Below are positions 1 to 64,000 of a stretch of 64,000 nucleotides of DNA, piece after piece. This stretch comes from Sphingorhabdus wooponensis (GTDB lineage Bacteria; Pseudomonadota; Alphaproteobacteria; Sphingomonadales; Sphingomonadaceae): the NCBI RefSeq assembly GCF_003933235.1, contig NZ_RWJI01000001.1, positions 254,001 to 318,000 of the forward strand, in the 5' to 3' direction. Positions within the stretch are counted from its first letter, which is position 1; each line of letters begins with the position of its first letter. The position numbers and the translations under genes are program-made. Under the pieces are notes generated by a model. The model did not search any database. It had not been told where the DNA came from and worked only from the letters and a program-made list of their open reading frames with translations.

Positions 1-1
1 A

Positions 2-685
2 ATCGGGCTTCGCCTGCAAATCAACCGGACTTGGGATAGCCGTTGGTACGCCGAAGGTGCGGAATATGGCCGCATGCTTCTGGAAGATATCAAGATCCGT
101 AAGTTCATCTTTGAAACTCTGCCACAAGCAGCGATTTCGAAGGTTGTTATCGAGCGTCCTGCTAAGAACTGCCGCGTTTCAATCTACGCAGCACGTCCTG
201 GCGTGATCATCGGCAAAAAGGGTGCGGACATTGAAAAGCTGAAAAAGCTGATCAACAAATTCACCACCGCTGAAGTGTCGTTGAACATTGTCGAAATCCG
301 TAAGCCGGAAGTTGACGCCAAACTCGTAGCGCAAGGCATTGCTGACCAGCTAATCCGTCGTATCGCTTTCCGTCGTGCCATGAAGCGCGCGATGCAGTCG
401 GCCATGCGTCTGGGTGCAGAAGGTATCAAGATTACCTGCGGTGGTCGTTTGGGCGGCGCAGAAATTGCCCGCGTTGAATCATACCGTGAAGGTCGCGTGC
501 CTGCACATACCCTTCGTGCCAACATTGACTATGCCGAAGCCGAAGCACTGACTGCTTATGGTATCATCGGCATCAAATGCTGGATCTTCAAAGGCGAAAT
601 TTTGGGTCATGACCCAATGGCAACTGACCGACTGATGATGGAAGCCCAGACTTCCGGCGTCCGTCCGCAGTCTGACCGCCGCTAA
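2..685 (+). CDS. rpsC: 30S ribosomal protein S3 (5' end outside window)
   Basis: S3 binds the head of the small subunit at the mRNA entry channel. The reading frame is open from the second base of the window (I-G-L-R-L-Q-I-N-R), so the start and roughly seven residues lie upstream; the ATG at 74 is internal. The visible 227 residues include the KH-domain GKKG loop in [14 protein letters not shown] and the C-terminal S3 domain with the [10 protein letters not shown] motif. It is followed 16 bases later by rplP, the usual S10-operon order. Identification is secure; only the N-terminus is missing. Confidence 0.98.
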
Positions 686-701
686 AGGTTAGGAACTAGA
701 C

Positions 702-1136
702 ATGTTGCAACCAAAGAAAACAAAGTTCCGTAAGCAATTCAAGGGACGCATTAAGGGCGAAGCCAAGGGCGGGTCTGACCTGAACTTCGGTTCCTACGGC
801 CTGAAGGCGCTTGAGCCAGAGCGGATTACTGCACGTCAGATCGAAGCGGCTCGTCGCGCGATTACACGTCACATCAAACGTCAGGGACGTTTGTGGATCC
901 GTATCTTTCCAGACGTGCCAGTCACGAAAAAGCCTGCCGAAGTTCGTCAGGGTAAGGGCAAGGGCTCGGTCGAATATTGGGCAGCCAAGGTTAAGCCTGG
1001 CCGCATCATGTTTGAACTTGATGGCGTTCCTGGTCCACTCGCGGCTGTCGCATTTCAGCGCGCAGCCATGAAACTGCCAATTAAGACCAAGGTCGTGGCG
1101 CGTCTCGGCGACACCTCGCATCTGGGAGCATCATAA
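702..1136 (+). CDS. rplP: 50S ribosomal protein L16
   Basis: L16 organises the A-site region of the large subunit. The product is 144 residues, within the family range (136-144), and begins [16 protein letters not shown], the classic L16 N-terminus; the GRMFELDGV-like segment and the basic [10 protein letters not shown] block are also present. The start follows a GGTTAGGA-like ribosome-binding site after rpsC. The stop is one base before the rpmC start, so the two are probably translationally coupled. Confidence 0.98.
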
Positions 1137-1137
1137 G

Positions 1138-1347
1138 ATGAGCAAAACCGAAGATCTCCGCGTCAAGAGCGACGATCAGCTTGCTGTTCAGCTCGGCGAA
1201 TTGAAGCGCGAAGCGTTCAACCTGCGTTTCCAATCGGCCACTGGTCAGATGGAAAAGCCGGCACGTGTGCGTGAAGTGCGTCGTGACATCGCCCGCATCA
1301 AAACCCTGCAGGGTGAGCGCCAGCGCGCCGCCGCAAAGTCGGCATAA
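1138..1347 (+). CDS. rpmC: 50S ribosomal protein L29
   Basis: L29 sits at the polypeptide exit tunnel next to L23 and is part of the docking site for SRP and trigger factor. The 69-residue product has the two-helix L29 pattern: an N-terminal helix ([25 protein letters not shown]) and a C-terminal [11 protein letters not shown] helix. It begins one base after the rplP stop and ends 10 bases before rpsQ, matching the standard S10-operon order. Confidence 0.97.
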
Positions 1348-1357
1348 GGAGCTACCC

Positions 1358-1624
1358 ATGCCAAAACGTATTCTCACCGGGACTGTAGTCTCCGACAAGA
1401 ATGACAAGACGATTGTCGTTCTGGTCGAGCGCAAAGTAAAGCACCCGCTTTACGGCAAGATCATCCGTCGCACGAAGAAATATCACGCCCATGACGAAAA
1501 CAACGTCGTCAAAGAGGGCCAAGTCGTCCGCATCGAAGAGTGCGCGCCGATTTCTAAGAACAAGACCTGGCGCTTGGTGGCTGATGCCGCTGTAGACCCG
1601 GTCGCAGCAACAACGGAGGATTGA
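1358..1624 (+). CDS. rpsQ: 30S ribosomal protein S17
   Basis: S17 is a primary 16S rRNA-binding OB-fold protein. The chosen ATG gives 88 residues starting [18 protein letters not shown], the canonical S17 beginning, with a ribosome-binding site (AAGGAG) just upstream; an open frame extends further 5' but inside rpmC and is not needed. The conserved [19 protein letters not shown] block is present. The C-terminal tail ([12 protein letters not shown]) is a little longer than in E. coli, as in other alphaproteobacteria. Confidence 0.97.
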
Positions 1625-1628
1625 TCCC

Positions 1629-1997
1629 ATGATTCAGATGCAATCCAACCTCGATGTTGCGGACAACAGCGGCGCAAAGCGCGTGCAGTGTATTAAGGTG
1701 CTTGGCGGTTCCAAGCGTCGTGTGGCTGGCGTTGGCGACATCATCGTGGTGTCGATCAAGGAAGCTGCTCCGCGTGGTAAGGTGAAGAAGGGTGACGTGC
1801 ACAAGGCCGTCATCGTTCGTACCCGTAAAGACATCCGCCGTGCCGATGGCTCGGTCATTCGCTTCGACTCTAACGCTGCTGTGCTTATCGGTAACAATAA
1901 GGAGCCGATTGGCACACGTATTTTCGGACCAGTTGTTCGTGAATTGCGCGCCAAGAACCACATGAAAATCATCAGCTTGGCACCGGAGGTGCTATAA
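1629..1997 (+). CDS. rplN: 50S ribosomal protein L14
   Basis: L14 lies at the subunit interface and is the binding site of the silencing factor RsfS. At 122 residues it has the family length, starting [19 protein letters not shown] with the hallmark [12 protein letters not shown] segment and C-terminal [16 protein letters not shown] ribosome-binding site overlaps the end of rpsQ. rplX starts two bases after its stop. Confidence 0.98.
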
Positions 1998-1999
1998 CA

Positions 2000-2320
2000 A
2001 TGGCTCTCGCAAAAATCAAAAAGGGTGACACGGTCGTCGTGCTCGCCGGTAAAGACAAGGGCAAATCTGGCGAAGTAACCGCCGTAATGCCTAAGGACAG
2101 CAAAGTCGTCGTCGCTGGCGTAAATATTGCTGTACGTCACCGGAAGGCTTCGCAGGCTAACCCGCAAGGCGGTCTCGACCGCTTCGAAGCTCCGCTGCAC
2201 ATTTCGAATGTGGCATTGGCGGATCCCAAGACCGGCAAGGCAACACGCGTTCGCGTGGAAACCAAGGACGGCAAGAAGGTCCGTGTGGCCGTGAAGTCCG
2301 GGGAGACGATCAGTGGCTGA
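2000..2320 (+). CDS. rplX: 50S ribosomal protein L24
   Basis: L24 initiates assembly of the large subunit and lines the exit tunnel. The 106-residue product begins with a KOW motif ([22 protein letters not shown], residues 5-26) as expected for the family. Its last eight bases overlap the GTG start of rplE, which suggests translational coupling in this dense part of the spc operon. Confidence 0.97.
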
Positions 2321-2897
2321 TATTAAATACACCCCTCGTATGAAGAAGCTTTACGACGAAGCTGTCGTAAAGGGACTGACTGAGAAGTTCGGTTACACCA
2401 ACCGTTTTGCTGTTCCAAAGATCGAGAAAATCACACTTAACATGGGTGTGGGTGAAGGATCGCAGGACAAGAAGAAGGTTACGACCGCTCTTGCTGAAAT
2501 GGAATTGATTGCTGGTCAAAAGCCAGTCATCACCAAGGCGAAGAAATCGATCGCTGGTTTCAAGCTGCGTGAAGGTATGCCAATCGGCGTGAAGGTCACG
2601 CTGCGTGGCGCCCAAATGTACGAATTTCTTGACCGTTTGGTTACAATCGCAATGCCACGCATTCGCGACTTCCGCGGACTGAACCCAAAGAGCTTTGATG
2701 GTCGTGGCAACTTCGCCATGGGTCTTAAGGAACAGATCATCTTCCCAGAAATCAGCTATGACGCCATCGATGTGGTGCGCGGAATGGATGTGATCGTAAC
2801 GACTTCGGCAAACTCGGATGATGAGGCGCGCGAACTGCTTAAGCTGTTCGGCTTCCCGTTCCCAGTAGAAGAAGCTGATGAAAAGGCGGCTGCATAA
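2313..2897 (+). CDS. rplE: 50S ribosomal protein L5
   Basis: L5 binds 5S rRNA and contacts the P-site tRNA. The GTG start lies inside the end of rplX; no upstream ATG is available and the product from it (starts [16 protein letters not shown]) matches the L5 N-terminus. The conserved [13 protein letters not shown] and PRIRDFRGL segments are present. At 194 residues it is about 15 longer than E. coli L5, mostly through an acidic, alanine-rich tail. The stop and the rpsN start overlap (TAATG). Confidence 0.97.
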
Positions 2898-3202
2898 TGG
2901 CTAAACTGAGCTCCATAAACAAGAATGAGCGTCGCAAGAAGCTGGCTAAGAAATATGCCGGTCGCTACGCAAAGCTCAAGGCGATGGCGAAAGACCAGTC
3001 GCTTGATGATAGCGATCGTTTGATCGCTCGTCTCAAAATGGCTGAAATTCCTCGTAATGGTAACCCGCACCGCGTGCGTAACCGTTGTGAAACCACCGGG
3101 CGTCCTCGCGGCGTGTACCGTAAATTCAAGCTGAACCGTATCGAACTGCGTAATCTTGCCAATAAGGGCATGATCCCGGGCGTTACGAAGTCGAGCTGGT
3201 AA
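2897..3202 (+). CDS. rpsN: 30S ribosomal protein S14 (zinc-free long form)
   Basis: S14 binds late in assembly of the 30S head. The 101-residue length and the [17 protein letters not shown] motif identify the long form; the two CxxC pairs of the zinc-binding short form are absent (only one Cys in the motif), so this is the zinc-independent type. Its ATG overlaps the rplE stop by one base. Basic N-terminus ([10 protein letters not shown]) is typical. Confidence 0.97.
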
Positions 3203-3213
3203 GGATAAGATAG

Positions 3214-3609
3214 ATGGCAATGACCGATCCTTTGGGTGATATGCTCACCCGTATCCGCAACGGCCAGCGGGCGAAGAAAGACTCTGTAGTCTCGCCAGCG
3301 TCCAGCCTGCGGACCCGCGTTCTCGATGTGCTGCAGCGTGAAGGCTATATTCGTGGTTACAGCGAAGAAGCTTTGGGTGCGCACAAGGGCATTCGCATCG
3401 AGCTGAAATATTTCGAAGGCGCACCTGCAATCCAGCATGTCGCCCGTGTTTCAAAGCCAGGTCGCCGCGTCTATTCAGGAAGCCAAGAGCTTCCGGTTAT
3501 TCGCAACGGTCTTGGTATCACCATCGTTTCGACGCCCAAGGGCGTTCTGTCGGACGCTGAAGCGCGTGCACAGAATGTCGGCGGCGAAATCCTGGCGGAG
3601 GTATTCTAA
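3214..3609 (+). CDS. rpsH: 30S ribosomal protein S8
   Basis: S8 is a central 16S rRNA-binding protein; in E. coli it is also the translational repressor of the spc operon, acting near rplE. The 131-residue product starts [18 protein letters not shown] and ends with the conserved block [32 protein letters not shown] stretch precedes the start. Whether S8 regulates this operon here cannot be read from the sequence. The stop overlaps the rplF start (TAATG). Confidence 0.97.
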
Positions 3610-4142
3610 TGAGCCGCATTGGTAAGAAACCTGTTCCTATTCCTGCTGGTGTTACCGCCAGCATGGAAGCGGGCACACTTTCGGTCAAAGGACCGAAGGG
3701 CGAACTGAAAATGCCGATGAGCGAACTGATCTCTTACGAGATGCAGGACGACGGTCTCTTGGTGAAGCCTGCGAATGGCAGCAAAGCGGCGCGCGCCTTT
3801 TGGGGTATGCAGCGGACATTGGTACAGAATTTGGTCACCGGCGTGACTGAAGGCTTTACCAAGGTGCTTGAAATCACCGGTGTTGGTTATCGTGCCAACA
3901 GCCAGGGCAAGATGTTGAAATTGCAACTTGGCTACAGCCATGATGTTGACTTCGCGATCCCTGAGGGCATTGAAATCAAGACGCCTGATAACACTACGGT
4001 GGAAATTTCGGGTATCGATAAGCAGAAGGTTGGGCAGGTTGCTGCCGAAATCCGTCGCTGGAGAAAGCCAGAGCCATATAAGGGCAAGGGCATCAAGTAC
4101 CGCGGCGAATATATCTTCCGCAAGGAAGGGAAGAAGAAATAA
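3609..4142 (+). CDS. rplF: 50S ribosomal protein L6
   Basis: L6 sits near the factor-binding GTPase centre of the large subunit. The 177-residue length is standard. It begins [15 protein letters not shown] and carries the C-terminal signature [14 protein letters not shown], which is strongly conserved in bacterial L6. Its first base is the last base of the rpsH stop, and its last base is the first of rplR, so this is part of a chain of one-base overlaps. Confidence 0.98.
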
Positions 4143-4495
4143 TGGCAAAATTGTCTCTCTTTGCACGCCGCCGTCAGCGCGTTCGCTCCAAGTTGCGGGC
4201 GCAGGTTGCTGGACGTCCGCGTCTTTCCGTACACCGCACTGGCCGTCATATTTACGCACAAGTCATTGACGATTCGAAGGGTGCGACGCTTGCGTCTGCT
4301 TCAACGCTCGACAAAGACGTGAAGGCGAAGAACGGTTCGACAACTGAAGCTGCTGCTGATGTAGGCAAGCGGGTTGCCGAAGCTGCCAAGAAAGCTGGCA
4401 TTTCCAGCGTGGTATTTGATCGTGGTGGGTTCCTGTTCCACGGTCGCGTCAAAGCGCTTGCAGATGCAGCGCGCGAAGGCGGATTGGAGTTTTAA
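4142..4495 (+). CDS. rplR: 50S ribosomal protein L18
   Basis: L18 binds 5S rRNA together with L5 and L25. The product is 117 residues, with the basic N-terminus ([11 protein letters not shown]), the [19 protein letters not shown] block and the C-terminal [24 protein letters not shown] signature. It overlaps rplF by one base and its stop is shared with the first ATG of rpsE. Confidence 0.98.
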
Positions 4496-5190
4496 TGATG
4501 GCTGAGAACACTGAAAGCACTGCACCTGTGACTGACGGCGCAGCCCCTGAAGCAGCCGAAGGCCAGCGTCGCGGACGCGGCGGCCGTGGCGGCGGTGACA
4601 ATCGCGGTAGCGGCGGTGGCCGTGGTCGTAACAATGATCGCCGTCCTGCGCAGGAAGAAGATGATGGTACGATTGAAAAGCTCGTGCACATCAACCGTGT
4701 TTCGAAAACGGTTAAAGGCGGTAAGCGCTTTGGTTTCGCAGCGCTCGTCGTTGTTGGCGATGGTCAGGGCCGCGTTGGTTTTGGCCATGGCAAGGCTCGC
4801 GAAGTGCCGGAAGCCATTAACAAGGCAACTGCTGCTGCGAAAAAATCGATGATACGCGTTGCATTGAAAGATGGCCGCACATTGCACCATGACGGCAAGG
4901 GCCATTTCGGCGCAGGCAAGGTTACCTTGCGTTCGGCGCCTGCGGGTACCGGCATCATCGCAGGTGGCCCAATGCGCGCTGTCTTCGAAAGCCTTGGCGT
5001 TGCGGACGTTGTGACCAAGTCGGTTGGTACGTCGAACCCATATAACATGATCCGTGCTACTTTTGCGGCTTTGTCTGAACAGACCAGCCCCAAGTCGGTA
5101 GCGCAGCGTCGCGGCAAGAAAATCGCTGACCTTCTTGGTCGCGGTGGCAGCAAAACTGCTGAAGCCGACGCAGAAGCTATTGCGGAGTAA
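4495..5190 (+). CDS. rpsE: 30S ribosomal protein S5 with Arg/Gly-rich N-terminal extension
   Basis: S5 contributes to decoding fidelity and to the mRNA entry-channel helicase activity. The core S5 domain ([29 protein letters not shown], then the [12 protein letters not shown] and [20 protein letters not shown] motifs) begins near residue 60. Before it is an acidic start followed by an Arg/Gly/Asn-rich stretch (about residues 24-50) that E. coli S5 (167 residues) lacks, giving 231 residues in total. Two ATGs are in tandem (4495 and 4498); the first overlaps the rplR stop. Confidence 0.97.
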
Positions 5191-5195
5191 TCGAT

Positions 5196-5372
5196 ATGGC
5201 GAAGATTAAAATCAAACAGACCGGTTCGCCGATCCGTCGTCCCGCTTCACAACGCGCAACTTTAAAGGGCCTTGGCCTCGACAAGATGAATCGCGTTGTT
5301 GAAATTGAAGATACTGCCGAAGTGCGCGGAATGATCCGCACGGTTCGTCACATGGTCCAAATTCAGGACTAA
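5196..5372 (+). CDS. rpmD: 50S ribosomal protein L30
   Basis: L30 is a small peripheral large-subunit protein. This 58-residue frame lies exactly between rpsE and rplO and translates to [16 protein letters not shown]...[30 protein letters not shown], a full-length match to the L30 pattern including the [10 protein letters not shown] segment. It is short enough to be missed by length cut-offs. A GGAG ribosome-binding site lies at the end of rpsE, ten bases upstream of its ATG. Confidence 0.96.
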
Positions 5373-5411
5373 TAACATTAGCGCGAATTAAAGCGAAAGC
5401 GAGTGCACGAC

Positions 5412-5948
5412 ATGAAATTAAATGACATTAAAGATAACGAAGGCGCACGCCATCGTCGTATGCGCGTTGGCCGTGGTATCGGTTCGGGCAAGGGTAAGAC
5501 CTCAGGGCGTGGTCAAAAAGGCCAGACCAGCCGTTCAGGTGTTTCGATCAACGGATTTGAAGGCGGCCAGATGCCACTTCACATGCGTATCCCAAAGCGC
5601 GGCTTTAACAATATCTTCGCTAAGGATCATGCAGAGGTCAATCTGGGCATGATTCAGAAGTTTATTGATGCGAAGAAAATCGACATCAAGTCCGTTGTTG
5701 ACCATGCTGCATTGAAGGCCGCTGGCCTCGCACGTGGCGGCAAGGACGGTGTCCGTCTGCTCGCAAAGGGTCAATTGACATCTAAGGTCAATTTCTCCGT
5801 TGCTGGTGCTTCAAAGGCAGCGATTGAAGCTGTTGAAAAGGCAGGCGGCAAGGTTGATGTATTGACCAAGGTTTCTGCTTCGGAAAAGGCGGCTGCAAAG
5901 AAATCTTCCGTCAAGAACGCTGCTAAAGAAGCTGCGGCTAAGAAATAA
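5412..5948 (+). CDS. rplO: 50S ribosomal protein L15
   Basis: L15 is a late-assembly large-subunit protein. The ATG chosen gives [38 protein letters not shown], the conserved L15 N-terminus with its glycine/lysine-rich RNA-binding loop; a GTG nine bases upstream is possible but adds residues not expected. The protein (178 residues) is longer than E. coli L15 (144) through a Lys/Ala-rich tail ([20 protein letters not shown]). It is followed by 172 bases without a gene before secY. Confidence 0.96.
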
Positions 5949-5980
5949 GACTGGAGCGACGACTTCGCTCTTGTCATGCC

Positions 5981-6013
5981 AGCCCCGCTTCCCGATATGG
6001 GCTAGCGGGGTTT
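5981..6013 (+). terminator. Hairpin between rplO and secY (attenuator-like)
   Basis: The arms AGCCCCGCT (5981-5989) and AGCGGGGTT (6004-6012) can form a nine-base-pair stem with one G-U pair, followed only by TTTGACATTT rather than a long T run. It could partially terminate transcription between the ribosomal genes and secY or protect the upstream mRNA from 3' decay. Its position inside a normally continuous operon suggests attenuation rather than full termination; this is inference. Confidence 0.45.
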
Positions 6014-6120
6014 GACATTTCTGGGGGGCGTCCGGATACAGTCAGGCATAATTTTTGGGATTAAACCGATGCGTATGCAAATTGCGCTCGGCGTCAATCC
6101 GGAACCAAGGAACGATTATT

Positions 6121-7497
6121 ATGGCATCTAGGGCCGATCAAATGGCCTCGAACCTCAATCTATCGAAGTTCGGGCAGGCAACAGAGCTGAAGAACCGCAT
6201 TTGGTTCACTATAGGCGCGCTCATCATATTCCGTTTATTGAGCTTCGTGCCACTGCCCGGCGTCGATCCTGTCGCGCAAGCAGCCCTTTATGCCAACAAC
6301 GCCGCTGGCGGCGTTCTCGACATCTTTAACACCTTCTCGGGCGGTAGCCTCGAGCGCATGAGCCTCATCGCGCTTGGCGTTATGCCCTATATTACCGCCT
6401 CGATTGTGGTGCAGCTTGCGGCATCCCTGTCGCCAACGCTTGCCGCCATCAAGAAAGAGGGTGAGAGCGGGCGCAAGAAGCTGAACCAATATACGCGTTA
6501 TGGCACAGTGTTCCTGACTGCGGTGCAGGGCTATTTCCTTGCTGCTGGTCTTGAAAGTCTTGCTGCGGCCAATGGTATTGGCGCTGTAGTCGAACCTGGG
6601 TTGATGTTCCGCATTGTTGCGACCATCAGCCTCATCGGTGGCACCATGTTCCTCATGTGGCTGGGTGAACAAATAACCTCGCGGGGTATTGGTAACGGTA
6701 TTTCGCTGATCATTATGGCGGGTATCGTTGCGCAAATGCCGCGTTTATTTGCACAATTGCTTGAAGGCGGCCGTACGGGGTCGATCAGCGGGTTTGTCAT
6801 TGTCGGCTTCATCGCGATGTTCATTAGCCTGACACTGCTGATCTGCTTTATGGAGCGCGGCCAGCGACGTGTACTTATTCAATATCCCAAGCGGGCAACG
6901 CAACGTGGGATGATGCAGGCGGACCGCAGCCATCTACCTTTGAAAATCAACACAGCTGGGGTTATTCCACCCATCTTCGCTTCATCGCTGCTGCTATTGC
7001 CTATTACGATTACGCAATTGGGCGGCAATAATGTTGCAGGCGAAAGCGCCATGGGTGACTTTGTGATTTCGCTGAACCAATATCTTGCGCATGGGCAGCC
7101 AGTCTATTTAGCGCTCTACGGCCTTGGGATTGTCTTTTTCTGCTTTTTCTACACAGCGGTGGTGTTCAATCCGGAAGAGACGTCAGAGAATCTAAAGAAG
7201 GCCGGTGGTTTCATTCCAGGCATCCGCCCAGGTAAAAACACCGAATCCTATCTCGATTATGTGCTCACGCGCATCACGGTGCTTGGCGCAGCCTATTTGA
7301 CATTGGTGTGCTTGCTACCAGATTATGTGATGGCCCAGACGGGGCAGCAGCAATTCTTTGCCATTGGCGGAACCAGTCTGCTTATTCTAGTCAATGTGAC
7401 CATCGACACGATCTCACAGATACAGAGCCACTTGCTTGCGCACCAATATGGTGACCTGCTGAAAAAGGCGAAGCTGAAGGGTGGACGCGCCCGCTAA
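6121..7497 (+). CDS. secY: Protein translocase subunit SecY
   Basis: SecY forms the protein-conducting channel of the inner membrane together with SecE and SecG, fed by SecA. The 458-residue product shows about ten hydrophobic segments starting near residue 30 (IWFTIGALIIFRLLSFVPLPGVD), the plug region GGSLERMSLIALGVMPYITASI, and the cytoplasmic loop GERGQRRVLIQYPKR-like segment. The ATG at 6121 is chosen because AAGGAAC lies just upstream; an open frame runs further 5' without a ribosome-binding site, and an alternative ATG lies at 6142. Confidence 0.97.
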   Translation: MASRADQMASNLNLSKFGQATELKNRIWFTIGALIIFRLLSFVPLPGVDPVAQAALYANNAAGGVLDIFNTFSGGSLERMSLIALGVMPYITASIVVQLAASLSPTLAAIKKEGESGRKKLNQYTRYGTVFLTAVQGYFLAAGLESLAAANGIGAVVEPGLMFRIVATISLIGGTMFLMWLGEQITSRGIGNGISLIIMAGIVAQMPRLFAQLLEGGRTGSISGFVIVGFIAMFISLTLLICFMERGQRRVLIQYPKRATQRGMMQADRSHLPLKINTAGVIPPIFASSLLLLPITITQLGGNNVAGESAMGDFVISLNQYLAHGQPVYLALYGLGIVFFCFFYTAVVFNPEETSENLKKAGGFIPGIRPGKNTESYLDYVLTRITVLGAAYLTLVCLLPDYVMAQTGQQQFFAIGGTSLLILVNVTIDTISQIQSHLLAHQYGDLLKKAKLKGGRAR

Positions 7498-7534
7498 GCA
7501 GCGCGACATCGAAACGAAGCAGGGGATACGTTTC

Positions 7535-8179
7535 ATGAATATCATCCTTTTGGGACCTCCGGGCGCAGGCAAAGGCACACAGGCTGCCTCGCTTGTTCAG
7601 AAATATGACATGGTCCAATTGTCTACAGGTGACATCCTGCGTGCGGCAGTTAAGGCTGGTTCGGATGTCGGTAAAATGGCTGATGAAATCATGAAAGCTG
7701 GGAAATTGTTTCCCGACGAGTTGATGGCGGAAATTCTTGGCGAACATATGGATGCCATTCCTGCTGACAAGGGCCTGATCTTCGACGGATACCCGCGCAC
7801 TGCGCCGCAGGTGGCGTTGTTGGATGGTTTGCTTTCTGGGCGTAACCGGACGTTGAATCATGTCGTTGAGCTGGTTGTCGATGAAGACGCGTTGGTTGCG
7901 CGCGTGGTCGGCCGCTACACCTGCGCACATTGCGGTGAGGGCTATCATGATGTGTTCAAGCAACCTGTCGTTGCTGGCATCTGCGACAAATGCGGTGCAC
8001 ATGAATTTAAACGCAGGCCAGATGACAATGAGGAAACTGTGCGGACCCGCATGGCGGAATATCGCGCAAAGACCGAACCGATTTTACCTCTGTACGACGC
8101 ACGCGGCCTAGTCAGCCGGGTTGATGGCATGGCATCGATTGAAGATGTGACCGATGCCATTGACGCCATTATTGGGTGA
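7535..8179 (+). CDS. adk: Adenylate kinase, zinc-finger LID type
   Basis: Adenylate kinase interconverts 2 ADP and ATP + AMP in the cytoplasm. The 214-residue product begins MNIILLGPPGAGKGTQ (P-loop, residues 7-14), has the AMP-binding DGYPRT motif (about 84-89), and a LID domain with four cysteines C130, C133, C150 and C153 that match the structural zinc site of the longer bacterial form. AGGGGA lies nine bases before the ATG. secY-adk adjacency is the alphaproteobacterial norm; rpmJ, which follows secY in E. coli, is absent here. Confidence 0.97.
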   Translation: MNIILLGPPGAGKGTQAASLVQKYDMVQLSTGDILRAAVKAGSDVGKMADEIMKAGKLFPDELMAEILGEHMDAIPADKGLIFDGYPRTAPQVALLDGLLSGRNRTLNHVVELVVDEDALVARVVGRYTCAHCGEGYHDVFKQPVVAGICDKCGAHEFKRRPDDNEETVRTRMAEYRAKTEPILPLYDARGLVSRVDGMASIEDVTDAIDAIIG

Positions 8180-8297
8180 CGTTGATTAGCATTGGAATTA
8201 ATTGGCGTTAGCGTTCATGCAGTGCCGACGGAATGCTCTATTCTGATCAATATGAACGATGCTTTTATTTCCGTTAAATCAGGGCTAGACCTTTCAC

Positions 8298-8987
8298 ATG
8301 AAAAGCGTTCTTTCGTCTGCTGCACTACTTATGGTGACATCTTCTCCTGCTTTTGCTGACGTCAAAGCCGCGTCAGATGCGGGCTTCAATTCGGTCCATA
8401 TTGCGACGGTGAACGCGACGCCTGAGGAAATCTGGAAACGCCTCATTGTACCCAAGGATTATTGGAACAAAGCACATAGCTGGTCCGGTTCAAGCGCGGG
8501 TTTTTATATTGATGTGCAGGCCGGTGGTTGTTTTTGCGAATTGTTTCAGGAAGCCGACGAAAATGGCACTTTGAAGACCGTCGGTAGCGTTGAACATATG
8601 CGGGTTATATTCGCACTCCCTGGCAAAGTATTGCGTATGCAAGGAGCGCTCGGCCCACTTCAGTCGGAGGCTGTGATAGGTACGCTAACCGTTGCTATGG
8701 AGCCTGCTAAGGATAATGCAGGTACGCGGGTCAGCTTCTCCTACGTCGTAGGTGGTTACATGCGCTACAAGGTTCCGGAAATTGCACCTGCCGTTGATAA
8801 AGTTCTTGGTGAGCAATTTAAAAGCATGCTGGCCCCTTTTGCCGCCGCAGAAACAGAAGTACCCAAGTTGGACAGCTTCAAGTTAGATATTGAGACGATT
8901 ACGGAAGTAGCTTCTGATGAAACATCTGAAGCAACACCTAATGATAGTGCCTCCGCAAGTGAGCCGCCTCAAACGGAGCCAAATTAG
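8298..8987 (+). CDS. Secreted SRPBCC/START-like protein
   Basis: The first 20 residues (MKSVLSSAALLMVTSSPAFA) form a Sec signal peptide cut after AFA. The body resembles the SRPBCC (START/AHSA1-like) hydrophobic-ligand fold: HIATVNATPEEIWKRLIVPKDYWN, then an acidic ligand-cavity region ending in the long C-terminal helix (APAVDKVLGEQFKSMLAPF). The tail from about residue 195 is acidic and Ser/Thr-rich, probably disordered. Fold assignment is by pattern only and the ligand is unknown. The stop is directly followed by the TTG start of the RimB-like protease, so these genes form one unit with rimK. Confidence 0.7.
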   Translation: MKSVLSSAALLMVTSSPAFADVKAASDAGFNSVHIATVNATPEEIWKRLIVPKDYWNKAHSWSGSSAGFYIDVQAGGCFCELFQEADENGTLKTVGSVEHMRVIFALPGKVLRMQGALGPLQSEAVIGTLTVAMEPAKDNAGTRVSFSYVVGGYMRYKVPEIAPAVDKVLGEQFKSMLAPFAAAETEVPKLDSFKLDIETITEVASDETSEATPNDSASASEPPQTEPN

Positions 8988-9464
8988 TTGCCGAAGGGGC
9001 CACGCAGCACGAAATCCAGCAATAAAATCGAAATAGGCTGGTGCGAGATGGTTGATGTGCCAAGTCTTGGCCTGTCACAATTGCACGCCAAGATGGACAC
9101 GGGCGCAGCAACATCGTCTATCCACGCCACGCGGATTAAACCCATTTTGCGCGACGGCAAACCCTATGTCGAGTTTTGGTTCCGGCTCAACGCAGGAGAA
9201 AAGCCCAAACGTTATGAAGCACCTGTTATCGACCGCCGCATGGTGCGGTCCTCCAACGGGGAACGACAAGATCGTTATGTAATCTCCGCGCAATTTTGTT
9301 TTGGTAAAATATGTTGGAACGGTCAGCTTACCTTAGCGAATCGGCGATCAATGGCCTTTCCCTTGCTAATTGGTCGGCGGGCGTTAAGGCGCGGCTTTCT
9401 CGTTAATAGCGGGCGGCGGTGGGTGTTGGGAAAACCCGCCAATCAAGGAAGCATAAGCACATGA
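8988..9464 (+). CDS. RimB-like retropepsin-type protease (putative ATP-dependent zinc protease family)
   Basis: The 158-residue product has the family signature [12 protein letters not shown] (Asp37 in D-T-G), the aspartate motif of the retropepsin-like RimB/PF05618 family, and the C-terminal [24 protein letters not shown] segment typical of it. Members are often encoded beside rimK, and Pseudomonas RimB takes part in controlling S6 glutamylation. The start is a TTG with ACGGAG upstream, abutting the previous stop; the stop overlaps the rimK ATG (ATGA). The name zinc protease is historical and zinc binding is not evident in the sequence. Confidence 0.85.
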
Positions 9465-10366
9465 AAATCGCAATGTTGGCACGGAATGCCAACCTATATT
9501 CCCACCAACGTCTCGTTGAGGCGGCACAAGCGCGTGGCCATGAGATTGACATATTAAACACCTTGCGTGTGACAATGAACATCACCTCACATCGGCCCGA
9601 AGCATATTATCAGGGAACAAAGCTCGGCAAATATGACGCGGTTATCCCGCGCATCGGGGCGTCCATTACCTTTTATGGCCTTGCTGTTTTGCGCCAGTTT
9701 GAGATGATGAATGTGTGGTCGTTGAATGAGAGTGTTGCCATTGGCCGTTCGCGCGACAAATTGCGGTCATTGCAGATTTTGGCGCGCAAGGGCCTCGGTC
9801 TACCGGTGACGGCCTTTGCTCATGACCCGCGCCAGACCGACGAAGTCATCCAGATGGTGGGCGGCGCGCCTGTTGTCATTAAGTTGCTTGAGGGCACGCA
9901 AGGGATTGGCGTTGTCTTGGGTGAGACCGAGAAATCGGCGCGTTCCGTTATCGAGGCGTTTCGCGGGGCAAATGTGAATATCTTGGTTCAGGAATTTATC
10001 AAAGAGGCCAACGCGACCGACATTCGCTGCTTCGTTATTGGTAATAAGGTTGTCGCGTCGATGCAGCGTCAGGGCGCCGAGGGCGACTTCCGGTCCAATC
10101 TGCATCGCGGCGGTACCGCATCATCCATTAAGATTACCCCCGAGGAGCGATCCACGGCAGTCCGCGCGGCCCGCGCCATGGGCCTCAATGTTGCGGGTGT
10201 AGATATGCTGCGGTCCAACCACGGCCCCGTAATCATGGAAGTAAACAGCTCGCCGGGACTTGAGGGCATCGAAAAAGCTAGCGGTAAAGATATTGCGAGC
10301 AAGATCATCGAATTCATCGAGGAAAACGCCAGCGACGGTAAAACCAAGACGAAAGGCAAGGGATAG
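9461..10366 (+). CDS. rimK: Ribosomal protein S6--L-glutamate ligase RimK
   Basis: RimK adds glutamates to the C-terminus of ribosomal protein S6 using ATP. The 301-residue product has the ATP-grasp layout: N-terminal domain ([18 protein letters not shown]), the nucleotide-binding stretch [18 protein letters not shown] (about residues 143-160), and the metal-binding [15 protein letters not shown] motif near residues 256-270. The ATG is chosen because AAGGA lies eleven bases upstream and it overlaps the protease stop as ATGA. The tail is lysine-rich (KTKTKGKG). A location inside the ribosomal gene cluster fits its substrate. Confidence 0.93.
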
Positions 10367-10435
10367 CGCGCCTCTGGCCTTGACAGCGCGCGCGACTCAC
10401 CGTAAGGCGCGGCTAATTCCGAACCTCTGGTACAG

Positions 10436-10466
10436 CCAGCAGCGCGATTATGCGTCAGCTGGTTTT
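10436..10466 (+). terminator. Terminator-like hairpin downstream of rimK
   Basis: CCAGC (10436-10440) pairs with GCTGG (10458-10462); inside it GCGC and GCGT can also pair around a GATTAT loop, and four T residues follow. It would close the SRPBCC-protease-rimK unit before rpsM. The T run is short, so it may act as a weak terminator or attenuator. Nothing else is obvious in the 176-base gap, where the rpsM promoter, if any, was not clear. Confidence 0.4.
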
Positions 10467-10542
10467 GTGCGTTTCGGGATATCATCAGCGTTGAGATAGG
10501 GTTTGTCCTTTAGGGGGCACCTGTGGAGCAGGAGTAAATAAA

Positions 10543-10911
10543 TTGGCACGTATTGCCGGAGTTAACATTCCAACCAACAAGCGCGTGATCATTGCGCTTA
10601 CCTACATTCACGGTATCGGCCGCACTAAAGCCGTCGAAATCGCGACTAAGCTGGGAATTGATCATAGCCGTCGTGTGCAGGACCTTTCGGATGCCGAAGT
10701 TCTGCAAATCCGCGAAACTATCGATGCGGGCTATACCGTAGAAGGCGATCTTCGCCGCAACACATCGATGAACATCAAGCGTTTGATGGATCTCGCCTGC
10801 TACCGTGGCCTTCGCCATCGTAAGGGCCTTCCCGTCCGTGGTCAGCGCACGCATACCAATGCGCGCACCCGTAAGGGCAAGTCCAAGGCAATCGCGGGCA
10901 AGAAGAAGTAA
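10543..10911 (+). CDS. rpsM: 30S ribosomal protein S13
   Basis: S13 forms bridges between the 30S head and the large subunit. The 122-residue product starts [26 protein letters not shown] and has the C-terminal signature [24 protein letters not shown]. Translation begins at TTG, preceded by GAGCAGGAG with proper spacing; no in-frame ATG fits the conserved N-terminus. It opens the alpha-operon part, split from adk by the rim cassette. Confidence 0.97.
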
Positions 10912-10968
10912 TTACTGGCCTTGGCCTAATTATTTTTTCTTCGCATTTTCGAATAGGATACACATTAT

Positions 10969-11358
10969 ATGGCACGCGAACCACAGCGCATTAAAAAGCG
11001 GGAGCGCAAAAATATCTCGGCAGGCGTCGCGCACGTCAACGCTAGCTTTAACAACACCATGATCACGATCACAGATGCCCAGGGCAACGCGATCAGCTGG
11101 TCGTCTGCAGGAACTATGGGCTTTAAGGGTAGCCGCAAGTCGACCCCTTATGCCGCGCAGGTTGCAGCAGAAGATGCCGGCAAGAAAGCTGCTGAACATG
11201 GCGTTCGCACTTTGGAAGTTGAAGTTAAGGGCCCAGGTTCGGGTCGCGAATCGGCGTTGCGCGCATTGCAGGCCGTGGGATTCACCATCACATCGATCCG
11301 CGACGTGACATCTATCCCGCATAACGGCGTGCGTCCTTCCAAGCGTCGCCGCGTCTAA
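10969..11358 (+). CDS. rpsK: 30S ribosomal protein S11
   Basis: S11 lies on the platform of the small subunit near the E-site mRNA. The 129-residue product includes the conserved [21 protein letters not shown] and [11 protein letters not shown]-terminus. AGGATA precedes the ATG. It is separated from rpsM by 57 bases that include a T-rich stretch but no convincing terminator. Confidence 0.98.
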
Positions 11359-11408
11359 GCATTCGTTTCAGGGGCGGCTGTTCAGTCGTTCCTTCTTTTA
11401 CCCGCGAG

Positions 11409-11437
11409 CCGGCACGGTGCACCAAATTGCCGGTTTT
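11409..11437 (+). terminator. Hairpin with T tract upstream of rpoA (attenuator-like)
   Basis: CCGGCA (11409-11414) is perfectly complementary to TGCCGG (11428-11433) and is followed by TTTT; the inner GGTGCACC is itself palindromic. The T tract can alternatively pair in GTTTTGCAAAAC, so two exclusive structures are possible directly before the rpoA ribosome-binding site. A role in setting rpoA expression relative to rpsK is inferred only. Confidence 0.4.
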
Positions 11438-11458
11438 GCAAAACCCAAGGGGAAATCC

Positions 11459-12520
11459 ATGTCCGTCAATATTAAGAACTGGCAGGAACTGAAAAAGCCC
11501 AACGCACTTGAACTCAAATCAGGTAGCGATGCGAAGCGTAAGGCTGTATTTGTTGCCGAGCCACTTGAGCGTGGCTTTGGCTTGACGCTCGGCAACGCGC
11601 TGCGTCGCGTCTTGCTTTCATCGTTGCAGGGCGCAGCCATCACGTCGATCAAAATCGAGAATGTGTTACACGAATTCTCGTCGCTGGCTGGCGTGCGTGA
11701 AGATGTCACGGACATCGTTTTGAATATCAAGCAGGTTGCGTTGAAGATGGAAGGCGAAGGTCCAAAGCGTCTACAGCTTTCGGCCACTGGCCCTGGCGCT
11801 GTAACCGCTGGTGACATTGCTGTTTCGGGCGACATCCAAGTGATGAACCCTGATCTTGTCATCTGCCATCTTGACGATGGCGCAACGTTGAACATGGAAA
11901 TCACTGCCGACAGCGGCAAGGGCTATGTGCCTGCGGTTGCCAATCGTCCGGCAGATGCGCCAATTGGCCTGATCCCAGTCGACAGTCTTTATTCGCCTGT
12001 GCGTCAAGTTGCCTACAAGGTCGACAACGCCCGCATCGGTCAAGAATTGGACTATGACAAGCTGTCGCTGACCATCGAAACTGACGGCACCGTTACGCCT
12101 GAGGATGCCGTGGCTTATGCTGCCCGTATCCTTCAGGATCAACTGCAAGTGTTCGTTCACTTCGAAGACTCGATGGCCGCATCTTCACCAATGGTAGGTA
12201 TGTCCGCACCATCGGCTTCTTCGGAAGAATCGGATGCAAATCAGCTCAACCGTTATCTTCTCAAGAAGGTCGACGAGTTGGAACTGTCGGTCCGCAGCGC
12301 AAACTGCCTCAAGAACGACAACATCATCTACATTGGCGATCTCGTTCAAAAGAGCGAAGCCGAAATGTTGCGTACGCCTAATTTCGGCCGCAAGTCGCTG
12401 AACGAAATTAAGGAAGTATTGTCGTCGATGGGCCTCCGTCTGGGCATGGATATTCCCGGATGGCCACCAGAGAACATCGAAGAAATGGCTAAGAAGCTCG
12501 AACAAGAACTGCTTGGTTAA
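11459..12520 (+). CDS. rpoA: DNA-directed RNA polymerase subunit alpha
   Basis: The alpha dimer nucleates RNA polymerase assembly, and its C-terminal domain contacts UP elements and activators. The 353-residue product has the N-terminal assembly domain ([23 protein letters not shown]) and the CTD with [22 protein letters not shown] and [22 protein letters not shown]. The ATG at 11459 follows AAGGGGAAA; a longer open frame upstream lacks homologous residues. A Ser/Ala-rich linker lies near residues 241-258. Confidence 0.98.
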
Positions 12521-12527
12521 AAAATAT

Positions 12528-12554
12528 TTGGGCCAAGGCAGTGCTTTGGCCCAA
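12528..12554 (+). promoter_or_regulatory. Strong hairpin between rpoA and rplQ
   Basis: TTGGGCCAA and TTGGCCCAA are perfect inverted repeats of nine bases, and three further inner pairs reduce the loop to three bases. No T tract follows (CACACAGGG), so it is not a standard terminator. It could be an RNase-processing or stabilising element, or a regulatory fold before the rplQ leader. Further complementary pairs (TGGCC/GGCCA near 12563-12584) follow. Confidence 0.45.
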
Positions 12555-12633
12555 CACACAGGGAAATGGCCGCCCTTAATTGGCCAGGATCGGGGTACCT
12601 AATACGGCCCCCCTACGAACGAAGGAATGAATT

Positions 12634-13047
12634 ATGCGCCATAAAGTTGGCCACCGTAAGCTGCAGCGTACCACGTCGCACCGTACCGCGATGCTTCGCA
12701 ATATGGCAGCGTCGCTTATCAAGCATGAGCAAATCAAGACGACTTTGCCAAAGGCGAAAGAATTGCGTCCTTACATCGAAAAGCTGATCACGCTTGCGAA
12801 AAAGGGTGGCCTGTCCAACCGTCGTCTGGCGATGAGCCGTTTGATGGATGACACGCAGCTGGTAAAGTTGTTTGACGAATTGGCAACGCGCTATGCCGAC
12901 CGCAGCGGTGGTTACAGCCGTGTTATCAAGGCTGGTTTCCGTGGTTCGGATGCTGCGCCTATGGGCGTCATTGAGCTTGTTGACCGCAACGTAGATGCTA
13001 AGGGCCAAGACAGCGGTCCTGTAGAAGTGCTCGACGACGGCGAGTAA
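12634..13047 (+). CDS. rplQ: 50S ribosomal protein L17
   Basis: L17 lies near the exit tunnel on the solvent side of the large subunit. The 137-residue product starts [24 protein letters not shown], with [23 protein letters not shown] and the C-terminal [12 protein letters not shown] tail. GAAGGAA lies just upstream of the ATG. It is the last gene of the ribosomal superoperon here, followed by a terminator. Confidence 0.98.
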
Positions 13048-13069
13048 ACACCTCTCACCTTAGAAATTT

Positions 13070-13105
13070 AAAAGGGTGGTATCCTATTGGGTGCCGCCCT
13101 TTTTC
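13070..13105 (+). terminator. Rho-independent terminator after rplQ
   Basis: AAAAGGGTGG (13070-13079) and CCGCCCTTTT (13094-13103) form a ten-pair stem with one G-U, followed by further T residues. The A-rich left arm also makes it suitable as a terminator for the convergent gene that ends at 13112. This marks the end of the ribosomal cluster. Confidence 0.8.
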
Positions 13106-13111
13106 GTGGTT

Positions 13112-13672
13112 TCAATCCTGAACATTACGCTTTTGTCGTGCGTACCAGAAAAACAAGCTCGCTATAAACCACGCCACCGATAGGACGATCGTAAACTTGC
13201 CGCCGCGCATGTCGCCGCCTAAAATGCCGGCAAAGATTCCAATGGCGACTTGCAGAGCGCCGGATAAGAACATGGTGAATGGCAAGATGCGCTTGCGAAA
13301 ACGCGATGCGATGCTGCCTACAATGGCAACAAATAGAACCGCGCCGAACCAAAGGTTCACGGGATTGTCTTCATTGCCGATCATGCCGACGGCCAAATTT
13401 GCCCAAACGACCATAAACCCGGCCAGCACCGCGAACATGGCCCCGATGCGGAAATACCAATTAGACGAAAGGCGCACGGCAAGTTCGATAAGGCCGCCGA
13501 CAATACCGAAGATGATGGTTGCTACAATGAAGTCGGTTTCGTCCCAGTCCACTTCACTCGTGAATTGCATGGCCACCAATGGTGTCAGAATCAGCGCTAT
13601 GGCCCCGCCCCAGCCTATGACGCGCCAAGGGCTCGCACTTGTGCGTTGAGACTGTTTACTCGTCATATGCAT
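13112..13672 (-). CDS. Multi-spanning membrane protein of unknown function
   Basis: The 186-residue product has about six hydrophobic segments (for example WGGAIALILTPLVAMQF, FIVATIIFGIVGGLIEL, MFAVLAGFMVVWANLAV, GAVLFVAIVGSIAS, LSGALQVAIGIFAGIL and VLSVAWFIASLFFWYA) and short charged loops, so it is an inner-membrane protein. I do not recognise a named family with certainty. It is convergent to rplQ and divergent from a CadC-like regulator 88 bases away, so the two may share a control region. Confidence 0.75.
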   Translation of the reverse strand: MHMTSKQSQRTSASPWRVIGWGGAIALILTPLVAMQFTSEVDWDETDFIVATIIFGIVGGLIELAVRLSSNWYFRIGAMFAVLAGFMVVWANLAVGMIGNEDNPVNLWFGAVLFVAIVGSIASRFRKRILPFTMFLSGALQVAIGIFAGILGGDMRGGKFTIVLSVAWFIASLFFWYARQKRNVQD

Positions 13673-13760
13673 AACATTGCCCTTTTCGATAAATGAAGGC
13701 TATGCATTTATGGCGAAGCAATATTGTAAGCATGAGCAAGAAATGAGCATTTGGTGAAAA

Positions 13761-14819
13761 ATGAAATCAGCTAGCTTTCGCTTCGGCCCCTTCACACTTG
13801 ATGCTGAAAGCAGGTTGCTTGCACGCGATGGTGCGGCCTTGGACGTCTCCAGCCGCTATTTTGATGCGCTAGTCCTCTTGGTGCGCAATGCTGGCGACCT
13901 AGTGCCCAAAGCGCAGTTCATGGATGAAGTTTGGCGCGGCGTTCCCGTTACCGATGAGGCGCTGACTCAATGTGTGCGCTGTTTGCGCCGCATTCTACAA
14001 GATGACGCCGCGCGTCCCAGCTTTATCGAGACAGTACCAAAGCATGGCTATCGTTTTATAGCGACGGTGGACGTAGATACTGCAGTGTCGGTTAACGACC
14101 CGCCTGCAGGATATTCGGGCAAGTGGGATTGGCGAACATTTCGGAGGTTAGGCGGTGCTGGCATCATAGGCGGCGGCATTGCTGGTCTGCTTGGCGGAGT
14201 TTTTTATGGATTTGCAAGCGGTGCGCAAGGCATGGGCGGCGCATCTATTGTCCTCGTACTTACCGCCCTCACAGTAATGATTGCGCTGATTGGTGCCGTT
14301 GGTGTGAGTTTCGGCATGGCGACGATTGGTCTTATGAAGCCTGACCGAGGTCTATCGACAATTCTGGGTGGCGCGGCGGGTGGTTTCCTTGTTGGAGGCA
14401 TCGTGAAGCTGCTTGGCCTGGATGCGTTTAATCTGATGCTTGGGCAATCGCCTGCCCACATCACTGGCGCACTGGAAGGAGCTATTTTAGGAGGAGCTGT
14501 GGGGCTTAGTTTGTATTTGGCTAGTCACAGATCATTTGGTCAGAGTTTGTCGCGTAGGATGCTCTCAGCGGCGTTCGTAGGGGCAAGTGCGGGCGTGGCC
14601 ATTCCTTCTGCTGGTGGGCAATTGCTTGGCGGCAGCTTACATGCTTTGGCACAATTGTTTCCGCAATCACGGCTGCGCCTTGACCAGATCGGTGAACTAC
14701 TTGGTGAGGATGGCTTTGGCCGAATGAGCCAAATGGCAACTGGGGGTCTTGAAGGAATGCTGTTTGTCGTCTGCATGACTGTTGCGATTATGTTGGCAGA
14801 GGGCCAACTGACCAAATAA
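13761..14819 (+). CDS. CadC-like membrane-bound winged-helix regulator
   Basis: Residues 1-105 form an OmpR/CadC-type winged helix (FRFGPFTLDAESRLLARDG, then DEALTQCVRCLRRIL recognition helix and the wing PSFIETVPKHGYRFIATV). A short linker leads to a very glycine- and alanine-rich region (about 128-350) with several hydrophobic segments, instead of the periplasmic sensor usual in CadC. This suggests a membrane-anchored transcription factor with an unusual multi-spanning module. Its target and signal are unknown; the divergent membrane protein gene is a plausible target. Confidence 0.8.
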   Translation: MKSASFRFGPFTLDAESRLLARDGAALDVSSRYFDALVLLVRNAGDLVPKAQFMDEVWRGVPVTDEALTQCVRCLRRILQDDAARPSFIETVPKHGYRFIATVDVDTAVSVNDPPAGYSGKWDWRTFRRLGGAGIIGGGIAGLLGGVFYGFASGAQGMGGASIVLVLTALTVMIALIGAVGVSFGMATIGLMKPDRGLSTILGGAAGGFLVGGIVKLLGLDAFNLMLGQSPAHITGALEGAILGGAVGLSLYLASHRSFGQSLSRRMLSAAFVGASAGVAIPSAGGQLLGGSLHALAQLFPQSRLRLDQIGELLGEDGFGRMSQMATGGLEGMLFVVCMTVAIMLAEGQLTK

Positions 14820-14929
14820 TTTCGACGAAGACGCAATTTAAGCTGGTGGACGACGCGTGAAATGATTGGCGTTCTTCGGTCAAGGCTATAGTCCTAAAAA
14901 CGATATTCGAAAGATGGGGAAATGAATTT

Positions 14930-17086
14930 ATGCGAAGCGCAATTTTGCTTGGGGCTGCGATCATGATGGCGTCAAGTTCGTCCATCGCTTTGGCCCAGAG
15001 TGCGGCAAGCGCCTCTGCTCCTGCGGGACTGACCTATCCTAAGACCAAGGCAGTCGATGTCGTTGATGAACAATTCGGCGTAAAGGTTGCGGACCCCTAT
15101 CGCTGGCTTGAGGATGATGTCCGCGTCAATGCCGAAGTCGCGGAGTGGGTGAAATCACAAAATGCCGTTACCGACGCCTATTTGGAAAGTTTGCCGGGCA
15201 AGCAAATTCTTGCCGACCGGATGAAGAAGCTGTTCGACTATGAACGCTTTGGCTTACCTGAAAAAGCGGGTGGCTATTATTTCTTTAACAAGAATGACGG
15301 GCTACAAAATCAGTCTGTGCTATATGTTCGTAAGGGCCTAGATGGCGCCGACCGCATGTTGCTTGACCCGAATAGCTGGGCAAAGGATGGGGCGACCGCG
15401 CTCGATAGCTGGGTGCCATCGAAAAATGGCAAGCTGCTCGCTTATTCTATACAGGATGGCGGATCTGATTGGCGCACAATCAAGGTGCTCGATACCGCGA
15501 CTGGCAAAGTTTTGGCCGACGAAATTAAATGGGCTAAATTCACGAATATCAGCTGGGTCGGTAATGAGGGTTTTCTATATTCCCGTTTTGCCGAACCAAA
15601 AGAAGGCGCGGCATTCCAGCAGCTGAATTATAACCAGACAGTATATTTTCACAAAATCGGTACGCCACAGTCCGAAGACAAAGCGATTTATGCTACACCT
15701 GATAAGCCCGAATATGGGCATAGTGCGCAGGTGACGCATGATGGCAAATGGGCGGTAATCACCACCTCGTCGGGCACAGATGAGAAATATGAACTGCACA
15801 TCATGCCGCTCGGCAAAAAACCGACTTGGAAGGCGCAGCCTTTGGTCAAAGGATTAGAGCATGACTGGGGCCTTATCGAAGGCATGGGCAATATCTTGTG
15901 GTTTACCACCAACAAGGATGCGCCAAAGCTGAAGGTTGTGCGCGTCGACCTTAGTGGGAAAGCGCCGGTATTTACCGATGTTATCCCGGAGCGTGCAGAA
16001 ACGCTTTCGCGGGCACAAATCGTCGGAAATCGCATGATCCTGTCGTACATCAAGGACGCCAAATCGATGGCACTTATGACCGACCTTACTGGGCAGCCTG
16101 TACAGGAAATACAACTCAACGCGATTGGCACTGCCAGTGGCTTCTCCGGTACACCTGGCGATGCAGAGACATTTTATGGCTTTTCGAGCTTTAATCAGCC
16201 TGGCGCCGTCTACCGATTTGATAGCAATAGCGGAGCATCGACGCCTTTTGCGGAACCGAAGTTGAGCTTCAACCCGCAAGACTTCAGCATTAGCCAAGTA
16301 TTTTATCCGTCAAAGGACGGCACAAAGATTCCGATGTTCATCGTGCATAAGAAGGATATTGATCTTTCCCAAGGCGCGCCAACTTTGTTATATTCTTATG
16401 GCGGGTTCAACATTTCGCAGACGCCGACTTATTCGGCAACGCGTATGGCTTGGCTTCAGTCGGGCGGCGTATTTGCGCTGGCGAATATTCGTGGCGGCGG
16501 GGAATATGGCAAGCCATGGCATGATGCAGGTCGCCTTATGAACAAGCAAAACGTCTTTGATGATTTTGCAGCAGCAGCGGAATATCTGATTGCCAGCGGC
16601 ATTTCGGCGAAAGGCAAAATTGCTATCGAGGGCCGCTCCAATGGCGGTTTGTTGGTGGGAGCTTCTTTGAACCAGCGGCCTGACCTTTTTGCGGCAGGAC
16701 ATGCCGCCGTGGGCGTTATGGACATGGTCCGCTTTGATAGGTTTACTGCAGGTCGTTATTGGGTCGACGATTATGGCTACCCGAGCAAGGAAGCGGACTT
16801 CAAAAAGCAGATGACCTATTCGCCGTATCACAACATCAAGTCAGGTGTTGAATATCCGGCGGTCATCGTTTCGACAGCTGATACCGACGATCGCGTGGTC
16901 CCAGGCCATAGCTTTAAATATATCGCTGCCCTTCAAGCTGCAGAAACTGGAAACAAACCGAAAATTATCCGTATTGAAAGCCGTGCGGGCCACGGGTCGG
17001 GTAAACCAACGGACAAGGTTATCGATGAATATTCGGATATTTACGCATTTCTGGCAAAGTGGACGGGTCTCACCCTTACTGAATAA
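14930..17086 (+). CDS. Prolyl oligopeptidase family serine protease (S9A), secreted
   Basis: It cleaves peptides after proline, here probably in the periplasm, because residues 1-22 (MRSAILLGAAIMMASSSSIALA) form a signal peptide. The 718 residues comprise a beta-propeller (about 50-430) and a C-terminal hydrolase domain. The triad is visible: Ser570 in GRSNGGLL, the Asp-bearing DDRVVPGHS motif near 653-659 and His688 in RAGHGSGKP. The propeller start (YPKTKAVDVVDEQFGVKVADPYRWLED) is typical of S9A. It stands alone, followed by a hairpin at 17113-17147. Confidence 0.93.
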   Translation: MRSAILLGAAIMMASSSSIALAQSAASASAPAGLTYPKTKAVDVVDEQFGVKVADPYRWLEDDVRVNAEVAEWVKSQNAVTDAYLESLPGKQILADRMKKLFDYERFGLPEKAGGYYFFNKNDGLQNQSVLYVRKGLDGADRMLLDPNSWAKDGATALDSWVPSKNGKLLAYSIQDGGSDWRTIKVLDTATGKVLADEIKWAKFTNISWVGNEGFLYSRFAEPKEGAAFQQLNYNQTVYFHKIGTPQSEDKAIYATPDKPEYGHSAQVTHDGKWAVITTSSGTDEKYELHIMPLGKKPTWKAQPLVKGLEHDWGLIEGMGNILWFTTNKDAPKLKVVRVDLSGKAPVFTDVIPERAETLSRAQIVGNRMILSYIKDAKSMALMTDLTGQPVQEIQLNAIGTASGFSGTPGDAETFYGFSSFNQPGAVYRFDSNSGASTPFAEPKLSFNPQDFSISQVFYPSKDGTKIPMFIVHKKDIDLSQGAPTLLYSYGGFNISQTPTYSATRMAWLQSGGVFALANIRGGGEYGKPWHDAGRLMNKQNVFDDFAAAAEYLIASGISAKGKIAIEGRSNGGLLVGASLNQRPDLFAAGHAAVGVMDMVRFDRFTAGRYWVDDYGYPSKEADFKKQMTYSPYHNIKSGVEYPAVIVSTADTDDRVVPGHSFKYIAALQAAETGNKPKIIRIESRAGHGSGKPTDKVIDEYSDIYAFLAKWTGLTLTE

Positions 17087-17112
17087 ATGATCATAAAAAT
17101 CCCTGTTTAGAT

Positions 17113-17147
17113 GATCGGATGCTGACAAGTTAGTGCAGCGTCCGATC
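17113..17147 (+). terminator. Inverted repeat downstream of the prolyl oligopeptidase gene
   Basis: GATCGGATGCTG (17113-17124) and CAGCGTCCGATC (17136-17147) form a twelve-pair stem with one G-U pair. No T run follows on either strand, so it may act as a 3' stabiliser or a factor-dependent terminator rather than an intrinsic one. I did not see another copy in the window. Confidence 0.35.
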
Positions 17148-17245
17148 AAGCCATATTCGATTGCCGTTTCATATTTGGTTACCTCGATTGCACATGCGAG
17201 CTACCTTTACTTGCCAGACCACCTAAAACGCGGCACAGTCTGCGC

Positions 17246-17467
17246 ATGGCAAATATGATCGCGTTTCTTCTGGGCCTTATTGCCCTTGTTATGGCCTTTA
17301 TCGGGTTCATTCCGCTGCTGGGGTGGTTGAACTGGCTGATTATTCTGATCGCGGGTTTAGGCGCTGCATTTGGGTTTCTTTCGGATAAGAATGCGGGCCG
17401 TAACTTCTGCCTTTTGGTAATGGCCATTTGCGCACTGCGCCTCTGGATGGGCGGCGGGATTATCTGA
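17246..17467 (+). CDS. Small membrane protein
   Basis: This 73-residue product is almost entirely hydrophobic, with two or three membrane segments (IAFLLGLIALVMAFIGFIPLLGWL, WLIILIAGLGAAFGFLSD, FCLLVMAICALRLWMGG). It lies 31 bases upstream of the RarD-like permease gene on the same strand and may be co-transcribed. No family was recognised. The reading frame is plausible but its ribosome-binding site is weak. Confidence 0.55.
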   Translation: MANMIAFLLGLIALVMAFIGFIPLLGWLNWLIILIAGLGAAFGFLSDKNAGRNFCLLVMAICALRLWMGGGII

Positions 17468-17497
17468 CCCTCAATTGAGGGCCGGGGGCTTCACAAC

Positions 17498-18394
17498 ATG
17501 GCAGATGAAACAAAAACTGCGCAGCCCAGCGGGCTGCCTTATGCGATATCAGCCTATCTGATCTGGGGCGTGGTGCCTGTATACTTCAAGCTCTTAAGCC
17601 ATGTACCGCCAATCGCCATAGTGGCGCAGCGGATCCTATGGTCCATCCCCTTGCTACTGATCATCATGGCGTTCCGCAAACAGTTGGGCGAATATACAGC
17701 TATTTTCCGGCACAACGCGCACTTACGCAACTTGCTCGCCTCCGCAGCGCTGATTGCGATTAATTGGCTCATTTACATCTGGGCCGTGTCGACCGACCAC
17801 ATATTGGCGGCCAGCCTCGGCTACTATCTTAATCCGCTAGTGAACGTGCTTTTGGGCCGTCTGTTTTTGGGTGAGCGGCTTCGTCCGTTGCAAATGGTGG
17901 CGGTCGCTGTTGCCGCCATCGGTGTTGCTATTCTCATCGGCGATGCGCTCGATACATTATGGGTCTCGGTGTCTTTGGCCTTCAGCTTTGGCCTATATGG
18001 TCTCATCCGCAAGGTGACGCCGGTTGGCTCAGTGCCTGGCCTCGCCATTGAAACGACGTTGCTTGCGCCCTTATCGCTTGGCGCAGTGTCTTGGTATGCG
18101 CAGGCTGGCACTGGCGGCTTTGGCGACGATTTGACGACGTCCGGACTTCTGATCCTTGCAGGTGCAGTCACGGCTATTCCGTTGTTGATGTTCGCAACTG
18201 CGGCGCGGCGGATGAGTTATGCCAGCCTCGGCTTCGTGCAATATATCGCCCCTTCGATTGCATTTTTATTGGGGATCTATGTCTATGGCGAGCCGTTAAG
18301 CACAACCAAGCTGGCCTGCTTCATCCTGATCTGGTTCAGTATTGCGATATTCTGCGCCGATGCGATCAAAACCTATCGGGCGGCTAAAGCTTAG
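17498..18394 (+). CDS. rarD: RarD-like EamA-family permease
   Basis: This is a 298-residue inner-membrane transporter with about ten predicted segments in two EamA repeats. The N-terminus (GLPYAISAYLIWGVVPVYFKLLSHVPPIAIVAQRI) and NWLIYIWAVSTDHILAASLGYYLNPL are characteristic of RarD, a family whose transported substrate is not established (named after chloramphenicol sensitivity). GGGGG precedes the ATG. It converges on pyrC with only six bases between their stops. Confidence 0.88.
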   Translation: MADETKTAQPSGLPYAISAYLIWGVVPVYFKLLSHVPPIAIVAQRILWSIPLLLIIMAFRKQLGEYTAIFRHNAHLRNLLASAALIAINWLIYIWAVSTDHILAASLGYYLNPLVNVLLGRLFLGERLRPLQMVAVAVAAIGVAILIGDALDTLWVSVSLAFSFGLYGLIRKVTPVGSVPGLAIETTLLAPLSLGAVSWYAQAGTGGFGDDLTTSGLLILAGAVTAIPLLMFATAARRMSYASLGFVQYIAPSIAFLLGIYVYGEPLSTTKLACFILIWFSIAIFCADAIKTYRAAKA

Positions 18395-18400
18395 GGGAAG

Positions 18401-19444
18401 CTAAGCCCTATACCGCCAGCGCAAAGTTTCGCCTGCGTGAAAGGGCACAACTGAAACGCCATCCAACTCAAGCAGTTCTGGTACTGGCGTATCGATACGC
18501 TCCAAAGTGACGCGGTCCTCATTCAGAGGCAGGCGATAAAAGCGAGGCCCGTTCTCTGACGCAAACGCCTCAAGCTTATCTAACGCGCCTTCTTCTTCAA
18601 AAACCGCTGCGTAGCTTTCCATAGCAAAGGGCGCGTTGAAGATTCCGGCACAGCCACAGGCGCTTTCCTTGGCGGATTTGTCATGCGGCGCGCTGTCGGT
18701 GCCAAGAAAATATTTGGCGCTGCCCGATGTTGCGGCCTTGCGCAGCGCAAGCCTGTGCACTTCGCGCTTCGCCACGGGCAGGCAATAGGCATGCGGGCGG
18801 ATGCCACCTTCGAACATGGCGTTACGATTGATGTGCAAATGCTGCGGGGTGATAGTGGCGGCGATATTATCGCTGGCATCATCGACAAAGGCGACCGCAT
18901 CCGCCGTGGTGATATGTTCAAATACGACGCGCAGCTCAGGCAATTCGCGGACCAGCTTTGACAAAGTGCGTTCGATAAACACCGCTTCCCGGTCGAATAT
19001 GTCAACATGTGAATCGGTGACTTCGCCATGGATGAGCAACGGCATGCCGATGCGCGCCATATGCTCAAGCGCGGGCATGATGTTGGCAATGTTGGTTACG
19101 CCATGTGCGCTTCCGGTTGTTGCATGGGCAGGGTATAATTTTGCCGCCGTAAACACGCCTTCGGCAAAACCACGCGCCAGCTCTTCGCCTTTCGACGCGT
19201 CGGTCAGATAGGCCGTAATTAAAGGCGTAAAGTTGACCCCTTGGGGCACAGCCGCCAATATCCGTTCGCGATAGGCCGCGCCTGCTTCAACTGTTGTCAC
19301 TGGCGGTGACAGGTTGGGCATAACAATAGCCCGTGCGAATTGCGCTGCGGTATATGGCACAACACTCCGCATCACGGCATTATCGCGCAAATGAACATGC
19401 CAGTCATCGGGGCGGCGGATGGAGAGAATCGTCTGATCGGTCAT
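18401..19444 (-). CDS. pyrC: Dihydroorotase
   Basis: It catalyses the reversible cyclisation of carbamoyl-aspartate to dihydroorotate in pyrimidine synthesis. The 347-residue length and the motifs match the E. coli PyrC type: the metal-binding [12 protein letters not shown] near residues 10-21, the carbamylated lysine in [12 protein letters not shown] in LLIHGEV and FEHITT, and GTDSAPHDK. It is convergent with rarD and divergent from ygfZ (38 bases apart), with the promoter regions facing each other. Confidence 0.96.
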
Positions 19445-19482
19445 GGCTTCCCTTTACGCGTTTGCCGCCCTATCTGTCACCT

Positions 19483-20205
19483 ATGCGAAACACCCGTCTA
19501 TATGACCGACACATCATCCGTTTGTCACCTACCGAAACAGGGGAAGATGTGCGCCAATTCCTGCAGGGGTTGGTGACGCAGGATACTGCAGCAGAGATGC
19601 CCTTATGGGCGGGGCTTTTGAACCCACAAGGCAAAGCTTTGTTTGATTTCTTTTTGTGGGCCGATGGCGACGATGTGTTGATCGATTGCGAACGCGTGCA
19701 GGCAGAGGCACTTTTTCGGCGGCTGTCAATCTACCGGTTGCGGCGCAAGATTATGATTACAATGGATTCTGCCTGCGCGGTCTTTTGGAATGCAGACGGT
19801 AGTAGCGACCCACGTCATCCCAATATGGGTGAGCGATGGCTCGGAGCGTCTGCAGATGGTGATGTGGACGTTAGCGCCGAATATCGCGCACATCGGTTGG
19901 CTTTGGGCATCACTGAAGGGTTAGCAGAGCTTGGAAGTGAGCAAACCTTATGGCTTGAGGCAAACGCTGCCGAGTTGAACGGCGTTTCGTTTAACAAAGG
20001 ATGCTATGTCGGGCAGGAAAACACAGCGAGAATGAACTGGCGGCAAAAGGTCAACCGGCGGCTGGTGGTTGTGCCGATGGAACAGGCCGATCTCAGCCGT
20101 CAACGCTGTGCCTACCCAGAACTCGGCCTGTCGGTAGAATTGCGCCGTGTGGAGGATATGACGACGCTGCAACTGCCGGAATGGCAGCGGGCGGCAATCA
20201 CTTAA
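19483..20205 (+). CDS. ygfZ: YgfZ/GcvT-like folate-binding protein (iron-sulfur cluster maturation)
   Basis: YgfZ-family proteins are tetrahydrofolate-binding GcvT relatives that support repair or assembly of certain Fe-S enzymes. The hallmark KGCYVGQE motif (K-G-C-x-x-G-Q-E) lies near residues 173-180, and QGLVTQDTA near the N-terminus fits the family. The ATG at 19483 gives 240 residues; upstream in-frame sequence overlaps the divergent pyrC and is unlikely to be coding. The last four bases overlap the convergent RlpA-like gene. Confidence 0.9.
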   Translation: MRNTRLYDRHIIRLSPTETGEDVRQFLQGLVTQDTAAEMPLWAGLLNPQGKALFDFFLWADGDDVLIDCERVQAEALFRRLSIYRLRRKIMITMDSACAVFWNADGSSDPRHPNMGERWLGASADGDVDVSAEYRAHRLALGITEGLAELGSEQTLWLEANAAELNGVSFNKGCYVGQENTARMNWRQKVNRRLVVVPMEQADLSRQRCAYPELGLSVELRRVEDMTTLQLPEWQRAAIT

Positions 20206-20567
20206 TTCAGCAATTCGAGCTTCACCTTAGCAGTGCCAGTGAGGTGCATGCCAAGTTGCTTGGCCGCTGCATAAGACACATCCACAATGCGTGATTTGCC
20301 CCAAGGGCCACGGTCGTTGATACGGACAATGACTTCCTGACCATTGGCTAAGTTAGTAACGGCAACGCGGCTGCCGAAGGCCAAGGTGCGGTGCGCAGCC
20401 GTCATGGCGCTAGGGTCAAAGCGTTCGCCGCTCGCGGTGCGCCTTCCGCTCAGTTCGGCGCCATAATAGCTTGCGACACCAGTGCCGATTTCGACACGGC
20501 TGTCGTCGGCCTGCGCCAAGACGGGCAATGCCAGACATGCCATCATGAAAAACCCGTGCCTGTGCAT
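20202..20567 (-). CDS. RlpA-like septal ring/double-psi beta-barrel protein
   Basis: The 121-residue product has a signal peptide (MHRHGFFMMACLALPVLA, cut near AQA) and then an RlpA-type double-psi beta-barrel: GVASYYGAELSGRRTASGERFDPSAMTAAHRTLAFGSRVAVTN and VRINDRGPWGKSRIVDVSYAAAKQLG. RlpA proteins are lytic transglycosylases acting on peptidoglycan lacking stem peptides; the catalytic residues fit, but the SPOR domain found in many RlpAs is absent. No lipobox cysteine is seen. The ATG at 20567 has GGAGAGG upstream; longer in-frame starts are poor. Confidence 0.87.
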   Translation of the reverse strand: MHRHGFFMMACLALPVLAQADDSRVEIGTGVASYYGAELSGRRTASGERFDPSAMTAAHRTLAFGSRVAVTNLANGQEVIVRINDRGPWGKSRIVDVSYAAAKQLGMHLTGTAKVKLELLN

Positions 20568-20685
20568 AATGCCTCTCCAACAAAGAAAGGCACATATACA
20601 AAGCTTTTTGTCACGCCAACGACCGAGCGATATGTTGACCAAAAGCTGCGATTATCCGAAAACCTAAGTCCGCAATGCCTGCCGC

Positions 20686-23412
<2,727 letters not shown>

Positions 23413-23455
23413 CTAAGTCTAAAGACAAACCGGCGAACGGGAGACGGGAATTTAC

Positions 23456-25012
23456 ATGCTTATCGAAACCGAACTGGAAAAATCCTTTGGTGATTTCGGC
23501 GCGCTCATTGGCGCTTGGGGTGAAGAAAAGCCTGATGCGCGGGCGCTTGCCGATAGCATTTCTGAATACTCGTGGCGCGAAGTTGCGCTAGCAACAGCAC
23601 GCATAGCGGCCCAGTTGCAACGCGATGGCCTGCAACGGGGGCAGGCGGTTGCCATATTGGGGACCAGCAATATTCCATATGCATTGGTGTATCTTGCCGT
23701 TTTGCGTGCAGGCGGCTGCGCTGCACCATTGACTACATCGGCAACGTCCGCGCAACTCGCCGCGATGTTCAAGGATTCCGGCGCAATGCATTTGTTCGTC
23801 GATTCTGCGAAACTGGCTGACATTCAAAATGTGGCGCTGGGTGATGTTAAAATCATCATGCTTGACAATGCCGTTGGTGAGCATCCAGCGCTGACCAACT
23901 GGATGGCAGAGCAAGACGCGCATTTCGACGCAACGCCACCTGCTGCGACGGATCCGTTCAACATCATTTATTCCAGTGGCACCACAGGAACGCCCAAAGG
24001 CATCATCCATTCGCACGCTATGCGCTGGCACCAGATGGCTGGGGGATTTAAGTCAATCTACACCCGCGATACGCGGTCGTTGGTTTCAACGCCTTTATAT
24101 TCGAACACGACATTGGCGGTATTCCTGCCAACGGTTTGTCATGGCGGTTTTGCCCGGATTATGGAAAAATTTGATGCTCGGGCCTATCTTGACCACGCGC
24201 TAACCGATCAGACTACGCACACCATGCTCGTGCCTGTGCAATATCAACGGCTCATGGCGCATCCGCAATTTGATAGTTATGATCTCAGTAGCTTCATCGT
24301 GAAATTTTGTACCAGCGCACCTTTTGCTGCTGAACTGAAAGCGGATGTGCTCCAGCGTTGGCCGGGCGGTCTTGTCGAAATTTACGGTATGACCGAAGGC
24401 GGTGTTGTTTGCATGTTGCAGGCCCATCATCATCCCCACAAATTGCATACCGTTGGACAACCCGTCACGGGCCATGAACTGATCGTGTTGGACGAGGATG
24501 ATAATCGCCTGCCCGCCGGTTCAAAAGGCGTGCTGACCGGTCGTTCGCCGACCATGATGTCCGGTTACAAAAACCAACCAGAAAAAACACGCGAGATGGA
24601 ATGGCGCGACGAGGAGGGCAATATTTGGTTAAAAACAGGCGATATTGGCATTGTTGACGAGGATGGCTTCGTTTCGATCGTGGGTCGCGCCAAGGACATG
24701 ATAATTTCTGGCGGGTTTAATATTTATCCGAAAGACCTTGAGGAATTGTTGGAGCAGCAGCCCGAAGTGGCCGAAGCTGCGGTGGTCGGCATGCCTTCCG
24801 ATGCGTGGGGCGAAACACCTGTTGGCTTTGTACGGTTGAGGGACGAGGCAGCTTCGCCGGAATCCATTCTTGCGCGTGTGAATGGGCAGCTTGGTAAGAC
24901 GCAGCGGATATCGATGCTATACTCTATCGATGAAATGCCGCGCAGCCACATTGGCAAATTGCTAAAGACAGACTTACGCGCTTTGGCGGCGGAGAAGCAA
25001 AATGGACGGTGA
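23456..25012 (+). CDS. AMP-dependent acyl-CoA synthetase/ligase
   Basis: It activates a carboxylic acid to an acyl-adenylate and then to a CoA thioester. The P-loop motif YSSGTTGTPKG lies at residues 172-182, GMTEGG follows near 311, the GDIG motif near 400 and the hinge with GRAKDMIISGGFNIYP near 408-424; the catalytic C-terminal lysine is in RSHIGKLLKTDLR. The substrate is not evident; a medium-chain or aromatic acid is possible. A GGGAGACGGGA stretch precedes the ATG. Its last 11 bases overlap the DUF2721 gene. Confidence 0.88.
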   Translation: MLIETELEKSFGDFGALIGAWGEEKPDARALADSISEYSWREVALATARIAAQLQRDGLQRGQAVAILGTSNIPYALVYLAVLRAGGCAAPLTTSATSAQLAAMFKDSGAMHLFVDSAKLADIQNVALGDVKIIMLDNAVGEHPALTNWMAEQDAHFDATPPAATDPFNIIYSSGTTGTPKGIIHSHAMRWHQMAGGFKSIYTRDTRSLVSTPLYSNTTLAVFLPTVCHGGFARIMEKFDARAYLDHALTDQTTHTMLVPVQYQRLMAHPQFDSYDLSSFIVKFCTSAPFAAELKADVLQRWPGGLVEIYGMTEGGVVCMLQAHHHPHKLHTVGQPVTGHELIVLDEDDNRLPAGSKGVLTGRSPTMMSGYKNQPEKTREMEWRDEEGNIWLKTGDIGIVDEDGFVSIVGRAKDMIISGGFNIYPKDLEELLEQQPEVAEAAVVGMPSDAWGETPVGFVRLRDEAASPESILARVNGQLGKTQRISMLYSIDEMPRSHIGKLLKTDLRALAAEKQNGR

Positions 25013-25505
25013 ATTTGGGCCCGACCTTGTCGCCGTCATTTCTGTTTTACAAACGGCGCTGACACCTGCTTTCTTGCTGGTGGCGGTGGGCAGCCTCCTC
25101 AACGTGCTCACTGGCCGACTGGCCCGAATTATAGACCGTTCACGCGATTTGCAGCGCCAATATCCAAACACCGAAGGGGCCGCGCATGAACGCGTCGTTT
25201 TCGAATTGCGTATCATCGAAAAACGCATGCGCGTTGTCGGGGCGTCCATTTTGTTCGCGGTTCTGTCGGCCATTTCGGTTTGCATCATGATCGTAGCCCT
25301 GTTTGTGCTGGGGCTAACGAACGCGTCTGCAGCTTGGGTGGCGGTAGCATTATTTATGCTCGCATTGGCGTTGCTATCTGCCTGCTTGTTTCAGTTCGTC
25401 CGTGAAATCCGGCTGGCGACCTATGCCATTTATGTGCCAGAGGAATATCTCGAACTACCGCCGCCTTCAAAGCCTATGGAACGCAAGCGAGGCAAACGGA
25501 CGTAG
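25002..25505 (+). CDS. DUF2721 membrane protein
   Basis: The 167-residue product matches the DUF2721 pattern: N-terminal membrane segment (ISVLQTALTPAFLLVAVGSLLNVLTGRLARIIDRSRDL), a basic cytosolic linker with FELRIIEKRMRVV, two further membrane segments, and the tail QFVREIRLATYAIYV. Its function is unknown. It overlaps the acyl-CoA synthetase gene by 11 bases, which argues for coupled translation, and converges on coaD. Confidence 0.8.
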   Translation: MDGEFGPDLVAVISVLQTALTPAFLLVAVGSLLNVLTGRLARIIDRSRDLQRQYPNTEGAAHERVVFELRIIEKRMRVVGASILFAVLSAISVCIMIVALFVLGLTNASAAWVAVALFMLALALLSACLFQFVREIRLATYAIYVPEEYLELPPPSKPMERKRGKRT

Positions 25506-25508
25506 CAC

Positions 25509-26018
25509 TTAACCGCCTTTTTTGGCCAATTTTTCCACGCGCGCAACAACCTCGTCACGAATATAGGGAGTGACAAACTTCCCGATTTCCCCGCCGTAAA
25601 TCGCGATTTCCTTTACCAAACGGGAGGCAATAGGTTGTAGTGACACATCTGCCATTAGAAACAGCGTTTCGACGCGATCGTTCAATTGGCGGTTCATGCC
25701 CGTGAGCTGATATTCATATTCGAAATCCGTAACGCCGCGAATGCCGCGAATAACGGTGCTGGCACCTTGCGCTTCGGCAAAATCCATAAGCAGCGAATCG
25801 AACCCTACAACGCGAATATGCGCCGAACCGATGCTAGCGACTTCGCGCTCGACCATTGCAATCCGTTCATCATCAGAAAACATCGGGGATTTGGCTGCAT
25901 TCGTAGTTACGCCGATGATCAGTTCATCCACCAGTTTTGCGCCGCGCCGTATGATGTCCATATGGCCCAGAGTGATGGGGTCAAATGTCCCAGGATATAC
26001 GCCAATCCGGTGTGTCAT
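25509..26018 (-). CDS. coaD: Phosphopantetheine adenylyltransferase
   Basis: CoaD transfers AMP to 4'-phosphopantetheine, the penultimate step of CoA synthesis. The 169 residues start MTHRIGVYPGTFDPITLGHMDIIRRG with the nucleotidyltransferase TxGH motif, followed by VRGIRGVTDFEYEYQLTGMNRQL and the ISSR-like SRLVKEIAIYGG segment. Its ATG directly abuts the ispA stop, so xseB-ispA-coaD is probably one transcript. Confidence 0.97.
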   Translation of the reverse strand: MTHRIGVYPGTFDPITLGHMDIIRRGAKLVDELIIGVTTNAAKSPMFSDDERIAMVEREVASIGSAHIRVVGFDSLLMDFAEAQGASTVIRGIRGVTDFEYEYQLTGMNRQLNDRVETLFLMADVSLQPIASRLVKEIAIYGGEIGKFVTPYIRDEVVARVEKLAKKGG

Positions 26019-26918
26019 TTAGCGATCCCTTTCGGTGATGTAATTTGCAATTGCGCGCAAAAGATCGGCTTCGGCGCCATAATTCGACAGATGGTCGTTG
26101 GCCTGCTGCACAAGCATTTCCGCTTGCTGCTTGGCGCGTTCGAGGCCCATGAGAGATACAAATGTGCCTTTATTGGCTGCCGCGTCTTTTTGAAGCGCTT
26201 TGCCGGCAAGTTCTGGATCACCTTCAACATCTAAGATGTCGTCGGCAATCTGAAAGGCGAGGCCAATGTCCCGGGCATATCCCCGCAAATGCGTCCGACC
26301 TTCCGCCGGGATATGTCCTAATATTGCGCCCATTTCAACGCTTGCTGCAATAAGCGCACCGGTCTTCAGAGCTTGCAGGCGCATGACGGTTTGAAGATCG
26401 AATGTTGATTTCTCTGCCTCGATATCCATCATCTGTCCGCCGGCCATGCCTTCTGGACCGCTAGCTAAAGCCAAAGTTGATACCAATTCGCCGCGCACGA
26501 ATGGGTCGCCATGTGTTTGTGGGTTTGCGAGTATTTCAAATGCCAAAGCGTGCAGAGAATCGCCTGCCAGGACAGCAGTCGCGTCATCGAACGCACGGTG
26601 CACTGTTGGCTTGCCACGCCGCATGTCGTCATCATCCATGCAGGGCAAGTCGTCGTGGACCAAAGAGTAAACATGAATGGCTTCTACTGCCGTACCAACC
26701 CGCAGAGCAACCGCACGGTCCACATGGAACAGAGCTGCGGTCGCAGTTACAAGCAAGGGTCGGAGGCGCTTGCCACCGCCAATCGCCGCATGGCGCATAG
26801 CTGCATATAGGCGATCTCGGGCGTCGCCGGGTAGCTTCAGAAGCCCATCAAATTCCTGATCAATGTCTGCAGCAATTTGCGCGAGCGAGTCTTGTAGCAA
26901 TGATGGGGGCGCCGCCAT
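26019..26918 (-). CDS. ispA: Polyprenyl (farnesyl/geranyl) diphosphate synthase
   Basis: It condenses isopentenyl diphosphate with allylic diphosphates to make the C15 (possibly C10-C20) isoprenoid precursor. The 299-residue product has the first aspartate-rich motif DDLPCMDDDDMRRG near residues 87-100, GGKRLRP near 49-55, and the second motif FQIADDILDVEGD near 220. It lies between xseB and coaD with spacings of 5 and 0 bases. The exact chain length of the product cannot be read with certainty. Confidence 0.93.
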   Translation of the reverse strand: MAAPPSLLQDSLAQIAADIDQEFDGLLKLPGDARDRLYAAMRHAAIGGGKRLRPLLVTATAALFHVDRAVALRVGTAVEAIHVYSLVHDDLPCMDDDDMRRGKPTVHRAFDDATAVLAGDSLHALAFEILANPQTHGDPFVRGELVSTLALASGPEGMAGGQMMDIEAEKSTFDLQTVMRLQALKTGALIAASVEMGAILGHIPAEGRTHLRGYARDIGLAFQIADDILDVEGDPELAGKALQKDAAANKGTFVSLMGLERAKQQAEMLVQQANDHLSNYGAEADLLRAIANYITERDR

Positions 26919-26923
26919 GGTGC

Positions 26924-27163
26924 TTATCCGGCGCCGAATGTTGTTGTGCCCGTTGGGGATCCGTCTGGCCCTTGCACAATTGCTTCAATGCGCGCTTTCG
27001 CTGTATCAAGCCGTTGTTGGCACAAAGCCCGCAACTCATTGCCGCGTTCGTACAAGGCTATGGATTCATCGAGCGGAGCTTCGCCGCTTTCCAGCTTGTG
27101 GACGATGTCTTCAAGCGCAAGCAACGCCTGTTCGAAATTCATATCGGCTACGTCTTGGGTCAT
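26924..27163 (-). CDS. xseB: Exodeoxyribonuclease VII small subunit
   Basis: XseB assembles with XseA into exonuclease VII, which degrades single-stranded DNA. The 79-residue product has the family signature FEQALLALEDIVHKLESGEAPLDESIALYERGNEL. It is the first gene of the xseB-ispA-coaD unit, an order typical of proteobacterial xseB-ispA. The partner xseA is not in the window. Confidence 0.94.
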   Translation of the reverse strand: MTQDVADMNFEQALLALEDIVHKLESGEAPLDESIALYERGNELRALCQQRLDTAKARIEAIVQGPDGSPTGTTTFGAG

Positions 27164-27259
27164 TTCTCTGCAATGACGCCCGCTGCCGTTTGGGTCAAGT
27201 GCTTCGCGCTATCGCCATCTGTTGAAGGTCAGGCATAGGAGTGAAGGAGTCCCGCACAT

Positions 27260-28135
27260 TTACACGCCTGCCTTCAACAACCAGTCGTGAAAGATTTTCA
27301 CGGCTCTTTGCTTCAGCGCACGGGGACGGCAAACGAAGTAATAGCTGTATGGGCTTTCGACTTCTGTATTGAAAAGCCTTGTCAGGCGCGGGTCGCGCGC
27401 GTCGGAGAAGTGGCTTCCGTGCATGATAGCAACGCCAAGACCGTTTGCGGCAGCCTCCAGCATCAATGCGCCACTGTCCAAGCTATCGATAGCAGCCGGC
27501 TTCAGGCGGGGGACACCCATGGCCTGCCGCCATGCGTCAAATATCATAGGCATGTCGCTGTGTACCATGACTGTATGCTTTGCGAGATCCTCGGGCTTTT
27601 CGACATTATGCTCCTTCGCCCATTTTTCAGATGCGATAGCGTAAACAAGATTGCGGTCTAAGCGGACACTGTAAAGCTTGGAATCGACGTCTGCCGATAT
27701 GATAATAGCTGCGTCGACTACATCACCTAGCAGATTTTCCGCATGGCCAGATGTGTCCACATCGATATGTAGCTTGGGAAACGCCTTACGCAGTTCAGGT
27801 AAGCGCGGTATCAGCCGTTGTGAGCCAAAAAGTGGCAATAGCCCCAAACGCAGGCGATATTCCCCGCCTCGACCGGCAAGCTCGTCCACCGCCTCGGCCA
27901 TCGCGTCCATTGCTGGTTCAACGGCTGCCAGAAGTGCCTCACCATCGGCGTTAATGACCATCGCTTGGGCACGGCGATCAAAAAGAGATTTGCCGATAAA
28001 GTCCTCTAGCGCCTTGATACGGCGGCTAAGTGCGGGCGGAGATAGGGCAAGTTCGCTCGCGGCAGCTTTTGCCGAACCAAGCTTAGCGACGCGCAAAAAG
28101 GCTTCCAGTGAACGTAAAGGGGGCAATCTGCGCAT
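27260..28135 (-). CDS. LysR-family transcriptional regulator (GcvA-like)
   Basis: The 291-residue product has an N-terminal winged helix (residues 1-65: PPLRSLEAFLRVAKLGSAKAAASELALSPPALSRRIKALED) and a substrate-binding-type effector domain. The pattern of PPL-x-LR-x-FxxVA resembles the GcvA subgroup. GAGGAGATGAT gives a strong ribosome-binding site. The 300-base upstream region carries repeated TTGCA motifs that may be its operators. Target genes and ligand are unknown. Confidence 0.9.
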   Translation of the reverse strand: MRRLPPLRSLEAFLRVAKLGSAKAAASELALSPPALSRRIKALEDFIGKSLFDRRAQAMVINADGEALLAAVEPAMDAMAEAVDELAGRGGEYRLRLGLLPLFGSQRLIPRLPELRKAFPKLHIDVDTSGHAENLLGDVVDAAIIISADVDSKLYSVRLDRNLVYAIASEKWAKEHNVEKPEDLAKHTVMVHSDMPMIFDAWRQAMGVPRLKPAAIDSLDSGALMLEAAANGLGVAIMHGSHFSDARDPRLTRLFNTEVESPYSYYFVCRPRALKQRAVKIFHDWLLKAGV

Positions 28136-28151
28136 ATCATCTCCTCATTCT

Positions 28152-28270
28152 GTTGCGCTGCAACAAAAAATTCTCGATCCCGCAATCGTTCAAATGCCGC
28201 GAAATTCAGGTTAATCATATAGGTTGCAGTTGCATCATTTGCAACAGCCATTGCACTGTTCGCACTTGCA
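28152..28270. promoter_or_regulatory. Cluster of TTGCA(A) motifs upstream of the LysR gene
   Basis: An interrupted palindrome TGTTGC-GCT-GCAACA lies just upstream of the LysR start, and TTGCA occurs five more times at 28224, 28230, 28239, 28251 and 28266. Such iterated half-sites near a LysR gene commonly serve as operators for autoregulation. The last copy overlaps the -35 hexamer proposed for the small RNA on the plus strand, so the regulator could control both. This is inference from motif position. Confidence 0.4.
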
Positions 28271-28294
28271 CAAAAAATCAAATCGAGCCATATG
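28266..28294 (+). promoter_or_regulatory. Putative sigma70-type promoter for an orphan small RNA
   Basis: TTGCAC (28266-28271), 17 bases, then CATATG (28289-28294) gives a housekeeping-type promoter with ideal spacing and a plausible start near 28300. The -10 match is weak in its last position. It points toward the strong terminator at 28335-28362 and no protein gene lies between. Confidence 0.4.
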
Positions 28295-28299
28295 AACGG

Positions 28300-28362
28300 G
28301 GCCTTATAGGCATCCTCTCCTAAAGACTATTTCAGGGTCGGCTTCGGTCGGCCCTTTTTTTT
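28300..28362 (+). ncRNA. Candidate small RNA (about 63 nt) with pyrimidine anti-SD-like tract
   Basis: Between a promoter-like sequence and an intrinsic terminator lies a short region without a credible gene. It can fold as hairpin GCCT-TAT-AGGC (28301-28311), an unpaired stretch holding CCTCTCCT (28314-28321), then the terminator stem. This layout of hairpin, C/U-rich loop and terminator is like the alphaproteobacterial cuckoo/CcsR-type sRNAs whose CU tract targets or mimics Shine-Dalgarno pairing. No member of those families is recognised by sequence here. The adjacent LysR gene is divergent and the MFS gene converges on it. Confidence 0.5.
28335..28362 (+). terminator. Strong intrinsic terminator with UUCG loop, no upstream protein gene
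   Basis: GGGTCGGC and GTCGGCCC pair over eight positions (with two G-U pairs) around a TTCG tetraloop, followed by eight T residues. It is clearly oriented to the plus strand, yet both flanking protein genes are on the minus strand, so it must serve another transcript. Confidence 0.8.
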
Positions 28363-28438
28363 ATCCAAATTCGGCCTTCGCGTGAATGCAGTATAGGCTT
28401 TTCGCGCCTGTCAGGATCAAGGGGGGAGCCATTAACTC

Positions 28439-29743
28439 CTAGATTTCCGGGACAACCAATGCGCGCCGTCCCCAAATGATCAGGAACAGTAAAGCCGCCG
28501 AGATCAGGATGAATGTGGCAGGCTCCCAATAATTGAACAAAGCAACACCAACCGCAGGTGCGACAATATAGGCGGCACCGTTAATCGAGGCGATTTTGCC
28601 TGCAACGTCGCCTTGCTCATGGCGATGGACTGCGAGAGATGCACCTGCCGTAAAGCCTGGCCGGAACAGCCCAAAGCCAAGCGAAGCAATGGCAAAGCCT
28701 GTGCTAATGCCATAAAAATCATGGCTGATGCCTGTCAAAATCGTGCCCACTAACGCCAAGATTGCGCCCAAGAGCACGGAATTTCTCGCCGCAAGTGAAA
28801 GCATAGGGATGAGGCCCCATTGTGCCAACAAGGTTGCCATTGCGCCAATGAGCATCACGGAGCCACTAGCTTGCACGGCCTCCCACGGGCGATCATGTAA
28901 TCCAAGCCGGTCTCGTACCAGAAAGCCGACTACGCCTAAAATAATTGCCTGAGCATGGCCGCCGATCAACCCGGCAATCAGCCAAGACGCCATCCGTTCG
29001 TCGCGCCAAGGTAACCGGACCTCGCTGTCAGGCAATACCGAACCCAAGGCATCACCATCGACATCTTCATCATCTGGTGAATTCATAGATGCGGCATTTG
29101 GATAAGCTGCAACGGCACCGCGGGCTTCAAAACGCGGGGTATCATTGGGCAATTGAACGTGTAGTGCAATCAACACTGCCACACCAAAGGCAGCAAACAT
29201 GATCAGCGGCCCAGCTAGACCGAAAGGTGGGAATAGAAAATAATGCGCTGTGGCCGGGCCAATCACGGTGCCAACACCAAAAGACGATGCAAGCATTGAT
29301 AACGCCTTGGTGCGCTCGGCGCGTTCGGTTCGGGCGGCGACATAGGCCTGAACAGCGGGTGGTGCAGCCGAACCAAAACCGCCGTAAAGGCTTCGGAATA
29401 ACGCAAACAGGATGAAGGTTACGACTGGGCCTATCAGGCCCGCGAGCCCCAGCCAGAGTACCAATCCGCACAAGCCCATTGATGCCGCAAAGCCGATCAC
29501 GCCAACGCTCATCAGTTGTTTGCGACCACGACGGTCCGACAGGCGTGCCCATTTGGGGGCTGTTATAACCCACAATAATGCAGACCAACTAAAGGCAAGG
29601 CTGACCCATACGTCTGGCATATCCAATTCGCTGGCGATCGCGGGAAGGGCCGACTGCATTGCGGTGTTGCCCGCCGCGGCAACGAGCATCACCATGAACA
29701 ATATGACAACGCGGCTACTGGGAATGGCTTGTACCGCGCTCAT
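28439..29743 (-). CDS. Major facilitator superfamily transporter
   Basis: The 434-residue product shows about twelve hydrophobic segments with a long charged central loop (about residues 190-235, with acidic NSPDDEDVDGD). The MFS loop 2-3 motif appears as WARLSDRRGRKQLM. Substrate unknown; drug or metabolite efflux is possible. The ATG at 29743 has GGAAAAAAG upstream and overlaps the stop of the monooxygenase gene (ATGA); a TTG four codons earlier is less likely. Confidence 0.87.
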   Translation of the reverse strand: MSAVQAIPSSRVVILFMVMLVAAAGNTAMQSALPAIASELDMPDVWVSLAFSWSALLWVITAPKWARLSDRRGRKQLMSVGVIGFAASMGLCGLVLWLGLAGLIGPVVTFILFALFRSLYGGFGSAAPPAVQAYVAARTERAERTKALSMLASSFGVGTVIGPATAHYFLFPPFGLAGPLIMFAAFGVAVLIALHVQLPNDTPRFEARGAVAAYPNAASMNSPDDEDVDGDALGSVLPDSEVRLPWRDERMASWLIAGLIGGHAQAIILGVVGFLVRDRLGLHDRPWEAVQASGSVMLIGAMATLLAQWGLIPMLSLAARNSVLLGAILALVGTILTGISHDFYGISTGFAIASLGFGLFRPGFTAGASLAVHRHEQGDVAGKIASINGAAYIVAPAVGVALFNYWEPATFILISAALLFLIIWGRRALVVPEI

Positions 29744-30063
29744 GCTTTTTTCCAATCATAACTGCGCGTCACTTTTGCCACATGCAGGCTGTAATCCGAA
29801 TACCATAGATCTCGTCCAGCATCGCGTATTGCCGAATGATCGGGGTGGTCGCGCCACGCCTTTGCGCTTGCTTCGTCCGTCCAATAGCTGATGGTAATGC
29901 CAAGTCCATCGGTGCCACGTGTCGAATCTATGCCGATATAGCCGTCTTGCTGCGCGGCCAGCTCACTCATCATTGCGGCAGCCTTAGCGTAACCGTCGGC
30001 GTCCAGCTCCGTGCGCTGTGCTACAAAGATAACCGAAATTGTGCCGTTGCTTAGCTTTGCCAT
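29740..30063 (-). CDS. Antibiotic biosynthesis monooxygenase (ABM) domain protein
   Basis: The 107-residue product has the dimeric ferredoxin-like ABM fold pattern: VIFVAQRTELDADGYAKAAAMMSELAAQQDGYIGIDSTRG and the W-x-D-E-x-A...W motif (SYWTDEASAKAWRDHPDH). Such proteins oxidise quinols or bind haem; the substrate is unknown. The ATG at 30063 gives the proper length; a TTG 12 codons upstream is also in frame. Its stop overlaps the MFS start, so the two are translationally coupled and possibly act on the same compound. Confidence 0.8.
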   Translation of the reverse strand: MAKLSNGTISVIFVAQRTELDADGYAKAAAMMSELAAQQDGYIGIDSTRGTDGLGITISYWTDEASAKAWRDHPDHSAIRDAGRDLWYSDYSLHVAKVTRSYDWKKA

Positions 30064-30194
30064 GTGAAAGGCATAGGACCGATAGACAATATATTGCAAG
30101 CCAAGGGGAACAGAATGTCATCTGACGCGGTTAAAGGAATCGCGGCCATTTGTGACTGTGCGTGTTTCCTGACAACCACCTCTGGATCCCTTTT

Positions 30195-30821
30195 ATGATA
30201 TCTACAAACTGGACTAAAAAAACGGTGTTGAAACGCATGAAGGGCCGCGTGCAACTCTTTTTGGGTCCGTGGGGCGTTTTCTTGAAAGGCTTTATCAAAC
30301 ATCCGATGATGGTCGGGTCGATCGTCCCATCGTCGTCGCAGACAGTGAAAAAAATGTTGGCGCCAGTCGATTGGGACAACACGAAATTGTTTGTGGAATT
30401 TGGACCGGGCATTGGGACTTTCTGCCAGCCCATATTGGACCTCATGCGCCCCGATGCCACGCTGCTGGTCATCGATTTAAACAAAGATTTTATTGGATAT
30501 CTGCGCCACAATATTCGCGATAGTCGCTTCATCGCGGTCCATGGTTCGGCGGCGGAGGTGAACGCAATCATAAACAATTTCGGGTTTGCACATGCGGACT
30601 ATATTCTATCAGGCCTACCATTTTCGACACTGCCCAAGGATCTTGGGCCAATAATTGCCAAGGAAACTGCAACGGCGATCCGGCCCGGTGGTGCATTTCT
30701 TGTCTATCAATTTCGCGCCCGAGCGCGTGATTTTATGACACCGCATTTCCGCAGGATCGTCCATGGGTATTCTTTATGGAATATATTGCCTTGCCACCTG
30801 TTCTGGGGCTGGAAAGATTGA
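30195..30821 (+). CDS. PmtA-like class I methyltransferase (phospholipid N-methyltransferase type)
   Basis: The 208-residue product has the SAM-binding motif LFVEFGPGIGTFCQPIL near residues 58-74, an acidic end of strand 2 (VIDLNK), and SGLPFSTLPKDLG, the motif seen in bacterial phosphatidylethanolamine N-methyltransferases of the PmtA type and related rRNA dimethylases. The N-terminal hydrophobic stretch (FLGPWGVFLKGFIKHP) fits membrane association. The start is uncertain: GTG at 30162 or ATG at 30195. It ends exactly where the convergent phospholipase D-type gene ends. Confidence 0.75.
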   Translation: MISTNWTKKTVLKRMKGRVQLFLGPWGVFLKGFIKHPMMVGSIVPSSSQTVKKMLAPVDWDNTKLFVEFGPGIGTFCQPILDLMRPDATLLVIDLNKDFIGYLRHNIRDSRFIAVHGSAAEVNAIINNFGFAHADYILSGLPFSTLPKDLGPIIAKETATAIRPGGAFLVYQFRARARDFMTPHFRRIVHGYSLWNILPCHLFWGWKD

Positions 30822-32063
30822 TTATGATTTTCGGATCAAGCGGAATTTGATCCGGCGACCAATCGTGTAATCGACGGAATTGACCAAAAAATAGGCAATG
30901 CCAGCCTTAAACCGGCTCCAAATAGTGTCCCGCTTTTTTAACAGAACCCGTGTCTGCTCTTCCGATTGGGAGACAAGTTCGTCAATCAGCGTGCACATAT
31001 GCAAAGCAAGGCCAGCGTCTTTGATGCGCACCATAATTTCCAAATTGATAAACATGCTGCGGATATCCAAATTTGCGGAACCAATATAGACCATGTCATC
31101 AATGACCATAAGCTTCATATGGAGTGGACGCGGTTGATATTCGAAAATCCGAGTTTTGCGGCGCATCAGATAGCGATAAAGCAACCGCGCAGCGGCAATG
31201 GTTGCCCCATTATCGGTCTTTCCAGCCATTATGAGGCGCGACCCTTTGTTGCGCCTGGCGGTCTTGGCAAGGCGCCGTAATATGGTTTGGGAAGGCGAAA
31301 AATAGGCAGAAACAATGTCAAATTTCTTGCCGATATCCAAGGATCGTTTGAAGGTGAGCGCCCATGGCGAAATCCGGTTCGTTGGGCCGCCTAGTAACCA
31401 TTGCACTTGACCAATACCCGGCCGCCATTGGCGAATAATATTGCGTATCTGTCGGAAACTGACGTTGCCGCCATTCGACGCTTGCGCCATATCCTCGAAA
31501 TAATCGCTCAGTCGTTGGGCCTGCGGACCAGATACGATTATGCCAAGATCTTCCCAGCTATCGTCACCTGCACGCCCGAAATAGGAATCGGCAATGTTGA
31601 AACCGCCTACAAGCGCGTGGATAGCATCAATGATCAGCATCTTCTGGTGATTACGGATCAGGTAGCCAAGGCCCTTGCGGGTACTGAAGCTGTGATATTC
31701 GCCGCCTGCGTCAAGCAAAGCGTCGAAGAACCTATCGCTCACCTGTGTTGATCCAAAGCTGTCTATAATCAATTGCACGCGCACGCCGCGCGTCGCCGCC
31801 ATAACGAGCGCGTCACGCATTTGCTGACCGGTCTCGTCTGCACAAAACATATAGAAAAACATTTGTATCGATTTTTGCGCCATTGCGATGAGCTGCAAAA
31901 GGGCGTTCAGGCGATCTTGCGGCTGATGAACCAAGTGCAGGTCATGGTCCCCAACCTGAAAGTGCGTTCCGGGGAAGCGGAGCTTGCCTGATTGGACTGT
32001 CATGTTGTTAGCGATACCGCTTTGCACAGTGCGCCGCAAGCGAGCCGCCCTTTTCATTGACAT
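30822..32063 (-). CDS. Phospholipase D-family cardiolipin synthase-like protein
   Basis: The 413-residue product has two HKD motifs: NHQKMLIIDAIHALVGGFN near residues 137-155 and HMKLMVIDDMVYIGSANLD near 318-336, which together build one active site using a phosphohistidine. The family includes cardiolipin synthases (Cls) and other phosphatidyl transferases. No strong N-terminal membrane anchor is seen, unlike ClsA. AAAGGG precedes the ATG. It is divergent from rpoZ (61 bases) and convergent with a lipid-type methyltransferase, so a lipid role is plausible. Confidence 0.87.
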   Translation of the reverse strand: MSMKRAARLRRTVQSGIANNMTVQSGKLRFPGTHFQVGDHDLHLVHQPQDRLNALLQLIAMAQKSIQMFFYMFCADETGQQMRDALVMAATRGVRVQLIIDSFGSTQVSDRFFDALLDAGGEYHSFSTRKGLGYLIRNHQKMLIIDAIHALVGGFNIADSYFGRAGDDSWEDLGIIVSGPQAQRLSDYFEDMAQASNGGNVSFRQIRNIIRQWRPGIGQVQWLLGGPTNRISPWALTFKRSLDIGKKFDIVSAYFSPSQTILRRLAKTARRNKGSRLIMAGKTDNGATIAAARLLYRYLMRRKTRIFEYQPRPLHMKLMVIDDMVYIGSANLDIRSMFINLEIMVRIKDAGLALHMCTLIDELVSQSEEQTRVLLKKRDTIWSRFKAGIAYFLVNSVDYTIGRRIKFRLIRKS

Positions 32064-32124
32064 TTTGCCCTTTAATCTTTAGTGGCAAGCAACTTTCCGA
32101 AAATACGAAGAATCAGGAGCCAAT

Positions 32125-32469
32125 ATGGCACGCGTTACTGTTGAAGATTGCATCGACAAGATCACCAACCGGTTTGACCTTGTATTACTCGCCGCCGAGC
32201 GTGCGCGTGAAATCTCTGGTGGCGCTGAACTGACCATCGATCGTGATCGTGATAAAAATCCTGTCGTTGCTTTGCGCGAAATCGCCGAGGAAACCGTTCG
32301 TCCCGACCAGTTGAAGGAAGGCCTTGTGCAGTCGCTTCAGAAGGTACAGGTTGATGAGGATGAAGAAGCGGATGAGGTTGGCTCGATCAGCTTGTCCGCC
32401 GAGGCTCTCCGTTTGACTGCCGCTGCGCCAGCACGTGGTGCAGGCATGCAGCGCGATTACGATCGGTAA
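32125..32469 (+). CDS. rpoZ: DNA-directed RNA polymerase subunit omega
   Basis: Omega helps fold the beta' subunit of RNA polymerase and contributes to the ppGpp site. The 114-residue product starts [30 protein letters not shown], the canonical omega beginning; the N-terminal MAR motif is kept. The C-terminal part is an acidic, alanine-rich extension common in alphaproteobacteria. AGGAG lies just before the ATG. The spoT/rel gene often found next to rpoZ is not in this window. Confidence 0.96.
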
Positions 32470-32494
32470 TATTCACATCATTGTGGAATGGATC

Positions 32495-32523
32495 AGGCCC
32501 GGCTCGTCCGGGCCTTTTCTTTT
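32495..32523 (+). terminator. Intrinsic terminator after rpoZ
   Basis: AGGCCCGG (32495-32502) pairs perfectly with CCGGGCCT (32508-32515) around a five-base loop, followed by TTTTCTTTT. It closes the rpoZ transcript. Confidence 0.85.
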
Positions 32524-32556
32524 GGCTTTCGGACACCGTGCTGATAAACAAATGAA

Positions 32557-33645
32557 ATGGACGGAGATTTGGGGGAAGCAGCAGATATCGTCACCGGTGC
32601 AGCAGTTGCCCGGGCCGTCGAACCGTCAGCAGGCGAGGGATGTGGGCAATCTGGGACATGCCTTAATTGCGGCACCGATCTGCTTGGTGCGCATTGCCAC
32701 GCCTGCGGACAAAAGGGGTCTGTGCACCGGACGATTGGAGCGTTTGGGCATGATATCCTACACAGTGTGCTGCACTTTGATGGCAAGATTTGGCGGACGT
32801 TGCCGCTTTTGTTTTGGAATCCCGGTGAACTGACGCGTCGTTATGTCCACGGCGAGCGGGCGAAGTTTGTATCTCCATTGGCACTGTTTCTGTTCACTGT
32901 TTTTCTTACCTTTGCGGTGGTTAACCAGCTGATGCCAGATGACACGGGCATGAGCGGCGCAGATGACGGCTCCCTCCAGGTGACAATTGATAGTCCCGAT
33001 TTCGCGCTGGAACGGCAAAAGTTACAAACAAAAATAACGCGTTTAGAAAATGAAATCATTGATGCGCGTGACGCGGGCAAGCCAACAGCCGCGCTTGAAG
33101 AACAGCTTAGCTCTGACAAGCTCGGTTTGCGGTTTATGGGTACAGCGGCCGGAACCTTTGGCGCCAATAAAGGGAAGACTGACAACCCAAGCCTTAGGGA
33201 CACCGATTTTCCAGGTGCCGCTGCTCTAATAAAAGCGGCTGAAACAGCGACCAAAAACCCACAGTTGCTGCTCTACAAAATGCAGTCCAATGCATATAAA
33301 TATAGCTGGGCCCTAATTCCGATTTCGGTGCCCTTTGTTTGGCTGCTTTTTTTCTGGCGGCGGCAATATAAGATGTTCGATCATGCTGTATTTGTGACCT
33401 ATTCGCTGACGTTCATTATGCAATTAGGTGTGATATGCACATTGTTAATCAGCTTCCCTCAAACCGAGGTTATAGGCGGATTACTGCTTAGTCTTTATCC
33501 GCCGATCCATATGTATCGGCAATTGCGAGGCGCTTATCAGACATCACGATTTAGTGCTTTCTTGCGTATGTGCTTGCTATCCGTTTTTGCGATTACGGCG
33601 CTGACCTTATTTGCCGTTCTCGTCATCACAATTGGCGTTACTTGA
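32557..33645 (+). CDS. DUF3667 membrane protein with zinc ribbon
   Basis: Near residues 35-51 lies a four-cysteine zinc ribbon (CLNCGTDLLGAHCHACGQ), followed by the DUF3667 core GRHDILHSVLHFDGKIWRTL-like stretch, LLFWNPGELTRRYVHGERAKFVSPLALFLF, and then a charged periplasmic or cytosolic region (about 135-240). Three or four membrane segments occupy the C-terminal third. The family is common in Sphingomonadales and Bacteroidetes; its function is unknown. It is transcribed away from rpoZ behind that gene's terminator. Confidence 0.85.
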   Translation: MDGDLGEAADIVTGAAVARAVEPSAGEGCGQSGTCLNCGTDLLGAHCHACGQKGSVHRTIGAFGHDILHSVLHFDGKIWRTLPLLFWNPGELTRRYVHGERAKFVSPLALFLFTVFLTFAVVNQLMPDDTGMSGADDGSLQVTIDSPDFALERQKLQTKITRLENEIIDARDAGKPTAALEEQLSSDKLGLRFMGTAAGTFGANKGKTDNPSLRDTDFPGAAALIKAAETATKNPQLLLYKMQSNAYKYSWALIPISVPFVWLLFFWRRQYKMFDHAVFVTYSLTFIMQLGVICTLLISFPQTEVIGGLLLSLYPPIHMYRQLRGAYQTSRFSAFLRMCLLSVFAITALTLFAVLVITIGVT

Positions 33646-33743
33646 AAGCATATATGGCGTTTTTTTCTGTTGCCCAAATTTGACGCGATAGCCGCCAATT
33701 TGTGATGAGCGCTATTACCTGCGCATCGTTTTGATTCTGAAAT

Positions 33744-34103
33744 TCAGCAAGGAAAGCGGCGGATGACTATTTCACGCCACGCATCGCGAACCGACTGAAC
33801 TTGCCTGCGTTCTTTCGGAATTTTACTGAATTCACCAATGAACTGCTCTGCATTTAGCCTATATTTCTTAGGCGCGCAGAATAATGGGGACCCTGCTGCG
33901 CGCGCTGCCTCATTCTCGGCTTTGACAGACTTCGCCGCTTCTTCAAAAACGCGGATCATTGGCTTCAAGTCTTTCGCAAAGACCGCGCCCATGCCCTTTT
34001 TTTGCAAAGCTACAGCTTTTACAAAAAAGGTTTCAGCGTCCATGGCATTGGCTGGAACAGAGCACAACAGAGCACCCACGACCACAAGCACAGCATATTT
34101 CAT
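33744..34103 (-). CDS. Small secreted protein of unknown function
   Basis: Residues 1-20 (MKYAVLVVVGALLCSVPANA) form a good signal peptide; the mature protein is about 99 residues, helical, with two cysteines (in SPLFCAPKK and the C-terminal RRFPC) that could form a disulfide. The size and pattern recall Rap1a/Tai-like periplasmic immunity proteins, but the match is not strong enough to name it. No effector gene lies beside it. Confidence 0.7.
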   Translation of the reverse strand: MKYAVLVVVGALLCSVPANAMDAETFFVKAVALQKKGMGAVFAKDLKPMIRVFEEAAKSVKAENEAARAAGSPLFCAPKKYRLNAEQFIGEFSKIPKERRQVQSVRDAWREIVIRRFPC

Positions 34104-34167
34104 TTTGTGACCTCAACTCTCTCCCGATTGGGGATAATGCGTAGAGGTCGCAAATAAAAGCTGAAAA

Positions 34168-36117
34168 CTAAATGCCTTGTGGCGTAGCATCTCCGACCGG
34201 CGCAGATTTGCCGCGTCCAGCCTTCGGTATGGCGGTGCCTACCGTTGGAATGGACGAAGGCTTTACGACCTTGCCATCATCACGTTCGAATTTGCCAGTT
34301 TCCAAAAGCTGATTTATTTCGTCGCCAGAGAGCGTTTCAAATTCTAGAAGCGCGTTGGCTAGCAGCTGCAGCTGATCATTATGTTCAGTCAGCAAATCGG
34401 TTGCCCGTTTATGCCCGCCTTCAACCAACTTGCGAATTTCGGCATCGATCTTGCGCGCTGTTTCGTCCGACATGGCTGAACGTTGCGACATGCCATAGCC
34501 AAGATAGCCTTCTTGACGCTCTTCATATTGGAGTGGACCCATAGTGTCCGACATACCCCATTGCGTGACCATGTCGCGCGCAAGGCTGGTTGCATATTGG
34601 ATATCGCTCGATGCACCTGAACTGACCTTGTCATAGCCGAAGATTAATTCTTCTGCCACACGGCCACCCATGGATACCGCAAGGTTGGCATGCATCTTGT
34701 CACGGTGATAACTGTAATTATCGCGCTCAGGCAGCCGCATGACCATACCCAAAGCGCGACCACGAGGAATAATCGTTGCCTTGTGGATGGGGTCCGATGC
34801 TGCCTCATGGATCGATACGATAGCATGGCCCGCCTCATGATAAGCCGTCATCTTCTTTTCATCTTCAGTCATGACCATCGACTTACGCTCGGTGCCCATC
34901 ATCACCTTGTCTTTGGCATCCTCAAATTCTTGCATCGCGACCAACCGTTTGCCACGACGTGCGGCCAGTAAGGCGGCTTCGTTCACGAGGTTGGCAAGGT
35001 CAGCTCCGGAGAATCCCGGCGTTCCTCGCGCAATCACACGCCCATCGACATCAGGGGCCAACGGCACTTTTTTCATGTGTACTGCGAGGATCTTGACACG
35101 GCCATCAATGTCCGGACGCGGCACAACAACCTGACGGTCGAAACGGCCGGGACGTAGCAAAGCTGGGTCAAGGACATCAGGTCGGTTGGTCGCTGCAACG
35201 ATGATGATACCTTCATTGGCTTCAAAACCGTCCATTTCGACTAGCAACTGGTTCAATGTCTGTTCGCGCTCATCATTCTGATTGCCAAGGCCCGCGCCAC
35301 GACTGCGGCCTACTGCGTCGATTTCGTCAATGAAAACTATGCAGGGTGCGTTTTTCTTCGCTTGCTCAAACATATCGCGTACACGGCTGGCGCCAACGCC
35401 CACAAACATTTCAACAAAGTCAGAACCCGAGATCGAAAAAAATGGTACGCCAGCTTCGCCGGCAATTGCGCGGGCAAGCAATGTCTTACCGGTGCCCGGC
35501 GAACCAACAAGCAAAGCGCCCTTTGGAATCTTACCACCAAGGCGGCTGAATTTTTGCGGGTCTTTCAAAAATTCGACGATTTCCTGAAGCTCTTCGCGGG
35601 CCTCATCAATTCCGGCGACGTCATCAAAGGTTACCTTGCCATGTTTTTCTGTCAGCAATTTAGCCTTCGACTTACCAAAGCCCATGGCGCCACCCGCGCC
35701 GCCGCCCTTTTGCATTTGCCGCAAAACGAAAAACGCGATGCCTAGGATGAGCAGAAACGGCAGCGCTTGATATAACAGGATTAGAATCAGGCTCGGCTGC
35801 TCTTCCGCTTTGCCTTGAACATCTACGCCTTTTTCATCCAGCAACGGATAGAGGCTATTATCGCCCGGAATTGGAACGGTAACGAAAGCTTCGTCATTTT
35901 GCAGCTTGCCGCTGATACGCTCTGGCGCGATCGCGACGGATTTGACTTCGCCCGCCTCAACCTTGTCGCGGAAAGACGAATAGCTGATGCCCTTCGCCGT
36001 TTCTGACGAACCGTTAAATATCGAGGCGACAAGCAAAAGCGCCACAATAATCCCAGACCAAATGGCCAAGTTGCGGAGCATCGGGTTGCTTTTGGGCTCT
36101 TGTTCGTCGTTCATCAT
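34168..36117 (-). CDS. ftsH: ATP-dependent zinc metalloprotease FtsH
   Basis: FtsH degrades membrane and some cytosolic proteins, including LpxC and sigma32 in E. coli. The 649-residue product has two N-terminal membrane segments (about 16-35 and 108-130), a AAA+ domain with Walker A GSPGTGKT and Walker [11 protein letters not shown], the second region of homology GRFDRQ, and the zinc-binding HEAGH at residues 427-431. It lies downstream of tilS on the same strand, as in many alphaproteobacteria. Two ATGs are in tandem at the start. Confidence 0.98.
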
Positions 36118-36225
36118 TGCTGCCTTGTTCTGTGCCCGCGTTCAATACGTGGATTAACTAGGCTAATGTAGGGTCGAATGTGTGAATGACAATATAGCGA
36201 TTGGCAAAATTACGGGCTGTTTTTC

Positions 36226-37170
36226 TCAACTACGCCTGGGGGGTGCTTTGGAAAACTGCCAATCATCTCCACCCAGGCATTTGATATTGCCAATCATGGC
36301 AGTTCGGGCATTTTCAAGGTCGGCTAACAATCGGTCAATCGCTTCACCCCGCGGCGCAATATTGATGTCCATTGTCCTGATGCAGCGGATTAAGAGCCGT
36401 CGTTTCAATTCACGAGGAAGGCCGCTTGCCTTGCAGATGATAACGTCATTTACTTGGTTTATTCTCTGTGCGGCCAGCGTGTCTGTCATCCAGGCCAAAG
36501 CATCGGACGCATCTGCTAATGCACGTGCTGTCCGCAGCGCCCGAGGTGCAGAAAATGGATGCTGCGTGCTAGACAACCAGTTCCGCATCGCAACCCGATC
36601 AAAGTCGATGTTTGCGTTACTGGGGTCGTCGACTGCTTGAATGCCGGCAATGGAGCAGATCTCGGCAAGCTCCGCTTTTGTGAATTCTAAAACTGGCCGG
36701 ATGACGCGGCCATTGCGGGCGCGAATGCTGGACAAGCCATCGACGCCGCTGCCCCGTGCAAGCCGCATAAGCAGTGTTTCCAATTGGTCATCGGCATGAT
36801 GCGCTGTGGCAATGTGCTTGCAATTTTGCGCATCGGCCGCACGTTCCAACAAGGTGTAACGGGCCGTGCGCGCGGATGATTGCAGGTTGCCAGATATTTT
36901 TGCATCAGGTGTTAAAATGATATGCGGTATGTCCAAGTTGCGGCAAATTTCTGCAACAATTTTCGCCTCGCCAGCGGACTCTGGTCGCAATTGATGGTCT
37001 ACAGTTACCGCAACCAATTTGCCGGGCAACGCTTGCTGCGCCAGCAGCAAAAGGGCAAGACTATCGGGGCCGCCCGAAACCGCACACAATAAGCGATCAT
37101 CAGCACAGCCTAGACGGCAAAGTGCTGCCCTAAAACGGTCGAGAAAGACCGGTTCTAGCGTTACTTGCAC
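36226..37170 (-). CDS. tilS: tRNA(Ile)-lysidine synthase
   Basis: TilS attaches lysine to C34 of tRNA-Ile2 so that it reads AUA. The 314-residue product has the PP-loop SGGPDSLALLLLAQ near residues 30-43 and the HHADDQLETLLMRLARGSGVDGLSSIRA signature near 110-135. It is shorter than E. coli TilS (432), lacking most of the C-terminal domain, a form known in alphaproteobacteria. Translation probably begins at GTG, ten bases inside the end of the upstream cpoB-like gene, indicating coupling. Confidence 0.94.
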   Translation of the reverse strand: MQVTLEPVFLDRFRAALCRLGCADDRLLCAVSGGPDSLALLLLAQQALPGKLVAVTVDHQLRPESAGEAKIVAEICRNLDIPHIILTPDAKISGNLQSSARTARYTLLERAADAQNCKHIATAHHADDQLETLLMRLARGSGVDGLSSIRARNGRVIRPVLEFTKAELAEICSIAGIQAVDDPSNANIDFDRVAMRNWLSSTQHPFSAPRALRTARALADASDALAWMTDTLAAQRINQVNDVIICKASGLPRELKRRLLIRCIRTMDINIAPRGEAIDRLLADLENARTAMIGNIKCLGGDDWQFSKAPPRRS

Positions 37171-38063
37171 TTAGCCCTTGTTTTGCTGGATGTGAGGCGT
37201 TCGGCCAAGCGACCAGTCGCCGCATCAGGATATGCCTTTGCTAATTCACCAAAAGCTTCGCATGCCTCCACTGCCTTTCCAAGGTCAGTCAAAGCTGAGC
37301 CCAAGAAAAGTAAGCTATCCGGCGCGCGGTCACCACGTGGATCAGCCTTATAATTTTCGTAAAAAACCTTCACCGCAGTTGCTGGTTTTTTGTCGTCTAA
37401 CCATGCTCGGCCAAGCAAATTTCGCGCATAGCTTGCACGTTTATGTTTCGGAAATTTTGTGACGATTTCTTCAAGTATCGCTTGCGATTCCGGATAGAAT
37501 TTGGCTTCCCATAAGCGGTAGCCATAAGTGTAGCCATCTTCGAACACATCACCACTTGCGGGGCGCTCGATTGCGGCCACCGCAGCGACGCGAGCTGGGT
37601 TTGGCTTAGCGGAGCTTGCCGGCTTTGTTGGAGATACGCTGGTTTTAGTTTTCGGCGCTGCAGCAGTGGGCACTGCTGTTGGCGCAACTGTCTCAACAGA
37701 CGCTACCGCCTGGGCAGCCAGTTGCGCCTCAATCATTTTCAACCGGCCCTCAAGTCCGCGCATATTGTTGCCTTGCAATTCGACTTGCCCAGTCAGTGTT
37801 GCGAGCTGCGCTTCGAGCGCATCTATGCGCGCGGTTAGATCAACCGCTACAGATGTTGAACTGTTCGTTATGCTTGGTGCTGCCGGTGACTGAATCTCAG
37901 GTTCGACAAATTTACCGGCGCCATTAGGGAATACCTGGCGCTGAACAGCCCGCATTTCCTTCTCGAGTTTGCCTACGCGTCCGTCAATATTCGCATCCTG
38001 CGCCATTACTGGTGCGCTGAGCGCGAAAGCTGCACAGCCAAGAATAACGCCCCGAATATACAT
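37161..38063 (-). CDS. cpoB: CpoB/YbgF-like periplasmic TPR protein
   Basis: CpoB coordinates outer-membrane constriction with peptidoglycan synthesis through the Tol-Pal system. The 300-residue product has a signal peptide (cut after APVMA), an N-terminal coiled coil for trimerisation (IDALEAQLATLTGQVELQGNNMRGLEGRLKMIEAQ), a Pro/Ala/Thr-rich linker, and C-terminal TPR repeats starting FEDGYTYGYRLWEAKFYPESQAILEEIVTKFPKHKRAS. tolB and pal are not next to it; it is coupled instead to tilS and ftsH. Confidence 0.87.
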   Translation of the reverse strand: MYIRGVILGCAAFALSAPVMAQDANIDGRVGKLEKEMRAVQRQVFPNGAGKFVEPEIQSPAAPSITNSSTSVAVDLTARIDALEAQLATLTGQVELQGNNMRGLEGRLKMIEAQLAAQAVASVETVAPTAVPTAAAPKTKTSVSPTKPASSAKPNPARVAAVAAIERPASGDVFEDGYTYGYRLWEAKFYPESQAILEEIVTKFPKHKRASYARNLLGRAWLDDKKPATAVKVFYENYKADPRGDRAPDSLLFLGSALTDLGKAVEACEAFGELAKAYPDAATGRLAERLTSSKTRAKCK

Positions 38064-38190
38064 TAAGTTACTTCCCTTTACTAAACTCGAACGACGGGTA
38101 TAGCTTACTGCAATCCTGCGATAAAGGCCATCGCTGCATTTCGATAAAAAAATTGAACTATATCGTAAATTCGTGCCGTAAAAATTAGGA

Positions 38191-38781
38191 TCACTGATTT
38201 GGGTTGGCTACCAAAGATGCCGCAGGCGGCGGCGCATTTTCATTTATGCTACCACTCGTAACAGCTGTATCATCCACGGTCGTGTTTGGCTTTAGCGTTT
38301 TAGCCGTTGGCACCGTTTTGGGCACTGACGTTGGTGTTTGCGGCTCTGGATTTGGCTGTAATGCGTAAGTTCTGAAAATCAGATAAGCGGCTAGAACCAA
38401 CGCGGCAAATGACGCTGCTGTCCATGCCAAATTCTTAGAAGGAACACGTGCGGGATCGGTTGGCTCATAATTTTGGAGCGGGGCCTCATATCTTTCATGT
38501 CCGCCGCTCGATAACTCGGCGCGCAGTGCATTCACTATCGCAATATCGTCTAGAGAAACCGTGCGTGCGTAAGATCGAACAAAACCAATCGTATATGTAT
38601 GCCCCGGCAACGCGCTGAATTCGGATCTTTCAATAGATTCCAAATGGCGCATGGGCACGCGTGTCTCGGCTGCGAGGTCAGAGAGGCTCATGCCCATCCG
38701 CGCGCGCGCAGCCTTGAGCTCTTGACCTACAGTCATAGGCTCCGCTTCCACAAGAGGCATTTCGTTCACTGCAATCTCCAC
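38191..38781 (-). CDS. RodZ-like helix-turn-helix membrane protein
   Basis: An N-terminal HTH (TVGQELKAARARMGMSLSDLAAETRVPMRHLESIERSEFSALPGHTYTIGFVRSYAR) is followed by a single membrane segment (NLAWTAASFAALVLAAYLIF) and a Pro/Thr-rich tail. This is the RodZ arrangement, a protein that links MreB to cell-shape control, but the C-terminal beta domain of RodZ is absent. The GTG at 38781 is chosen because GGGGAG lies six bases upstream; an ATG at 38760 is possible. It lies downstream of ptsP on the same strand. Confidence 0.8.
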   Translation of the reverse strand: MEIAVNEMPLVEAEPMTVGQELKAARARMGMSLSDLAAETRVPMRHLESIERSEFSALPGHTYTIGFVRSYARTVSLDDIAIVNALRAELSSGGHERYEAPLQNYEPTDPARVPSKNLAWTAASFAALVLAAYLIFRTYALQPNPEPQTPTSVPKTVPTAKTLKPNTTVDDTAVTSGSINENAPPPAASLVANPNQ

Positions 38782-38883
38782 GACCCGCTCCCCCGCCTCT
38801 GCGTGCAGTTGCGCGGATAATGAGCGCCAATTCAATAATGTCAATGTTAATTGCAGAAAATTAGATAATACAGGCGCAATTCT

Positions 38884-41148
38884 TTATCCGATTTCAATAC
38901 CTTGACCAATTGCCCAAGCTGTCAATTCTTCACGCAAATTCTCTGTAGGATTGTTGAGCAGTTCATTCATTTTTGCGCGAATATCAGAATGGCTGGTTGA
39001 TCGGATCATGGCCTTGATAGGTCCAACGGCGGCTGGTGTAATCGACAATCGACGAATGCCGATGCCCATCAAGGCTAGTGCTTCCAGCGTCCGTCCACCC
39101 ATTTCGCCACACACTGCGACGTCGACCTCGTGGCCGTCTGTAGCTTTCACAACCCGCCTAATGAACCGCAGGATAGCAGGGCTCAGCCAGTCATAGCGCT
39201 CTGCCAAGCGGGGATCTGCGCGGTCCGCCGCAAAAAGAAATTGGGTCAGATCGTTGGTGCCAATGGACAGAAAGTCAATCTTGGGCAGAAGGATATCAAG
39301 CGTTTCAGCCAAGGCCGGAACCTCAAGCATAGCGCCAAAACGGATTTTGTTAGGCAGCACTTTCTTCTGCCGACTTAAAAATTCAATCTGGCCGTCGAAA
39401 ATGGCCTTAGCAGCATCAAATTCCCACGGCTCGGAAACCATCGGGAACATGACGTTTAGCGTGCGACCAGCCGCTGCCTCGATCAACGCGCGCGCCTGCG
39501 CCTTCATTAATCCGGCGTGATCAAGCGATAGCCGAAGTGCGCGCCATCCAAGCGCGGGGTTTTCCTCTTCGTTTGTCTCATCCTTCAGATAGGGGAGCGC
39601 CTTGTCTCCGCCGATATCCAGCGTGCGGAAAATGACTGGCTTGTCGCCCGCCGCGTCTAAAACGTCTCGGTAAAAGCGCTGCTGACGCTCGCGTTGTGGT
39701 AAGGTCGCCGAAATTAGAAACTGGAACTCAGTCCGAAAAAGGCCCACACCTTCCGCGCCGGTGGTCGCTAAAGCTGACATGTCATCGCGCAAGCCAGCGT
39801 TAATCATTAATGTAACTGGCACCCCGTCTTTAGTAACGGATGCTTCATCGCGCATCGCGGCATAGCGCGCCTTTTTCTTCTGCCGATCAACAAGATCATG
39901 TTGAAATATTTCCTCTGCGGCAGAGGAAGGGCGCACGATGACGCTTTTGTCATCGGCGTTCAGTAATAACATGTCGCCGTCGCGCACCTTGTGTCGAATG
40001 CCACGCACCCGACCAAGAACCGGAATGCCCATGGCACGTGCCACGATAACCACATGCGCGGTAAGCGAGCCTTCTTCTAGGACCACGCCGCGCAGACGCC
40101 TTTTGTCATATTCCAGCAGTTCTGCTGGGCCCAAATTGCGCGCGATCAGGATAGAATCTTTCTTTAGCCCCAGTTGCGCGGCGGTGCTCATTTGCCCGGA
40201 AACGATACGCAGCAATCGGTTCGAAAGATCCTCCAGATCGTGCATGCGATCGGCAAGCAGTGCGTCGTCAATCTGCCGCATGCGCATGCGCGTGCGTTGC
40301 TGAACGCGCTCAATGGCGGCTTCGGCCGTTAGACCGCTATCAATGGCCTCATTGATCCGGCGGCTCCAGCCTTCATCATAAGCGAACATTTTGTATGTCG
40401 CGATGACCTCTTCATGTTCTCCGCCAGTGCCAAAATCAATCTGGCTGGTCATGCGGTCGATTTGTTCACGCATTTTATCGAAGGCGGAATAAACGCGTTG
40501 GCGCTCGGCTTCGATATCCTCGGCGACCGTATGCTCGATGCGCACATTCGGCTGGTGGAAAATAGCGACGCCAGCGGCCGCGCCTTTAACAAGCGGTAAT
40601 CCCGTTAGACTGATCGTGCCGGTTTCATTGCTGCCCCGTGCGGTTGGCTCGTCAATTAGGTCGGCGTTGGCAATGAGTTCCGACAACACCATGGCAACGG
40701 TTTGAAGCGCCTCAATCTCGACTTCTTCATATTTACGCGGCTCGACATGCTGGACCGCGAGCACGCCGACAGCCCGTTCGGACCGTACAATCGGCACGCC
40801 GGCAAAGCTGTGAAAGCGTTCTTCACCCGTTTCTGGGACATAACGAAAATTCGGATGTGCCGCTGCCTGATCCAGGTTCAGCGTTTCGACATTTTCAGCA
40901 ATTGTCCCAACAAGACCTTCGCCCAGACCCAGTCGCGTGATATGCACGGCAGCTTGGTTCAACCCGCGCGTGGCAAATAATTCAAGTGCACCATCGCGTA
41001 ATAAATAAATCGAGCACACTTCGCTCGACAGCGCTTCGCCAATGATGTTGACCACATGGTTCAGCTTACCCTGCGCATGATTTTTCGAGGCCATTACCTC
41101 GTGCAGACCAGTCAGGATATTACGGGCAGAACGTGTAGCGCTTTCCAT
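38884..41148 (-). CDS. ptsP: Phosphoenolpyruvate-protein phosphotransferase PtsP (EI-Ntr)
   Basis: EI-Ntr passes phosphate from PEP to NPr in the regulatory nitrogen PTS. The 754-residue product has an N-terminal GAF domain (residues about 15-165), then the enzyme I module: the phosphorylated histidine in SLTAHVVIVARAMGIPVLG, GVGLFRTEFQFL, and the PEP-binding VAVCGEMGGR and SIGTNDLTQFLFAADR motifs. In alphaproteobacteria this pathway reports on nitrogen (glutamine) and controls ppGpp or transport; the other PTS-Ntr genes are not here. Confidence 0.95.
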   Translation of the reverse strand: MESATRSARNILTGLHEVMASKNHAQGKLNHVVNIIGEALSSEVCSIYLLRDGALELFATRGLNQAAVHITRLGLGEGLVGTIAENVETLNLDQAAAHPNFRYVPETGEERFHSFAGVPIVRSERAVGVLAVQHVEPRKYEEVEIEALQTVAMVLSELIANADLIDEPTARGSNETGTISLTGLPLVKGAAAGVAIFHQPNVRIEHTVAEDIEAERQRVYSAFDKMREQIDRMTSQIDFGTGGEHEEVIATYKMFAYDEGWSRRINEAIDSGLTAEAAIERVQQRTRMRMRQIDDALLADRMHDLEDLSNRLLRIVSGQMSTAAQLGLKKDSILIARNLGPAELLEYDKRRLRGVVLEEGSLTAHVVIVARAMGIPVLGRVRGIRHKVRDGDMLLLNADDKSVIVRPSSAAEEIFQHDLVDRQKKKARYAAMRDEASVTKDGVPVTLMINAGLRDDMSALATTGAEGVGLFRTEFQFLISATLPQRERQQRFYRDVLDAAGDKPVIFRTLDIGGDKALPYLKDETNEEENPALGWRALRLSLDHAGLMKAQARALIEAAAGRTLNVMFPMVSEPWEFDAAKAIFDGQIEFLSRQKKVLPNKIRFGAMLEVPALAETLDILLPKIDFLSIGTNDLTQFLFAADRADPRLAERYDWLSPAILRFIRRVVKATDGHEVDVAVCGEMGGRTLEALALMGIGIRRLSITPAAVGPIKAMIRSTSHSDIRAKMNELLNNPTENLREELTAWAIGQGIEIG

Positions 41149-41207
41149 CGGCTACACCTAGCAGAGACCGAACGGGCAGGCGATAGAAACTATTAAATTA
41201 TTCGTAG

Positions 41208-41378
41208 TCAACCTGTTGAGGCCGTTTCATGCAGTATAGCCTCTTTAAGATGTAACTTTTGTTTTTTCAGATCGAGAATGGTTTTGCTGTCTGGATGCGG
41301 TCTGTTTTCTTCGCGCTCCAGCTTTTGTTCGAGTTCGGCATGCTTGTTACGAAGCGCGGACAGATGATTATTATGCAC
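41208..41378 (-). CDS. Small DUF465 (YdcH-like) protein, copy 1
   Basis: The 56-residue frame translates as MHNNHLSALRNKHAELEQKLEREENRPHPDSKTILDLKKQKLHLKEAILHETASTG, the DUF465 pattern of a coiled-coil hairpin with HAELEQ-x-ExxRPxPD and LKKQKLHLKE. It starts at GTG with AAGGAG six bases upstream; the ATG two bases earlier is in a different frame without family match. It is one of a divergent pair with the second DUF465 gene. The opposite-strand frame of 83 codons here is a shadow. Confidence 0.82.
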   Translation of the reverse strand: MHNNHLSALRNKHAELEQKLEREENRPHPDSKTILDLKKQKLHLKEAILHETASTG

Positions 41379-41390
41379 ATTATTCTCCTT

Positions 41391-41508
41391 CAGTCTGAGA
41401 CTCGGCTTTCTGATCCAAGGAGTAAATCACGAATTTTTGTGAGAGTCTTGAGGATAATTATCGGTCCAGCGCGCCTAAAAACCAGATTTGGGCTAATCGT
41501 GGTTTTTT
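41391..41508 (+). ncRNA. Candidate structured leader or small RNA between the DUF465 genes
   Basis: The plus strand of the 170-base divergent region can fold: GACTC near 41402 with GAGTC near 41442, an inner TCAC/GTGA stem, then an intrinsic terminator at 41480-41508, all before the ATG at 41549. A TATTAT -10-like box at 41368-41373 with TTGTTA upstream could drive it. It would be either a terminated leader of the second DUF465 gene or an independent sRNA. Boundaries are approximate. Confidence 0.35.
41480..41508 (+). terminator. Intrinsic terminator upstream of DUF465 copy 2, with competing hairpin
   Basis: AACCA-GATT (41480-41488) pairs with AATC-G-TGGTT (41495-41504, one bulged G) around TGGGCT, followed by a run of six T. 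Part of the right arm can alternatively pair as ATCGT (41496-41500) with ACGAT (41510-41514), which would break the terminator. The layout is that of an attenuator 40 bases before the next start codon. Confidence 0.6.
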
Positions 41509-41548
41509 AACGATGACTTGTAGACCACAGTCTGTGTAGAGCAGTTGC

Positions 41549-41746
41549 ATGAACGATGATGGGTATCAGCAACAGCTTGTACAGCTTAAGATTGAGCATC
41601 GCGATCTTGATGATGCCATTAAGGCGCTCACCGCGCAGACGTTAAGCGACCAACTTCAAATCGCCCGTCTTAAAAAGAAAAAGCTTGTCTTGAAGGACCA
41701 GATCATGCGCCTAGAAGACCAATTGGTCCCAGACATTATCGCTTAG
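41549..41746 (+). CDS. Small DUF465 (YdcH-like) protein, copy 2
   Basis: The 65-residue product (MNDDGYQQQLVQLKIEHRDLDDAIKALTAQ...LQIARLKKKKLVLKDQIMRLEDQL) is a two-helix coiled coil of the DUF465 family, related to but clearly different from the divergent copy. The family has no settled function; alphaproteobacteria often have several. Its expression may be attenuated by the terminator at 41480-41508. It converges on the ABC transporter gene. Confidence 0.85.
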   Translation: MNDDGYQQQLVQLKIEHRDLDDAIKALTAQTLSDQLQIARLKKKKLVLKDQIMRLEDQLVPDIIA

Positions 41747-41770
41747 TTGTGAACGGCTAGTTTCGGCTTT

Positions 41771-43570
41771 TTACGCATCAAATTGCAGGCTGGCGAGACG
41801 GGCATATAATCCGCCTGCGGCGCTCAGCGTCGCATGATCGCCCTCTTCAACAATTTTGCCTTGGTCCATCACGATGATGCGGTCGGCCGAACGCACGGTC
41901 GCCAGACGATGTGCAATCACGATTGTGGTACGCCCAACCATCAGGCGCTCCAGCGCATCTTGAACCAGCTTCTCACTTTCCGCGTCCAAGGCGCTCGTAG
42001 CCTCGTCCAGTAACAAGATCGGCGAATCGCGCAGCAATGCGCGGGCAATGGCAAGACGTTGCCGCTGGCCACCAGACAGCCGTGCACCGCCTTCGCCGAG
42101 ATAGGTTTCAAGACCTTCTGGCAATTCACTTAGGAAGCCCGCTGCATTCGCTTTTTCAGCCGCTGCCCAGATTGCGTCGTCGCTCGCGTCCCATTGGCCG
42201 TAACGCAGATTGTCGCGCGCGGAAGCTGCGAACAACACCGTGTCTTGCGGCACCAACGATATACGGCGCCGGAATTCGGCAGGATCTGCGCTGGTCAACG
42301 CGACACCGTCAATGCGCACGGTGCCTACTTCAGGGTCGTAGAAACGCTCAGCCAGTTGGAACAATGTGGATTTGCCTGCGCCTGACGGCCCGACAACTGC
42401 AACGGTTTCGCCCGGCGATACTTTCAGGCTGAAATCATCAAGCGCCGCTACCTCAGGGCGCGTGGGATAGCGAAAGCGGACATGTTGGAATTCCAACTGA
42501 CCGCGCGCAGGCGGCATGATAACCGGGTTAGCGGGCGGCGCGATCTCAGGCACTTCATTCAGCAATTCGGCCAAGCGCGAAGCCGCGCCCGAGGCGCGCA
42601 CAAGGTCGCCATAGACTTCCGTCAGCGCGCCAAATGACCCTGCGACCAATGCACCGTATAAGACAACCGCAAACAAGGTTCCCGAGGTAATAACGCCGTC
42701 CTTAACTTGGTCGGTGCCTTCCCAAACGAGTAAGGTGATACCACCAAATATCAAAGCCATAACGAGTGCGGTCAGAAACGCCCGCAATCTGATGCGCTTC
42801 TTCGCGGCATTGAAGGTGCCTTCAACTGCATCGGCAAATCTTATGCCTTCGCGACTTTCTTGGCCGAAGGCCTGAACAATCTTTATGGCCCCCAGCGCTT
42901 CTGAAATGATTGTGCCGACACTGGCGACATTGTCCTGGCTTTTGCGCGAAGCCTTTTCCAGCCGCCGTCCGAGAAACACAATTGGTAAAACGACGACCGG
43001 AATACCCGCGAGCAGCCATATGGTTAGGCTTGGCGCGAGGCCGAAGAGCAAGGTCACGCCGCCAATGCCGATAAAGATATTGCGCAGCGCAACGGATACG
43101 GTGGTACCGACAATTTGTTCGATAATCGCTGTATCGGCAGTCATGCGGCTGGCGATTTCGCCTGGACGATTTTCTTCAAAAAAACGTGGAGCCAAGCGCA
43201 ATAGATTTTGTTGCACCGCAACACGAATGTCGCCCACCACACGTTCACCGAGCCAACTGACAAAGTAAAAGCGAAACGCCGTCGAAACACCGATGATAAC
43301 CACGATGCCCAGCAGCAAATAGAAATAAGGCGCTGGATCTCCCCCATTTTTGACAAAGCCTTCATCGATGATCAGGCGCAAGCCATAAGGGATTGCAAGC
43401 GTAGACGCCGCTGCTCCAATCAACGCGAGCAGGGCATAAGTGATCTGGCGCGGGTATTTGATTGTAAAATGCCCGATCATCCGCAAGCTGCCAAAGTTAA
43501 GCTTAGGCTTAGCGGGAGCCGCCTCTTCGGATGGCGCTGTGGTTGGCGTATCGGAAATATCGTTTGTCAT
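41771..43570 (-). CDS. ABC exporter, fused permease and ATPase
   Basis: The 599-residue half-transporter has six membrane segments (about residues 40-320) and a C-terminal ATPase with Walker A VGPSGAGKSTLF, the signature LSGGQRQRLAIARALL, Walker B ILLLDEATSALD and the H-loop IVIAHRLATV. It resembles MsbA/LipidA-export and multidrug types and would work as a homodimer. The first 20 residues are Pro/Ala/Glu-rich and cytosolic. The substrate is unknown. Confidence 0.9.
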   Translation of the reverse strand: MTNDISDTPTTAPSEEAAPAKPKLNFGSLRMIGHFTIKYPRQITYALLALIGAAASTLAIPYGLRLIIDEGFVKNGGDPAPYFYLLLGIVVIIGVSTAFRFYFVSWLGERVVGDIRVAVQQNLLRLAPRFFEENRPGEIASRMTADTAIIEQIVGTTVSVALRNIFIGIGGVTLLFGLAPSLTIWLLAGIPVVVLPIVFLGRRLEKASRKSQDNVASVGTIISEALGAIKIVQAFGQESREGIRFADAVEGTFNAAKKRIRLRAFLTALVMALIFGGITLLVWEGTDQVKDGVITSGTLFAVVLYGALVAGSFGALTEVYGDLVRASGAASRLAELLNEVPEIAPPANPVIMPPARGQLEFQHVRFRYPTRPEVAALDDFSLKVSPGETVAVVGPSGAGKSTLFQLAERFYDPEVGTVRIDGVALTSADPAEFRRRISLVPQDTVLFAASARDNLRYGQWDASDDAIWAAAEKANAAGFLSELPEGLETYLGEGGARLSGGQRQRLAIARALLRDSPILLLDEATSALDAESEKLVQDALERLMVGRTTIVIAHRLATVRSADRIIVMDQGKIVEEGDHATLSAAGGLYARLASLQFDA

Positions 43571-43638
43571 TGCGCCCGCCTAGCAGTGCGCCGAACCGGT
43601 AACAATCCGCCACAGTTCATGAAGGTGCTTTTCCTATG

Positions 43639-43649
43639 GTGCAATGCAC
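43639..43649. promoter_or_regulatory. Palindrome upstream of the PHB depolymerase gene
   Basis: GTGCA-A-TGCAC is a perfect palindrome 68 bases before the phaZ start. PhaR, the PHA-responsive repressor, is known to bind TGC/GCA-type repeats in other proteobacteria, so it is a possible operator. No phaR gene is in the window, and one palindrome of this length is weak evidence. Confidence 0.25.
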
Positions 43650-43716
43650 AATAAATGCGTAAAGCATCAGGCCATTGCGGCAGAATATTACCGTCGCAAA
43701 CTTTAAAGGCCTGAAT

Positions 43717-44949
43717 ATGCTTTACACAGGATATGACCTTCAACGCAGCTGGCTTGCCGGCGCAGGCTGGGTGGCGCAAAAACAGGCGGAATGGATTAGC
43801 GCGCTGCCTTCGCCGTTCAAATATGGCGGTGTGGCGCCGATAACGGCCTCTGCGTTGGAAGTTTTTGCCCATTCGGTTCAACCGCGCGGAAAGCCCGCAT
43901 TCGGATTGCGTGAAGTTGTCATCGATGGCAAAAATTTCGCGGTTCAGGAAGAAAATTTAGCGCGCAAACCTTTCGGCCAGTTGAAGCGTTTCGTGTACGA
44001 AGGGAGCAGTGCAAAGCCGCGGCTTCTCATCTGCGCGCCGATGTCTGGGCATTTTGCGACGCTTTTGCGTGGGACAGTCGAGCGCATGATGGTCACGCAT
44101 GATGTCTACATCACCGATTGGAAAGATGCGCGCGATGTGCCGCTGACGGGCGGTGGCTTTGACCTCGAAACCTATATTGATTATCTCATTGAGTGGCTCG
44201 AATTTCTCGGCCCCGACGCAGGCGGACGCGGCGCGCATATGTTGGCCGTCTGCCAGCCGTCTGTTCCGGCCTATGCCGCGACCGCAGTGATGGCGGCGAA
44301 GGACCATCCGCTGCGTCCGCGCACGTTGACGATGATGGGCGGGCCGATCGATACGCGCGAAGCGCCAACGGCGGTGAACAACCATGCGACCCAGCGCCCG
44401 CATGAATGGTTTGTGCAAAATGTGATCGCAACTGTCCCGCCTTATTACAAGGGCGCTGGCCGCCGTGTATATCCCGGTTTTCTGCAGCTTTCGGGTTTCA
44501 TGTCGATGAACCTTGGCAATCATATGATGAGCCATTGGTCGATGTTTTCCGACCTCGTCAAAGGCGATGGTGAAAGTGCCGATCGGCATAAGGAATTTTA
44601 CGACGAATATCGCGCGGTGTGCGATATGACGGCAGAATTCTACCTGCAAACCGTGGATACGGTTTTCCAGCGCCATTTGCTGCCCAAGGGGGAATTCAAC
44701 TATCGGGGCAAGCTGGTGGATCCTGCGGCCATCACCGATATTGGTTTGCTGGCGATTGAGGGCGAACGCGACGACATTAGCGGATTGGGCCAGACACAGG
44801 CCGCGTTGAACATTGCAACGGGCTTGCCTGCGGCGTTCAAAAAATATCATATGGCACCAGAAGTCGGCCATTATGGCATTTTCAACGGCAGCAAATGGCG
44901 CGAAAAAATTGCGCCCGTTGTGGAAGAATGGATATCCAGCCACAATTGA
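43717..44949 (+). CDS. phaZ: Intracellular polyhydroxybutyrate depolymerase
   Basis: It degrades stored PHB granules in the cytoplasm. The 410-residue product starts MLYTGYDLQRSWLAG and contains LAVCQPSVPAYAATA with Cys179 in place of the serine of normal lipase boxes, the hallmark of the PhaZ1 (Ralstonia-type) intracellular enzymes where that cysteine is the nucleophile. The C-terminal region with GERDDISG and PEVGHYGIF supplies the Asp and His. AAAGG precedes the ATG; an upstream in-frame start is less likely. No signal peptide. Confidence 0.92.
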   Translation: MLYTGYDLQRSWLAGAGWVAQKQAEWISALPSPFKYGGVAPITASALEVFAHSVQPRGKPAFGLREVVIDGKNFAVQEENLARKPFGQLKRFVYEGSSAKPRLLICAPMSGHFATLLRGTVERMMVTHDVYITDWKDARDVPLTGGGFDLETYIDYLIEWLEFLGPDAGGRGAHMLAVCQPSVPAYAATAVMAAKDHPLRPRTLTMMGGPIDTREAPTAVNNHATQRPHEWFVQNVIATVPPYYKGAGRRVYPGFLQLSGFMSMNLGNHMMSHWSMFSDLVKGDGESADRHKEFYDEYRAVCDMTAEFYLQTVDTVFQRHLLPKGEFNYRGKLVDPAAITDIGLLAIEGERDDISGLGQTQAALNIATGLPAAFKKYHMAPEVGHYGIFNGSKWREKIAPVVEEWISSHN

Positions 44950-45025
44950 GTGACGATATGTTCCTCCCTATTCGAACCTGCTTAATAGCATTTTGCGTAG
45001 CACGGATTTTTGCGGGTTTTCAGCT

Positions 45026-46009
45026 ATGACCTTGCTTATTAAAGCCACTGTCGAACGCTGGCCGGTCAATGGGCATTTTACCATCGCGCGCGGGGCAAAG
45101 ACATTTGTAGACCTGCTCATGGTCGCGGTGAGCGATGGCACGCATATCGGACAAGGCGAGGGCACGGCGATTTATTATCTCGGGGAGACGGCTGAAAAAT
45201 GTCTGCGTCAGGTCGAGGGCATCGCCGACGCACTTGCGGCGCACCCGGTCCCGATGGCGCGTGCGCTTTTGCAAACCCAACTGCCACCTGGCGCGGCGCG
45301 TAATGCGTTGGACTGTGCGCTGTGGGATTTGGAGACCAAGCAGACCGGACAGCCGCTTTGGGTGTTGATCGGCATGAAATCACCACCCACGCCGTTGGAG
45401 ACTGCCTTCACCATTTCCTTGGGCACGCCCGATGCGATGCATGCCGATGCACGCGCTGCGGCCGAAGGTGGCTATGGCATATTGAAGCTCAAACTAAATG
45501 GCGATGCGGATCGTGACCGTGTTGCTGCCGTCCGTGCTGGCGCACCCAAAGCGCGGATCATTGTGGACGCGAATGAAAGCTGGCGCGCGATGGATATTGT
45601 GGCCGAGGCAGAAGTCCTCAAGACGCTTGGCGTTGCGATGATTGAGCAGCCCTTGCCCGCGGGACAAGACGCTGCGCTTGCCAACCTATCGTCGCCCTTG
45701 CCGATTTTTGCGGATGAAAGCTGCCATGTTGCGGCGGACGTCCCACGCCTCGCCGGATTATATCAGGGCGTGAATATCAAGCTGGATAAAGCCGGTGGCC
45801 TGACCGAGGTGCTGGCGCTCTCTAAGGCCGCGGAGAACGCAAAGATGGATATCATGGTTGGTTGTATGCTGTCGACCAGCCTTGCCATTCAGGCGGCGTT
45901 TCTGGTGGCGCAGTCGGCATCATGGGTTGACCTTGATGGACCTGCGTTATTGCAAAAGGATCGGCCGGGCGGGTTCGTCTTTGCAGACGGACGCCTGTCC
46001 CCGACCTAA
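45026..46009 (+). CDS. Dipeptide epimerase (enolase superfamily)
   Basis: Family members epimerise L-Ala-D/L-Glu and similar dipeptides, often in peptidoglycan recycling. The 327-residue product has the superfamily catalytic lysine pair in ILKLKLNG (about residues 153-155), metal ligands in IIVDANESW (about 180), MIEQPLP (about 206) and IFADESC (about 230), and the second lysine in NIKLDKAGG (about 251). It begins 76 bases after phaZ. The precise dipeptide specificity cannot be read here. Confidence 0.85.
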   Translation: MTLLIKATVERWPVNGHFTIARGAKTFVDLLMVAVSDGTHIGQGEGTAIYYLGETAEKCLRQVEGIADALAAHPVPMARALLQTQLPPGAARNALDCALWDLETKQTGQPLWVLIGMKSPPTPLETAFTISLGTPDAMHADARAAAEGGYGILKLKLNGDADRDRVAAVRAGAPKARIIVDANESWRAMDIVAEAEVLKTLGVAMIEQPLPAGQDAALANLSSPLPIFADESCHVAADVPRLAGLYQGVNIKLDKAGGLTEVLALSKAAENAKMDIMVGCMLSTSLAIQAAFLVAQSASWVDLDGPALLQKDRPGGFVFADGRLSPT

Positions 46010-46024
46010 TGCAGATTGTAAGCC

Positions 46025-46318
46025 TTATAGGCCGTCGAGATACTCAATCTCCGGTGCGCCAGCGAGGCAGGCGCCAAGTTTGGGGCCAGCGGCCTTGAAA
46101 TAGTCGCTGGCGCCATGTGCGGTGAGCGCGTCTTGATCGACATATTGCTCCAGCACTTTGTAAACTTGCGGGTTGGACCGCGACCGGGTGAGCGTATAAA
46201 ATAGGTTCCCCGGTTCATTGGCCCGAACCGCTGCAGACAATTCTGCAAAAACAGCCTCAAAATCTGCGTTCTTGCCTTCGGCAACGGTTAATGTTGCTAT
46301 TACACCAATGGCGGACAT
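46025..46318 (-). CDS. Putative quinol monooxygenase (ABM domain)
   Basis: The 97-residue product has the ABM fold pattern MSAIGVIATLTVAEGKNADFEAVFAELSAAVRANEPGNLFYTLTRS and EQYVDQDALTAHGASDYFKA, close to YgiN-type quinol monooxygenases. It lies between the convergent epimerase gene and the thiolase gene; the thiolase is upstream on the same strand 21 bases away and may be co-transcribed. Distinct in sequence from the ABM protein at 29.7 kb. Confidence 0.82.
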   Translation of the reverse strand: MSAIGVIATLTVAEGKNADFEAVFAELSAAVRANEPGNLFYTLTRSRSNPQVYKVLEQYVDQDALTAHGASDYFKAAGPKLGACLAGAPEIEYLDGL

Positions 46319-46339
46319 GAGGCTGTTCCTTATGTGCGA

Positions 46340-47518
46340 TTAAAAGATTTCGAAGAGGCCAGCGGCGCCCATGCCACCGCCAACGCACATGGTGACAACA
46401 CCATATTTCGCACCGCGACGCTTGCCTTCGATCAAGGCATGGCCCGTGCAACGTGCGCCTGTCATGCCATAAGGGTGGCCAATCGAGATGGACCCGCCAT
46501 TGACGTTCAGCAATTCGTTTGGAATGCCCAATTTGTCGCGGCAGTACAGGACTTGCACGGCAAAGGCTTCGTTCAGTTCCCAGATGCCGATATCGTCCAT
46601 CTTCAGGCCAAAGCGCTGCAGCAATTTGGGGATGGCGAATACGGGACCAATGCCCATTTCGTCTGGCTCTGTGCCTGCAACCGCCATGCCGACATAACGG
46701 CCAAGCGGGTTGAGGCCCTTCTTCTCCGCCAATTTTGCTTCCATCAGGATGGAGGCCGATGACCCGTCGGACAGCTGGCTTGCGTTACCGGCGGTGATCG
46801 TCATGTCAGGGCCAAGCACCGGCTGAAGCGCCTGTAGGCCAGCCAGCTGCGTATCCGCACGATTGCCTTCATCCTTTGCTATGGTCACTTCTTTCTGGCT
46901 GACTTCGCCGGTTTCCTTGTTCACGACGTTCATGGTCGTGGTCACGGGCACGATTTCGGCGTCGAAATAGCCAGCGGCCTGTGCAGCGGCGGTGCGCTGC
47001 TGCGATTGCAGGGCATACTCATCCATCGCATCGCGGCTGATATTGTACCGCTTGGCAACAACTTCCGCGGTTTGCAGCATTGGCATGTAAATGGCATTGT
47101 GCATTTCGATCAGTTCACGGTCTGGCTGAACGCGCATTTCCTTGGTTTGCACCAATGAGATCGATTCTTGACCGCCAGCCGCCATCACATCAACATTGTC
47201 GACGATGATTTGCTTTGCTGCAGTCGCAATCGACATCAGGCCCGACGAACATTGACGATCCATCGTCATGCCCGATACCGACACGGGCAGGCCAGCGCGC
47301 AAACCAACTTGGCGGGCAAGGTTGCCGCCTTGTGTGCCCTGCTGCAGCGCGGAGCCCCAAAGGACGTCATCGATTTCGCCGCCTTCGATGCCAGCGCGCG
47401 CAACAGCGGCCTTCAACGAGTAGCTGCCGAGCGTTGCGCCCGATGTTGCGTTGAACCCGCCGCGATAGGCTTTGCCAATGGCGGTACGGGCGGTGGATAC
47501 GATTACTGCGTCACGCAT
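46340..47518 (-). CDS. Acetyl-CoA C-acyltransferase (thiolase)
   Basis: It performs thiolytic cleavage or Claisen condensation of acyl-CoA. The 392-residue product has the nucleophile Cys90 in DRQCSSGL, His348 in [10 protein letters not shown], and the second catalytic Cys378 in [14 protein letters not shown]. It starts [17 protein letters not shown]. It is directly downstream of a MaoC dehydratase gene, pointing to fatty-acid degradation or PHA-related metabolism, perhaps together with phaZ. Confidence 0.94.
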
Positions 47519-47542
47519 GAGAGAGGTTCCTTAAAGTGAAAT

Positions 47543-48001
47543 TTATACGAAAAACTGGCTGATCCATTCTGCCTGAAGGGCTGGCTTGTCCTCACCCTCA
47601 ATCTCGACAGTGAATTCAAGTGTCTGTTGCCATTGGCCGGGGCGCTTTTCAGCAAGCTCCAGCAATTTGAAATGGCCGCGCACGCGCTTGCCCGAACGGA
47701 CAGGGGCCAGAAAACGGGTTTTGTTGCCGCCATAATTTACGCCCATTTTGACGCCCGCAACCTTGGGGCAATCGGACTTGGCGCTCATCACTGGGAACAA
47801 AGACAAGGTTAGAAAGCCATGGGCAATCGTGCCGCCGAACGGCGTTTGCTTGGCCATTTCTTCGTTGATATGAATGAATTGATGATCGCCTGTGGCATCG
47901 GCGAATTTGTTGATCATATCCTGATCCACCAAAATCCATTCCGATACGCCAATCTTTTCGCCGACTTTGGTCGCGAGTTCAGCGGGTGTAATTGCGGTCA
48001 T
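47543..48001 (-). CDS. MaoC-like hydratase/dehydratase
   Basis: The 152-residue hot-dog-fold protein has the hydratase signature FADATGDHQFIHINEEMAKQTPFGGTIAHGFLTLSLFP with the catalytic Asp and His, and a closing strand that lines the acyl pocket (TRFLAPVRSGKRVRGHFKLLE). It hydrates 2-enoyl-CoA, probably giving (R)-3-hydroxyacyl-CoA. It precedes the thiolase gene by 24 bases in the same orientation. Confidence 0.9.
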   Translation of the reverse strand: MTAITPAELATKVGEKIGVSEWILVDQDMINKFADATGDHQFIHINEEMAKQTPFGGTIAHGFLTLSLFPVMSAKSDCPKVAGVKMGVNYGGNKTRFLAPVRSGKRVRGHFKLLELAEKRPGQWQQTLEFTVEIEGEDKPALQAEWISQFFV

Positions 48002-48117
48002 ACGGAGTCTCCTGCTTCCTAATTTGCTCGTATCGTGGCGGTTTCAAACGCGCAATACAAGCCCCGCCTGTTTGCCGTTACGGCATGCTAGCGGCGCTTT
48101 GACTTGTAAACGGCGAA

Positions 48118-49290
48118 TCAGCTTTTTGAACGCGCCTTGGCTGTTTTGGGCGGCGCGGCATATGGCATCACCATCGTGCCGTCTGGCGCGGCGGTGAAAG
48201 TCGTCTGCGTGGGATAGGCAAAGGATATCCCTTCGCGGGCGAAGCTGTCGATAATCGCAATGCCAATATTGTGGCGCGCCTGAAACATGTCTTCAACATC
48301 ATCGCTTTCAATGTCGAACACCAAATGGAAATCGAGCGAGCTTGCGGCAAAATTGTTGAAGCCTGCGCGGATGAATTGCGCATTATTCGCTTCCACCGCT
48401 TGGCGCAAAATGTCCGGCACACGGCGGGCAAGGGCAGGGGGTGTTTGATAGACAAGGGTCAGCACGAAGGTGACGCGCCGATATAAGGTCATGGTGTTGT
48501 TGGTGATTTCCTTTTCCAGCAATTTGCTGTTGGAAATAATCTTCTCTTCCCCCGTCAACGCACGAAGCCGCGTGCTTTTCATCCCGATGACTTCAACCCG
48601 CGCCACCGTATTGTCATAAGACACCGTGTCGCCGCGCCGGAACGGTTTGTCGAAAATGATTGAGATGGCGGCAAATAGGTCGGAGAAAATACCTTGCGCG
48701 GCAAGGCCTATGGCAATGCCGCCCACACCAAGCCCGGCAACAAGGCCCGTGACATTGACGCCCAGATTGTCGAGCACGACAATGGCGGCTACCGCAAATA
48801 AGACGAAGCTGACGAGCAAGCGAATGAGGACCATCGCGCTTTGCAACGTGTCATGTTCATGAATGCCTTCGCCCGCGCGCCGTTCAATCAGACCCAAGAT
48901 GATTTCGCGCAGCCAGATCGCAACCTGAATAACAATCGCGATGGTGAACAAAATGTCGACGGTCTGGGTCAGTGCCGGTGGTGCATTGGCAATTTGGTTG
49001 ACCAATTCAATCGACACCATGACGCGGAAAAATTTGCTCGTGCGGGCCAAGGTGCGGGCGATAATGGATTTCAGATGTGCGCGGTGCTCGCTATCGCGCG
49101 CGACCTTTGCAGCTATTCTTTTCAGCCAGCTTAGCGCAATAAACACCATGATGGCCGCCGCCAAGGCAATGCCCAGCTCAACATAATTGGTCTGCACCCA
49201 GATGGTCAGGGCGTTCCAATAGCTTTGCAGATGCGTGCCAATGGCTTCTGGAGCGATGCGCGGTAAGGTCGGTGCGGTGTGTGTGGTCAT
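48118..49290 (-). CDS. Mechanosensitive channel of the MscS family
   Basis: The 390-residue product has four or five membrane segments and the MscS pore-helix motif LVAGLGVGGIAIGLAAQGIFSDLFAAISIIFDKPFRRGD (about residues 180-220), followed by the beta domain (VIGMKSTRLRALTGEEKIISNSKLLEKEITN) and the C-terminal alpha/beta domain. It opens under membrane tension during osmotic downshock. It is longer than E. coli MscS (286) through extra N-terminal membrane segments. Confidence 0.92.
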   Translation of the reverse strand: MTTHTAPTLPRIAPEAIGTHLQSYWNALTIWVQTNYVELGIALAAAIMVFIALSWLKRIAAKVARDSEHRAHLKSIIARTLARTSKFFRVMVSIELVNQIANAPPALTQTVDILFTIAIVIQVAIWLREIILGLIERRAGEGIHEHDTLQSAMVLIRLLVSFVLFAVAAIVVLDNLGVNVTGLVAGLGVGGIAIGLAAQGIFSDLFAAISIIFDKPFRRGDTVSYDNTVARVEVIGMKSTRLRALTGEEKIISNSKLLEKEITNNTMTLYRRVTFVLTLVYQTPPALARRVPDILRQAVEANNAQFIRAGFNNFAASSLDFHLVFDIESDDVEDMFQARHNIGIAIIDSFAREGISFAYPTQTTFTAAPDGTMVMPYAAPPKTAKARSKS

Positions 49291-49338
49291 GCACCTTGTT
49301 TACGGTCGATGGCGACGGTGCACAAGTTTTGCGGTGTG

Positions 49339-49644
49339 TTAGCCCTCAAGCAATAAAGCATCGATAATCAGACATTGCGCGCCTTGGGCCACAAGGGCCC
49401 GCGATATCGCAATGTCGGCGACGATGTGGCGGGGCAAATCAAATTCATATTCGGCCAACATCTGCGTCAGCGCCGCCACATCGCCGTGCCATGTTCCATC
49501 CTGCATCTGTGCCGATAGGCATATTTGCGCCCCGGAAAAGGTCAGGCTGTGCCACGGCCGTTCATGCAATATGCCGATGTCGGCAATGGGCATGATTGCG
49601 CGTAAGGCATGTATGAGAGCGCCCGATTCTGTCCGCATGCTCAT
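49339..49644 (-). CDS. Unknown 101-residue protein, coupled to the gene upstream
   Basis: No family was recognised. The product (starts MSMRTESGALIHALRAIMPI, ends VAQGAQCLIIDALLLEG) is mixed alpha/beta, with no signal peptide or membrane segment. Its ATG overlaps the stop of the 68-residue gene upstream (ATGA), so both are one unit. That unit is preceded by a GAAC-N7-GAAC box, which suggests damage-responsive expression. Confidence 0.65.
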   Translation of the reverse strand: MSMRTESGALIHALRAIMPIADIGILHERPWHSLTFSGAQICLSAQMQDGTWHGDVAALTQMLAEYEFDLPRHIVADIAISRALVAQGAQCLIIDALLLEG

Positions 49645-49847
49645 GACCCTTTCCGGCCGTGGATATGGCCCTGTTGGTTATAATTGGACATGAAGTGCCG
49701 CAGCTTTAACTCCATTTCGGGTCTAATTTCTCGCCCCATGCGTATGTCCAGCACAAGCCGCGGATCCCCCGCTGCCATGCGCCCGAATTTGGTCGGTGGT
49801 AGGCCCTGTTCCCGAAGAAACCGTTCAATAAGGCGCGTGATGTGCAT
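49641..49847 (-). CDS. Small HTH-like protein of unknown function (68 residues)
   Basis: The product is basic with a probable lambda-repressor-like helix pattern: TRLIERFLREQGLPPTKFGRMAAGDPRLVLDIRMGREIRP, then a third helix EMELKLRHFMSNY. Similar short proteins with the pattern xFGRxAxGDPRLVxDxRxGRE are common in alphaproteobacteria; no function is known to me. GGAGGAG gives a strong ribosome-binding site. It is the first gene of a divergent pair facing the S24 repressor. Confidence 0.7.
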   Translation of the reverse strand: MHITRLIERFLREQGLPPTKFGRMAAGDPRLVLDIRMGREIRPEMELKLRHFMSNYNQQGHIHGRKGS

Positions 49848-49894
49848 CTTGTCTCCTCCACGTTCGACCCGGATTGGCTTGCCCGAATCAGTAA

Positions 49895-49909
49895 GAACAA
49901 ATATAGAAC
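49895..49909. promoter_or_regulatory. Perfect LexA-type (SOS) box between divergent genes
   Basis: GAAC-AAATATA-GAAC, which on the minus strand reads GTTC-N7-GTTC, is the direct-repeat LexA operator known from alphaproteobacteria. It lies 48 bases upstream of the 68-residue gene start (minus strand), and a TATATT within it could be that gene's -10 box. On the other side it lies 61 bases from the S24 gene start. It could be bound by LexA (not in this window). Confidence 0.6.
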
Positions 49910-49917
49910 AAAAGTGA

Positions 49918-49949
49918 TAGGATAAATCCTACAAGTCTAGGAAATTTCC
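49918..49949. promoter_or_regulatory. Two tandem palindromes, probable operators for the S24 repressor
   Basis: TAGGAT-AA-ATCCTA (49918-49931) and GGAAATTTCC (49940-49949, within TAGGAAATTTCCAA) share the half-site TAGGA. Their centres are 20 bases apart, about two helical turns, so two dimers would sit on the same face and could bind cooperatively as CI does. The second is centred 26 bases before the S24 start codon, which fits autoregulation. Confidence 0.5.
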
Positions 49950-49970
49950 AACCGAACCGGAGGGAACAAT

Positions 49971-50606
49971 ATGGGGGAAGATCCAAGGGCTGCATTGGAG
50001 CGCTTGATTGCCGAAAATGCAGAAGATTTTGCGGGTCTGTCGAAATTGGTCGGCCGTAATCCGACCTATATTCAACAATTTATAAAGCGCGGGTCGCCCA
50101 AAAAACTGCCCGAGACGGAACGCGGGATATTAGCGCGATATTTTGGTGTGGACGAAAGCGTGCTGGGTGGGCCGGATGCGCGCGCGGCCAGAACGGGGAT
50201 GCAGCTTATTCCAAAGCTTGCGGTCGGCGCGTCGGCGGGGCCCGGCGCGATTCCGGGGCGCGAAACGCTCGCGGGGAAAATCGGCTTTGACGAAAAATGG
50301 CTGCGTAAGCAGGGGCTGGATCCGGCCAAGCTATCACTGATTCAAGTGGAGGGCGATTCGATGGCGCCCACGTTGAACCATGGCGATGACATCATGGTCG
50401 ACAACCGTGCGGCAGAAAGCCCATTGCGCGACGGCATTCATGTTATTCGGCTGGATGATGTCTTGATGGTCAAACGGCTGGCCAGCGGACCCGGCGGGCG
50501 TTTGTCGGTTTTGTCCGATAATCCGGCCTATCCCGCTTGGCCCGATGTGGACGGCGCAACCGTCGCGATCATCGGCAGGGTGGTGTGGGCAGGGCGGCGG
50601 CTTTGA
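49971..50606 (+). CDS. S24-family LexA/CI-like repressor with self-cleavage domain
   Basis: The 211-residue product has an N-terminal HTH (about residues 8-62: NAEDFAGLSKLVGRNPTYIQQFIKRG) and a C-terminal S24 domain with Ser130 in EGDSMAPTL and Lys168 in MVKRLA. An Ala89-Gly90 bond lies at the position of the LexA cleavage site, 40 residues before the serine, so RecA-stimulated self-cleavage is possible. It is not LexA itself (different HTH). GGAGGG precedes the ATG and two palindromes and a SOS-type box lie upstream. Confidence 0.87.
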   Translation: MGEDPRAALERLIAENAEDFAGLSKLVGRNPTYIQQFIKRGSPKKLPETERGILARYFGVDESVLGGPDARAARTGMQLIPKLAVGASAGPGAIPGRETLAGKIGFDEKWLRKQGLDPAKLSLIQVEGDSMAPTLNHGDDIMVDNRAAESPLRDGIHVIRLDDVLMVKRLASGPGGRLSVLSDNPAYPAWPDVDGATVAIIGRVVWAGRRL

Positions 50607-50646
50607 AGGCTTGCCTCGGCCGCTTCGGTGCGGCACATGAATATCT

Positions 50647-51333
50647 ATGTCTAACGTCACATCCACGCCCACACAGACGCCGCCGTTGAAGGCTGCGATC
50701 ATTCCCGTCACCCCGTTGCAGCAGAATTGCACTTTGTTTTGGTGCACCGAAACGAACAAAGGCGCTTTGGTTGACCCGGGCGGTGACCTCGACAAGTTAA
50801 AGGCAGCTGTCGCGCAAACGGGCGTCGAGCTTGAAAAATTATTGGTGACGCATGGTCATCTTGACCATTGCGGGCAAGCAGGGATGCTGGCGCAGGAATT
50901 GGGCCTGAAGATTGAAGGCCCGCATGAAGATGACCGTTTCTGGATTGAAAAGCTCGACGGTGACGGTGCGCGTTACGGGATGGAAGCGCATAGTTTTGAG
51001 CCTGACCGCTGGTTGGTCGACGGCGACATAGTGACCGTGGGTAATCTGACGCTCGATGTCATCCACTGCCCCGGCCACACGCCCGGACACGTGATTTTTC
51101 ACCACCAACCCAGCCGTTTGGCGATTGTGGGGGATGTATTGTTTCAAGGGTCCATCGGTCGCACCGATTTCCCGCGCGGCAATCATGCCGACCTGATCAA
51201 TGCGATCACGACGAAACTGTGGCCATTGGGGGATGATGTGACCTTCATTCCCGGCCACGGTCCGACCAGCCAATTTGGCTATGAGCGCAAGCACAACGCC
51301 TTTGTGGCAGACGATGTGCTTGCTGCTCGATAA
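50647..51333 (+). CDS. Metallo-beta-lactamase-fold hydrolase (glyoxalase II-like)
   Basis: The 228-residue product has the zinc-binding HGHLDHCGQAG motif near residues 74-84, further histidines in CPGHTPGHVIFHH (about 140-152), the bridging Asp in VGDVLFQGSIGRTDF and FIPGHGPTS at the end. This resembles the GloB2/YcbL group that hydrolyses S-lactoylglutathione or other thioesters. It follows the S24 gene by 40 bases but probably is independent. Confidence 0.88.
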   Translation: MSNVTSTPTQTPPLKAAIIPVTPLQQNCTLFWCTETNKGALVDPGGDLDKLKAAVAQTGVELEKLLVTHGHLDHCGQAGMLAQELGLKIEGPHEDDRFWIEKLDGDGARYGMEAHSFEPDRWLVDGDIVTVGNLTLDVIHCPGHTPGHVIFHHQPSRLAIVGDVLFQGSIGRTDFPRGNHADLINAITTKLWPLGDDVTFIPGHGPTSQFGYERKHNAFVADDVLAAR

Positions 51334-51334
51334 G

Positions 51335-51733
51335 TCAGAGAATGGCTGCGTAGACGTTCCACAAGGCCCAGCCAGCAAGGGCCAGCAAACTAATCATCGT
51401 GGTCAGCGTGCCGACCATACGGCCCTTGCCCAATGATCCGCCATCCATGCCGATGCCATGGGCGAAACGACCAATGATATAGACGAGGCCAAGGCCCCAA
51501 AGCCATTGGTTGGTTCCGCTTGTTGCCTCAAGCGCGGCGATGAGTATCAAAATGAACGGCGCGCTTTCGACGAAGTTTGCGTGCGCGCGCATCCGGCGGA
51601 TAACAAATTCATTGCCGCCATCACCAATCGATACGCTTTCCTTAGTACGGGCCTGACCACAACGGATCATGAGCCAGATATTCACCAAAGCCGCGCCGGC
51701 AGCGATGGTAAGGGTTACGGGTAAACTCAACAT
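51335..51733 (-). CDS. MAPEG-family membrane protein
   Basis: The 132-residue product has four membrane segments and the MAPEG signature RRMRAHANFVESAPFILILIAALE. Eukaryotic and bacterial members act on glutathione or lipid substrates; the role here is unknown. It converges on the glyoxalase-like gene with a single base between stops, which may reflect shared glutathione chemistry, but this is only suggestive. Confidence 0.88.
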   Translation of the reverse strand: MLSLPVTLTIAAGAALVNIWLMIRCGQARTKESVSIGDGGNEFVIRRMRAHANFVESAPFILILIAALEATSGTNQWLWGLGLVYIIGRFAHGIGMDGGSLGKGRMVGTLTTMISLLALAGWALWNVYAAIL

Positions 51734-51861
51734 ATATTCTCTCCCTGTTTGTGTTGGCGTGCTTAACTGCTATCTCTCGGCTTGCAAAGCACCGAAAAAC
51801 AAGTATAGCGCGCCGCTCACACAGACATGTGCGGACGAATGCGGCTGATTCTGGCGATTGC

Positions 51862-51890
51862 TTGCCACGACCATCTCTTTCGCCTAGCAT
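51862..51890 (+). promoter_or_regulatory. Putative promoter of the rpmF-plsX-fabH operon
   Basis: TTGCCA (51862-51867), 17 bases, then TAGCAT (51885-51890) lies 42 bases before the rpmF ATG with optimal spacing. It is the best sigma70-like pair in the 198-base gap upstream of rpmF, where the yceD gene often found before rpmF is missing. Calculated by eye only. Confidence 0.4.
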
Positions 51891-51931
51891 GGCTTAGAAC
51901 TTATTGACTTTGAAATGGAACAGGTGCCGAA

Positions 51932-52108
51932 ATGGCTGTCCCCAAAAGAAAAACATCCCCTTCGAAGCGCGGCATGCGCCGTAGCCATGATTCGCTTAAG
52001 GTTGCTGCATATCAAGAATGCGCAAACTGCGGCGAACTGAAGCGTCCACATCATCTGTGCGACGCCTGTGGCCATTATAATGGTCGCGAAGTGGTGGCAG
52101 TCGCCTAA
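51932..52108 (+). CDS. rpmF: 50S ribosomal protein L32
   Basis: L32 is a small zinc-binding large-subunit protein. The 58-residue frame translates [20 protein letters not shown]...[26 protein letters not shown], with the CxxC pairs (C30/C33 and C44/C47) of the zinc site and the conserved N-terminus. It is short and easily missed. plsX follows after 22 bases, as in many bacteria where rpmF-plsX-fabH form an operon linking ribosome and lipid synthesis. Confidence 0.96.
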
Positions 52109-52130
52109 TCCTGTTCAAGGAGAATAGCTG

Positions 52131-53156
52131 GTGTCGATGAAACCGCGTATCGCCATAGACGCGATGGGCGGTGACGAAGGCGTTCCTGTGATGATCGCAG
52201 GTGCGGCTTTGGCACGTCACCGGCATGAAAACTTCCAATTTCTATTGGTGGGCGACGAAACGCAGATTAAATCTGCGCTCGATCAGCACCCCAATTTGCG
52301 CGCGGCCTCCGAAATCCTGCACAGCGATGTTGTCGTCACAGGTGATGACAAGGTCAGCGCCGCCTTGCGCAAGGCCAAGACCAGTTCCATGGGCATGGCA
52401 ATCGATGCCGTGAAGTCTGGCCATGCCAGCGCCGCCGTCAGCGCGGGCAATACCGGCGCATTAATGGCCACCGCCAAACTCGCCCTGCGCACGATGCCCG
52501 GTATCGACCGGCCGGCTTTATCTGCTTTGCTGCCGACGTTGGAAGACACCGATGTCGTAATGCTGGATTTGGGCGCCAACACCGAATGTGAGGCAAAGAA
52601 TCTTGTCCAGTTTGCCGTCATGGGTGCGGCCTATTCGCGTATCATTTTCGGCTTTGACCGTCCGCGTGTCCGCTTGCTGAATATCGGTACCGAGGAAATG
52701 AAGGGCACGGACCAATTACGCGATGCGGCGCAGCATTTGCGCGACGCAACTGGCCTGAACATGGATTTTCAGGGCTTTGTTGAGGCTGATAAGATTAACC
52801 GTGGCGAATGTGATGTCGTTGTCTGCGATGGCTTTACCGGCAACATCGCGTTGAAGTCGATTGAAGGCACGGCGCGCTTCGTGACGGATCTTTTGCGCCG
52901 GGCCTTCACCAGCTCCATCCGTTCAAAATTCGGATTTTTGGTATCACGGCCCGCGACCGAATTGCTGCGGCATCATCTTGATCCCAATAATCATAACGGC
53001 GCGGTGTTCATGGGGCTGAATGGCGTGGTCGTCAAAAGCCATGGCAGCGCCAACATCAAGGGCGTGGCCAATGCCGTCGAAGTGGCGGCGCGATTGGTCG
53101 AAGAAGACATTACAGCGCGGATCACGCAAGATCTGGCGCGGATACAGGCCGAGTGA
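52131..53156 (+). CDS. plsX: Phosphate acyltransferase PlsX
   Basis: PlsX makes acyl-phosphate from acyl-ACP for PlsY in phospholipid synthesis. The 341-residue product starts [22 protein letters not shown], the PlsX signature, and contains [24 protein letters not shown] and [15 protein letters not shown]. Translation starts at GTG, with AAGGAG eight bases upstream; an ATG two codons later is possible. Its last four bases overlap the fabH GTG. Confidence 0.97.
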
Positions 53157-54121
53157 CGCAAGTCGCTCTTCGTGCCGTTATCAAGGGCACTGGATCGGCG
53201 CTTCCACGCAGCCGCGTTTCGAACGCGGAACTGGCCAATAAGGTCGATACCACCGACGCATGGATTACCGAGCGGACCGGTATCAAATTCCGTCACATTG
53301 CCGAACCTGATGAAACAACATCCAGCCTAGCGATTGAAGCATCGCGCAAGGCGCTCGACGCCGCGGGCATGGCGGCAGGTGACATTGATCTCATCATTTT
53401 GGCGACCGCAACGCCCGACCAAACATTTCCCGCTTCGGCCACCATCGTGCAACATGCGCTGGGCTGCAATGGCGGCGTCGCTTTTGATGTGGCGGCGGTA
53501 TGCTCGGGCTTCCTCTATGCTTTTTCCGTTGCAGAAAGCATGATCCGCGCGGGGTCCGCGCATAACGCATTAGTCATCGGCGCCGAAACATTCAGCCGGA
53601 TATTGGACTGGGAAGACCGCACGACATGCGTGCTTTTCGGTGATGGCGCGGGCGCCGTTGTCCTGTCGGGGGAAGTTGGCACGCGCGGGGCGCTGGCGAC
53701 AAAATTGCATGCCGATGGCCAGCATAATGAATTATTATATGTCGATGGCGGTCCATCCACCACGGGTACGGTCGGTAAATTGCGGATGAAGGGGCGCGAG
53801 GTGTTCCGCCATGCCGTGACCAATCTCACCAGCGTATTGCATGAGGTGCTTGCCGCGACAGAATTGACGCCAGCCGACATCGACTGGGTCGTTCCGCATC
53901 AGGCAAATGCGCGGATTATTGAGGCAACGGCCAAGAAATTGGCGCTCGACCCGAGCAAAGTTGTCCTGACGGTTGATCAGCACGCCAATACATCGGCAGC
54001 ATCAGTTCCCTTGGCCTTAGATGTCGCGGTGCGCGATGGCCGGATCAAAGCGGGGGACATTGTCGTTTTGGAAGCCATGGGTGGTGGATTTACGTGGGGC
54101 GCATCCATAATAAGGATGTAA
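53153..54121 (+). CDS. fabH: 3-oxoacyl-[ACP] synthase III
   Basis: FabH condenses acetyl-CoA with malonyl-ACP to start fatty-acid synthesis. The 322-residue product has the nucleophile Cys117 in [11 protein letters not shown], the His in VPHQANARI (about 249) and the Asn in [13 protein letters not shown] (about 279). GTG start overlaps the plsX stop as GTGA, indicating coupling. Confidence 0.97.
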
Positions 54122-54206
54122 TTTTCCAAATTATCGCTATTTTACAATTCCAATTTCTATTGTATGCAAAGTGCTGAACAATAAAAGTTACGGTCCGGAG
54201 ATGAAC

Positions 54207-54497
54207 ATGGCTGATGCAGGAACATTAACACGCGCCGATTTGGCCGACATGCTCAACCGTCAAATCGGTTTGTCGCGTGCAGACGCCGCGGCGATGATTG
54301 AATCGATTTTGGGTCATATGACCACCGCCTTACTTGATGGCGAAAATGTCAAAATTTCCGGTTTTGGCACCTTCGTTCTGCGCGACAAAGCAGAGCGTAT
54401 CGGACGCAACCCGAAAACAGGTGTTGAAGTGCCGATTACGCCACGCCGGGTTCTGACATTCCGTGCAAGCCAAGGCATGCGCCAAAAGGTTAAATAA
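54207..54497 (+). CDS. ihfA: Integration host factor subunit alpha
   Basis: IHF-alpha pairs with IHF-beta to bend DNA at specific sites. The 96-residue product starts [33 protein letters not shown], with the beta-arm motif [23 protein letters not shown]. The ATG at 54207 is preferred because GGAG lies six bases before it; the ATG at 54201 directly follows GGAG and would leave no spacing. fabH-ihfA-merR is a typical alphaproteobacterial order. Confidence 0.94.
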
Positions 54498-54502
54498 CTT
54501 TT

Positions 54503-54883
54503 ATGCGCGAAAAATCGGCTGACGCCTTCCGTAATATTGGTGAAATGGCGGAGGCGTTGGGCGTTCGGACGCATATATTGCGCTATTGGGAAGAACAGTT
54601 TCCCATGTTGCGGCCCTTGACGCGTGCGGGTGGTCGGCGGCTGTATCGGCCTGACGATGTCGCATTGCTGCACACTATTCACCGTTTATTATATGAAGAA
54701 GGCTATACGGTGAAGGGCGCGCGGCGTTTCCTCACGGAAGGCGGGGCGCAAGATGCGCAACCGAAGGCACCGGCACCAGCACCAGCAGCGCCAGCACCGA
54801 CGCAATCGTCCATATCTGCGTTCGATTTTGGCGCTTTGCAGGCGGTGCGCGACCGGCTGGCGTCCGCTTTGGCTGCGGCCTGA
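54503..54883 (+). CDS. MerR-family transcriptional regulator
   Basis: The 126-residue product has a MerR winged helix ([69 protein letters not shown]) and a Pro/Ala-rich linker with a short C-terminal helix. It starts five bases after the ihfA stop; this ihfA-merR pairing is well conserved in proteobacteria, although the targets are unknown. No effector-binding cysteines as in metal-sensing MerR. Confidence 0.9.
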
Positions 54884-55405
54884 TTAGGCCATATTCCGGG
54901 CGTAGACCAAGTCGCGGAACGGCACGGGGCCGACCATGAAGACGGTTTCGCCAATGGCCGCAAAGCCAGCCCGTTCGTAAAAGCCGATGGCGCGGGCATT
55001 TTTTTCGTAGACGGACAGCAATAGGCGTTTTGCCCCGCGTTTTTCGGCCAGCGCGAACACGAGATCTAACAGGGCTTTGCCATGACCACCGCCCTGCCAT
55101 GGGCCCAGCATATAGATACGCTTCAGTTCGATATCGCCATCTTGCTGCAACGCAGGATGCGCAGCTGGTGTGACCATGGCATAGGCAATGGGTGCGCCCA
55201 GCGGGGTTTCACCAAGCAGGATATCCGTTCCCGGATCGCGAAGTGCCACGGCGTAATATGCGGCGCTATGTTCTTGCCGCAGATGTTCCATCATAGGTTG
55301 GCCGGGATGGTCAAAAGCGAAGGTGGCCATGAATGTCGCCGTACCCAGATACGCCAGCGCTTCGGCATCATCCGCATTGGCGGAGCGCCAGATAATGGGT
55401 GTCAT
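54884..55405 (-). CDS. GNAT-family N-acetyltransferase
   Basis: The 173-residue product has the acetyl-CoA-binding motif near LLGPWQGGGHGKALLDLVFALAEKRGAKRLLLSVYEKNARAIGFYERAGF (about residues 96-145), typical of GNAT proteins acting on small molecules or protein N-termini. Its ATG overlaps the sixA-like stop (ATGA). Substrate unknown. It is the last gene of a helicase-phosphatase-acetyltransferase unit. Confidence 0.87.
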   Translation of the reverse strand: MTPIIWRSANADDAEALAYLGTATFMATFAFDHPGQPMMEHLRQEHSAAYYAVALRDPGTDILLGETPLGAPIAYAMVTPAAHPALQQDGDIELKRIYMLGPWQGGGHGKALLDLVFALAEKRGAKRLLLSVYEKNARAIGFYERAGFAAIGETVFMVGPVPFRDLVYARNMA

Positions 55406-55947
55406 TCGTCTTCGGGCCCGAGTTCGGGGTCAAGGTCGCGGGGGCGGATGAAATGGGTCAGTTGCCCGCATCGGCGATCCACATCGGCCCAGCGTGTTAT
55501 GTTCAATTCCATCCGCGCAATCGCCGCCGTTGGATATTTTTCCCAGACCAAATCGCGTAAGGGCGAGCTGCCATCATCGGGGCAAATATCGAATACAAGA
55601 TCTTCTAGCCCCGGATTATGCCCGACCATCAACAGATTTTTATGTTCGTCAGACTGATCGCGCAGTACGTCCATCAACGTCGCTGAGGAGGCGAGATAAA
55701 TTCGGCGGTCCCAATTGGGGTCCATGCGCACGCCTGTGCCCTTCACAAATTGGTCAATGGTATCAATCACGCGGACAGCGGGGCTTGCGACCACATGGTC
55801 AAAAGTCAATCCGTTGCGCTTGGCCCAGACGCCCATAGTGACCGCTGCCTTTTCACCGCGCTTATTGAGCGGACGGTCAAAGTCCCGCGGGACCGTGTCA
55901 TCCCAGCTCGATTTGGCATGGCGGAACAAGGTAAGGGTAAAGGTCAA
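55402..55947 (-). CDS. sixA: SixA-like histidine phosphatase
   Basis: SixA removes phosphate from phosphohistidines; in E. coli it acts on NPr, the carrier of PTS-Ntr. The 181-residue product starts MTFTLTLFRHAKSSWDD with the RHG-type catalytic histidine (RHAKS), and has the second histidine in LMVGHNPGLEDLV. Overlaps of four bases join it to the helicase upstream and the acetyltransferase downstream. ptsP in the same window provides a possible functional link. Confidence 0.87.
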   Translation of the reverse strand: MTFTLTLFRHAKSSWDDTVPRDFDRPLNKRGEKAAVTMGVWAKRNGLTFDHVVASPAVRVIDTIDQFVKGTGVRMDPNWDRRIYLASSATLMDVLRDQSDEHKNLLMVGHNPGLEDLVFDICPDDGSSPLRDLVWEKYPTAAIARMELNITRWADVDRRCGQLTHFIRPRDLDPELGPEDE

Positions 55948-58679
55948 ATCGGGTTGCTCTCTTCCAACGGCTTTAAAGCGTCCTGCCGCAAATTTGTGTC
56001 AGACGAAAGACCTGATTTCACCGATTTGACCGCTTCTTCCAATGTCACGCGACGAATGGGCGTGCCCGGCGGGAATGCCGACAAAAGCCGGCTTGGGACC
56101 GCCGATGACAAGAGCACAAAATGGCCTTTGTCGCCTGCGCTGCGGATCAGGCGGCCAAAGGCCTGCGCCATTTTGGCGCGGATGATACGATCATCATATT
56201 CCATGCCGCCATGTTTCAAACGTCGCGCGCGGTGCAATATGTCGGGGCGGGGCCATGGAATTTGCTCCATGACAACCAAGCGTAGCGAATGGCCCGGCAC
56301 ATCCACCCCGTCGCGCAATGCGTCGGTGCCCAGCAAGCTGGCATGTGGGTCATCGCGGAATATGTCGACCAATGTCCCTGTATCAATGGGGTCCACATGT
56401 TGCGCATATAAAGGTAGGCCATCGCGCGCCAAGCGGTCGGCGATCCGCGCATATGTGGATCGCAACCGCCGTATCGCGGTGAACAGGCCCAGCACGCCGC
56501 CGCCCGATGCGGAAATCAACGCGGCATAGGCCCCCGCGAGTGCAGCAGGATCGCCCTTTTTAATATCCGTGACGATTAGCACTTCGGCCTGTGCGCTATA
56601 ATCAAACGGGCTGATTGCCGAAAAATGCGTCGCGGGCTTGTCCAGATGACTGGCCCCAGTTCGCGCTTCAGCATTTTGCCAGTCGCCACCGCTGCGCAAA
56701 GTGGCCGAGGTGGCGAGCACGCCATGGCTGGGTTTCAGCACGATTTCTGCCACGGGCTTCATTGGGTCGAGCCAACGGCGGTGCATGCCAATGTCCATTT
56801 CGCGGCCTTCAAAGCGGTCAATCGCCAGCCAATCAACATATTCAGGGTCAATGGGGCCAACGGCGCGCGCTAACATAGATATCCATGCGCGCAACGTGTC
56901 GATGCGCCAGCTCAAGCTTGCGGTTGCGCCCTCAACGCGCGCACGGGCACTGCCATCGAGCCAATCGGGTGGGTCGGCTATCATCGCCTCCAACCGCTGC
57001 CCCAATATCGTCAGCGGCCTTGCCAGCGCCTCCAGCGCAATGGCGGCGTCGGCGGCTGCGTCAATGACTTGCGGGTCGGGATCGGCAAGCTCGGTCTCTA
57101 GACCATAACCGCTTTCGGTCGCGTTGGTTTCGTCGCGGGCAAATACCATCGCCCGAATTGCGGCGAGCAAATGCTCAATGGGTCCCGATGGTGTCCCTTC
57201 GGCCAAACGCGCAAGCCACCCGTCGCCGGGCAAAGCTTCGGCGGCGACGCGCGCCATTTCAATGGCGAGGCCACCCTCTTCATCATAAGAGGCAACGTCA
57301 GCGAGCCGCGCCGAAAGCCCGCGCCGCCGCCCACGTGCCTTGCCTTCGGGGCCAATGACCCAGCGGCGTAGCTCAATCGTTTCTTGGCCCGTCAGCGCGG
57401 CTGCAAACATCGAATCTGCGGCGTCGAACAGATGATGGCCTTCGTCAAAAATGATCCGGCTGGGCCGATTTTGTTCATCTCGTCCGCGCGCAGCGTTGAC
57501 CATCATTAGCGCGTGATTGGCGATGACGATTTCAGCCTGTACCGATGAACGTGCGGCGCGTTCAATGAAGCATTTTTTATAATGTGGGCATCCGGCATAA
57601 ATGCATTCGCCGCGCCGGTCGGTCAAAGCGGTCGAGCCATTGCGCCGGAACAGGGTTGGCAACCAACCGGGCAAATCACCGCCGATCATATCGCCATCAT
57701 GCGAATAGGCCGCCCAGCGTGCGACCAGATGCGCAAGGATCGCCGCGCGTCCGGCAAAGCCGCCTTGCAAGGCATCCTCCAAATTGAGCAGGCACAGATA
57801 ATTTTCGCGCCCCTTGCGCACGACGACCTTGGACTTGAACGTCTCATGGTCGGGGTAAATGCGCTTTGCTTCGCGCACCAATTGCCGTTGCAGCGCCTTG
57901 GTAAAGGTAGAAATCCACACGGTGCCATCGGCGGCAGTGGCCCACAGGCTGGCCGGCGCCAAATAACCAAGCGTCTTGCCAATGCCTGTGCCAGCCTCCG
58001 CCAACACCATATGCGGTTCGCCCTTGCCCTTGCGCGGCGCGAAAATATTGGCCGCCACTTGGGCAAAATCGCGCTGGCCCTGTCGCGTTTCGGCAGAGCC
58101 GCCGACGAGAGATGCCAAGCGGTCTTGAACGGCATCGGGCTGCAATGTCACGATGCGGGGCGGGGTGCGCGGCGGGGCTTCCTCCCATTCGGGCAGGCGG
58201 CTGAACAACCAACGTTCGGGCCGCTCGGGCTTTTTGAGTGCAGCCAACACCATATTGGCCCATGGCCAACGCAGCCGCATCAACGCTTGCGCCGAATCCC
58301 AAGCGCCCTCACGTTCGGCCCAATCTGCTGCGCGCAGCACCGACAGCAAATAATGCGCGGCGCGTAGTAAGAACAGTGGAACCTCTTGATCGGTGATTGG
58401 CGCGGGCAGACCCAGCGTCTTTGCCAAACCCTTTGGCGTCGGCACGGCAAAGCGCGCGGGGTAGACAAAAGCATATAGCTCCAGAAGGTCCAGCCCAGAC
58501 AAATCAGGATAGCCAAGCCTTTGTGCGACCAAAGGTGCATTGAGCATGACCATCGGCGTTTCTGCTGCGCGGCCCGCCGCTTCGCCCTTGCTTATGCTTT
58601 GCACTTGTCCGTCGCTGTTGTTCATCCAAATACCGGCATGGCTTGCATGGAGCGCAGGAAAGGCTAGTGGAGTTTCCAT
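55944..58679 (-). CDS. DinG/XPD-like ATP-dependent DNA helicase with Fe-S motif
   Basis: The 911-residue superfamily 2 helicase has Walker A in AEAGTGIGKTLGYL (about residues 230-243), the DEGHH box (IFDEGHHLFD), the iron-sulfur cysteine set (C in NYLCLLN, then CIYAGCPHYKKC), and the C-terminal motif VI region QAFGRLIRSAGDKG. It unwinds 5'-overhang DNA, forks or R-loops. The ATG at 58679 is chosen; earlier in-frame codons overlap the divergent lysK and lack a ribosome-binding site. Confidence 0.9.
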   Translation of the reverse strand: METPLAFPALHASHAGIWMNNSDGQVQSISKGEAAGRAAETPMVMLNAPLVAQRLGYPDLSGLDLLELYAFVYPARFAVPTPKGLAKTLGLPAPITDQEVPLFLLRAAHYLLSVLRAADWAEREGAWDSAQALMRLRWPWANMVLAALKKPERPERWLFSRLPEWEEAPPRTPPRIVTLQPDAVQDRLASLVGGSAETRQGQRDFAQVAANIFAPRKGKGEPHMVLAEAGTGIGKTLGYLAPASLWATAADGTVWISTFTKALQRQLVREAKRIYPDHETFKSKVVVRKGRENYLCLLNLEDALQGGFAGRAAILAHLVARWAAYSHDGDMIGGDLPGWLPTLFRRNGSTALTDRRGECIYAGCPHYKKCFIERAARSSVQAEIVIANHALMMVNAARGRDEQNRPSRIIFDEGHHLFDAADSMFAAALTGQETIELRRWVIGPEGKARGRRRGLSARLADVASYDEEGGLAIEMARVAAEALPGDGWLARLAEGTPSGPIEHLLAAIRAMVFARDETNATESGYGLETELADPDPQVIDAAADAAIALEALARPLTILGQRLEAMIADPPDWLDGSARARVEGATASLSWRIDTLRAWISMLARAVGPIDPEYVDWLAIDRFEGREMDIGMHRRWLDPMKPVAEIVLKPSHGVLATSATLRSGGDWQNAEARTGASHLDKPATHFSAISPFDYSAQAEVLIVTDIKKGDPAALAGAYAALISASGGGVLGLFTAIRRLRSTYARIADRLARDGLPLYAQHVDPIDTGTLVDIFRDDPHASLLGTDALRDGVDVPGHSLRLVVMEQIPWPRPDILHRARRLKHGGMEYDDRIIRAKMAQAFGRLIRSAGDKGHFVLLSSAVPSRLLSAFPPGTPIRRVTLEEAVKSVKSGLSSDTNLRQDALKPLEESNPI

Positions 58680-58717
58680 CAGCCCTGATAGGCGTATTTG
58701 GAACGAAAGAGCAACAC

Positions 58718-60283
58718 GTGACTGACCTTCGCGACATAGCATTGGCATCAAAAGCTTGGCCTTATGAAGAGGCGCGGCGTTTGCTGAAACGCTATCCCAA
58801 TGGCAAGGCCGATGGTCAGGCGATTATTTTCGAATGTGGCTATGGCCCATCGGGCTTGCCGCATATCGGCACGTTTAACGAAGTGCTGCGCACGACAATG
58901 GTGCGCAATGCGTTCCGGACCTTGTCCGACGCGCCGTCGCGGCTCATCGAATTTTCCGACGATATGGATGGCCTGCGTAAGGTGCCGGACAATGTACCGA
59001 ACCAAGCCATGCTCGCCGAACATTTGGGTAAGCCTTTGTCGCGAATCCCGGATCCGTTTGAAAAGTTTGAGAGCTTTGCCGCGCATAACAATGCTATGCT
59101 GCGCGATTTTCTGGATCAGTTCGGCTTTGAATATGAATTCATCTCATCCGCGTCACAATATGAAAGCGGCGCGTTTGACGATGCATTGAAAAATGTGCTG
59201 CGCAATTATCAGGGCATATTGGACATCATGCTGCCCACCTTGCGTAAGGAACGCGCGGCGACCTATTCGCCCATACTGCCGATCAGCGAAAAAAGCGGTG
59301 TCGTGCTGCAGGTGCCGGTTGAGGTTGTCGATGCCGAGGCGGGCCTTGTCCGCTTTGATGATAATGGCGACATGGTCACGCAATCGGTGTTGGGCGGCAA
59401 GTCAAAGCTGCAATGGAAGGTCGACTGGGCAATGCGCTGGGTCGCGTTGGGCGTTGATTATGAAATGTATGGCAAGGATTTGACCGACAGCGGCGTGCAA
59501 TCGGGCAAAATCGCGCGCGTGCTCGGCGGACGCCCGCCCGAAAGCCTGATTTACGAAATGTTCCTCGACGAAAAAGGCGAGAAGATTTCCAAGTCCAAAG
59601 GCAACGGCCTCGCGCTGGAGGATTGGTTGAAATATGGCACGGAAAATAGCGTCGCTTTTTACGCCTTTCGCGAACCCAAAAGCGCCAAGCAACTGCATTT
59701 GGGCGTGGTGCCAAAGGCCGTGGACGAATATTTCCAATTCCGCGCGCAATGGCATGACCAACCGGTTGAAAAGCGGCTGGGCAACCCCGTGCATCATGTC
59801 CACAATGGCCAAGTCCCAAGCGGGCAGCCGCCGGTCACGTTCGGCCTGTTGCTGAACCTTGTCGGCGTGATGGGGGCAGGCGCGACAGAGGAGCAGGTTT
59901 GGGCCTATCTCGGCAATTATGCCGATAATGTCTCGCCCGAAAATGCGCCCGAGCTGGCAGAACTGATCCCGATTGCCTTGGCCTATAACCGCGATTTTGT
60001 CGCGCCGACCTTGCAAAAGCGTAAGCCCGAAGGTGTTGAAATTGCCGCCTTGCAAACGCTGGATGCGCGGCTGGCGGAATTGCCTGCCGATGCCAGCGCT
60101 GAGGATATTCAGAACATCGTCTATGAAATTGGCAAAGAGGGCGGATTTGAAAATCTGCGCGACTGGTTCAAGGCCTTGTACGAAACGCTTTTGGGTTCAA
60201 GCGCAGGACCGCGCATGGGCAGTTTCATTGCGTTATATGGCTTGGCCAATAGCCGCCAACTTATTGCAGAGGCGCTTGCATAG
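58718..60283 (+). CDS. lysK: Lysyl-tRNA synthetase, class I
   Basis: This charges tRNA-Lys with lysine. It is the class I enzyme known from archaea, spirochaetes and many alphaproteobacteria, unrelated to the class II LysS of E. coli. The 521-residue product has the HIGH-like motif in LPHIGTF (residues 49-51) and KISKS at 289-293 with the following KGNG. The start is a GTG with AAAGAG at good spacing; an ATG further upstream would overlap the divergent helicase. The two starts are 38 bases apart. Confidence 0.94.
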   Translation: MTDLRDIALASKAWPYEEARRLLKRYPNGKADGQAIIFECGYGPSGLPHIGTFNEVLRTTMVRNAFRTLSDAPSRLIEFSDDMDGLRKVPDNVPNQAMLAEHLGKPLSRIPDPFEKFESFAAHNNAMLRDFLDQFGFEYEFISSASQYESGAFDDALKNVLRNYQGILDIMLPTLRKERAATYSPILPISEKSGVVLQVPVEVVDAEAGLVRFDDNGDMVTQSVLGGKSKLQWKVDWAMRWVALGVDYEMYGKDLTDSGVQSGKIARVLGGRPPESLIYEMFLDEKGEKISKSKGNGLALEDWLKYGTENSVAFYAFREPKSAKQLHLGVVPKAVDEYFQFRAQWHDQPVEKRLGNPVHHVHNGQVPSGQPPVTFGLLLNLVGVMGAGATEEQVWAYLGNYADNVSPENAPELAELIPIALAYNRDFVAPTLQKRKPEGVEIAALQTLDARLAELPADASAEDIQNIVYEIGKEGGFENLRDWFKALYETLLGSSAGPRMGSFIALYGLANSRQLIAEALA

Positions 60284-60327
60284 CCAAGGCGAGGGGCGAC
60301 CAGTTCGAACATCGCAGGAGTGTTAAC

Positions 60328-60849
60328 ATGAAAGAACTGCCGTCCGTCGAGAAGCTGGCGATTGACCTCCTGGGAAAGTCGCTGGACCAGTTGGAGGTCG
60401 AAGAGGCCAAGGTACTACAACATATTCACCATGTGCAGCGCACCAGCCGTGATGTCGGCGATATTGTCGACGAGCAGGCTACCTTTGGTGAGCGCCTGTC
60501 AGACAAGGTTGCGGCGGTGGGTGGATCGTGGAAATTCATCATGGTCTTTGCCGCTGTATTGCTGGGCTGGATGCTTTTGAACACTGAGATATTGGGCAAA
60601 TTGGGCAAAGCCTTTGACCCTTATCCGTTCATCTTTCTAAACCTGATGCTATCCACGGTTGCGGCGATTCAGGCCCCCATCATCATGATGAGCCAAAATC
60701 GCCAGTCGTCCAAAGACCGCATTGCCGCCGCGCATGATTATGAAGTGAATTTGCGGGCTGAATTGGAAATCATGCGGCTGCATGCAAAAATCGATGCGCT
60801 GCTGGAAATCATCAAGCGCGAAAATGCGGGTGCACCCTCCCTTAGGTGA
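60328..60849 (+). CDS. DUF1003 membrane protein
   Basis: The 173-residue product has the DUF1003 layout: an N-terminal helical region, two closely spaced membrane segments (WKFIMVFAAVLLGWMLLNTEIL and YPFIFLNLMLSTVAAIQAPIIMMSQ) and the conserved DYEVNLRAELEIMRLHAKID end. Function unknown. GCAGGAG precedes the ATG. It overlaps the convergent desaturase gene by eight bases. Confidence 0.88.
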   Translation: MKELPSVEKLAIDLLGKSLDQLEVEEAKVLQHIHHVQRTSRDVGDIVDEQATFGERLSDKVAAVGGSWKFIMVFAAVLLGWMLLNTEILGKLGKAFDPYPFIFLNLMLSTVAAIQAPIIMMSQNRQSSKDRIAAAHDYEVNLRAELEIMRLHAKIDALLEIIKRENAGAPSLR

Positions 60850-61882
60850 CCGCCTGCGCCAAAACGTCGCGATAATTGGGCGATAAAGTCATCTTCGGAT
60901 GATGGCCGCCAGCTCCAAGCAAGCGATGGGTTTTTGCCAGATGATAGCAAGGCACGCCCATGAACAGATGATGCTCGCTGTGATAATTGACCCAATAAGG
61001 CGCGACTGTCGCGCGGGCGATAAGGCCCGCGTAAGTGGTCCGCGCATGGGTGAACGGATCGCCGCTGCCCGTAGGCGTGCAGGCATGTTCGGCGATGTTG
61101 CGGACACGCAGGAACAATTGAAAACTTGTGGCCAGCGCCGCCAGCCACAGCAGGAATGGCGTCCAACCCCAGACGAGCAAAGATATTGTCAGCAATATGG
61201 CTTGCAAGGTTAAGAAGCGGCCCACCGTGCGCGCCGTGGTCTTTGCGCCATCGATATTGATAACGGGCGCAGCAACGCCCGTCCGGCTTTGCATGTTGAG
61301 GGCGCGGCCCGCATGTGTGTCGGCTTTGCCATTGCTGCTTTCGCGGGTCAGCATGGCCTTCGCCCCGCGCAAAGCGACCGCAAATTGCGCACGGCGTTGC
61401 TTGTAAAATGTTTGCCCCGTCAGGTCACGGATGAATTTGCGGCGCAGGCTATCGCGGCTGGTGGGGAAGGGCGCGGACAAGGATAAATCGGGGTCTTCGG
61501 GCTGCTGCGTAAATTTATGATGCGTCAAATGATAGCTGCGATAAGCGAACAAATCGCTGCCCGTCGCCGCGCCTGTCGGCCATTGGCCTAGCCAATTGTT
61601 GATTGTCCGGTCGGGGTGCAGCAAACCATGCGCGCCATCATGCATCAGGATCGATAGGCCCAATTGCCGCCCGCCCAATATTGCCAGCGCCAAGGGCGTC
61701 ACCAATAGCCCCACAAGCCAGTGATAGTCCCATGCCGCCGCGCCTCCAAAGGCTGCGAGCGCCACAACCGCCCAACCATGCAGAACTAGCCAGATGCCGC
61801 GCCAACGCGACAGGCGGGTAATGGCGCGCCAATCCTCTGCCGCGAAAACATCGCGCGGGTTGGCGGCCTTTACCGCTGGCAT
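60842..61882 (-). CDS. Fatty acid desaturase-family protein
   Basis: This is a membrane diiron enzyme. The 346-residue product has the three histidine boxes: HDGAH near residue 82, the HLTHHKF box near 119-125, and NYHSEHHLFMG near 299. It has four or five membrane segments. The family includes acyl-lipid desaturases, carotenoid ketolases/hydroxylases and alkane or sphingolipid enzymes; the exact substrate cannot be named from sequence. Sphingomonads often have several such genes. Confidence 0.86.
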   Translation of the reverse strand: MPAVKAANPRDVFAAEDWRAITRLSRWRGIWLVLHGWAVVALAAFGGAAAWDYHWLVGLLVTPLALAILGGRQLGLSILMHDGAHGLLHPDRTINNWLGQWPTGAATGSDLFAYRSYHLTHHKFTQQPEDPDLSLSAPFPTSRDSLRRKFIRDLTGQTFYKQRRAQFAVALRGAKAMLTRESSNGKADTHAGRALNMQSRTGVAAPVINIDGAKTTARTVGRFLTLQAILLTISLLVWGWTPFLLWLAALATSFQLFLRVRNIAEHACTPTGSGDPFTHARTTYAGLIARATVAPYWVNYHSEHHLFMGVPCYHLAKTHRLLGAGGHHPKMTLSPNYRDVLAQAVT

Positions 61883-61939
61883 GGTGCGTCCTTATTCATG
61901 CAGAAAGCATAAAGCCTATTTGGGCGGCACGCAAATATG

Positions 61940-62827
61940 TCAGACCACCGCTGGCGTGACAAAATTGGCCATTTTTGCCTGCGCCTTGCGCGATTCACTG
62001 AAGCTGAAAATGGGCCAATCATGCAGCATGCCCGCAAGCTCGATCAGCTCCACCGAAGGCAGCTTGGCCTTCAATGCCCGTGAGTCCGTGACCAAAATAT
62101 CATCGCCACCGGCAAAGGCCAATATCGGCGGTAATCCCTCCCAATTGCCGAAAATCGGGCTGCATCTTGGGTCAGTGCGGGGCAAGTCGCCCGCATATAG
62201 CAATCCGCCAGCGGCAATGCCGTTGATGGTCAGGATGCCGTCGCGGGGTTCCGTTTTCAACTGGTCGGGATGCGCAGGGTCAAGGTCCAGCCATGGGCAA
62301 ATGAGCAATAGGCTGGCAGGCAAATTATGCCCTGCATCGCGTGCCATGTGCGCCAACGCGGCGGTCAAACCGCCCCCTGCAGAATCGCCGCCCATGACAA
62401 AGGCTGTGTCCCCCATGTCCGCCAGATAAGCGGTATAATAATCCATGGCCCAATTGGTGATATGCGCGGCCGTATTTTCCGGTGCGAGTGGATAGAGCGG
62501 CGCAGTGATGGACCAGCCATGTACCGACGCCATGCGTGACAGAAATTTCCAATGAATGTCCGTCGCCGGATAGACATAGCCACCGCCATGCCAGAACAGG
62601 ATATGTGCCGTTGGCGCGCGGTCCTTTGGCGCAAGGTGCCACACAGAACGGCCCTGAAATTCGCTGTGCCGAATATCGACATCTGCATGCGCCTTGGGCG
62701 CTGGCGAGGGCGCGGAACGCACTTTTGCGATATTCTGTTCAAATTGCGGCCCGCCGCTGAACATCCGGCGATAATAGCCTGTGGTGCGAAGCACAAAGCC
62801 AGCAAGGCTGGCGGCAAAACTTGGCAT
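61940..62827 (-). CDS. Alpha/beta hydrolase of the HSL (hormone-sensitive lipase) family
   Basis: The 295-residue product has the oxyanion HGGGY motif near residues 79-83, the nucleophile in GGDSAGGGLT near 144-153, an Asp in FAGGDDIL and the final His in MLHDWPIF, which complete the triad. Carboxylesterases of this family act on short-chain esters. No signal peptide is evident. It is in the same direction as the DUF885 gene fragment upstream. Confidence 0.9.
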   Translation of the reverse strand: MPSFAASLAGFVLRTTGYYRRMFSGGPQFEQNIAKVRSAPSPAPKAHADVDIRHSEFQGRSVWHLAPKDRAPTAHILFWHGGGYVYPATDIHWKFLSRMASVHGWSITAPLYPLAPENTAAHITNWAMDYYTAYLADMGDTAFVMGGDSAGGGLTAALAHMARDAGHNLPASLLLICPWLDLDPAHPDQLKTEPRDGILTINGIAAGGLLYAGDLPRTDPRCSPIFGNWEGLPPILAFAGGDDILVTDSRALKAKLPSVELIELAGMLHDWPIFSFSESRKAQAKMANFVTPAVV

Positions 62828-62923
62828 AATTCACTCTCCCCTGACAAGGGAGCTATATCAACCCGCCACACCAATCAAGCAGTTCGCTTCCCGACAAGCC
62901 TGCTCGCCGGGAAGCGCATGCGT

Positions 62924-64000
62924 TTACTTCGACGCTGATATCCAATCGTCGATTTTCTTTTCGAGAACCGTCAGCGGCAACGCGCCAGTGTTCAAAACCT
63001 GATTATGAAATTCGCGTACGTCGAATTTTTTGCCCAATTGCGCTTTGGCCTTATCCTTCAGACGCATGATCGTCAGCGCGCCGATTTTATACGCCAAGGC
63101 CTGCGTTGGAATGGCGATATAGCGTTCCACCTCTGCGGTTGCGTCGGTTTTGCCCATGTCGCTATTGGCGAGCATATAATCGATCGCTTGTTCGCGCGTC
63201 CAACCCTTGCTGTGCAGGCCAGTGTCAACGACAAGACGCATGGCGCGGAGCATTTCGTCCGACAATGTGCCGAAGCGTTGATACGGGTCTTTGAACAGGC
63301 CCATGTCATAGCCCAAGGTTTCCGAATAAAGCGCCCAGCCTTCGACATAAGCGGTGTTGCCGCCAAAGCGCATGAAGGCAGGCAATTTCTCATTTTCCTG
63401 CGCGATGCTGATCTGGAAATGGTGCCCCGGCGCACCTTCGTGCAGATAGAGCGTTGTCATGCCAGGGGTTGTGCGGCTTGGCAGGTCATAGGCGTTGAAA
63501 TAAAATGTGCCGGCGCGCGAACCGTCGGGCGTGCCGGGCTGATAGCTGCCGCCGGCTTCATATTTTTCGCGGAATTCTTCATAAGGCTTGATCTCAAGCG
63601 GTGCCTTGGGAAGATATTTGAACTGCGTCGAAATCTTTGAATCGACAATTTTGCCGATGTCATAATAGCCCTGCGTCAAGGCTTCACGGCTGGCGAGTTT
63701 GAACTTTGGATCCGAACGCAGATGTTCGAAAAACTCGGGCAAAGTGCCTTTGAAGCCAACTTCCTTGCGGATCGCTTCCATCCCCGATGTAATCCGCGCG
63801 ACTTCGGATAGGCCAAGATTATGGATTTCGTCGGCCTTCAACGGCAGGGTCGTCGTTTGCTCGATCATATATTGATACAGGCCTTCGCCGCCCTTCATTG
63901 CCGATAGGCCCACTTGCTCACGCGCCAGTGGCAAATAGCTGTCGCGCAGAAAATCGCGCAGGCGGGCATTGGCAGGGTAAAGGCCGTTTTCGATAATATC
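62924..64000 (-). CDS. DUF885-family protein (5' end outside window)
   Basis: The C-terminal 358 codons of a DUF885 protein are visible; the frame stays open to the window edge, so the N-terminus lies beyond 64000. Conserved DUF885 features are HEGAPGHHFQISIAQE (a zinc-type HExxH-like arrangement) and the segment YVEGWALYSETLGYDMG. The family resembles M32-like or M3-type metallopeptidases, and many members are secreted, so a signal peptide may precede. An internal TTG at 63934 is not the start. Confidence 0.9.
   Translation of the reverse strand, partial: DIIENGLYPANARLRDFLRDSYLPLAREQVGLSAMKGGEGLYQYMIEQTTTLPLKADEIHNLGLSEVARITSGMEAIRKEVGFKGTLPEFFEHLRSDPKFKLASREALTQGYYDIGKIVDSKISTQFKYLPKAPLEIKPYEEFREKYEAGGSYQPGTPDGSRAGTFYFNAYDLPSRTTPGMTTLYLHEGAPGHHFQISIAQENEKLPAFMRFGGNTAYVEGWALYSETLGYDMGLFKDPYQRFGTLSDEMLRAMRLVVDTGLHSKGWTREQAIDYMLANSDMGKTDATAEVERYIAIPTQALAYKIGALTIMRLKDKAKAQLGKKFDVREFHNQVLNTGALPLTVLEKKIDDWISASK

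Follow-up and report, generated by a model that had tools for sequence, protein, structure and literature searches.

Gene content of the locus

Within the window, i.e., the whole 64-kb stretch of DNA that was analyzed, an S24-type repressor gene is oriented divergently to a unit of two small genes, here called P2 and P3, and the stretch between them carries two palindromes, a LexA-type box and a GANTC site (Table 1). An earlier note on this DNA had given the bases of the box and of both palindromes, the distance of 20 bp between the palindrome centers and the TAGGA half-site that they have in common, as well as the S24 residues Ser130, Lys168 and Ala89-Gly90 and the gene overlap on the opposite side, all of which proved exact on rechecking. 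The overlap joins the start of P3 to the stop of P2 at 49641-49644, where the minus strand reads ATGA.

Table 1. Features of the S24-P2-P3 locus, with positions counted from the first base of the window
Feature	Positions	Strand	Basis or remark
P3, 101 aa, predicted diverged tail-terminator/tail-completion-type protein	49339..49644	-	profile-profile comparison, fold, synteny
P2, 68 aa, predicted helix-turn-helix (HTH) protein in Cro position	49641..49847	-	AlphaFold2 model, occurrence count
TGATTCG, a GANTC within the GcrA-type motif YGAKTCG	49884..49890	-	conservation over loci
LexA-type box GTTCTATATTTGTTC	49895..49909	-	GTTC-N7-GTTC; conservation over loci
Outer palindrome 1, TAGGATAAATCCTA	49918..49931		base check, conservation
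Predicted operator core TCCTAGACTTGTAGGA	49927..49942	-	inner inverted repeat of facing half-sites
Outer palindrome 2, TAGGAAATTTCCAA	49938..49951		perfect 10-base core GGAAATTTCC at 49940-49949
S24 repressor gene, 211 aa	49971..50606	+	N-terminal HTH and Peptidase_S24 domain
Metallo-beta-lactamase-fold hydrolase gene	50647..51333	+	downstream neighbor of S24; PF00753, E 5.5e-34

The S24 protein matches PF00717 in Pfam (E 7.6e-16), and its residues 22-210 match a PHROG transcriptional repressor family (E 3.2e-34). No Pfam match was obtained for a separate HTH model, and the S24 protein, searched by itself, matched no PDB sequence. The Ser130/Lys168 dyad and the cleavage-type Ala89-Gly90 site are all present and largely kept in the aligned S24 rows from the order, own copy included (Ser 66/70, Lys 67/70, Ala 62/70, Gly 64/70). 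Domain layout, Ser-Lys dyad and Ala-Gly site are those of the LexA/CI class of S24 repressors, and self-cleavage is predicted on this basis.

The earlier note had described the two genes opposite as an unknown pair, which holds only in part. P2 was found in 54 of the 99 genomes searched, own genome included, and its AlphaFold2 model is a four-helix HTH (pLDDT 84.2), the Foldseek matches of which are weak (best E 0.48) and mostly HTH regulators (e.g., HigA, 434 repressor, P22 c2). With regards to P3, none of 55 members matches the PF11367 model at E up to 1, and the marginal Pfam matches of P3 members (best 0.0046, one member) were taken as chance. A profile-profile comparison with the PF11367 proteins encoded opposite S24 in other families, however, gave an hhalign probability of 97 (E 1e-10) against 0.2 for the control. 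The P3 model (pLDDT 83.6) has the monocin cap and Listeria antigen B as leading Foldseek matches and also finds the GTA virion chain 6tba_4A; the best match has an E of 7.2e-3 and a probability of 1.00, none falls below 0.001, and unrelated folds follow at lower ranks. P3 has the WxSxTFxG region in common with the tail completion protein gp17 (PF11367) and the RcGTA tail terminator Rcc01690 (6tba_4A), and its fold neighbors are of the tail-terminator type as well. The place of P3 opposite S24 is taken by a PF11367-type (GTA g8-like) gene in 10 of 20 loci from other families. By profile, predicted fold and synteny, P3 is related to phage and GTA tail terminators, although it differs from the PF11367 family in missing the Pfam model, in being shorter and in lying outside any tail gene cluster.

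Conservation of the intergenic sites

Conservation was assessed over 80 loci (the best 80 of 279) against 100 dinucleotide shuffles, and the counts refer to loci, not to independent events. In the comparison that the earlier note had called for, the divergent block recurs in related genomes, with a divergent S24 gene in 80/80 P2 loci, and the sites themselves are conserved in orthologous loci, contrary to the lack of conservation that the note had named as a refutation. The hydrolase gene follows downstream of S24, in the same orientation, in 71/74 loci, counted where the sequence extends 1 kb or more past S24 (74 of the 80). Operator, LexA-type box and GANTC lie within about 70 bp of each other at near-fixed spacing over genera. 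The features exceed chance because they are conserved over the 80 loci, and not from counts in the window or the genome.

The sequence TAGGAN4TCCTA occurs in 50/80 loci (shuffle mean 0.0, max 1), while the inner inverted repeat TCCTAGACNNGTAGGA was found in 75/80 loci and in none of the shuffles. The idea of an S24 operator beside the S24 gene is thereby upheld in its conservation, but the best-kept element is this inner inverted repeat and not the two palindromes. Between the operator and the S24 start codon there are 19 bp, and 70 bp separate its other end from the start of P2. A mismatch-free TAGGAN4TCCTA occurs once in the 2.18-Mb genome, and the exact operator core is present in 34/61 genomes with one copy each, every copy beside an S24 match. 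A wider S24 regulon was considered and rejected, as the genome contains the exact operator only once; the five other places with one mismatch lie inside predicted frames, of which one (L072) is no more than 20 bp from where a frame starts. A consensus scan for a sigma-70-type promoter found none, and by eye no -35/-10 pair suits every clade; we therefore do not propose a promoter.

At 49895-49909 the plus strand reads GAACAAATATAGAAC, which corresponds to GTTC-N7-GTTC on the minus strand, the motif given for the alphaproteobacterial LexA regulon (PMC7987155, citing Erill 2007). The pattern occurs twice in the 64-kb window (shuffle mean 1.42; 36/100 shuffles reach 2) and 48 times in the genome, compared with 104 matches for the reversed control pattern; neither count is above chance, and a chance origin of the box was ruled out through conservation only. 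The box was found in 48/80 loci (shuffle mean 0.4, max 3), including all 23 of the loci L152-L174, whereas the control pattern CTTGN7CTTG was found in 0/80 (shuffle mean 0.3). The box-bearing loci are split by orientation into 29 one way and 19 reversed. The proposal of a LexA box on the side of the two-gene unit thus stands for the clade of the window, but the box is missing in 32/80 loci, so the design can do without LexA. When the box was traced on a tree of 75 S24 rows (5/80 loci were too short at S24 and left out), at least 6 changes were counted, and box presence and orientation turn over between clades. Among 51 other loci, the box is missing in 10.

In the same genome, boxes of the identical type precede lexA (two overlapping), recA and uvrA, and also radA-type, rmuC, dinB-type and mmcB-type genes. 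With an exact box in the intergenic stretch, kept in many orthologous loci, LexA control of the two-gene unit is predicted. The locus departs from the usual LexA regulon in its predicted target, a pair of phage origin with a second S24 repressor opposite, and in the orientation and presence of the box, which change from clade to clade.

The GANTC site, overlooked in the earlier note, is present in 80/80 loci (shuffle mean 42, max 54), and YGAKTCG or its complement in 79/80 (shuffle mean 6.0, max 15). It is positioned 41-68 bp after the start of the operator core; the middle base is free (T51 A16 C7 G6) and GA-TC constant. Of the 51 other loci, 2 have no GANTC in the 110 bp next to P2, and YGAKTCG is present in 43 and missing in 8. 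TGATTCG is an exact match to the GcrA/CcrM promoter motif YGAKTCG (PMC7987155, citing Haakonsen 2015), and the genome carries a gcrA gene (PF07750, E 1.2e-38) and a CcrM-type gene with a RAMA domain (PF18755, E 5.9e-21; one TAA inside the match). Methylation of the site and control by GcrA are predicted from this combination. Unlike in plain GcrA/CcrM promoters, the GANTC here is combined, without overlap, with a LexA-type box and a CI-type operator.

The arrangement extends beyond these loci. Five paralogous S24-P2 loci that lack P3 (L112-L115, L117) have GANTC and a LexA-type box together with a variant form of the operator. On a Bradyrhizobium plasmid, an annotated S24 peptidase is divergent to a P2-like gene and matches the S24 proteins of the window's locus family at E 3e-15 (33% over 169 aa; HTH part 52% over 62 aa). 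Outside the family, an S24-type match lies divergent to the P2-like match in 5/8 further genomes of the class that have the latter, and a CI-like gene is divergent to a P2-like gene in 6/9 further genomes of the class, with partial matches in two of the six. In the 9 class genomes with a P2-like match (own excluded), a LexA-type box was found in 1 and an upstream GANTC in 2. No literature on expression or binding at the S24-P2-P3 locus was found; in a Sphingopyxis anoxia transcriptome study, the passages that list lexA, recA, radA, dinG and imuAB make no mention of the P2-P3 pair (PMC6472365).

A probable phage-type switch and its alternatives

The CI/Cro immunity region of temperate phages is known from the lambda, 434 and P22 type. 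Here, too, an S24/CI-like repressor gene is divergent to a small HTH gene with palindromes between them, a layout also seen in the plasmid relative, and both proteins may bind a common operator. Unlike in lambda, 434 or P22, the locus is fixed in the chromosome beside the hydrolase gene and has an extra LexA-type box, a GANTC site and a tail-terminator-like second gene. The intergenic stretch likely holds sites for LexA, for the S24 repressor and for a cell-cycle methylation mark, as predicted from their motifs. Since these sites are kept in many related bacteria, the locus is probably a tamed phage switch now serving its host. A domesticated CI/Cro immunity switch, chromosomally fixed in many Sphingomonadaceae, is the explanation that we favor with some confidence.

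With this switch, the CI-like S24 protein would bind the TAGGA half-sites that directly precede its own gene, repressing the divergent P2-P3 unit and probably also itself. LexA would act as a second lock on the P2-P3 side in the genus of the window and in some clades, and the GANTC beside the box may make the P2-P3 promoter responsive to GcrA and CcrM methylation, i.e., to the replication state. Upon DNA damage, RecA* would remove LexA, and also S24 if the intact Ser-Lys dyad and Ala-Gly site act as in LexA. The Cro-like P2 and the tail-terminator-like P3 would then be produced, and P2 may keep the S24 gene silent. The circuit could be bistable.

The same elements could also be read more simply, with GANTC and LexA-type box as separate, ordinary promoter features, S24 regulating only itself and P2-P3 forming a plain SOS operon without a switch. 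The placement of the operator close to the S24 start codon and its single copy per genome, where found, are consistent with this. The pairing of box and YGAKTCG also exists elsewhere, since YGAKTCG lies within 30 bp of 2/41 other box positions in the same genome, one before a dinB-type gene. However, the crowding of operator, box and GANTC at near-fixed spacing argues against separate features, as does the recurrence of the CI-like/P2-like divergent pair, clear on the plasmid and partial in two of the six further class genomes, and we consider this reading rather unlikely. Decaying prophage debris, with the sites as relics, would account for a phage-type repressor and a tail-terminator-type gene without a surrounding phage, and damaged S24 copies do occur in two relatives (frame interrupted in G017; catalytic serine stretch missing in G034, L085). 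Against this, the promoter is near-invariant, the frames are open and the hydrolase synteny holds across genera, which makes decay very improbable.

Alternatively, S24 could be a sphingomonad RogA that silences the production of gene transfer agents (GTA), and the module a GTA on/off switch with LexA input. In Caulobacter, RogA (213 aa, HTH and S24-like layout) represses the GTA activators gafYZ (PMC9632790), and the described RogA-GafYZ system likewise combines a LexA-like repressor of ~210 aa, made up of HTH and S24 parts, with a phage-derived setting in an alphaproteobacterium (PMC9632790, PMC11150451). By this description, RogA resembles the S24 protein in layout and size. A GTA-type cluster lies about 31 kb away in the same genome, the PF11367-type genes facing S24 in other families point the same way, and the GTA marker DUF2460 was found in 45/82 genomes with an S24 match compared with 1/17 without (Fisher p 1.4e-4). 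However, this link is confounded by kinship because one family lacks both; it is not seen within the own family (28/56 vs 1/4, p 0.61), nor is a link of DUF2460 with P2 (29/54 vs 17/45, p 0.16), and 25/54 P2-bearing genomes are without DUF2460. RogA is described as lacking the S24 catalytic residues (PMC9632790), whereas these are kept in the S24 protein, and the neighboring genes differ, in both cases as compared with the published description. At the motif level, no operator palindrome was found at the GTA cluster, the first 2.6 kb of which contain neither TAGGA nor TCCTA. The DUF6456 gene, which we take to be GafZ-type, has a lone TCCTA 56 bp upstream and neither palindrome nor LexA box. 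Divergent to this gene, another RogA candidate is encoded in the same genome, an XRE protein with an S24-like tail. Among outgroup loci, a GafZ-like gene facing S24 was also considered and gave no such Pfam match in the three frames tried. A dedicated GTA-repressor role for S24 is not supported, and the GTA-switch reading as a whole appears unlikely.

Returning to the domesticated switch, a more far-reaching version can be offered tentatively. The locus could be a core-genome switch with three inputs in about 70 bp, namely LexA, a cleavable CI-like repressor and CcrM/GcrA methylation, so that DNA damage would release P2 and P3 in a certain replication state only. P3 could then serve as a decoy, disturbing the assembly of tails by induced prophages or by the host GTA, which would explain its retention in genomes without GTA. 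If true, the locus would be a clean natural case of a phage lysis-lysogeny switch that has become a host regulator, connected with the SOS response as well as with the cell-cycle methylation system of alphaproteobacteria. It would become testable whether CcrM/GcrA can gate a DNA-damage output, by what steps a promoter that stays in place gains and loses its LexA input, and which function a tail-terminator-like protein has away from a phage.

Conservation of the divergent block

The elements described in the earlier note between the S24 repressor gene and the two genes opposite, P2 and P3, were recovered at base level: the LexA-type box, two palindromes with centres 20 bp apart, a 211 aa S24 protein with Ser130, Lys168 and Ala89-Gly90, and the coupling of P2 and P3 by an ATGA overlap (see table). 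Judged by its counts, the LexA-type box means little when taken alone, as GTTCN7GTTC-type boxes occur twice in the window (shuffle mean 1.42) and 48 times in the genome (2.18 Mb), against 104 matches of a reversed control pattern. The second match in the window is within the number expected by chance. TAGGAN4TCCTA without mismatch has a single occurrence in this genome.

Features of the locus and of loci discussed in the text
Feature	Position	Strand	Description
P3 gene	49339..49644	minus	ATGA overlap with P2, 49641-49644
P2 gene	49641..49847	minus	Cro position, divergent to S24
GANTC site	49884-49890	minus	reads TGATTCG towards P2; exact YGAKTCG match
LexA-type box	49895-49909		GAACAAATATAGAAC
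Palindrome	49918-49931		TAGGATAAATCCTA
Operator core	49927..49942	minus	inner repeat of facing TAGGA half-sites
Palindrome	49940-49949		GGAAATTTCC
S24 gene	49971..50606	plus	HTH and Peptidase_S24
Hydrolase gene	50647..51333	plus	metallo-beta-lactamase fold
Second box match	35251-35265	plus	GTTCAATGTCTGTTC
L237	G000:C1:335.4-351 kb		GTA-type cluster: terminase, portal, capsid, tail tube, gp10-type, DUF2460, baseplate hub, Rcc01698-type
L238	G000:C1 ~556.7-557.9 kb		DUF6456 gene and divergent XRE gene
L050	G000:C1:1056113-1056127		box before dinB-type (IMS) gene
L053	G000:C1:1177012-1177026		AT-rich LexA-type box GTTCACTATTTGTTC
L085	G034:C5:51917-52519		short S24 orthologue
L101	G017:C64:11926-12459		S24 frame with stops

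Of 99 genomes searched, the own one included, 54 have P2 (68 aa) and 82 have the S24 protein. A P2-alignment scan of the genome collection yielded 279 relatives, the best 80 of which were kept for locus comparison (Sphingorhabdus, Erythrobacter, Qipengyuania, Tsuneonella, Altererythrobacter, Croceicoccus and others), and all 80 carry the divergent S24 gene. Motif counts in these 80 intergenic regions were compared with 100 dinucleotide-preserving shuffles; they count loci, and close relatives have a common ancestry. TCCTAGACNNGTAGGA was found in 75 regions (shuffles 0) and TAGGAN4TCCTA in 50 (shuffle mean 0.0, maximum 1). The LexA-type box was conserved in part: GTTCN7GTTC was found on either strand in 48 regions (mean 0.4, maximum 3; control CTTGN7CTTG 0/80) and was absent from 32, e.g. 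in Tsuneonella. GANTC was present in all 80 (mean 42, maximum 54), CGANTCG in 52 (mean 3.0, maximum 11) and YGAKTCG or its complement in 79 (mean 6.0, maximum 15), while the control sites GTNAC (7/80), CTNAG (11/80) and CANTG (21/80) all stayed under their own shuffle means. In a second set of 51 loci, partly overlapping the first 80, GANTC was present in the 110 bp before P2 in 49, YGAKTCG in 43, a LexA-type box in 41 and TCCTAGAC within 170 bp in 46.

The hydrolase gene follows S24 in 71 of the 74 loci with enough sequence, and the locus is therefore a fixed chromosomal one; it is a module rather than a remnant. Of 61 genomes, 34 have a single exact copy of the core operator, always adjoining the S24 match; they make up 34 of the 37 genomes of the genus (none in G009, G020 and G027), and none of the 24 genomes of other families has it. 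Five paralogous S24-P2 loci that lack P3 (L112-L115 and L117, from G028, G031, G043 and G050) have variant operators, e.g. CCTAGACTCTAGG, together with their own LexA-type box GAACN7GAAC and their own GANTC. Two single loci deviate in the S24 gene. L101 has two in-frame stops, by assembly error or decay, with P2, P3 and promoter looking intact, and the L085 orthologue, shorter by approximately ten residues, is missing the segment that contains the catalytic serine.

LexA-type box and GANTC site

Besides the 2 box positions in the window, 41 of the other 46 in the genome were examined with approximately 1 kb on either side (40 stretches; 5 left out). By a crude reading-frame call, most were intragenic and 10 intergenic, and 3 further boxes, an overlapping pair at lexA and a single one at a dinB-type IMS gene, fall in a frame called too long, immediately ahead of the domain of the gene. 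Eight of these 13 precede lexA (two), recA, uvrA, radA-type, rmuC, dinB-type and mmcB-type genes, identified by Pfam (radA from zinc ribbon, ATPase hits and sequence), and no recognised repair gene was found behind the other five (L045, L053, L055, L059, L067). The box at P2 is thus of the type found at the SOS genes of this genome, and is a predicted LexA site. YGAKTCG lies within 30 bp of 2 of the 41 other boxes. At L050, CGATTCG follows 33 bp on, a second LexA and GANTC pairing; at L053, CGAATCA lies 40 bp off, with no recognised gene adjoining.

Among the 80 loci, 29 have the box with GTTC reading towards P2, its start lying 31-35 bp past that of the operator core. In another 19 it is reversed and, provided that the core is intact, begins 25 bp after it. 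A tree built from 75 S24 proteins (5 of the 80 loci were too short) needs at least 6 changes of box state, compared to a shuffled mean of 35. Operator and GANTC persist while the box turns over; LexA control, although likely where the box is present, is thus not the invariant part of the design.

In all 80 loci, GANTC is located 41-68 bp (median 49) past the start of the core. GA-TC is invariant and the middle base free (T 51, A 16, C 7, G 6), with flanking bases C..G in 49, T..G in 22, C..A in 7 and others in 2, a pattern to be expected of a methylation site that is under selection. According to PMC7987155 (citing Haakonsen 2015), methylated promoters activated by GcrA have YGAKTCG as their extended motif; the paper also notes that overlaps of GANTC with LexA boxes can occur in SOS genes. 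In contrast to those overlaps, the two sites are separate here, and GANTC is kept even without the box. The own genome encodes GcrA and a CcrM-type RAMA-domain gene (the RAMA match contains one TAA).

Relatives of P2 and P3

The "unknown" gene pair of the earlier note can now be partly assigned, P2 as HTH by its model and P3 by profile and fold, with no informative Pfam hit for P3. The predicted P2 structure is a four-helix HTH (pLDDT 84.2) with weak Foldseek matches (best E 0.48), mostly to HTH regulators including HigA, 434 repressor, 434 Cro and P22 c2. For P3, the comparison drew on 20 S24 loci in other families belonging to the order, one of which (L128) has P2. Ten of the 20 have a divergent WxSxx[FY]xGx[ER]H protein across from S24, often with another small frame between; the three tested are all PF11367 tail completion gp17 (E 2e-11 to 8e-26). 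A profile of six such proteins matches the GTA tail terminator Rcc01690 (PDB, E 8.7e-8), SPP1 gp17 and an unrelated flagellin-type chain, and the P3 profile (55 sequences) matches this profile with probability 97 (E 1e-10, 70 columns), compared to 0.2 for a P2 control. The leading PDB matches of the P3 model (pLDDT 83.6) are the cap region of monocin, antigen B of Listeria, a functionally uncharacterised Salmonella protein and a chain of the GTA virion. Their E values of 7e-3 to 4e-2 all exceed 1e-3, and tail terminators mixed with unrelated folds come next; several tail completion/DUF3168 proteins appear at similar E in a viral structure library, among other matches. P3 is taken as a diverged tail-terminator-type protein.

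P2-like stretches occur in two plasmid and three phage records, of which four were examined. On the Bradyrhizobium plasmid, an annotated S24 peptidase that matches the present S24 family (E 3e-15) is divergent to the P2-like gene, whose neighbours are annotated PD-(D/E)XK nuclease and DUF1064, which we take to be phage-type. On the Sphingomonas plasmid, the divergent gene encodes an HTH protein that matches the S24 family weakly (E 8.5e-4), and the Synechococcus phage has no more than a weak divergent HTH match (E 0.008); beside the Octadecabacter phage gene, no HTH match was in the right place. Two viral contigs had no divergent S24 by a first search and weak matches by wider queries (E 0.003-0.004). 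Among 142 genomes drawn from the class, 10 have a P2-like match, own included; six of the other nine have a divergent S24-type match (L240, L242, L243, L244, L247, L248; two partial), one has a LexA-type box upstream and two have GANTC. The CI/Cro-like pairing thus extends beyond the family, while the LexA and GANTC wiring is a family feature.

Gene transfer agent and proposed regulation

Outside the window, the own genome has a GTA-type cluster (L237) with a PF11367 gene of its own, approximately 31 kb away from the S24 gene. RogA of Caulobacter, a LexA-like protein of 213 aa without catalytic residues, represses gafYZ and thereby GTA production, according to PMC9632790 (also PMC11150451, PMC13236601). 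The S24 protein might be a sphingomonad RogA, as the GTA marker DUF2460 occurs in 45 of 82 genomes with an S24 match but 1 of 17 without (p 1.4e-4). However, this association stems from differences between families and is absent inside the own family (p 0.61), P2 is not linked to DUF2460 (p 0.16), and a motif search found no operator at the GTA cluster. Nor does the DUF6456 gene, presumably GafZ-type, have an operator; a lone TCCTA stands upstream of it, and it is paired with a divergent gene for an XRE protein that ends in an S24-like tail. Given the confounding by family and the missing operators, the S24 protein was not filed as RogA.

Two observations concern these loci themselves. The 206 aa XRE protein at L238 has no obvious catalytic serine, and L238 is a candidate RogA-GafZ arrangement. 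In L237, the portal frame also has an Endonuclea_NS_2 domain, and behind it stand two small frames in tandem that are nearly identical (L237 5148-6224); the region looks like a nuclease with immunity-type genes within the GTA cluster.

In open-access literature on sphingomonad/Erythrobacter LexA-SOS, GcrA/CcrM, GTA regulators and tail terminators, the module was not found described in titles or abstract beginnings. From the sites, their spacing and conservation, gene order and predicted folds, we infer the protein actions, and consider the regulatory reading of the switch as a whole moderately probable. The S24 protein would sit on the TAGGA sites and repress P2-P3 and itself, with P2 in the Cro role, and LexA would be an added lock in the own clade. 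CcrM/GcrA may impose a replication-state condition, and damage would take away LexA and perhaps the S24 protein too, with P3 possibly performing a tail-terminator-derived task.
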